Virus record (IMG/VR): IMGVR_UViG_3300020205_000940
Coordinates: 1 to 30,238 of that record
Length of the DNA: 30,238 nt
Source: a virus
Strand: one strand, 5' to 3'
Within the stretch, counting starts at the first letter, position 1; each line of letters starts with the position of its first letter. This document shows positions 1 through 30,238 of this stretch, one piece after another. The translations under genes were made by a program, and so were the position numbers. Below the pieces are notes generated by a model, which saw nothing but the letters and a program-made list of their open reading frames with translations, did not search any database and had not been told where the DNA came from.

Positions 1-3000
1 GGTTCTGTTAGTGTTGAGGATATAGTGTTCCCATCGGGAAATGGTTATGAAATATTTGTTTCTGATCCTAATGGTGTTGGTACGGCAATCAGTCTAATTG
101 GTTCATCAGGCGAAGGATCTTTTGATGCTTCTTGGAGTACTGTTAGTAATCTCAGTGTACCGGGAAGAATGCCTGCTACCAGTCAAATAACTTATAATCC
201 AGGAACTTCAAATTACACTTTTGGAGCTTTCACTTATGAATTGGATCAAACATATGTTAATAATTCACTTACTGAATTTTATTTACCAGATGCATTAGCT
301 GGATTTATGGTAGGAAGAATCACTCCTTCTGCTACCGGAGATAATACAACTTTCCCAAGCAACAGTATATCAAGATTGACAAGAAGAGATGTTAGATTTT
401 TCTTAGGTATAAATCCAGTTGGATATATCGATTCTTTTGATAATTTGTACAATTCTTGGAGCCTTGATGGTGGGAATGAAATACCAGCGAGTGGTAAATC
501 TGGTAATATAGCATTTGAAGCAGGAACTGGTATTGAATTATCAAATCCAGGTAGCCCCGATAGAATAGTCATAACAAACACGGGTGTTGCACAAAATGCA
601 TTTTCTCATGTTGTATTAAAGAATAGCAGTGGAACTATAATAGATTCATATGATGCAAACACATCTGCCGATACATTCACAATAAAGTCTGGTACATTTG
701 TCAAACTTGACACAGACACAAATAATGATACAGTGACATTCGATTTAGATGTACCATATGACTATGCGTTGCTGGGAAACTCAGGAACAACAGATGGTAT
801 GGGAATTATAGATCTTTCCGGATCTCCTTCTTGCCTTGTAGGAAGAATTGGTGGAAGTCAAATTCAAGCAATAGACAACAGTGAGTTGCGTTGGATTTCT
901 ACAACTGCTCCGGTGATGCCATTGCCTTATTTTGGATTGATTAGTACAACAGATAGTGTTGACGGTACTAGACATTTAAATGCTAACACTGCTGGTACTG
1001 CTGGAAAATTGACTATTTCGCCTGGTGCTAATGTTTCATTCACTGTAGATGCTACTCAAAACATCATAACTATAAATTCTCTTGGTGCTGGAGAAACAAG
1101 TACAAATCCATTTATTGCAAATATAATTGAAAACAGCAATATATACTCAGTTCCGTCTAGTGGCACCAATTTAAAGTTTATCAATGGAACTGGTGTTGCT
1201 TTTAGTTCGGAGAACAATACCAAACAGACTCAGATCAGTGCAAGTCTTGCTGCAATTGCACCCAGATCTCTGCTTGGTAATAGTACCCTAACTTCAAATA
1301 TTCCCAGTGCATTCCAAATATTAAATAAATGCGTGCTGTTTGGGGATGATTCTGCTGGTTTAGTAAGTCTTCCTGCATCTCCGGCTGCAGAGGCGGATAT
1401 AAACAGTGGTAATAGTCTAAAATCTAAATTAAATATTGGTCACTATAATACTATAATAATTCAAAATTCTGCTGGTACTCTGTTAACTCGTTTAGCAACT
1501 ACTAATATTTCCGGAGATGGATTGAGACTCGTCCCTGGCACAAATATGAGTATTTCTACAACTGGTCAAAGCGATATTGCAATTAGCACCGTTGGCACAG
1601 TACAAAATGTTAGTGGTGCCGGACCATGGACTGGAACAATAGCTGGCATGGACGCCGGCAGCGCGTTGACATTGAATGTTGGTTCAACCATCAAAGCAAA
1701 CGGTGCAGGTGGTTCTATAGGAGGTAGTGGTGTATATGGAACTGTAACTGTAACTAGTATTAGTGCGAACGGCAGAAGTTTAGCCTTTCGGACTACTAGC
1801 ACACAGCCTATTAACGGTGCTGTAACAAGTATACGCACAGAGTCTAGTACAAATGGTATTTTAACATTTAATTCCAGTACTGTACTTTCTACCGATCTAA
1901 CTCCTACTTTTGCTTCTGTATTGTTTACCGGAATTGGTAGAGGCACAGAAGTATTTTATGGAACTACTGGCTCAAATATCAATACTCAAATATTAAATGT
2001 AACTAAACTAAACATAACAGATGGCACCACTCCAACACCTATAACTTCCAGTGTTTTACATAAAGAAATGATATCTGATGAAGTACTTGAAGCGACTATA
2101 TCAACTGCAACAGTTACGGCTGCCAGTGGTAGAACATCACAGAAATATCTGCCTGGTGTTAATTTTACAGAATCAATTTATGGAGCTTCTTATAAATTAA
2201 GAGTTCAAGATTATACTGGTACTACTCCACAAGTTGGTGATCTGTCTCTGGAGGGCGATGTTGTTACTATCACTTCCGGATCTACTGGAGTAAATTTCGA
2301 TGGCGCTGGTACTACAATCAACATAAACAGCAAAAGCATAAAAGCTACTAATACATTCCCACTACTGACTAGTTCTGGTACTACAATGGAGATTTTATGC
2401 AAGAGTGTCACCAGCGCAGGTGCGTTTGCCAACTTCACTATGACAAATGCCACTACATTCAAGATCAATGTGAGTGGTAGCGCAAATAATTCAGTTCTCA
2501 CAACAACTGCTAGTGGAACTGGTCAAACATTAACATCAACCGGTACAATAACAATAAATGCAACTACTACATTCGCTACTGGTAATACTATAGACTTTAC
2601 TGGTTGTATTGTAAATGGATTGCCAGCGGGCGCGGATCATGCATCGACTCATCAATCAGTAACATCAGAAATTTCTGATGACCTTCCAACAGAACCAATA
2701 GGATCTGATGCGATAGTTGCATGGCAAGTCGGTGCTGTTGCAAGAGCAGAGCCAGTCCTCCTAAATAAGATTGCAATAGCAGTTGCTAGTGGATTTTATA
2801 ATCAGCCTGTTGCTTTCAACGACACTCAGTTATATGGAGCATCTGGTGGTGTTGCTTCTACATACAACACACTGTTTACTTCTGGTAACACTAATCACGG
2901 TCCAATGTATGTGGTTCTTGCAGCTGCTGATGGTGCTACTGTGGCAGCAGAAGTAACTGCGAAAGGTCCTCCCGGACAAATTATAATGATAAGGAAAGTA

Positions 3001-3003
3001 TAA
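1..3003 (+). CDS. Long fibre-like virion protein, 5' end missing
   Basis: The frame is open from base 1 without a stop, so the gene starts outside the window. The GTG at 25 is an internal valine rather than a supported start. At least 1000 residues are present, very rich in Ser, Thr, Gly, Asn, Ala and Ile and nearly free of Cys. Recurring elements look like beta-structured fibre repeats: GTGIEL/GTGVAF-type turns followed by ITI or VTF strands, and LLGNS segments around residues 260 and 420. The C-terminus ends in a hydrophobic GQIIMIRKV tail. The gene sits directly upstream of another structural gene and the neck genes, where T4 has its baseplate, short-fibre and whisker genes. I infer a host-contact fibre or whisker-type protein. 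No catalytic motif is seen, and the exact T4 counterpart is unknown. Confidence 0.6.
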   Translation, partial: GSVSVEDIVFPSGNGYEIFVSDPNGVGTAISLIGSSGEGSFDASWSTVSNLSVPGRMPATSQITYNPGTSNYTFGAFTYELDQTYVNNSLTEFYLPDALAGFMVGRITPSATGDNTTFPSNSISRLTRRDVRFFLGINPVGYIDSFDNLYNSWSLDGGNEIPASGKSGNIAFEAGTGIELSNPGSPDRIVITNTGVAQNAFSHVVLKNSSGTIIDSYDANTSADTFTIKSGTFVKLDTDTNNDTVTFDLDVPYDYALLGNSGTTDGMGIIDLSGSPSCLVGRIGGSQIQAIDNSELRWISTTAPVMPLPYFGLISTTDSVDGTRHLNANTAGTAGKLTISPGANVSFTVDATQNIITINSLGAGETSTNPFIANIIENSNIYSVPSSGTNLKFINGTGVAFSSENNTKQTQISASLAAIAPRSLLGNSTLTSNIPSAFQILNKCVLFGDDSAGLVSLPASPAAEADINSGNSLKSKLNIGHYNTIIIQNSAGTLLTRLATTNISGDGLRLVPGTNMSISTTGQSDIAISTVGTVQNVSGAGPWTGTIAGMDAGSALTLNVGSTIKANGAGGSIGGSGVYGTVTVTSISANGRSLAFRTTSTQPINGAVTSIRTESSTNGILTFNSSTVLSTDLTPTFASVLFTGIGRGTEVFYGTTGSNINTQILNVTKLNITDGTTPTPITSSVLHKEMISDEVLEATISTATVTAASGRTSQKYLPGVNFTESIYGASYKLRVQDYTGTTPQVGDLSLEGDVVTITSGSTGVNFDGAGTTININSKSIKATNTFPLLTSSGTTMEILCKSVTSAGAFANFTMTNATTFKINVSGSANNSVLTTTASGTGQTLTSTGTITINATTTFATGNTIDFTGCIVNGLPAGADHASTHQSVTSEISDDLPTEPIGSDAIVAWQVGAVARAEPVLLNKIAIAVASGFYNQPVAFNDTQLYGASGGVASTYNTLFTSGNTNHGPMYVVLAAADGATVAAEVTAKGPPGQIIMIRKV

Positions 3004-3004
3004 T

Positions 3005-5302
3005 ATGTTTGTAAGAGATGGTAATAGCAATCCCAGAGAGATAGCAAAAATATTTGTAAGAGATGCTGCTGGCAATCCGCAAGAGATTAGTAAAATCTAT
3101 GTGCGGGATGCTGCTGGCAATCCAAAATTAGTTTTTGATAATACTGTGATCATTGTTGAAAATTTTTGCCCAACATGTGGAAATACAATTTTTAGAATTG
3201 AACCTGTTGCCCAACCCGCTACACCCGCGTCAGTCAGTAATCGCATAAGATTAACGGATGAAGCAGTAGGATTTGCTAGTGATAACACCAATTCTTGGAT
3301 TCCTAACACCACTACTTCTTCCCTTACCAGTGCTCCCTTTTTGTCTACTTACACAGTAAATAAAGACTATTGGTCAAAAGTTGCACTTGCTTATGATTAT
3401 ACCGTTGCGACAGAGACGGGCCCACAGACCGGAACCTTTGATATATTTGGACCACCAGGAACTATTAATTTTACATCCATGTATAGATTGCAATTTATCA
3501 CACCACAACCCGGTGATGGTGGGACATCGCAAACATTTCAATTACAGAATCCCACCGCCGCAGAGTATGCATCGGGAAGTTCTTGGTATTGGAACAAAAT
3601 TAATAGCATCTTTGCTACTCATATAAATTATCCAACATTGCCAGGATATATTATAGTCGATTGGAATACTTATACAGTAAGAGATACTCTTTTAGTAGTA
3701 ATGAAAGATCCTCAAAGAACATTTGATAGTCATTGTGGTTCTCCTGTTGTTCCTGATGGAAGCGGAACTCTACCACCTCCTGTGAGCGGATGTCCAGAAA
3801 CTGGTGTAAGAAATAGCAGCATATATCCGTTTCATAACAGAACTATTATAACTAAAGTACAAGAATTTGATTCATCTGATATTTTCTCAGCTAAGTGTGG
3901 ACAAAATTATTGTTTTGATGTTTTTAGTACAGTATTCGTTAGCGCAGAATCCGAATGTTTCAACCAACGCTTGATAAATTATGTGGATCCTGCGGGAACC
4001 ATAGTAACTGGAAATTGTACAGGTGGAATCGATGGTGATGGTAGTACTGGTATTGGTCAAGTAGGAATAGATAGTGTCTGTGATAGTAATGTTTATATTA
4101 ATTGGGTCGAGGGAACTGACGGAATTATTAATCCATTTAGTTTCATAGTAAACAAAGAAAATCACGGAACAGGAAGAACACTCCCAACACAGCTCGCAAA
4201 TGCTGCGGTACAAGATTGTTGTCCGTCAACATGTTATGGTCCTGTTCCAATGAGAGCAGCACCATCAAGTCAAACTATTACTGCATGTAGACAGGTTTAT
4301 CAAATACCCCCAATTAATACAATAAACGCTGATGGACAAGATCGTCTTGGGTTTTTTGAAAATATTTATACCTCTTTATTGATGGGAGCTGAAAGTATTG
4401 CAGGAACACAAGGAATTGGTTCTATAGCAGATATTAGAATTGTTCTACCTTGTTATGTCAATCTACATCCTGATTTTGGTAATTCTATAGTGAAAGTATT
4501 TCCAACACTATATGATAACTTTGTCAATAACGGCTTAGGTCCTACAGGAGCTGCAGCAAATATTGTAAGAGATAAAACTGTATGGGAAGCAGTAAAATCG
4601 TTTATGCCTTATGTTCCGGGAACTACTACAATATCAGATCCAACAAAGAGAAATTGGCTGTCTTCAGTTCATTTTCACTACAATGAAGATCGAACTTTTT
4701 CAGGATCTGGTGCTCCATTTAACAGAGCGCCTACTGGTATTAGTGCTAGTACTCCTAATGGATTCCCGACTCTGCTGTGGAATATATCAGGATATCCAAC
4801 CGAACAGTCTACGCATTATATTGTATTAGAATTAAGTTTTCAGGCAAATGATGTGTGCGTATCAAATGCGTTTAATATACTGCAATTGAAAACACCTGAA
4901 AATCAAAAATTCTTTATTCTTGGTATGCGTTTTTATCCAGTTTCTCGTGGTGGACATAAGCATCCTATTTTTAGAGATCATATAATACCCGCAAATGTAC
5001 AAACTTTTTCGAATACTAATGGTGGATTTATTGACTATTATGCCGGAAGCCAGAATCAAAATTTACCTACAGTAGATCAAATTGGGGCAGGGGCTGGCTT
5101 AAATATAGGACAATGGTTTACTACAAATACAATACAAACAACTGCTTTTGCCGACGGACAGACAAGAGTACATGCATTTAAGATTCCTAACTGTACCAGT
5201 ACCATAAACTTGTGTCAAGGAATTTACGGAATAAAGTATCCTGCCATAGGCACAATGAAAAAATTCTTAGCTAAATACTACCAGTCACCCATCAACACTT
5301 AA
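3005..5302 (+). CDS. Putative virion structural protein with N-terminal VRDAAGNP repeats
   Basis: This 765-residue protein starts one base after the previous stop, behind an AAGGAAA ribosome site, so the two are probably translationally coupled. Residues 2-44 hold three tandem copies of a 15-residue unit with the core VRD-x3-NP-x-E-I-x-K-I. Next comes a CPTCG motif (about residue 54) and a long, apparently beta-rich body with scattered cysteines (CGQNYC, a CCPSTC cluster near residue 407). Short VRD-type repeats occur at the ends of other phage tail proteins, as I recall, but the function of this protein is not known to me. Position beside the large fibre-like gene and ahead of gp13 suggests a fibre, whisker or baseplate component. 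That is inference from context only. Confidence 0.5.
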   Translation: MFVRDGNSNPREIAKIFVRDAAGNPQEISKIYVRDAAGNPKLVFDNTVIIVENFCPTCGNTIFRIEPVAQPATPASVSNRIRLTDEAVGFASDNTNSWIPNTTTSSLTSAPFLSTYTVNKDYWSKVALAYDYTVATETGPQTGTFDIFGPPGTINFTSMYRLQFITPQPGDGGTSQTFQLQNPTAAEYASGSSWYWNKINSIFATHINYPTLPGYIIVDWNTYTVRDTLLVVMKDPQRTFDSHCGSPVVPDGSGTLPPPVSGCPETGVRNSSIYPFHNRTIITKVQEFDSSDIFSAKCGQNYCFDVFSTVFVSAESECFNQRLINYVDPAGTIVTGNCTGGIDGDGSTGIGQVGIDSVCDSNVYINWVEGTDGIINPFSFIVNKENHGTGRTLPTQLANAAVQDCCPSTCYGPVPMRAAPSSQTITACRQVYQIPPINTINADGQDRLGFFENIYTSLLMGAESIAGTQGIGSIADIRIVLPCYVNLHPDFGNSIVKVFPTLYDNFVNNGLGPTGAAANIVRDKTVWEAVKSFMPYVPGTTTISDPTKRNWLSSVHFHYNEDRTFSGSGAPFNRAPTGISASTPNGFPTLLWNISGYPTEQSTHYIVLELSFQANDVCVSNAFNILQLKTPENQKFFILGMRFYPVSRGGHKHPIFRDHIIPANVQTFSNTNGGFIDYYAGSQNQNLPTVDQIGAGAGLNIGQWFTTNTIQTTAFADGQTRVHAFKIPNCTSTINLCQGIYGIKYPAIGTMKKFLAKYYQSPINT
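3008..3136 (+). repeat. 45-bp tandem repeat encoding FVRDAAGNPxEIxKI, about 2.9 copies
   Basis: Units start near 3008, 3053 and 3098. The DNA is also similar between copies, notably GATGCTGCTGGCAATCC in units 2 and 3, which indicates recent duplication. Unit 1 is the most diverged (GNSNPRE instead of AAGNPQE). Confidence 0.85.
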
Positions 5303-5318
5303 ATTATAAGGAGAAATT

Positions 5319-5666
5319 ATGAAGGTTAAATTGATTGAAGTTTATAGTTCTGTCGCAACTTTAAACAAACTAATAGAAGAACCTCTGCCAGCCAGAGTGT
5401 CTTTTAAACTCATGAAGCTACTGAATCAACTAAATGCAGAAGTTAAGTTGGTAGAAGATCAAAGACTGAAATTGGTTAAGCAATACTCCGAAGATGGTTC
5501 TACTGTCTCGGACACCAATAAAGACTCATTTATCCAAGAATTTACCGAATTCTTAAATGATGAAATCGATCTTGCATGGGAACCAATAGAAATAGATGCA
5601 TTAGGTGAAAATATCAAACTATCTGTCACAGATTTGTCCAAAATGCAATATTTGTTCTCAGAATAA
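5319..5666 (+). CDS. Small conserved-looking phage protein of unknown function
   Basis: This 115-residue protein has a clear start behind AAGGAG. It looks mainly helical, with a central segment (residues 17-50) of the type L-N-K-L-I-E-E-x-LPARVSFKLMKLLNQL followed by a charged stretch. That pattern recalls small tail-region proteins of unknown function in other phages (DUF1617-like), a weak resemblance. The C-terminal half is acidic. It is the last gene before the gp13 hairpin and late promoter, so it closes the fibre gene cluster. No enzyme motif or membrane segment is visible. Confidence 0.55.
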   Translation: MKVKLIEVYSSVATLNKLIEEPLPARVSFKLMKLLNQLNAEVKLVEDQRLKLVKQYSEDGSTVSDTNKDSFIQEFTEFLNDEIDLAWEPIEIDALGENIKLSVTDLSKMQYLFSE

Positions 5667-5687
5667 CTTAAAACAATAACACAAATA

Positions 5688-5734
5688 AAGGATCTCCTTG
5701 ATTTTATAAATAATGTAGAATCAAGGAGATTTTT
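5688..5734 (+). promoter_or_regulatory. RNA hairpin that would sequester the gp13 ribosome binding site
   Basis: ATCTCCTTGATT (5692-5703) and AATCAAGGAGAT (5719-5730) form a perfect 12-bp stem, extendable outward by two G-U and two A-U pairs. The 15-nt loop contains the late promoter TATAAATA. The 3' arm contains the gp13 Shine-Dalgarno AAGGAG (5723-5728), 8 nt before the ATG at 5737. Transcripts arriving from upstream would fold and hide the site. Transcripts starting from the promoter in the loop (expected near G5718) would lack the 5' arm. T4 gene e (lysozyme) is controlled by this kind of arrangement. The run of five U after the stem means it could also act as a weak terminator. Confidence 0.75.
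5705..5712 (+). promoter_or_regulatory. T4-type late promoter upstream of gp13
   Basis: An exact TATAAATA lies in the 70-bp gap before gp13. In T4 this octamer is the only core element recognised by RNA polymerase carrying gp55, with initiation about 6 nt downstream, here near 5718. The match is exact, intergenic and correctly oriented. Confidence 0.85.
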
Positions 5735-5736
5735 AA

Positions 5737-6555
5737 ATGGCAAGACCTAATTCACGGGAAAAACTCAAAGACTACTGCCTGCGAAGGTTAGGCTATCCTG
5801 TTGTGCAAATAAATGTCGATGATGCTCAATTAGAGGATCGTATGGACGATGCACTTCAATTCTTTGCAGAATATCACTTTGATGGTGTAGAGAGAGTTTA
5901 TTTCAAGAAACAAGTAACCCAAGAGGATATGGACAGAGGGTACATTGATCTAACACAACCTACTGTAGAAAATACTACAGACAACATTGTTGCTGCTCCT
6001 GCAATTGATCCAGATGGACAATCTATAATTAGTGTAATTAGATGCTTTCAATTGTTCGATACTCTTGGTGGTCTTGGTATGTTTGATGCCAAATACCAAA
6101 TGGCATTAAATGACATGTATGGGTTAAGAACAAACACATACGGAGATTCTCTCATAAGTTACAATATTACTCGTAGTCATATGCAGATGCTTCAGGATAT
6201 GTTAACTCCCGAAAAGATGATCGACTTTAGTAGAGTAACAAATAGAATCTATGTTGAAACAAATTGGAAAGAGAAAATGACAAAAAGTCAATATCTCGTT
6301 TTCGAAGCATATAGAATTCTTGATCCGGGATTGTATCCAGAGATCTACAATGATCGTCTGCTGAAGATGTATTACACTGCATTGATTCGAGAACAATGGG
6401 GATTGAATCTTTCTAAGTTTACCGGAATGAGTTTGCCGGGCGGAGTTTCTTTCAATGGTGCAAATATGGCATCAGAAGCGAAAGCAGAAGTAGATAAGAT
6501 AGAAGAAGAAATCCAAAGAAAGTATGAACTACCACCACAAGGATTCATAGGTTAA
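5737..6555 (+). CDS. 13: Neck protein gp13 (head completion)
   Basis: This 272-residue protein resembles T4 gp13 (309 aa), which with gp14 forms the head-tail neck after packaging. The N-terminal segment with KDYCLRRLGYPVVQINVDD followed by an acidic helix (EDRMDDALQFF) is typical of the gp13 proteins of T4-like marine phages. The C-terminal 35 residues form a charged helix (about 235-262). Its start is set by AAGGAG 8 nt upstream, and expression is probably restricted to late transcripts by the hairpin there. gp14 follows after one base and gp15 after that, the T4 order 13-14-15, which supports the call. Confidence 0.87.
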   Translation: MARPNSREKLKDYCLRRLGYPVVQINVDDAQLEDRMDDALQFFAEYHFDGVERVYFKKQVTQEDMDRGYIDLTQPTVENTTDNIVAAPAIDPDGQSIISVIRCFQLFDTLGGLGMFDAKYQMALNDMYGLRTNTYGDSLISYNITRSHMQMLQDMLTPEKMIDFSRVTNRIYVETNWKEKMTKSQYLVFEAYRILDPGLYPEIYNDRLLKMYYTALIREQWGLNLSKFTGMSLPGGVSFNGANMASEAKAEVDKIEEEIQRKYELPPQGFIG

Positions 6556-6556
6556 T

Positions 6557-7273
6557 ATGGCATTAAATCCGTATTTCAATAATCACGATTATAAACCAAC
6601 GCAAGATCTCATGGAAGATCTTGTTGAGGAATCTATTAAGATAAATGGAATAAATGTATATTACATTCCAAGACGATTTGTTGATTTGGATCAAATTTTT
6701 GGTGAAGATTCTTCTTCATTTTTCAAAGACGCAATTCAAATAGAAATGTACATGGATAATTACTCTGGATTTTCTGGAGAACGAGAAATCATTTCTAAAT
6801 TCGGATTAGAAATAAGAGATACGCTTAGTCTAGTTGTTTCGAAAAGAAGATTTCAAAAAGAATCTGCTAAACTTCCTGTAATGTCTGACAGACCAGTTCA
6901 GATATCAAATCCAATGGAAGGAGATCTTATTTGGTATCCTTTTACCAAAGCTCTGTTTGAAATCAAATTCGTAGACACTAAAGAAGTATTTTTCCAATTT
7001 GGCAAACTCTACACATATAAATTAGAATGCGAACTGTTCAAATATTCACACGAATCTCTGGATACTGGTATATCTGATATAGATGCAATTGAAGACGATA
7101 TTAGCAAGAGTGTAGTAGAGAATCTCGATTACAATCAAGATGGTGTTGTAGATGATACCATCACATCTGATCAAGATTCTAGACAACGAAGCGATAATAC
7201 CAGAATAGAGACAGATACCCGCGATCTTATAGATTTTAGAGAAATTGATCCATTCTCGGAGAACAAGTATTAA
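6557..7273 (+). CDS. 14: Neck protein gp14
   Basis: This 238-residue protein matches T4 gp14 (256 aa) in size, position and style: an N-terminal MALNPYFNNH segment, a central PRRFVDLDQIFGED motif and a beta-rich middle (residues 60-165). gp14 assembles with gp13 at the portal end of the filled head to accept the tail. The last 70 residues are strongly acidic and contain D191-x-N193-x-D195-G-x-x-D199, which fits a calcium-binding EF-hand or dockerin-like loop. The gene starts one base after the gp13 stop, and its last base overlaps the gp15 start (TAATG). Confidence 0.87.
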   Translation: MALNPYFNNHDYKPTQDLMEDLVEESIKINGINVYYIPRRFVDLDQIFGEDSSSFFKDAIQIEMYMDNYSGFSGEREIISKFGLEIRDTLSLVVSKRRFQKESAKLPVMSDRPVQISNPMEGDLIWYPFTKALFEIKFVDTKEVFFQFGKLYTYKLECELFKYSHESLDTGISDIDAIEDDISKSVVENLDYNQDGVVDDTITSDQDSRQRSDNTRIETDTRDLIDFREIDPFSENKY

Positions 7274-7941
7274 TGTTTACTACTTTCTATCATGGTATGA
7301 CAAAGAAATTGACAGCTGGCTTTGGCACACTGTTCAATAACATGTACATCGAACGCGGTGAAAATGCCACATACAAGAAAATTAAAGTTCCATTATCATA
7401 TGCACCAAAAGAAAAAATGATGGAAAGAATTGGTCTTGAATTAGACAATCCTTCTGCTGCAGCAGTGCAGCTGACTTTGCCAAGAATGTCGTTCATGTTG
7501 ACTGGTCTTGAATATGATACAGAAAGAAAACGCAACAGTTCTGGAAAACGGATGTCAGAGAAAACACTACAGAATAGTGATATCATAATCAACTACCACT
7601 ATAACGAAGTGCCATATAAATTAAACTTTTCGTTGTTTGTATATGCCAGAACAATGGACGATGGATTGAAGATAATAGAACAAATCTTCCCATTCTTTAC
7701 ACCAGATTTCACTTTAACAATTAAACCCGGTATTCTTGCAGATTATTATGAAAAGGTAGATGTTCCTGTCACTCTTATAGAAACAACGACAGATCAACAA
7801 TTTGATGGTTCTTTCAAGGACGAAGCATCTAGAATGATAATTTGGGAATTGAAATTTGTGGTTAGAACATATTACTACGGTCCAGTAAATCAAGCCGGAC
7901 TAATCAAAACGATGGATATCAACCTGTTCAATTTGGATTAA
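7273..7941 (+). CDS. 15: Tail sheath stabiliser / tail completion protein gp15
   Basis: This 222-residue protein has the gp15 layout. An N-terminal FYHGMTKKLTAGFGTLFNNM segment is followed by KKIKVPLSYAPKEKMMER, which corresponds to the IRVPITYASKEHFM region of T4 gp15. Then come LPRMSFMLTGLEYD and the EQIFPFFTPDFTLTI motif (T4: EQILPYFQPHFNTTM). T4 gp15 (272 aa) caps the sheath and joins tail to neck; this copy lacks most of the C-terminal extension. Its start overlaps the gp14 stop by one base. Confidence 0.88.
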   Translation: MFTTFYHGMTKKLTAGFGTLFNNMYIERGENATYKKIKVPLSYAPKEKMMERIGLELDNPSAAAVQLTLPRMSFMLTGLEYDTERKRNSSGKRMSEKTLQNSDIIINYHYNEVPYKLNFSLFVYARTMDDGLKIIEQIFPFFTPDFTLTIKPGILADYYEKVDVPVTLIETTTDQQFDGSFKDEASRMIIWELKFVVRTYYYGPVNQAGLIKTMDINLFNLD

Positions 7942-7944
7942 TAT

Positions 7945-8112
7945 ATGTCAAAGAAATTAGCAACAGTTCATGTAGAAGCCATTGTATATTCTAAAGATAC
8001 AGATGGGGAATATATCCTAGATACTAATGACGACAAGATAATAGAAAAGACGGGACTTGATGTAGTTCCTTCGGATGATTATGATTACATCATAACAATA
8101 ACAGAATATTAA
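7945..8112 (+). CDS. Small acidic protein between gp15 and gp16
   Basis: A 55-codon frame runs from ATG 7945 (MSKKLATVHVEAIVYSKD) to TAA 8110-8112. It fills almost the entire 181-bp space between gp15 and gp16, and codon use resembles its neighbours. The C-terminal half is acidic (DDYDYIITITEY). No Shine-Dalgarno is obvious; ATG follows the gp15 stop by three bases, so translation may be coupled. No family is recognised. Because both flanks are packed genes, a real small gene is more likely than chance. Confidence 0.6.
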   Translation: MSKKLATVHVEAIVYSKDTDGEYILDTNDDKIIEKTGLDVVPSDDYDYIITITEY

Positions 8113-8122
8113 TGGATAAATT

Positions 8123-8581
8123 ATGTCATTTGATGAACTTGAAAAACAATTTAATATGGAAGCCAAGCCAGACACAAAAATTGTGAAAACTGCAACTATT
8201 GCAGAAGAACACAAAAAGAACGATCTGGACAAGGACTACGGCATAGTCCGAGAGAATCTCAAAGAACTTATACAAAAGGGTTCTCTAGCAATAGATGGGA
8301 TTCTCAATCTTGCAAACGAAACAGAACAACCAAGAGCATATGAAGTTCTTGCTCAGCTGATTAAAACAGTTGCAGATACAAATAAAGATTTGCTTAATAT
8401 GCATAATCAAATGAAGACAATTAAAGGAGATCAAGCAGTTGCTCCTTCTGTTGGACAGATTACTACTAACAATTCTATATTTGTCGGAAGCACGACAGAT
8501 TTACAGAAACTGTTAAAGGGTAAGTTGAAAGAAATTGAGAAGTTAGAACATGATGGTGATATTATAGATGTCGAACAATAA
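8123..8581 (+). CDS. 16: Terminase small subunit gp16
   Basis: This 152-residue protein resembles T4 gp16 (164 aa), which forms the ring that recognises DNA and stimulates the packaging ATPase. It is nearly all helical. Residues 30-95 hold the conserved central part: YGIVRENLKELIQKGSLAI, followed by NETEQPRAYEVLAQLIKTVAD and NKDLLNMHNQMK. These form the predicted coiled-coil oligomerisation core. A Lys-rich C-terminus follows. It overlaps the gp17 start by 14 bases, which suggests translational coupling of the two packaging subunits. Confidence 0.87.
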   Translation: MSFDELEKQFNMEAKPDTKIVKTATIAEEHKKNDLDKDYGIVRENLKELIQKGSLAIDGILNLANETEQPRAYEVLAQLIKTVADTNKDLLNMHNQMKTIKGDQAVAPSVGQITTNNSIFVGSTTDLQKLLKGKLKEIEKLEHDGDIIDVEQ

Positions 8582-10193
8582 GACTCAAAATTATCTTGGT
8601 AACCCAAATCTTAAGAGATCAAATGTTAATGTATCCTTCACTCCTGAACAGGTAGAGGAATATATAAAATGCTCAAAAGATCCTGCATATTTTATTAGAA
8701 AATATGTAAAGATTGTCAGTCTGGATAAAGGACTGATCAATTTTGACATGTTCGATTTTCAAGAAACTTTCGTCAACACCATTCACGATAATCGATTTAC
8801 GATTGGAAAGATGCCTCGTCAGTGTGGTAAATCTACTACGCTGGTTTCTTATATTATTTGGTATATTCTGTTCAGTCCCAGCGTGAATGTTGCTATTCTT
8901 GCAAATAAGCAAACAGTAGCCAAATTGCACATGGATAGATTGAAAGTCGCATATGAGTATTTGCCAAAATGGTTACAGCAGGGTGTGAAAGAATGGAACA
9001 AGATGAGTATAGAACTAGAGAATGGTTCTAAGGTCACCGCAGCTGCAACCTCCGGATCTGCTATCCGTGGTGGTTCTTTTAATCTAATCATGTTGGATGA
9101 GTTTGCCCATGTACCTGACAATATTGCAAATGATTTCTATAGTTCCGTATTCCCGACAATCACATCCGGTAAGACAACCAAACTTGTCATAATCTCAACT
9201 CCTAATGGATTGAATCTTTTCTATAAGATCTGGGTAGATTCTGTAGAAGAGAGAAATGATTTCAAAAATGTGGAAATTCACTGGAAACAGGTTCCCGGTA
9301 GAGATGAAAAGTGGAAAGATCGTGAAATCAAGAACTTGGGTTCTGAAGAAGAGTTCCGAAAGGAACATGAGTGCGATTTCATTGGTTCTAGTAATACTTT
9401 AATTAGTTCAAATAAACTAAAGACGATGGTGTTCCGAAATCCGATATACAAAAATGATTTGGGACAGAGAGTGTATGAAAAGCCACAAGAAAAGCACAGT
9501 TACATTATGGTGGTAGATACCTCGCGAGGGCAGGGGTTGGATTACAATGCTTTCTGTATTTTTGATATAACCGAGATTCCATATAAGGTAGTTTCTATTT
9601 TTAGAAACAATGTGATGTCTCCTATGGTATATCCTAACATAATCTTTGCAGCAGCCAGAGAATATAACGATGCGTTCGTTTTAGTAGAAATAAATGACAT
9701 TGGCGGACAAGTTGCAGATATTTTATATAAAGATATGGAATATGAGAATATTCTGGTTTCCTCTGTTCGTGGAAGAAAAGGCCAGACTCTGGATGGAGGG
9801 TTCGGTAATGTCTCTACTCAGTTGGGGGTTCGCACCACCAAGGTTGTAAAGCGTCTAGGATGCTCTGTGTTGAAGTCTATGATCGAATCGGACAAGCTGA
9901 TACTCAATGACATAGATGTGATGAGAGAATTGGTTACTTTCGTATCCAAGCAGGCTTCCTATGAAGCTGACACTGGGCACAATGACGATTTAGTCATGTG
10001 TCTGGTTCTATTTGGCTGGTTGAGTACGCAGAGTTATTTCAAAGATTTGACCGATCTAGATATAAGAAAGACACTGTTTCAGAAACAGATTGACGCGATT
10101 GAGGAAGATGTGATGCCGTTTGGGTTCTTAAATATTGAAGATGCCTTCCAAAGAGATGAATTTGGTGAAGTATTTGGTGATACTATTTTGTAA
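8568..10193 (+). CDS. 17: Terminase large subunit gp17 (packaging ATPase and nuclease)
   Basis: This 541-residue protein is the DNA packaging motor. ATPase domain: Walker A PRQCGKST (residues 83-90), Walker B LIMLDE (173-178) and the coupling motif STPNG (210-214). Headful nuclease domain: VVDTS with Asp317, VEIND with Glu374 and HNDDLV with Asp473/474, the acidic triad of RNase H-like terminases. It is shorter than T4 gp17 (610 aa), mainly at the termini. The ATG lies in the gp16 coding end. No Walker or nuclease residue is missing, so it should be active. Confidence 0.96.
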   Translation: MSNNKTQNYLGNPNLKRSNVNVSFTPEQVEEYIKCSKDPAYFIRKYVKIVSLDKGLINFDMFDFQETFVNTIHDNRFTIGKMPRQCGKSTTLVSYIIWYILFSPSVNVAILANKQTVAKLHMDRLKVAYEYLPKWLQQGVKEWNKMSIELENGSKVTAAATSGSAIRGGSFNLIMLDEFAHVPDNIANDFYSSVFPTITSGKTTKLVIISTPNGLNLFYKIWVDSVEERNDFKNVEIHWKQVPGRDEKWKDREIKNLGSEEEFRKEHECDFIGSSNTLISSNKLKTMVFRNPIYKNDLGQRVYEKPQEKHSYIMVVDTSRGQGLDYNAFCIFDITEIPYKVVSIFRNNVMSPMVYPNIIFAAAREYNDAFVLVEINDIGGQVADILYKDMEYENILVSSVRGRKGQTLDGGFGNVSTQLGVRTTKVVKRLGCSVLKSMIESDKLILNDIDVMRELVTFVSKQASYEADTGHNDDLVMCLVLFGWLSTQSYFKDLTDLDIRKTLFQKQIDAIEEDVMPFGFLNIEDAFQRDEFGEVFGDTIL

Positions 10194-10286
10194 AATATGA
10201 AATGACTTAAAATTATACATAATCCTAGCAAATAATAGTATTTTCTAATCACAGGATACTGATAATAGGCGTCCAAAGGAGAAAAA
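10194..10286. other. Intergenic region before the tail sheath gene
   Basis: This 93-bp AT-rich gap lies between gp17 and gp18. It ends with AAAGGAG, a good ribosome site for gp18. No TATAAATA is present, and no convincing sigma70 promoter or terminator hairpin was found. An AGTAT...ATACT pair could form only a weak stem. Confidence 0.5.
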
Positions 10287-12128
10287 ATGGCATTTCAAAT
10301 AAGCCCAGGCGTAAATATAACCGAAAAAGATGTGACCCTTCTAGTCCCAGCAATCGCAACCACCCCAGCGGGTATGGTTGGATTGTTTCAATGGGGTCCG
10401 GGTAACGAACCAATAACAATTACAAGTGAAAAGGAACTGTCTCAGATTTATGGTCAACCCCTTAAATCCACAGGCGGTGTTACAGATGCCACCAAATACA
10501 ATAGATGGTGGTGGAGTGCTGCCAATTTTCTTTCTTATGGAAACAATATAAAAGTCATTAGATTCATCAATTCCGGTGGTGCTGCAAGAACTGCATGTTC
10601 CGGAACTGTTGCAATAACAGGAAGTCAACTTTCTGGCGCAACTAGTAAAGCGGCTTATAACGCAACCGTGACTGATGGTTTCTGGGCAGCAAAATACCCA
10701 GGCACACTTGGTAACGGTTTAAAGGTAGTAGTACTCGATCACTATGCTACTGAGACTTTTGGTGCAAATACAAATGCTGACGCAGAGCAATATGTAGATT
10801 ACATTAGAAATTTTGATGGTTTGCCAGGAACATCTCCTTGGGCAACAAATCTTACTGGAGCTGCACTCAAGGATGAAATTCATGTTCTGGTAATAGATGC
10901 TGCTGGCAATTTCAGTGGAACTGCTGGTACAATATTAGAGAAGTATTCATACTTGTCGAAAGCATCAAATGCTGTGAATCAAAACGGAACATCAAATTAT
11001 TACAGAGATGTAATAAATAATCAATCGCAATATGTTTGGGCATTGAATCATTTAGATGCTACTAATGGAGTTACGATAAACGGTTCAAACTTGGCAACAG
11101 CTACGGTTTCAGTTGATTCAGGAACTACTATATGGGGAACTACCGTGGTTCCTTCAACATCTTCTGCATTTAATGTGATGCAAGAGGGCGCATCTGGAGA
11201 AAACATAATAGTAAGTAATCTGTATGGCGGAGCATTAGATGTAACTCCTGCAGACGATGATATTGCAGAAGCATTTAACACATACATGGGCGATCCAGAA
11301 ATCATCGATGTTGCTCTGTTTATAACAGGACCTCTTGGCAAGACTGCTGCTTATCGCGTAATTGAAATTGCTGAAGCCAGAAAAGATGTGGTGGCATTCG
11401 TGTCTCCAATTCCATCTGGCGGATTCAACCAAACACCTTCTGCATATGTTGCAGACATTCTTACATTCAGAGCAAACGGAGATTCTACTTCATATGGTGT
11501 AGCAGATACTGGATACAAACTTCAGTACGACAACTACAACGATGAATATGTTTATGTTCCGTTGAATGCTGATATTGCTGGATTGTGCGTTCGTACAGAT
11601 GAAAATAACGATCCTTGGTTTTCACCAGCTGGACTGAATCGTGGCAGCATCAACCGTGTTGTTAAACTGCCATTCAACCCAAATCAAAGCAACCGCGATG
11701 ATTTATATAAGGTTGGTATGAATCCAGTGGTTTCTTTCCCAGGAATTGGACCAGTGTTGTTTGGAGATAAAACTCTTCTCAGCAGACCGTCTGCATTCGA
11801 TAGAATCAATGTACGCAGATTGTTCATCATTCTTGAAAAATCTATTGCAACTGCAGCTAAATTCCAATTGTTCGAATTCAATGATGCATTTACAAGAGCA
11901 CAATTTATTAACTTTGTTACTCCTTTCTTAAGAAATGTTCAAGGAAGAAGAGGTATTACAGATTTCAGAGTTGTATGCGATGAAACCAACAATACATCAC
12001 AAGTAATTGATTCTAATAACTTTGTTGCTGACATTTATATTAAGCCGAACAAATCAATCAACTTCATTCAACTCAACTTTATCGCAACGCCATCTGGTTT
12101 AAGTTTCGAAGAAGTGGTTGGAGCATAA
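10287..12128 (+). CDS. 18: Tail sheath protein gp18
   Basis: This 613-residue protein is the contractile sheath subunit (T4 gp18, 659 aa). The N-terminus has ISPGVNITEKDV and the GLFQWGPG motif typical of the family. The C-terminal domain, the part that interlocks subunits, carries VSFPGIGPVLFGDKTL, INVRRLFIILEKSIA and FEFNDAFTRAQF, all sheath hallmarks. The middle (about residues 100-330) is the variable surface-exposed region. A strong AAAGGAG lies 7 nt upstream. It is followed by gp19 with a short spacer, the T4 order. Confidence 0.95.
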   Translation: MAFQISPGVNITEKDVTLLVPAIATTPAGMVGLFQWGPGNEPITITSEKELSQIYGQPLKSTGGVTDATKYNRWWWSAANFLSYGNNIKVIRFINSGGAARTACSGTVAITGSQLSGATSKAAYNATVTDGFWAAKYPGTLGNGLKVVVLDHYATETFGANTNADAEQYVDYIRNFDGLPGTSPWATNLTGAALKDEIHVLVIDAAGNFSGTAGTILEKYSYLSKASNAVNQNGTSNYYRDVINNQSQYVWALNHLDATNGVTINGSNLATATVSVDSGTTIWGTTVVPSTSSAFNVMQEGASGENIIVSNLYGGALDVTPADDDIAEAFNTYMGDPEIIDVALFITGPLGKTAAYRVIEIAEARKDVVAFVSPIPSGGFNQTPSAYVADILTFRANGDSTSYGVADTGYKLQYDNYNDEYVYVPLNADIAGLCVRTDENNDPWFSPAGLNRGSINRVVKLPFNPNQSNRDDLYKVGMNPVVSFPGIGPVLFGDKTLLSRPSAFDRINVRRLFIILEKSIATAAKFQLFEFNDAFTRAQFINFVTPFLRNVQGRRGITDFRVVCDETNNTSQVIDSNNFVADIYIKPNKSINFIQLNFIATPSGLSFEEVVGA

Positions 12129-12147
12129 TTAAAGGAGCATCAATCTA

Positions 12148-12702
12148 ATGGACATTACAAAATTTACAAGTTTATTTGATGGTGGAGCAAGATCGAATCT
12201 ATTTCAGATTCAAATATCTAATACACCACAAGGAGTTCCACTTCTTGGCCAAGACGATCAAATAGTTCACATCAAAGCAATTCAATTACCAGAAACTACA
12301 GTTGGTGAAATTCCTGTAAATCACATGGGAAGAATATACAAATTCCCAGGAGATAGATTATATAATGATGTATCTCTGACTATTCTGAGTGATGGAACTA
12401 ATATGAGAATTCGGCATTTCTTTGAGGCATGGAATCATGCTTGGAACAACCACATTAGCAATACAGGTCTATTGCCAAATGATAACCAGCTGAATGCAGT
12501 TGTTAAATTGTCGCAATTGGATCGTAATCACCAACCGATTCGTACATATTTATTAAATAAGGCTTGGTGCAGTGATGTTTCTGCTGTTGATCTTTCTCAT
12601 GACAATAATGATGCTTTAGTAGAATTTACAGTAGCCATAAAATACCATTACTTTACAGTAGACGGTGGTACTTCTGCCGGACCTGGTCAAGGATTGGTTT
12701 AA
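12148..12702 (+). CDS. 19: Tail tube protein gp19
   Basis: This 184-residue protein matches the gp19 family (T4, 163 aa), which stacks as hexamers to form the inner tube. Recognisable parts are MDITKFTSLFDGGARSNLF, the IQLPETTVGEIPV segment, GRIYKFPGDR, DVSLTILSDG and the helix RHFFEAWNHAW. The last 15 residues are Gly-rich. It follows gp18 with AAAGGAG in the spacer. A second protein with the same pattern is encoded at 22384. Confidence 0.92.
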   Translation: MDITKFTSLFDGGARSNLFQIQISNTPQGVPLLGQDDQIVHIKAIQLPETTVGEIPVNHMGRIYKFPGDRLYNDVSLTILSDGTNMRIRHFFEAWNHAWNNHISNTGLLPNDNQLNAVVKLSQLDRNHQPIRTYLLNKAWCSDVSAVDLSHDNNDALVEFTVAIKYHYFTVDGGTSAGPGQGLV

Positions 12703-12732
12703 CTGACTATATACTTGTGAAGGAGATTTATT

Positions 12733-14379
12733 ATGGCATTTGATTTATTCGGTTTTACATTCGGTAAAACCAAGTCTGAAGAAATATCACCATCTTTAGT
12801 ACCGCCGGTTTTGGACGATGGCGCTGCCTTTGTTCAAGCCGGCGGTTTTCAAGGATGGTATGTTGATCTTGATGGAACCATCAAGTCGGATGTTGACTTG
12901 GTTAGAAAATATCGTGAGATGAGTCTTCACGCAGAAGTAGAAATGGCTATCGATGATGTTATCAATGAAATGATAACAGAAGATGCAACTGGTGAAATTG
13001 TTAAATTGAATATTGATAGAGTCGATAATTCAATTATACCAGAAGAAGTAAAGAAAGTAATGTATGAAGAATTCCAAAAGATTATCTTCTTACTTGATTT
13101 TAATCACAAATGCTATGATATAAGCAGACGATGGTATATCGATGGTCGGCTGTATTATCACATGATACTGGAAGACGATCCTAGACAGGGTATCAAAGAA
13201 ATTCGTCAGATCGATCCTACTAGAATCAAAAAAGTAAGAGAAGTAAAACGAAAAGATAAAATTAATGGTATTGATGTTATTGCTGGAATGGAAGAATATT
13301 TCATATACACAGTATCGGATAGACCAAATTCATATGACACCGCGCAAGGCGTGAAGCTGTCTCCAGATTCTGTTAATTATTGTCATTCCGGATTGTTTGA
13401 TTACGGAACAAAACGAGTTGTTAGTTTCCTTCACAAAGCAATCAAACCGCTGAATCAATTAAGAATGGTAGAAGATGCCACGGTAATTTATCGTTGGTCA
13501 AGAGCACCAGAGCGCAGAGTATTCTACATCGATGTTGGTTCTTTGCCAAAGAATAAAGCAGAATCGTATCTGCGTGATATCATGTTACGGTATCGCAATA
13601 AGATCACATATGATGCCAACACCGGCGAAGTAAGAGATGATAGAAAACACATGAGCATGTTGGAAGATTATTGGCTTCCTCGTCGCGAAGGTGGTAAGGG
13701 CACAGAAATCACAACCCTGCCCGGTGGACAAAATCTTGGTGAAATGGAAGATATAAAATACTTCCAAAAGAAACTTTTCCGTTGCTTGAATGTTCCATCA
13801 TCTCGTATGGAATCTGAGAACGGATTTAACATGGGTCGTGCAGCAGACATCAGCAGAGATGAACTGAAGTTTGCTAAATTTATCAGCAGACTTCGTTTAA
13901 GATTCTCAGATCTGTTCATGAATTTCATGAGAGTGCAACTTGTTGCTAAGGGAATAATCGATTTAGATGAGTGGGCTAAAATAAGTCAACACATCAGATT
14001 TGAATTCTCAACAGACTCTATGTTCTTAGAATCCAAGCAATCAGAAGTTCTGAAGGATCGCATGGCAGTTCTAAGAGAAGTATCAGATTACTCTGGCAAA
14101 TTCTTCTCCGATAGATGGATTCGTAAAAACATTCTTCGCCAAAGCGATGAAGATATTGATAATATCGATACAGAAATTGAACAAGAGAAGATGATTCAAG
14201 AGCAGAAGCAAATGGAAGAGCAGATGCGTGCAGAACAGATGGCAGCTCAGACTACTGGTGTGCCAGCTGGTGGCGTGGGTTCTTCCCCACCAGCTGGGGC
14301 ACCCCAAGGAGGTGGTGGTTCTTCGGCTGCACCAACACAACAATCAGGAGTAGATTACGATGCCAGCAGCCTTTTATGA
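12733..14379 (+). CDS. 20: Portal vertex protein gp20
   Basis: This 548-residue protein is the dodecameric portal through which DNA is packaged (T4 gp20, 524 aa). Family markers include YREMSLHAEVEMAIDDVINE, the RWYIDGRLYYH segment, KAIKPLNQLRMVEDATVIYR, RAPERRVFYIDVG, the motif around ITTLPGGQNLGEMEDI and PSSRMES. The C-terminus is a Gln/Glu-rich helix (about 475-507) followed by a Gly/Pro/Ser-rich tail. The last 20 bases overlap the next gene. The start has AAGGAG upstream. Confidence 0.96.
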   Translation: MAFDLFGFTFGKTKSEEISPSLVPPVLDDGAAFVQAGGFQGWYVDLDGTIKSDVDLVRKYREMSLHAEVEMAIDDVINEMITEDATGEIVKLNIDRVDNSIIPEEVKKVMYEEFQKIIFLLDFNHKCYDISRRWYIDGRLYYHMILEDDPRQGIKEIRQIDPTRIKKVREVKRKDKINGIDVIAGMEEYFIYTVSDRPNSYDTAQGVKLSPDSVNYCHSGLFDYGTKRVVSFLHKAIKPLNQLRMVEDATVIYRWSRAPERRVFYIDVGSLPKNKAESYLRDIMLRYRNKITYDANTGEVRDDRKHMSMLEDYWLPRREGGKGTEITTLPGGQNLGEMEDIKYFQKKLFRCLNVPSSRMESENGFNMGRAADISRDELKFAKFISRLRLRFSDLFMNFMRVQLVAKGIIDLDEWAKISQHIRFEFSTDSMFLESKQSEVLKDRMAVLREVSDYSGKFFSDRWIRKNILRQSDEDIDNIDTEIEQEKMIQEQKQMEEQMRAEQMAAQTTGVPAGGVGSSPPAGAPQGGGGSSAAPTQQSGVDYDASSLL

Positions 14380-14965
14380 GCTTAATATAGAACAATCTTC
14401 AGATTTCTTAGCTGCTCTACGAATATTAAAACCCGAAGATGGTACTCTTTTTAAATTTCTTCCAAATGTTGGAGAACGATTTTGGAAAAATGACAACTCT
14501 GCTGTTAATTTTGATATTCCAAATGAAATCAAACTGTTATATCCAAATCCAGTAAGTGCTTTTGGGTATTTACAAACCAACGCTCTATTAACTTTTCTTA
14601 CTGTTCGTATGAAAATAAAAGATAGTACTGGATCAGCAACAAATCTCAAAATAGAAGGACAGACTATTTGTAAAAGACAAGTAGATGGGGCAGGAGATTA
14701 TGTCCTAATAGACGAAAGTCCGGCAATTGGTACTTCGAATCGTGCAACATTCAAATTTGTAAATAGAACCAGTATTGCAGCAGATAATAACATAACATTG
14801 CATATACCAAATTCTGTTACTAATAATTATAAAGGAAAATATCTATACGATATTGAACTCGAATATAGAATAGGCGGAGTTGGGGCAACTGAGTCCAATA
14901 CAACACCATTTGTTGTGAGATTGTTACAAGGAAGAGTTACATTCAATCCAAACATAACAACATAA
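14360..14965 (+). CDS. Putative virion protein between portal and prohead core, 201 aa
   Basis: I do not recognise the family. The ATG at 14360 has AGGAG 9 nt upstream (14346-14350), both inside the gp20 coding end, so the overlap looks genuine. The protein has a mixed N-terminal part and, from about residue 75, a beta-rich domain with alternating hydrophobic residues and many Asn/Thr/Ile. This composition resembles phage decoration, fibre or baseplate-associated proteins. It is the first of three genes inserted where T4 goes straight from gp20 to gp67. The next gene starts at the base after its stop, so the three are probably co-expressed. Confidence 0.55.
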   Translation: MPAAFYELNIEQSSDFLAALRILKPEDGTLFKFLPNVGERFWKNDNSAVNFDIPNEIKLLYPNPVSAFGYLQTNALLTFLTVRMKIKDSTGSATNLKIEGQTICKRQVDGAGDYVLIDESPAIGTSNRATFKFVNRTSIAADNNITLHIPNSVTNNYKGKYLYDIELEYRIGGVGATESNTTPFVVRLLQGRVTFNPNITT

Positions 14966-16363
14966 ATGTCAATCAATGCAGCATCATTTAAGATTCTTGT
15001 CGGAAGTTTTACAGATAAAAATGTATTAGCTTCTGGTAATGCATTGACAATATATCAAATTGGTTCTATTGACTATAAATTAGCTACAATACTTGAGAAT
15101 GTAGATTCCATTAACGAATTCTATGAAGAAGGGGGCAATAATTCAAATCCCTGTACTTCTAGTTTATTTGGTTGTACAGAATCTTTAGTCATTAATGTAG
15201 ATCCTGAATGCCCAAATGGAACAGGAGGAACTGGTCCTCAAGGTCCTCAAGGTCCTGCAGGATCTAGTGGAACTAGCGGAAGAACTACTGTAATTACGGT
15301 AGCACCGCCAATTCCTTTAAATTGTGGCGAGGATCCAACAGCCACAATTACTGATCCAGTCCAGAATCCAAATGGAGTAACACAAACACAAACACTAACA
15401 TTAGGAATACCAGTATCTTGTGCTGGTGGTGGTGGTGGTGAAAATGTTTCAGTTAAGGTGACACATGGAGGTGGGACTCAATTTAATCCCGGATCTGTAT
15501 CTGCTATTGATTTTAAATCTGGTGCAAATATGTCTTTTGGAGGAGGATTTGTCGGTAGTACTACAGGTAGTATAAACATAAAAGCAACTTGTACTGCTGT
15601 TGGTTATTTCAGAATTCTTAGTATAACACTAGAAGGCAATAGATGGATATACAGAGGTGTTCCACAAAACTTTATGAGAAATGATGGAACTGATCCAAAT
15701 ACGGGAGCCGGTGCAACTAATTTGGGGTTTGTGTCAGAGATAGATGCAATAGAAGTTATTAATCTTGCAGAAGATTCTTTTTCTACATCAATACCGTTAG
15801 GTGCTGAAATTGGTGCAGATTATCAAACATTTCCATCTGGACTCATATATCCGACCGCAGGCGCAACACCAACTTCAGTAATACTAACAGTACAGCCAGA
15901 AGTAGTTTTATACAAAGATGCATCGGAGAATGTGTTTATCAATACCAAAAATCCATTAAATGGAAATTTATTAAAAGCAAAAATTGATTCTGTTGATATA
16001 TTTGCTGATACTAGTGGACCAAAATGGAGATATAAAGTCAAATTCTGTTCTGTTGATTCTATCATAACAGCTGCAACTGGTCCAACAACAACACCAATAA
16101 ATTTTAAATCTAAATCTACAGCTTGGGCATATAATCAACTTGAAGTGGGCAATACTATATCGTCTGCATATGGATATACACTATCAACATCAAATTCATA
16201 TACCACAGCTACTAGCACCACTCCAGAAGGATTTAAATTAAATTCTGCTACTGGATTTCTATTCAGTCATGTTCCAATTGGAAGTATTGTAGATATTGAA
16301 GTTGATAGTAAAGGAAGCTTTTACTTCAAAGCCCCAAATGCAGTAGTAGGTATTTGTTCATGA
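14966..16363 (+). CDS. Putative structural protein with collagen-like segment, 465 aa
   Basis: No function is recognised. It starts directly after the previous stop. Residues 1-80 form a head domain. Residues 85-105 are a short collagen-like run of about seven Gly-x-y triplets with GPQGPQGPAG at the centre. A five-Gly run near residue 153, encoded by GGT repeats, separates the next part. The rest (residues 160-465) is beta-rich, Thr/Ser/Asn-rich and fibre-like. Collagen-like triplets are known in phage fibre and surface proteins, where they trimerise the shaft. Four cysteines cluster in residues 63-82 and around 119. A role as a surface appendage is inferred. Confidence 0.55.
   Translation: MSINAASFKILVGSFTDKNVLASGNALTIYQIGSIDYKLATILENVDSINEFYEEGGNNSNPCTSSLFGCTESLVINVDPECPNGTGGTGPQGPQGPAGSSGTSGRTTVITVAPPIPLNCGEDPTATITDPVQNPNGVTQTQTLTLGIPVSCAGGGGGENVSVKVTHGGGTQFNPGSVSAIDFKSGANMSFGGGFVGSTTGSINIKATCTAVGYFRILSITLEGNRWIYRGVPQNFMRNDGTDPNTGAGATNLGFVSEIDAIEVINLAEDSFSTSIPLGAEIGADYQTFPSGLIYPTAGATPTSVILTVQPEVVLYKDASENVFINTKNPLNGNLLKAKIDSVDIFADTSGPKWRYKVKFCSVDSIITAATGPTTTPINFKSKSTAWAYNQLEVGNTISSAYGYTLSTSNSYTTATSTTPEGFKLNSATGFLFSHVPIGSIVDIEVDSKGSFYFKAPNAVVGICS
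15224..15286 (+). repeat. Collagen-like Gly-x-y triplet repeat (coding)
   Basis: Nine-base units such as GGTCCTCAA recur within 15234-15257 and encode GPQ-GPQ-GPA, flanked by Gly/Thr/Ser triplets. Such repeats can change copy number by slippage. Confidence 0.7.
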
Positions 16364-18582
16364 TAGGTTCTCTAGTAACAACAAATTGTTCTTGTCAGAA
16401 TTGTTGTTCAGCAGAATATGCAACACCAACTCCAGATAATCTACCAGATCAAATTGCCGTAGAATATAGTGGAGTACCTTCTTTTTTCGAACCCAATTGG
16501 TGTTCTCAATGGAAAACTACTGGCGTGTCTAGTACAGGTACAGTCGATCTGTTTTATAGTAGATACAGAGATGCCGCACATCCTGTATTAAATTGGTCTG
16601 GAATATTAGATAGACTTGTAATAGATGGTGTACCAACTGACGAATATTTTAAATTTTTTCCAGAAGGGAATAGACAAACATATGAATTGACTGGAATAGA
16701 TGAATCTAGATTCAATTCAATACAGCTTTTTGGTAAAAGAATTACAACAACTCTCACACATAGATTTACTAGTAAATTTGAAATAGTTGGAGTATATGTT
16801 GCTAGAATAAAAGTAGCAACAACTGTTGCGGGTTGTCGGAACAGTATTGATGGAAGCCCGGAAGTAGTAGATTCTGCAGGATCTGCATGGTTTGCTGACA
16901 TAATAATAGAAATAAAACCAGGAACAGAAAGTGATTCTGTGGGTAATTTTCAGCCCAGTCAATCATTTAATGGAGGTACTTCATATTCTCCGGTTATACA
17001 GTTTGGGCCGGTGGTAATAAATGGTGACAGTCCTCCTATAAGGATTATGAATTCGTGGGAGGGTGTGTTTGGGATGACAACCAAACAACCAGGTGTTCGC
17101 GATACCCCCATTGCGCTTCAGAACAAAAAACTGAATAGATATACTTCAGTTCGTAGATTAGCATTTGGTGCAGATGCCTCACAAGGCAATACTTTTCAAA
17201 ATGTACTTCGAGCTGCCATCGTTTCTGCCTTCCCCACGCCGCAGACCACTTTGTTAAACCTTGAAGATTTTTTAACTTCTACTACTGCTGAACAGCACAA
17301 AAGAAAACAATACTTGGTTCCAGTAGAAATAGATCCAATTGCATGTAGTGCTTCGCCTGAAGAATTTGCAAGTGAGTATATTGATTATAGAAAGACATTA
17401 GATCCAGCAAATCCAGAAATAATACCATATATAGCTCCTTCATCACTTATTCGAAACAACACAGATCCTCTTAGTATTTCATTGACGAATGATGATATGT
17501 CTTTGCCATATGGGTTATATAAATTAAATACTCTTGAACGAGATAACACAAGATCGTCTCCATGTACAATAGGAGCTGATAAAAGATGGTGCAATCCAGC
17601 AGACGGTTGTTGTCAGTCGTCACAATTTGGAGGATGTCCAGTAAATCTTCCATGTCAGACTGCTGTGTGTGCTGTTGATAATTTTTGTTGTAATACTTCC
17701 TGGGATACAACTTGTGCTCTTCTTGCAAGAGAAATTCCAGAATGTAATTGTAATGTACCTTCTTGCGGAAGTCCTACAACTGGAGATTGCTTAACTGTTC
17801 ATGCAACTCCATATTGCAATGACCTTGGCTGCTGTCAAACCGTGTGTGCTTTCACACCTTCCTGTTGTGATGTCAACGGAACAGGGTGGACCCAAGAATG
17901 CGTAGATTTGGCGCGTTTCTTTTGCAGTGGACTTGGTTCTGGATTTACAAATAATTTATTAAAAAATCCCCCAGCATTTTGTAACCAAACATATTATATT
18001 GGTCATGGAAATTTGTATAAAATACAACCACTACCGCCCGGCGGAGCTTGTCAACAAGGCGTCCCGTGTTGTCATTTTTCTTATTCTACTTGTGGATTTA
18101 GATATATTTTTGGACAAGAATCATCTGATCAATCAGACCCCGATTTGGGCGAAGATCCGTTTGGTGATGTTGTTTTTGTTAAAACCCTTCCCGGCAATAT
18201 AAATTACAATTGTGCATATGATTTTTTAAAGACACCAGCGTGTATATTAACAGAAAGACCCATAGAATCTGTATTTGGTAGTTCATATCTTCCTGAAACA
18301 TATAGAATAGAGTATTTTGATGGTACTGGTTCTTGGCCAACAGGAGGACAGGGAGAAGGTAATACATCTATGCCTTTTTGTTTTAATTTGGATGAAAGCG
18401 GAAGCACACAAGAAATAAGGCTGGGCCCAAATGTACAATGGTGTATGTTGCCACAGACTACTTTCCCAAAAATCAGAAATTTGGTGGGGAGAACTGGCGG
18501 TACCGGCTTTACAAATGTACTAGTAAACAACAATGGGCTGTTTGCAACCAGTACAGTACTGACAGTAACCCCAGTTCCTTAA
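16360..18582 (+). CDS. Cysteine-rich putative surface protein with tandem Cys domain
   Basis: I prefer ATG 16360 (ATGA overlap with the preceding stop) over the TTG at 16354; the protein is then 740 residues. The first 400 residues include a CSCQNCC cluster at the N-terminus and a beta-rich body. Residues about 402-522 contain 22 cysteines in two related units. Their shared pattern is VC-A-x3-xCC, then a W followed by C and a short helix ending in C; the second unit adds H-A-T-P-Y-C-N-D-x-x-CC. From memory, this pattern (H-x-x-P-x-C-x-D-x-x-CC-x-x-VC, then CC-x4-WD-x-x-C) occurs in secreted proteins of bacteria such as planctomycetes. The remaining 220 residues have further Cys. It is probably a disulphide-stabilised external virion part, possibly acquired from a bacterium. 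Confidence 0.55.
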   Translation: MIGSLVTTNCSCQNCCSAEYATPTPDNLPDQIAVEYSGVPSFFEPNWCSQWKTTGVSSTGTVDLFYSRYRDAAHPVLNWSGILDRLVIDGVPTDEYFKFFPEGNRQTYELTGIDESRFNSIQLFGKRITTTLTHRFTSKFEIVGVYVARIKVATTVAGCRNSIDGSPEVVDSAGSAWFADIIIEIKPGTESDSVGNFQPSQSFNGGTSYSPVIQFGPVVINGDSPPIRIMNSWEGVFGMTTKQPGVRDTPIALQNKKLNRYTSVRRLAFGADASQGNTFQNVLRAAIVSAFPTPQTTLLNLEDFLTSTTAEQHKRKQYLVPVEIDPIACSASPEEFASEYIDYRKTLDPANPEIIPYIAPSSLIRNNTDPLSISLTNDDMSLPYGLYKLNTLERDNTRSSPCTIGADKRWCNPADGCCQSSQFGGCPVNLPCQTAVCAVDNFCCNTSWDTTCALLAREIPECNCNVPSCGSPTTGDCLTVHATPYCNDLGCCQTVCAFTPSCCDVNGTGWTQECVDLARFFCSGLGSGFTNNLLKNPPAFCNQTYYIGHGNLYKIQPLPPGGACQQGVPCCHFSYSTCGFRYIFGQESSDQSDPDLGEDPFGDVVFVKTLPGNINYNCAYDFLKTPACILTERPIESVFGSSYLPETYRIEYFDGTGSWPTGGQGEGNTSMPFCFNLDESGSTQEIRLGPNVQWCMLPQTTFPKIRNLVGRTGGTGFTNVLVNNNGLFATSTVLTVTPVP
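17563..17925 (+). repeat. Tandem cysteine-rich domain (coding), two units
   Basis: Unit 1 covers roughly 17620-17745 and unit 2 roughly 17782-17925. Both carry C-x-x-(A/T)VCA, then CC, a Trp, a single Cys and a closing helix with Cys. In total 22 Cys codons occur in about 121 codons, far above anything else in the window. Confidence 0.75.
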
Positions 18583-18599
18583 TTAGCAATATTAGATAT

Positions 18600-18607
18600 T
18601 ATAAATA
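18600..18607 (+). promoter_or_regulatory. T4-type late promoter upstream of the prohead core gene
   Basis: An exact TATAAATA lies in the 43-bp gap after the cysteine-rich gene and 18 bp before the ATG at 18626. Initiation would fall near 18613, close to the AAAGAGG ribosome site. It would give capsid assembly genes their own start, separate from the inserted module. Confidence 0.85.
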
Positions 18608-18625
18608 GTAAAAAGAGGTATATTA

Positions 18626-18880
18626 ATGTCCACAGAAAAAATTATTGATTCTTTATTTGATAACAACCTAGAAGCATTCCGTAACCAAGTTCATACATCA
18701 TTGTATGTAAAAGCTGGGGAATACATGAATTCTGCCAAACAAGTTGTTGCTGGTGGTATGTTCAATGCCCCAGAGGAAGTTCAAGAAGAACTCAAAGGTA
18801 ATCAAAAGAAGCTGGATCTTGCAAAACCAAAAGGTAAACTTACCGCAGCCGATTTTGCTGCCTTGAGAAAGAAAGGGTAA
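18626..18880 (+). CDS. Prohead core protein, gp67/gp68-like
   Basis: This 84-residue protein lies immediately before the prohead protease, where T4 encodes the core proteins gp67 and gp68. It has an N-terminal helix of the type EKIIDSLFDNNLEAFRNQV, a helical middle with YMNSAKQVVAGGMF, and a basic C-terminus ending GKLTAADFAALRKKG. That end is familiar to me from small prohead core proteins of marine T4-like phages. It lacks the long acidic tail of T4 gp67. Such proteins are expected to be packed inside the prohead and cut by gp21. Family level is likely; which of 67 or 68 is not decidable here. Confidence 0.65.
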   Translation: MSTEKIIDSLFDNNLEAFRNQVHTSLYVKAGEYMNSAKQVVAGGMFNAPEEVQEELKGNQKKLDLAKPKGKLTAADFAALRKKG

Positions 18881-18885
18881 TATAC

Positions 18886-19530
18886 ATGAAACTAATTACC
18901 GAAACTCGACAACAAGATATTCAATATATCGTAGAAAATTCTGAAGGTAAGAAATCTTACTTCATTCGTGGTATTTTCGCAGAATCTAATGTCGTGAATA
19001 GAAATAACAGAATGTATGATGGCCCAATCCTTGAGGGAGCAGTCAGAACATATACCGAAAACTATGTAAAAAATAGTCGTGCATTAGGTGAATTAGGACA
19101 TCCAGAAGGACCAACAGTAAATCTGGAAAGAGTATGTCACATGATCAAGGATCTTCATATGGAAGGTGCTCAAGTAATGGGTAATGCAAAGATCATGGAT
19201 ACCCCATATGGTAGAATCGTACAAAACTTAATAGACGAGGGAGCCAAACTTGGTGTATCCACTCGCGGTATGGGTTCTTTGGCTGAACGCAATGGTGTCA
19301 ATATGGTTCAATCAGACTTCATGCTAGCCGCTGTCGATGTAGTTGCAGATCCGTCTGCGCCAAATGCATTCGTAAATGGTATCATGGAAGGTAAAGAATG
19401 GGTATGGGACAATGGCATATTCAAGTCCTCACTCATTGAAGACTACAAAAAACAAATAAATAAAGCTGGATCTAGGAATTTGGAAGAAACAAAACTGAAA
19501 GTTTTCCGAGATTTCTTATCTAAAATGTGA
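18886..19530 (+). CDS. 21: Prohead core scaffold protease gp21
   Basis: This 214-residue protein is close to T4 gp21 (212 aa), the serine protease that matures the prohead by cleaving scaffold, core and capsid proteins. Visible features are NVVNRNNRMYDGPILEGAV near the N-terminus, the catalytic His72 in GELGHPEGPTVNLERV, the substrate-region segment GNAKIMDTPYGR and the nucleophile Ser125 in GVSTRGMGS. DFMLAAVDVVADPSAPNAFV follows (about 145-164). It begins 5 bp after the preceding stop, the usual arrangement core protein-21-22-23. Confidence 0.95.
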   Translation: MKLITETRQQDIQYIVENSEGKKSYFIRGIFAESNVVNRNNRMYDGPILEGAVRTYTENYVKNSRALGELGHPEGPTVNLERVCHMIKDLHMEGAQVMGNAKIMDTPYGRIVQNLIDEGAKLGVSTRGMGSLAERNGVNMVQSDFMLAAVDVVADPSAPNAFVNGIMEGKEWVWDNGIFKSSLIEDYKKQINKAGSRNLEETKLKVFRDFLSKM

Positions 19531-19534
19531 AATA

Positions 19535-19542
19535 TATAAATA
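19535..19542 (+). promoter_or_regulatory. T4-type late promoter upstream of gp22
   Basis: An exact TATAAATA begins 4 bp after the gp21 stop and ends 30 bp before the gp22 ATG. The leader then carries AATCAAGGAGAT (19554-19565), identical to the ribosome-site arm upstream of gp13, but here no complementary arm precedes it, so it should stay open. Confidence 0.85.
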
Positions 19543-19572
19543 TCAGAGCGACAAATCAAGGAGATTAAACTA

Positions 19573-20775
19573 ATGGACCCTAAGAAAATAGCAGAAGAAA
19601 TCGTAAAAGATTTATTCAACAAATATGAACTCGTCGAAGAAAAAGATGAGGATCAAGAAGAAGAAGAAGGCGAAGAAGAAGAAGCCGATGAAGGTGAAGA
19701 AGAAAGCGAAGATGAAGGCGAAGAGGATGATGGCGAAGACGCTGCTCCTGTAAAGAAAGCCGTTGGCGATGCAATGAAGGGTTCTGCAACGACTTCTGCT
19801 GCCGCATCTATCTCTCTCAAAGGACAACTTCCGCAAGCCGCTCAAGGCGGTGGAGTTGCACATGATGCACTTGGTGGTGGTGTTAAAGATGCATTTGGTA
19901 AGGGTGAGCAAATCATTCAACCAACTGCAACAAATGCTGCTGCAAACGCCGCAACACTGCAAATGAAACCCTCGTACATCTCCCCACAAGCTCCGCAAAT
20001 GACAACTGAAGAACTCACAAACGATTTGGCTGCTATCTTCGGATCGCAAGATCTTTCTGAGGAATTCGTTAAGAACGCTGCTGAAATCTACGAAGCTGCT
20101 ATAATAAGCAAAGTAGAAACAATCACAGAAGCTCTTGTCGAACAATTCGAAGAGAAACTCGTAGAAGAAGTCGAAACAGTCAAATCTGCTCTGGTTGAGC
20201 AACTTGATGACTATCTTTCGTATGTGATTCAAGAGTGGGTAAAAGAAAACACCGTAGCAATAGAAAACGGATTAAGAACTGAGATTGCCGAAGAATTTAT
20301 CGGTGGACTCAAGAATCTGTTCAATGAATCGTATGTCGAAGTGCCACAAGAGAAAACAAATCTCTTTGATGAGCTTTCTGAAGCAGTTGTGACTTTGGAA
20401 TCGCGAATCAATGAAGAAATCGAAAAGAATGTTAATCTTTACAGAGAGATCGGACTGCTAACAGCACAAAGAGTCTTTGCTGAAGAAACAAGAGGACTGT
20501 CAGTTCTTCAAGCTGAAAAAGCTAGAGAAATTGCAGAAAATCTTGAATATTCGGACGAAGATAGCTTCCGTTCCAAAGTACAAACTCTCATTGAAGGCAT
20601 CGTTTCTACAGGTAAAAAATCAACATCTGTTCCAGCTTCTAGCAAGCAAGACAGAATGAATGAGCAAGTAACTTTGTTAGAATCTACATTAGAAGATGTA
20701 AATGAAGATGATGTACAACTCACCCCGCAAATGGAACTGTATTACAAAACAATCAACAGAACCCTGAATTCTTAA
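19573..20775 (+). CDS. 22: Prohead scaffold protein gp22, with acidic N-terminal tract
   Basis: At 400 residues this is much longer than T4 gp22 (269 aa), the main internal scaffold removed by gp21. After a short helix (1-20), residues 22-56 are almost only Glu, Asp and Gly. An Ala/Gly/Gln-rich linker follows (about 60-130). The remainder (about 145-365) is a long Glu/Lys-rich helical or coiled-coil region typical of the scaffold, beginning near MTTEELTNDLAAIFGSQDLS. The acidic tract resembles the acidic tail of T4 gp67, which the small upstream core protein here lacks. Position between gp21 and gp23 makes the assignment firm. Confidence 0.9.
   Translation: MDPKKIAEEIVKDLFNKYELVEEKDEDQEEEEGEEEEADEGEEESEDEGEEDDGEDAAPVKKAVGDAMKGSATTSAAASISLKGQLPQAAQGGGVAHDALGGGVKDAFGKGEQIIQPTATNAAANAATLQMKPSYISPQAPQMTTEELTNDLAAIFGSQDLSEEFVKNAAEIYEAAIISKVETITEALVEQFEEKLVEEVETVKSALVEQLDDYLSYVIQEWVKENTVAIENGLRTEIAEEFIGGLKNLFNESYVEVPQEKTNLFDELSEAVVTLESRINEEIEKNVNLYREIGLLTAQRVFAEETRGLSVLQAEKAREIAENLEYSDEDSFRSKVQTLIEGIVSTGKKSTSVPASSKQDRMNEQVTLLESTLEDVNEDDVQLTPQMELYYKTINRTLNS
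19645..19740 (+). repeat. GAA-rich purine tract encoding the acidic run of gp22
   Basis: Imperfect GAA/GAT/GGC codon repeats run for almost 100 bases with few pyrimidines on this strand. Such tracts can vary in length by slippage. Confidence 0.7.
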
Positions 20776-20788
20776 TTCAAAAATCAGG
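20763..20788 (+). other. Weak inverted repeat after gp22
   Basis: TGAATT-CTT-AATTCA (20765-20779) overlaps the gp22 stop codon and is followed by five A. An alternative pairing is CCTGA (20763-20767) with TCAGG (20784-20788). It lacks a U-tract and is AT-rich, so terminator activity on this strand is unlikely. Confidence 0.25.
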
Positions 20789-20792
20789 AAAT

Positions 20793-20800
20793 TATAAATA
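20793..20800 (+). promoter_or_regulatory. T4-type late promoter upstream of gp23
   Basis: An exact TATAAATA lies 36 bp before the gp23 ATG. Two purine-rich sites, AAAGG and AAAGGAG, follow in the leader; the second is at the right distance for the start at 20837. It gives the major capsid gene its own late transcript in addition to read-through from gp22. Confidence 0.87.
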
Positions 20801-20836
20801 AAGTCAGACAAATAAAGGTTTAAAGGAGCAAACAAG

Positions 20837-22315
20837 ATGGATTCCAATCGTCAAATGTTAACAGAGTCAGCCCGCAAGAAATGGTCGCCAATCCTTGAGC
20901 ACAAGGCATTGCCAGCTATTACAGATAACTACAAGAAGACAGTCACCACCATTCTCTTGGAAAACCAAGAGCGCGCACTCCGCGAAAACTATCAAGGTAT
21001 CTCGGGCACAGGCCTGGGCAACATTGGTGGTTTTACAGGAAGCGACACCTCCACATCAGGAACAGGTATCGATTCATTCGATCCTATCATGATTAGCTTG
21101 GTTCGCAGAGCCATGCCGAATCTTATGGCATACGACCTTGCTGGTGTTCAACCGATGAATGGTCCAACAGGACTCATCTTCGCGATGAAGACCAAGTACG
21201 GTGCTAATAACTTCAGTGCAAGACCTGGCAACGGCGAAGAAGCTTTCATGAAGGAAGCTAGAACCGGATTCTCTGGTGGTACTGCTGCTCTCGGTGGTGC
21301 AGGTGCAATTGCTGCTGGTGATATGGGTGATATATTCGCCGATGATGCCGCAGGTTCCGATGCTCGCTTCGAATCTGGTCGTGGTATGTCAACTGCCTAT
21401 GGTGAAAACCTCGGTGGTAGCACCGGTGGTTCTTTCGGTGAAATGTCGTTCACCATCGAAAAGACAGCCGTAACAGCTAAGACTCGCGCCCTCAAGGCAG
21501 AGTACACAACTGAACTCGCTCAAGATCTCAAGGCCGTTCACGGACTTGATGCTGAGACTGAGTTAGCTAACATTCTTTCCACCGAAATCATGTTTGAAAT
21601 CAACCGCGAGTTGGTCAGACAAATCTACGATGTTGCTAAGTTGGGTTGCCAACAAGCAGATCTCGCAGGTAAGGTTGCCGGAGCAGGAATTAATGGTAAT
21701 GCTGGTGGTGGTAACTACGATCTGGAACTTGACTCCGACGGTCGTTGGAGTGCAGAAAAGTTCCGTGGTTTAACCTTCCAAATCGAGCGCGAATGCAATG
21801 TAGTTGGTGCAGAAACTCGCCGTGGTAAGGGTAACTTCATCATCGTCAGCCCAGATGTCGCCGCTGCTCTCAGTATGAGCGGATTGCTCGACTTCTCCCC
21901 AGCTTTCAGTGGTGCTCTCAATACCGATGTAAATGGTAACAGCTTTGCTGGTACTCTTCACGGTGGTAGAGTCAAGGTCTATATCGATCCATATTCGATG
22001 CCAACCCACACAGAGACTTTCTCCCCAGTTAACTTTGTATGCGTAGGTTACAAGGGAACAAGTCCATACGATGCAGGACTCTTCTACTGCCCGTATGTAC
22101 CGCTCCAAATGGTAAGAGCCGTTGATACTGGTAACTTCCAACCAAAGATCGGGTTCAAGACCCGTTACGGTATGGTAAGTAATCCGTATGTTCTCAACAC
22201 CAACAATCTGCCAGATGCAGAAGTATTGACACGCAGACGCAATCAATACTACCGTATCTTCAGAGTAACAAACCTGCATGGTAACGATGCTTCTTACGGT
22301 GGCGTTAACTCGTAA
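20837..22315 (+). CDS. 23: Major capsid protein gp23
   Basis: This 492-residue protein aligns by eye with T4 gp23 (521 aa): VRRAMPNLMAYDLAGVQPMNGPTG, FTIEKTAVTAKTRALKAEYT, ELAQDLKAVHGLDAETEL, EIMFEINRELVRQ, GKGNFIIVSPDV, VYIDPYSMP and GFKTRYGMVSNP. The N-terminal 50 or so residues should be removed by gp21; ALRE ending at Glu50 fits the T4 (I/L)-x-E cleavage rule, though the exact site is a guess. Arg codons are mostly CGC/CGT and Lys mostly AAG, unlike the AGA/AAA-rich neighbours, as expected for the most abundant virion protein. A strong terminator follows. Confidence 0.97.
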   Translation: MDSNRQMLTESARKKWSPILEHKALPAITDNYKKTVTTILLENQERALRENYQGISGTGLGNIGGFTGSDTSTSGTGIDSFDPIMISLVRRAMPNLMAYDLAGVQPMNGPTGLIFAMKTKYGANNFSARPGNGEEAFMKEARTGFSGGTAALGGAGAIAAGDMGDIFADDAAGSDARFESGRGMSTAYGENLGGSTGGSFGEMSFTIEKTAVTAKTRALKAEYTTELAQDLKAVHGLDAETELANILSTEIMFEINRELVRQIYDVAKLGCQQADLAGKVAGAGINGNAGGGNYDLELDSDGRWSAEKFRGLTFQIERECNVVGAETRRGKGNFIIVSPDVAAALSMSGLLDFSPAFSGALNTDVNGNSFAGTLHGGRVKVYIDPYSMPTHTETFSPVNFVCVGYKGTSPYDAGLFYCPYVPLQMVRAVDTGNFQPKIGFKTRYGMVSNPYVLNTNNLPDAEVLTRRRNQYYRIFRVTNLHGNDASYGGVNS

Positions 22316-22338
22316 GTAGGACACAGATTTGATTAAAT

Positions 22339-22370
22339 GGGGGGTTCCGCAAGGAACCCCCTATTCTTTT
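22339..22370 (+). terminator. Intrinsic terminator after gp23
   Basis: GGGGGTTCC (22340-22348) pairs perfectly with GGAACCCCC (22353-22361) across a GCAA tetraloop, a stable GNRA loop closed by C-G. TATTCTTTT follows. It lies 24 bp after the gp23 stop and is by far the most GC-rich hairpin in the window. Confidence 0.93.
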
Positions 22371-22377
22371 ATAAATA
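22370..22377 (+). promoter_or_regulatory. T4-type late promoter directly before the tail-tube-like gene
   Basis: An exact TATAAATA shares its first base with the end of the terminator T-run and ends only 6 bp before the ATG at 22384. With T4 spacing the first base of the RNA would be at or within two bases of that ATG. Confidence 0.8.
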
Positions 22378-22383
22378 CCCTAT

Positions 22384-22911
22384 ATGTCTACATTCATCAC
22401 TAATGCAATAGCCAGACAACCAAAGTCAATCAACCCTATGCAGTTGAATGAATATAAGATGGTTTTGCATAGAACGCCTCACTTAGTTTACTTCTGTCAA
22501 GCAATTACCCTACCCGGTATACAGGGCACTGCCATAAGTCAGCCTAGTCCCTTTGCTACGGATATTAAACGCACCCCTGGCAAGACTGTGCATGACGATT
22601 TGACAGTAAACTTCATAGTTAATGAGGATATGAGTAATTGGATGGAATTATATGAATGGTCTAGGATCATTATGCCAATTGATACATTCAAAAATCAAGT
22701 GAAAGAGGATGACAGATTTTCTGATATTTCTCTTATAGTAATGAACAGCAAATCGAATGCCATTTTGCATTTTACATATATTATGTGTTTTCCTCTCGTC
22801 ATATCCGGACTAAAACTAGACAGTACTATTAGCGACATTAATCCAGCAGTAGCCAGTGTTACCTTTGCTTATAGCGGATTTACAGTCCAGACACTTAAAT
22901 CAAACTTTTAA
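22384..22911 (+). CDS. Second tail-tube-like protein (gp19-fold), 175 aa
   Basis: The layout follows gp19: a hydrophobic strand then ITLPGIQG (gp19: IQLPETTV), a PG turn (KRTPGKT; gp19: KFPGDR), DDLTVNFIVNED (gp19: DVSLTILSDG) and an Asn-to-Trp helix NWMELYEW (gp19: FFEAWNHAW). I infer a tail-tube fold. It could be a tube initiator or terminator, or a baseplate tube ring. Its place between gp23 and uvsY is where T4-like cyanophages carry a small tail completion gene (annotated gp3, as I recall). No Shine-Dalgarno precedes the ATG, and the late promoter ends 6 bp upstream, so the late mRNA may be leaderless. Confidence 0.65.
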   Translation: MSTFITNAIARQPKSINPMQLNEYKMVLHRTPHLVYFCQAITLPGIQGTAISQPSPFATDIKRTPGKTVHDDLTVNFIVNEDMSNWMELYEWSRIIMPIDTFKNQVKEDDRFSDISLIVMNSKSNAILHFTYIMCFPLVISGLKLDSTISDINPAVASVTFAYSGFTVQTLKSNF

Positions 22912-22934
22912 TTAGAGTATTAAAGTATTTGATG

Positions 22935-22951
22935 TATACTCCATGTTGGAG
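22935..22951 (+). promoter_or_regulatory. Possible small hairpin over the uvsY ribosome site
   Basis: CTCCA-TGT-TGGAG (22939-22951) includes the GGAG ribosome site of uvsY. The stem has 5 bp and a 3-nt loop, so it would be marginal. TATACT at 22935 could be a -10 element, but no good -35 is present at the right distance. Confidence 0.25.
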
Positions 22952-22956
22952 AATTT

Positions 22957-23394
22957 ATGCTATTTGAAGATATCAAACAATTAGTCGAAAAAGATATGAA
23001 ATTGGACGATTCTCGTTTAGATACAGAATCGCTGGTTATCCCGCAACTACACGGAAAGTATTTAAACATATTGTATGATGAGAAAATGGTTCTGAGAAAG
23101 CACCAGAAAGATCTGGCACTGATGCTCAAACAAAAGTGGGAATACTATACTGGCAAAATGTCTCAGGAAGATTTGAAAGCAATGAACTGGGAACCATTTG
23201 ATTTGCGTATCCTGAAACAAGATGTAGATCTGTATATGGATTCTGATCCAGACTTACAGAGCAAAAAAGATAAAGTATTTGTACAGCAGGAAAAGATTGC
23301 ATATCTTGAGTCTATTCTAAAGATGATTATGAACAGACAATACCATATCAGAGATGCTATTATGTGGCGCAAGTTCATCAACGGGGAGTCATGA
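22957..23394 (+). CDS. uvsY: Recombination mediator UvsY
   Basis: This 145-residue, mostly helical protein matches T4 UvsY (137 aa), which loads UvsX recombinase onto ssDNA covered by gp32. The family signature is visible: an N-terminal FEDIKQLVEKDMKLDDSRLD, then KYLNILYDEKMVLRKHQKD and the QKWEYYTGKMSQEDL region (T4: ARLDYYSGRGDGDEF). The C-terminus holds EKIAYLESILKMI and IRDAIMWRKFINGES (T4: IKHIQDMRAFEAGK). It is followed by uvsW, the T4 neighbour. The start has GGAG 5 nt upstream. Confidence 0.9.
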   Translation: MLFEDIKQLVEKDMKLDDSRLDTESLVIPQLHGKYLNILYDEKMVLRKHQKDLALMLKQKWEYYTGKMSQEDLKAMNWEPFDLRILKQDVDLYMDSDPDLQSKKDKVFVQQEKIAYLESILKMIMNRQYHIRDAIMWRKFINGES

Positions 23395-23413
23395 TTGTCC
23401 TAAATACTAGGAT

Positions 23414-24889
23414 ATGAGTGATTTAATAATTGAACCAATCGATTCTGTTTACATAAAGGTAAAGTGCGAAAGAAGCTATGCTAAAGAACTTTCCGATTTT
23501 TTCACATTTAAAGTTCCTGGGCATACATTTATGCCCACCTTTCGTAACAAGATGTGGGATGGTCAAATTAAACTCTACAACATATACAAGCAAGAGATCT
23601 ATGCAGGACTCGAAGACTATGTTGTTCAATTTGCCAAAGATAGATCGTATAGCGTTGAGAAGTCAGAACAACCAAAAACAAATTCAATCACTCCGGATGA
23701 AGTAGTAGCATATGCTAAAGCATTGAACATTCCATACACACTTCACGAACACCAAATCGAAGGTATTTGTCATTCAATCAACAATGACAGATGCCTTCTT
23801 TTATCACCTACAGGATCCGGCAAGAGTTTAATAATCTACACACTCATTCGTTATTATCTTAATAAAATAGATCCCAATAAAAAAATTCTGATCATCGTTC
23901 CAACAATATCCCTAGTTACACAAATGTATTCAGATTTCTTTGAGTATTCAAAGTCTTCCCCTTGGAAGCTAAGAAACTATTGTCACAAGATTCATGGTGG
24001 ACAAGATAAAGAAACCGATAAACAAATAGTTATTTCTACTTGGCAAAGCATTTATAAAATGTCTGCTGAGTTCTTTAAAGACTTTCATGTGGTCATTGGC
24101 GATGAATGTCATCAATTCAAATCAAAATCATTGACTACTATAATGACAAAGCTGAAAGATTGTCCGTATAGAATAGGAACTACTGGCACCCTAGATGGCA
24201 CATTCACACACAAACTTGTCATTGAAGGTTTGTTTGGTAGAGTCCACAGAGTTACCAGCACAAAAGAATTGATGGATCAAGATCTTTTATCCAAACTTAG
24301 CATAGATTGTATCATGTTGGGTTATCCACAAGAAATACGAAAAGATTGTAAGAAATTTTCATATGCAGAAGAACTTGATTGGTTGGTACAAAACCAAAAA
24401 CGGAATGAGTTCATTTCCAATCTTACCATAAGTTTAAAAGGAAATACCCTTGTGCTATTTCAATTTGTAGAAAAGCACGGAAAAGTCTTATATGACATGT
24501 TGACTAAGATGGACAAAAAGAAAATATTCTTTGTTCACGGTGGAACAGAAGCAGATGATAGAGAAATCATTCGAAAGATCATGGAAAAAGAATCCAATGC
24601 GGTGATTGTAGCATCCTACGGTACTTTCAGTACGGGGATCTCTATCAAAAGACTACATAATATTGTATTCTCTTCTCCTTCTAAAAGCAGGATAAGAGTA
24701 TTACAGAGTATTGGTAGACAACTAAGAAAATCTGAGTTCAAAGATAAAGCAAAACTTTACGATATAGCAGATGATCTTTCTTGGAAGTCTTACAAAAACC
24801 ATACACTTCGCCATTTTGTAGAACGATTAAAAATCTACGAGCATGAGAAGTTCGATTATCGTAAGTTGATAATTCAATTAGAGGAGTAA
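23414..24889 (+). CDS. uvsW: UvsW RNA-DNA and DNA helicase
   Basis: This 491-residue protein is close to T4 UvsW (503 aa), the SF2 helicase that unwinds R-loops and branched recombination intermediates and shuts off origin replication late. Motifs: HEHQIEGI Q-like region (111-118), Walker A SPTGSGKS (131-138), DECH box (230-233), GTTGTL (255-260) and motif VI SIGRQLRKS (432-440). The N-terminal 95 residues are the substrate-binding domain. The upstream spacer contains TCCTA-AATAC-TAGGA (23398-23412), whose AGGA lies only 1 nt from the ATG, so ribosome binding looks poor. Confidence 0.95.
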   Translation: MSDLIIEPIDSVYIKVKCERSYAKELSDFFTFKVPGHTFMPTFRNKMWDGQIKLYNIYKQEIYAGLEDYVVQFAKDRSYSVEKSEQPKTNSITPDEVVAYAKALNIPYTLHEHQIEGICHSINNDRCLLLSPTGSGKSLIIYTLIRYYLNKIDPNKKILIIVPTISLVTQMYSDFFEYSKSSPWKLRNYCHKIHGGQDKETDKQIVISTWQSIYKMSAEFFKDFHVVIGDECHQFKSKSLTTIMTKLKDCPYRIGTTGTLDGTFTHKLVIEGLFGRVHRVTSTKELMDQDLLSKLSIDCIMLGYPQEIRKDCKKFSYAEELDWLVQNQKRNEFISNLTISLKGNTLVLFQFVEKHGKVLYDMLTKMDKKKIFFVHGGTEADDREIIRKIMEKESNAVIVASYGTFSTGISIKRLHNIVFSSPSKSRIRVLQSIGRQLRKSEFKDKAKLYDIADDLSWKSYKNHTLRHFVERLKIYEHEKFDYRKLIIQLEE

Positions 24890-24890
24890 A

Positions 24891-25529
24891 ATGGAAGAAT
24901 ACAAAATTCTCAAATTAAAGACAGGTGATAACATAATCGCAGCAGTATCAGATACTACCTTGCAAAATGTGGTATCTTTACACCATCCTATGATTTTTAA
25001 AACGGTCATTATGATGGACGAGCATATGAACAGAGCAGAAGTTCTTTTGCTTAAAAATTGGGCAGAATATAACATAGAGAAAGATATTGAAATATCTTCT
25101 GATATAATTGCGGCTTCGTGGAAACCCGATGTTACAATTATTAATTGCTATGAAATGGAAAAGATCAAACAAGATATGCCAGAACTGTACAAAGACTTGA
25201 AGAATTCGGATGACAATTCTGGACTTCCTCCTGTCAATCCTTTGATGTTTCCTTCGCCAGAAATGATGAAATCTTTTGACAAACCAAAAGCAATTGCACC
25301 ACCTCCGGGTATGGCTAATTTCAATCTAAATCTTCCAATCGATATTATAAAAAATATGATTGAATTTTTAGAAGAACAAGGAGTTAATCTTGTTGGCCCA
25401 GGTATTGAAGACGCCGAGTTTGATGGTGAGGACTTCTCAGATGAAGATATGGAAGATGAAGAGCCATATCAAGACTTTGGCAATGAATATGATGATTGGT
25501 CACCAGATCCTAATGATTACCTTAAATAG
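24891..25529 (+). CDS. Conserved-type phage protein with Sm-like N-terminal part
   Basis: This 212-residue protein begins one base after the uvsW stop, with GAGGAG in the uvsW end. The N-terminal 85 residues read as five beta strands: YKILKLKTGDNIIAAVSD, VVSLHHPMIFKTVIM and VLLLKNWAEYN. The LKTGDNIIA..V pattern resembles the first motif of Sm/Hfq-like RNA-binding barrels; this is inference. A Pro-rich linker (about 110-142) leads to a helix and a strongly acidic C-terminus (about 165-212, many Asp/Glu, Tyr, Trp). Similar proteins sit between uvsW and gp55 in marine T4-like phages, as I recall, without assigned function. Confidence 0.6.
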   Translation: MEEYKILKLKTGDNIIAAVSDTTLQNVVSLHHPMIFKTVIMMDEHMNRAEVLLLKNWAEYNIEKDIEISSDIIAASWKPDVTIINCYEMEKIKQDMPELYKDLKNSDDNSGLPPVNPLMFPSPEMMKSFDKPKAIAPPPGMANFNLNLPIDIIKNMIEFLEEQGVNLVGPGIEDAEFDGEDFSDEDMEDEEPYQDFGNEYDDWSPDPNDYLK

Positions 25530-25668
25530 GTCTATATTGCACCTTTCCACACTGTACACAGTGGATTGTATCGTGAAACGGGAAGCTGTCAAGAAAAATC
25601 TTAGTAATACCTTGCATACGGTTGCGGATGTAGTATCATACTAAACATATGCAACTGGGAATTATATT
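25530..25668. other. 139-bp gap before gp55 with palindrome and possible promoter
   Basis: This is the longest non-coding stretch of the window. It contains CACTGT-AC-ACAGTG (25550-25563), a perfect 6-bp dyad that could be an operator or small hairpin. TTGCAT (25612) and TATCAT (25634), 16 bp apart, form a possible sigma70-type promoter for gp55, good at -10 and weak at -35. A 31-codon reverse frame with an HCVQC motif overlaps but lacks a ribosome site. Confidence 0.4.
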
Positions 25669-26268
25669 ATGAGCAAAAAGAAAAAGAAAAAGAAAAGTAC
25701 TAAAATAGATTCTTACACGGAATTATTACCTATACCAGTAGTAAAAGACGAAGAGAACAAGTCACACTACATCAATAACAAAAAGTTCTTCGATGAGATG
25801 GTATTGTGGAAAGATCGTGTCAATGAAGCGCGAGAGATAGGAGAACCCGTTCCTCCTGTAACAACCTATATTGGCCACTGCTTCATGGAAATTGCACACA
25901 ACTTAGCCAAAAAGCCAAATTTCATGAACTATCAATTCAAGGATGATATGATAGGAGATGGAATAGAGAACTGTTTGATGTATTGTTCTAACTTTGATCC
26001 GAACAAATCAAATAATCCTTTTTCGTATTTTACTCAGATAATATATTATGCATTCTTAAGAAGAATACAAAAAGAAAAGAAGCAAACACTAATCAAATAC
26101 AAGTATCTGAGATCTCTTGATACCAAAGGAGATTTGTCCGATTACCTGAAAGTGTTGGGTATTTCAGAAGAAGAAGAAATACATCTTAAGAACATGGAAG
26201 AAAATAACGAACCAAAGAAGACACTGAAAGTAAAGAAGAAGAAAGTTAATTTCTTGGAGGAAGAATGA
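25669..26268 (+). CDS. 55: Late sigma factor gp55
   Basis: This 199-residue protein matches T4 gp55 (185 aa), the small sigma that directs host RNA polymerase to TATAAATA late promoters. The sigma region-2-like core is clear: FKDDMIGDGIENCLMYCSNFD, then NPFSYFTQIIYYAFLRRIQKEKK (about residues 90-138). The N-terminus has seven consecutive Lys (3-9), encoded by AAAAAG repeats. The C-terminus ends VNFLEEE, which resembles the hydrophobic/acidic tail by which T4 gp55 binds the sliding clamp gp45. Six matching promoters lie in this window. The stop overlaps the gp47 start (ATGA). Confidence 0.93.
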   Translation: MSKKKKKKKSTKIDSYTELLPIPVVKDEENKSHYINNKKFFDEMVLWKDRVNEAREIGEPVPPVTTYIGHCFMEIAHNLAKKPNFMNYQFKDDMIGDGIENCLMYCSNFDPNKSNNPFSYFTQIIYYAFLRRIQKEKKQTLIKYKYLRSLDTKGDLSDYLKVLGISEEEEIHLKNMEENNEPKKTLKVKKKKVNFLEEE

Positions 26269-27308
26269 AAATTGCCTTTTTAGCTGATACTCACTTTGGT
26301 GCTAGAAATGATGCTCCACTTTTCTTAGATCATTTTTTAGATTTCTTTGAGAATCAATTCTTTCCGTATCTGAAAGAACACAATATAGACAAGATTATAC
26401 ATTTGGGTGATTTCATGGATCGCCGCAAATTTGTAAATTTTCATACTCTGAATCAAGTCCGGACAAGATTCATCAAACAGTTAAAAGCTGCCAATATTTC
26501 TATGGATTGTATTGCCGGCAACCATGATACTTATTTTCGGAATACAAACGAGATAAATTCTCTACGAGAATTGTTTGAAGATGATTTTACCATTTATGAC
26601 AACATTCCGGTAAAGAAAAAAATAGATTCTGTTGAATTCATTTTTGTACCTTGGATCAATAAAAACAATTACGAAGCTTCCATAGACTTCATCAAGAACA
26701 ATTCTGCTGAATTTGTAATTGGTCATTTTGAATTTGCAGGATATCAAGTACTTCGTGGAATCAAGCATGAAGAAGGAACAGATCCTTCTTTATTTGCAAA
26801 ATTTGAACATGTGTACTCTGGACATTTTCATTGCAAACAAACAGAAAAGAATATTTCATATCTTGGAACTCCGTATGAAATAACTTTTGCAGATGTTAAC
26901 GAAAAGAAGGGATTCCATGTATTCGACACAGAGACACGAATCATGGAATTTGTTCCTAATGAAAATAAACTATTTTATGTAATCCGGTATAATGATACCG
27001 AGAGCGATCCGCTCAAGTGTAATTTTACACAATACAAGAATAAATTTGTTAAGATAATTGTAGAAAACAAAACTAAGCCATATGTGTTTGATAGATTCTT
27101 GGATAGTTTCTATTCTGCACAAGTTGCAAATTTGACCATTTTAGAAGATCAAGTCACCGATATAATTTCTGTCGATAAAGTTGATGCTTCGTTGGATACA
27201 GTTTCTATGATTAATAATGAAATAGATAATATGAGCGAAATTCAAAATAAAGAAAAGCTCAAGAAAATCATTCACGAACTTTATATAGAAAGTATTTCGG
27301 CAGAATAA
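26265..27308 (+). CDS. 47: Recombination nuclease subunit gp47 (Mre11-like)
   Basis: This 347-residue protein (T4 gp47, 339 aa) is the metallophosphoesterase partner of gp46; the complex resects DNA ends for recombination-dependent replication. All Mre11 motifs are present: D8-x-H10, GD (Asp49), GNHD (85-88), GH (His154) and GHFH (186-189). The C-terminal part (about 230-347) ends in a helix likely to bind gp46. Its ribosome site GGAGGAAG lies in the gp55 end, so gp55 and gp47 are coupled. The stop overlaps the next start (TAATG). Confidence 0.96.
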   Translation: MKIAFLADTHFGARNDAPLFLDHFLDFFENQFFPYLKEHNIDKIIHLGDFMDRRKFVNFHTLNQVRTRFIKQLKAANISMDCIAGNHDTYFRNTNEINSLRELFEDDFTIYDNIPVKKKIDSVEFIFVPWINKNNYEASIDFIKNNSAEFVIGHFEFAGYQVLRGIKHEEGTDPSLFAKFEHVYSGHFHCKQTEKNISYLGTPYEITFADVNEKKGFHVFDTETRIMEFVPNENKLFYVIRYNDTESDPLKCNFTQYKNKFVKIIVENKTKPYVFDRFLDSFYSAQVANLTILEDQVTDIISVDKVDASLDTVSMINNEIDNMSEIQNKEKLKKIIHELYIESISAE

Positions 27309-27895
27309 TGAGCACATTTGACAAAAGACTGAAATTGTTTTATACTACTCCCACTACAACTGGGTATCCAAATACGGAAAAAAGATTTGAATTGATTAAC
27401 AAACTAGAAGGATGTTCTAGTGTTTTTGATTACGGTTCTGGTGCATGTTGTTTATTTAATTGGTTGTGCAAAAATGACATGAATTGTAAATATGAAGCAT
27501 ATGACATCCGAGAAAATGCACTAAATGCATGCGTTCCTCATCCCGATTGCAAGATACATTACCAAGTACCAATCGGAAACAAATATGATCTTGTGTGTCT
27601 TCTAGGTGTAGGCGGACTGAATCTAGAAGGAAATACTAAAATTAGCAAAGATAGATTTTGTGATATCTTTAAAGAAGCTTCCCTATTAGTTGGCAAATAC
27701 TTCTTGTTCAATTTATCATTTGAAGACAAGTATCCAAAACACATCGTTCATTATGATATGAAAGAAATAGAAAAACTGATAAAATCTATAAAATTTGAAG
27801 TGCTTTATCACGACATCGATGATACAATGAAAGAGAACATATTTATGTGCGTACCTTCCAAAAAGAAATCCAAAAAGAGTATTAAACCACAATGA
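27308..27895 (+). CDS. Putative SAM-dependent methyltransferase
   Basis: This 195-residue protein has a class I methyltransferase core: motif I VFDYGSGA (39-46), the acidic end of strand 2 in YEAYDIRE (62-69) and strand 4 YDLVCLLG (93-100) followed by Gly-rich VGGLN. No DNA-methylase DPPY/NPPY motif is seen at the strand-4 end, so the substrate is probably not an exocyclic DNA amine. A small molecule, protein or RNA is possible. The C-terminus is basic (KKKSKKS). It lies between gp47 and gp46, overlapping both neighbours by a few bases. The fold is fairly sure, the substrate unknown. Confidence 0.65.
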   Translation: MSTFDKRLKLFYTTPTTTGYPNTEKRFELINKLEGCSSVFDYGSGACCLFNWLCKNDMNCKYEAYDIRENALNACVPHPDCKIHYQVPIGNKYDLVCLLGVGGLNLEGNTKISKDRFCDIFKEASLLVGKYFLFNLSFEDKYPKHIVHYDMKEIEKLIKSIKFEVLYHDIDDTMKENIFMCVPSKKKSKKSIKPQ

Positions 27896-28446
27896 ACATT
27901 TTTGTATTAAATAACGATCCGTATGTTGCAGCAGAGATGATGTGCGATAAGCATGTAGTTAAAATGATTGTAGAAAGTTGCCAATTGCTTTCTACTGCCC
28001 ATCATGTATTAGATGGTGTTCCAATTACTAAGATTTCAAAAAATGGAAGAACCCTTAATACATTTGAAAAACAAGCACCTCATATTCTGAAATGTACCAT
28101 GATCAATCATCCATGTAGTATATGGACAAGAGAAACTAGAAACAATTATGTGTGGTTGTGGAAACACACAGATGGATTGTTGCAACAATATGGGTTAAGA
28201 TATTCAAAAACCCATGCATATACCAATTTAATTCACAATGTATTGTGGAGGACACCTACTAATATCCCACATGCCCTTATTACAGATTTTGCACAGGCTA
28301 TGCCAGATCAATACAAAGATCCGGATCCTGTGTATGCGTATCAGCAATACTACATTAACGAAAAGTCCCGGTTTGCCAAATGGAAAACTCAAATTCCTGC
28401 TTGGTATAGCGAGGGTATAAATAACCTAAATACAGTACAAACATGA
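27892..28446 (+). CDS. Conserved phage protein of unknown function (CDKHVVKM motif)
   Basis: This 184-residue protein is of a type I recall in many marine phages without a known function. Its marked signature is an N-terminal FVLNNDP-x3-A-x3-CDKHVVKMIVESCQLLSTAHHVL, then INHPCSIWTRE and NYVWLWKH. Conserved-looking His, Cys and Asp residues (H21, H37-H38, H94, H112) suggest a metal or enzyme site, which is inference. C-terminal AMPDQYK and YQQYYINEK also look family-like. It overlaps both neighbours by ATGA. Its 3' end contains a TATAAATA late promoter for the next gene. Confidence 0.55.
   Translation: MNIFVLNNDPYVAAEMMCDKHVVKMIVESCQLLSTAHHVLDGVPITKISKNGRTLNTFEKQAPHILKCTMINHPCSIWTRETRNNYVWLWKHTDGLLQQYGLRYSKTHAYTNLIHNVLWRTPTNIPHALITDFAQAMPDQYKDPDPVYAYQQYYINEKSRFAKWKTQIPAWYSEGINNLNTVQT
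28416..28423 (+). promoter_or_regulatory. T4-type late promoter inside the preceding coding region
   Basis: An exact TATAAATA lies within the last codons of the unknown gene, 19 bp before the ATG at 28443. The distance equals that of the gp67/68-like gene (18 bp). Being coding sequence it could be chance, but no other exact forward match was seen inside a gene. Confidence 0.65.
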
Positions 28447-28871
28447 TTACTGTAAAAGAAAATATCATAACCGTCGAAACCGATGAAGAAGGTTTGATGA
28501 TGGAAATCTTCTTGGAAGAGAATTTTTTCGATTTTGATATGGATCTTATGACATTTACAGTATATGATGATGTGGAAGAGTTATTTGAAGAGTTGTTAGA
28601 CCATGATTTGGTAATTTTGCTTGACGAGGGGGTTGCTCAGCGCAAGATTGTAATTCGTGGTGGCAAAAGAAAGATTATATTTAGATGCAAGCCAGGTGAA
28701 AAGAAGATAAATCGAAGATGTGTTCGTAGAAAGTCTTCAGATCTTGCAAAAATGAAAAGACGCGCAGTGCGCTCTGCAAGAAAATCAAAATCCAAGCGCG
28801 GAAGAACATTGAGAAAGCGGAGAATTTCTATGAAAAGAAGAAAAAGTTTCCCGCATCCCAAGAGACACTAA
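28443..28871 (+). CDS. Small protein with acidic N-terminal and highly basic C-terminal half
   Basis: This 142-residue protein is sharply bipartite. Residues 1-64 are acidic (many Glu/Asp, with EELFEELLDHDL). Residues 68-142 are dominated by Arg and Lys, with IRGGKRKIIFRCKPGEKK, INRRCVRRKSSDLAKMKRRA and a final run of RK-rich blocks ending PKRH. Two Cys (about 82 and 93) flank the start of the basic part. Histone-like nucleic acid binding is inferred. Comparable basic proteins next to gp46 are, as I recall, found in T4-like cyanophages without assigned function. The late promoter 19 bp upstream suggests late expression, perhaps as a DNA-associated or virion protein. No clear Shine-Dalgarno is visible. 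Confidence 0.6.
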   Translation: MITVKENIITVETDEEGLMMEIFLEENFFDFDMDLMTFTVYDDVEELFEELLDHDLVILLDEGVAQRKIVIRGGKRKIIFRCKPGEKKINRRCVRRKSSDLAKMKRRAVRSARKSKSKRGRTLRKRRISMKRRKSFPHPKRH

Positions 28872-28874
28872 ATT

Positions 28875-30238
28875 ATGATTACATTTACTAAAATTCGGTG
28901 GAAGAATTTCATCTCAACGGGAAATACTTTCACGGAACTTGATTTAATAAAAACCAAATCCACTTTGATAAGCGGAGAAAATGGATCAGGAAAGACAACC
29001 TTTCTTGATGCTATTGCATTTGCTGTATTTGGCAAACCCTATAGAAACATCAATATCCCACAATTGATAAACAGCATTAATCAAAAGGATTGTGTTGTTG
29101 AAGTAGAATTTACTTCTTCTGGCGCAGAATACAAAGTTCGTAGAGGACTTGCTCCAAAGTTGTTTGAAATTTTCAAAGATGGACAATTAATAAACCAAGA
29201 CTCGAAATCAAAAGATTACCAAAAGATGCTAGAAGATCAAGTTCTTAAAATGAACTACAAAACCTTCTGTCAGGTTGTCATTCTTGGTAGCACCAACTAT
29301 GTGCCATTTATGCGTCTGTCTGCGGCTGAACGAAGATCCATAGTAGAATACCTTTTAGATATTGATGTGTTTTCTGTAATGAATGTATTGCTTAAAGGTA
29401 AAGTTGCAACTGCAAAGGATGATATTGCTACTATTGAACACAAAGTGGAGATTCTTATGGAACGAGCAAAGGCTCAAAAGAATCACATCAAAGTTCTTCA
29501 AGAAAAGAGCAAAGAGTCTAAAGATAAATTCATTGTAGAAATTGAACAAAATCAAAAAACTATTCAAGATCTGCAATTAGAAATCAACACGCTTCTAGCA
29601 AAGGTACAAGAAAATACAGATAAATTGTATGATCATGATTCTGAAGAATTCAATAATACCTCGTACAGTATTAAACAAATTAACGATAAAATCAAATCCA
29701 TAAACAAAGAAATATTGTATTATGAACAGAATGATACTTGTACTTTGTGTAAACAGAATCTGTGTGATGATCACAAAAAGTCTATAACTTCAGTTCTTGT
29801 AGATTTAAAAACAGAACATGCTTCGAGTCTGTTAGGATTGAATACTGCAGTTGATACATTCAAAACAGAGATGTTGCACAATGGTGTTATAAGTAAAAAT
29901 ATACAAACAATAGAAAAAGAAATAAACGACAAGAACAATACAATATCTGCATGTAATCAATACATTGCTCGGATGCAAAAAGAAATCAATAAAGAAAATA
30001 CAGTAGATATTGATTCCGAAAATACCAAATTAGAAGAGATATTAACTCAAGGTAAGTTGGGAGTAGAGCATCGTCAGGAATTGTCAGACGATATGTACCA
30101 CTATTCAATCGCTTCTATTTTATTGAAAGACACCGGCATAAAAAGCAAGATAATCAAACATTATTTGCCAATTATGAATAAAGTCATCAATGGCTATCTG
30201 GGACGAATGGATTTCTTTGTTCAGTTTGAATTGAGCGA
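28875..30238 (+). CDS. 46: Recombination nuclease subunit gp46 (Rad50-like), 3' end missing
   Basis: The frame opens at ATG 28875, 3 bp after the previous stop, and runs off the right edge with 454 residues present (T4 gp46 has 560). It is the SMC-type ATPase of the gp46-gp47 complex. Walker A GENGSGKTT is at residues 34-42, followed by FLDAIAFAVFGKP. A Q-loop-type region lies at YKTFCQVVILGS. The long coiled coil (about 170-400) is interrupted by a CTLC zinc-hook motif at residues 289-292 that pairs two subunits. The Walker B and signature motifs lie beyond the window. Confidence 0.95.
   Translation, partial: MITFTKIRWKNFISTGNTFTELDLIKTKSTLISGENGSGKTTFLDAIAFAVFGKPYRNINIPQLINSINQKDCVVEVEFTSSGAEYKVRRGLAPKLFEIFKDGQLINQDSKSKDYQKMLEDQVLKMNYKTFCQVVILGSTNYVPFMRLSAAERRSIVEYLLDIDVFSVMNVLLKGKVATAKDDIATIEHKVEILMERAKAQKNHIKVLQEKSKESKDKFIVEIEQNQKTIQDLQLEINTLLAKVQENTDKLYDHDSEEFNNTSYSIKQINDKIKSINKEILYYEQNDTCTLCKQNLCDDHKKSITSVLVDLKTEHASSLLGLNTAVDTFKTEMLHNGVISKNIQTIEKEINDKNNTISACNQYIARMQKEINKENTVDIDSENTKLEEILTQGKLGVEHRQELSDDMYHYSIASILLKDTGIKSKIIKHYLPIMNKVINGYLGRMDFFVQFELS

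Follow-up and report, generated by a model that had tools for sequence, protein, structure and literature searches.

A late promoter nested in a hairpin probably controls translation of the neck gene gp13 in uncultured T4-like phages

We analysed a virus record of 30,238 bases (the window). It belongs to a T4-like phage, in which gp13, gp14, gp15, terminase, sheath, tube, portal and protease genes are recognisable, together with those for the scaffold, the major head protein, a UvsY-like protein, a DNA helicase, gp55 and an SbcD-like protein. The features that bear on the gp13 leader are collected in Table 1. Positions 5692-5703 read ATCTCCTTGATT, and the exact reverse complement follows at 5719-5730; the perfect 12-bp inverted repeat described in an earlier note on this DNA was thus right to the base. 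With one U.G pair included, the repeat reaches 15 nt (5692-5706/5716-5730), and when folded as RNA it gives a hairpin of about 21 pairs with a 5-nt loop. The earlier note had also placed a late-promoter element in the loop of the repeat and the AAGGAG of gp13 inside its 3' arm. Both were found there. TATAAATA falls in the loop, 15 nt long, that the 12-bp repeat encloses, but its first bases join the extended stem. The gp13 ATG is at 5737. In T4, late promoters carry TATAAATA at -13 to -6 (PMC1524935), and the same spacing, which we assume for another phage lineage, predicts +1 at G5718. This agrees with the start that had been proposed, one base ahead of the 3' arm of the repeat, from which late RNA would lack the 5' arm.

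Table 1. Features of the gp13 leader and associated genes in the window
Feature	Position	Strand	Remarks
Upstream gene, co-directional, function unknown	5319..5666	+	phrog_1401; expected source of read-through RNA into the hairpin
Hairpin 5' arm (anti-SD)	5692..5706	+	12 perfect pairs (5692-5703), 3 further including one U.G
Late-promoter element TATAAATA	5705..5712	+	Between the arms; predicted +1 = G5718; T4 spacing from PMC1524935
Hairpin 3' arm with SD	5716..5730	+	Repeat and RNA folding
gp13 Shine-Dalgarno (SD) AAGGAG	5723..5728	+	ATG 8 nt downstream
Five-T run between SD and ATG	5730..5734	+	Possible weak terminator tail; unconserved among relatives
gp13 neck protein / head-tail adaptor Ad2	5737..6555	+	phrog_211, E 1e-37; 272 aa; opens the 13-14-15 neck block
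gp14 head closure Hc2	6557..7273	+	phrog_460; begins right after the gp13 stop codon
gp15 tail sheath stabilizer	7273..7941	+	phrog_227; overlaps the gp14 stop codon
gp55-type late sigma factor	25669..26268	+	phrog_234, E 8e-56; expected reader of TATAAATA

Only one perfect 12-bp inverted repeat with a loop of 3-20 nt occurs in the 30-kb window, and dinucleotide shuffling yielded a mean of 0.1 such repeats per shuffle (40 shuffles, one of which gave 4). We then modelled two transcripts, a read-through RNA carrying the upstream 90 nt and a late RNA beginning at 5718, and compared them by the energy needed to open the SD, the mean unpaired probability of the SD being too blunt a measure. In the RNA started upstream, the SD is predicted to be paired in a stable helix, with an opening cost of 15.8 kcal/mol versus 1.4 kcal/mol in the late RNA. 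None of 3000 shuffles of the DNA upstream of the promoter reached 15.8 kcal/mol. Folding with and without the bases before 5718 thus bore out, as a prediction, that read-through RNA would be closed and late RNA open. No curated Rfam family matched the site, where only sub-threshold microRNA-like hairpin matches were returned. In cultured phages, the DNA of the locus had no near match, and a distant search gave pieces at chance level.

We then turned to relatives. Four gp13 scans gave 320 loci which, together with named phages, represent 223 distinct upstream regions. Among relatives with a gp13 at least 67% identical and with upstream sequence, all those sampled keep a hairpin with the late promoter between the arms. 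A switch-like arrangement was present at 114 of the 150 gp13 loci that have a late-promoter-like element and an SD (9% after shuffling), a fraction that describes the sampled clades rather than all T4-like phages and is biased upward, since three of the four gp13 queries had been picked for carrying the hairpin. Such loci occur in 38 of 67 gp13 clusters at 80% identity and in 11 of 19 at 60% identity. The SD was closed in the long RNA at 116 loci, and at 114 of these an RNA started at the promoter lowered the cost to 3 kcal/mol or less. On the gp13 tree the trait is clustered, yet it requires at least 9 changes even on well supported branches (labels from a stricter cut-off). A gp55 homologue was found in the window and in 9 of 10 large relatives. 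In some relatives, among them the CTCCGTATAAATA...ACGGAG type, T4 spacing would put the start within the SD itself, and these may therefore use a different spacing.

The sequences of the stems vary between relatives. A MAFFT alignment of the hairpins lost the register of the arms because the distances between promoter and arms vary, and in its place we used a swap test together with a pair table anchored on the SD. In 30 representatives, the 3' arm paired with its own 5' arm at a mean of -14.5 kcal/mol and with that of another lineage at -7.4 kcal/mol. In the pair table, positions flanking the SD core were occupied by several Watson-Crick types. The swap test, the distinct hairpins and this table thus agree that compensatory changes have kept the pairing. 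Covariation of the arms in relatives, the refutation test that the earlier note had set for itself, was therefore found, own-arm pairing being better than that with a swapped arm. Moreover, imperfect stem positions were G.U in 38 cases versus A.C in 10 (14 versus 4 per cluster, p=0.03). This excess points to RNA of the gene strand as the paired molecule, and C-to-T mutation could contribute to it.

These data bear on two other functions for the stem. The palindrome might work as DNA, a protein operator or a cruciform controlling transcription from the late promoter, with masking of the SD being incidental. Indeed, the promoter sits within the inverted repeat, and an operator for the I-TevI protein itself overlies the I-TevI late promoter (PMC2988022). 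However, the arms differ by lineage while complementarity to the SD stays, unlike what would be seen at a protein site, G.U exceeds A.C in the stems, and the late promoters of genes 22 and 23 are without such a repeat; we consider a DNA-level role very unlikely. The stem might instead be mainly a processing or stability element on read-through RNA, such as an RNase III site, for which the about 21 RNA pairs in the window could suffice. Stems of just 8-12 pairs in many relatives argue against this, as does the fact that pairing of the SD, and not stem length, is the conserved constant, and we regard such a role as extremely unlikely.

Termination deserves more weight. The hairpin could be an intrinsic terminator of the upstream operon that late RNA escapes through the nested promoter, giving transcriptional insulation, alone or together with SD masking. 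Its anatomy suits this, since termination also needs the 5' arm, and T-runs follow both the 3' arm in the window (Table 1) and, with at least four Ts, the SD in 36 of 71 distinct hairpins. Against this, 29 of the 71 have no T-run above 2 (e.g., GGAGAAGAAATG), the stretch from SD to ATG is rich in A/T in any case, and the window hairpin was not in the output of a terminator scan. We consider this explanation unlikely, and termination would be no more than an additional function in certain lineages.

Some leaders depart from the layout of the window. At L075-L080, the start of the 5' arm is shared with the late promoter (CATATAAATAGTCTTATAG...CTGTAGGACTATTT), and most of the arm would be missing from late RNA. 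At L468-L488, CTAAATA, an Aeh1-type late element (PMC1524935), lies within a CCTC...GAGG repeat. The hairpin/promoter module of the window (about 58 nt) recurs identically at L167:216-280, before a different gp13 and next to unrelated upstream DNA, and L413, 98% identical to L167, has another hairpin. This module may reflect recombination or an assembly chimera, and since the latter is conceivable, we do not claim a transfer.

The specificity of the arrangement was investigated by scanning late promoters adjoining genes in the window and in three relatives of 109-157 kb. The gp13 promoter was the standout of this build in the window and in two relatives (15.8, 14.3 and 17.0 kcal/mol). The gene 22 and 23 leaders were open, and one other short reading frame scored in each of two relatives. 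The gp13 hairpin of the third relative escaped the filter because its promoter and SD nearly touch. In a census of viral contigs, CTCCTT-TATAAATA-AAGGAG was compared with a scrambled-arm control by the inward extension of the stem, among the matches listed. Stems extended by a mean of 3.1 pairs versus 0.67 in the control among these matches, and at least 3 extension pairs were present at 31 of 57 census sites versus 0 of 45 control sites, again among the matches listed. Within the same matches, gp13 lay downstream at 11 of the 57 sites and at 0 of the 45 control sites. In unrelated phage contigs, the same device stands before tail tube (L095, L098, L205) and baseplate hub (L108) genes, and anti-SD, TATAAATA and SD also precede terminase (L118) and HNH-like endonuclease (L109, L171) genes.

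The census also informs the possibility that the pattern is a by-product, arising from a repeat formed by chance or from the SD of a divergent gene that only looks like an anti-SD. Two facing SDs at true divergent late promoters do give such patterns, and a divergent reading frame was present at 21 of 78 ORF-linked census sites among the matches listed. At the window locus, however, the upstream gene runs in the same direction as gp13 and the 5' arm is not followed by any minus-strand start, and chance is excluded by the shuffles and the swap test. This reading is refuted for the window locus, and we give it practically no weight.

The strong version of the hairpin was absent from all 18 named phages that we examined (T4 and 17 others), with Pelagibacter phage Mosig showing a weak one (4.5 versus 0.6 kcal/mol). 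The control is thus dispensable in T4-like biology. A different layout was found in another lineage, L039-L070, where 30 gp13 loci carry [C/T/G]ATAAATA with its end 5-6 nt ahead of the ATG and mostly have no SD; their late gp13 mRNA is possibly leaderless. The window has a comparable site elsewhere, at 22340-22384. Besides a first tail-tube-like gene (12148-12702), it carries a second (22384-22911, phrog_45), and TATAAATA at 22370-22377 ends 6 nt before the ATG of the latter, with no clear SD. This TATAAATA is directly preceded by a terminator-like hairpin, GGGGGGTTCC...GGAACCCCCT. The late mRNA of this second gene is probably leaderless.

We then considered which RNA would enter the gp13 hairpin from upstream. 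In a 108-kb relative (G001), co-directional baseplate hub, wedge and fibre-like genes run up to gp13. In the window, a 765-aa gene at 3005-5302, without a PHROG match, opens with repeated (F/Y)VRD..G.P..I.KI units, and G001 has a similar 860-aa gene ahead of the same small gene as in the window. By T4 homology, the baseplate and fibre genes upstream would themselves be late. Read-through RNA would thus probably come from structural genes and would not have to be early. Insulating the neck operon against it therefore fits at least as well as the timing control for head completion that had been suggested, which is unproven; timing between early and late is possible. In the window, about 26 nt separate the upstream stop codon (5664-5666) from the 5' arm, and a ribosome terminating at this codon should therefore leave the stem closed; the gap is shorter in some relatives.

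Taken together, the gp13 leader is best explained by masking of the SD at the RNA level that the nested late promoter relieves, and we consider this likely to be correct. Three findings, namely the anatomy, the difference predicted for the two RNAs and the conserved pairing in evolution, point to a cis-acting, promoter-dependent translation gate. RNA entering from the upstream baseplate/fibre block would contain both arms and fold into the long hairpin, hiding the gp13 SD, and gp13 and the genes coupled to it would be poorly translated. RNA polymerase with the phage late sigma factor would start within the hairpin, at about G5718, and since such late RNA is without the 5' arm, the hairpin could not form and the RNA would be translated. 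The purpose would be that the neck operon follows its own late promoter alone, as insulation and possibly for timing. Since many related phages retain the gp13 arrangement while their stem sequences change, it is very probably a genuine control of the type that T4 is known to have. More tentatively, many uncultured T4-like phages may tie translation of the neck operon only to its own late promoter, the sampled majority through a promoter-split, repeatedly rewritten hairpin and L039-L070 through leaderless late mRNA, a generalisation that we consider possible rather than probable.

If this generalisation holds, it would represent a conserved rule of head-tail joining that T4 does not show. The open-access literature, to which our search was confined (subscription journals lay outside its scope), held no report of such control at gene 13. 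Gates of the gene e type have so far been described for lysis, accessory and homing-endonuclease genes, and here one would act on an essential assembly gene. Its compensatory upkeep across dozens of divergent lineages suggests that selection keeps neck proteins off read-through transcripts. The leaders also form a natural set of matched hairpins in which the joint evolution of late promoters and masking of ribosome-binding sites (RBSs) can be studied, and the gate helps in predicting operon limits of uncultured phages.

The proposed mechanism is the one known from T4 gene e, gene 49 and I-TevI, at a new gene, gp13. T4 itself also has a strong hairpin just 5' of the gene 13 SD but, unlike that of the window, it (GGGGCCGCAAGGCCCC) stops before the SD, has no late promoter inside and leaves the SD open (0.5 kcal/mol). 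There is a close likeness to the leader of the T4 lysozyme gene e, a hairpin with nested late promoters (PMC3014915). There too, the 3' arm holds the SD and the 5' part a late promoter TATAAATA, and late RNA is without the 5' strand. The earlier note had invoked the logic of gene e, and the same calculation gave the same energy signature, 14.2 versus 1.0 kcal/mol. In contrast, e is a lysis gene entered by early transcripts, whereas gp13 is a neck gene behind baseplate and fibre genes. The leaders of T4 genes 49 and soc resemble that of gp13 in that a late gene lies on a longer transcript and the RBS is masked in the long RNA (PMC3014915, PMC2988022). They serve other genes and pair more weakly than the window leader (6.2 versus 1.5 kcal/mol for gene 49), and soc, although a member of the class, was missed by the SD-opening measure. 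In the leaders of the homing endonucleases I-TevI, segB and Aeh1 mobE, a hairpin masks the RBS of RNA started upstream (PMC2988022) and, as at gp13, the late promoter is placed so that late RNA has too little sequence for the hairpin. Those are mobile genes in early or middle units, whereas gp13 is an essential structural gene whose stems have been repeatedly rewritten across lineages.
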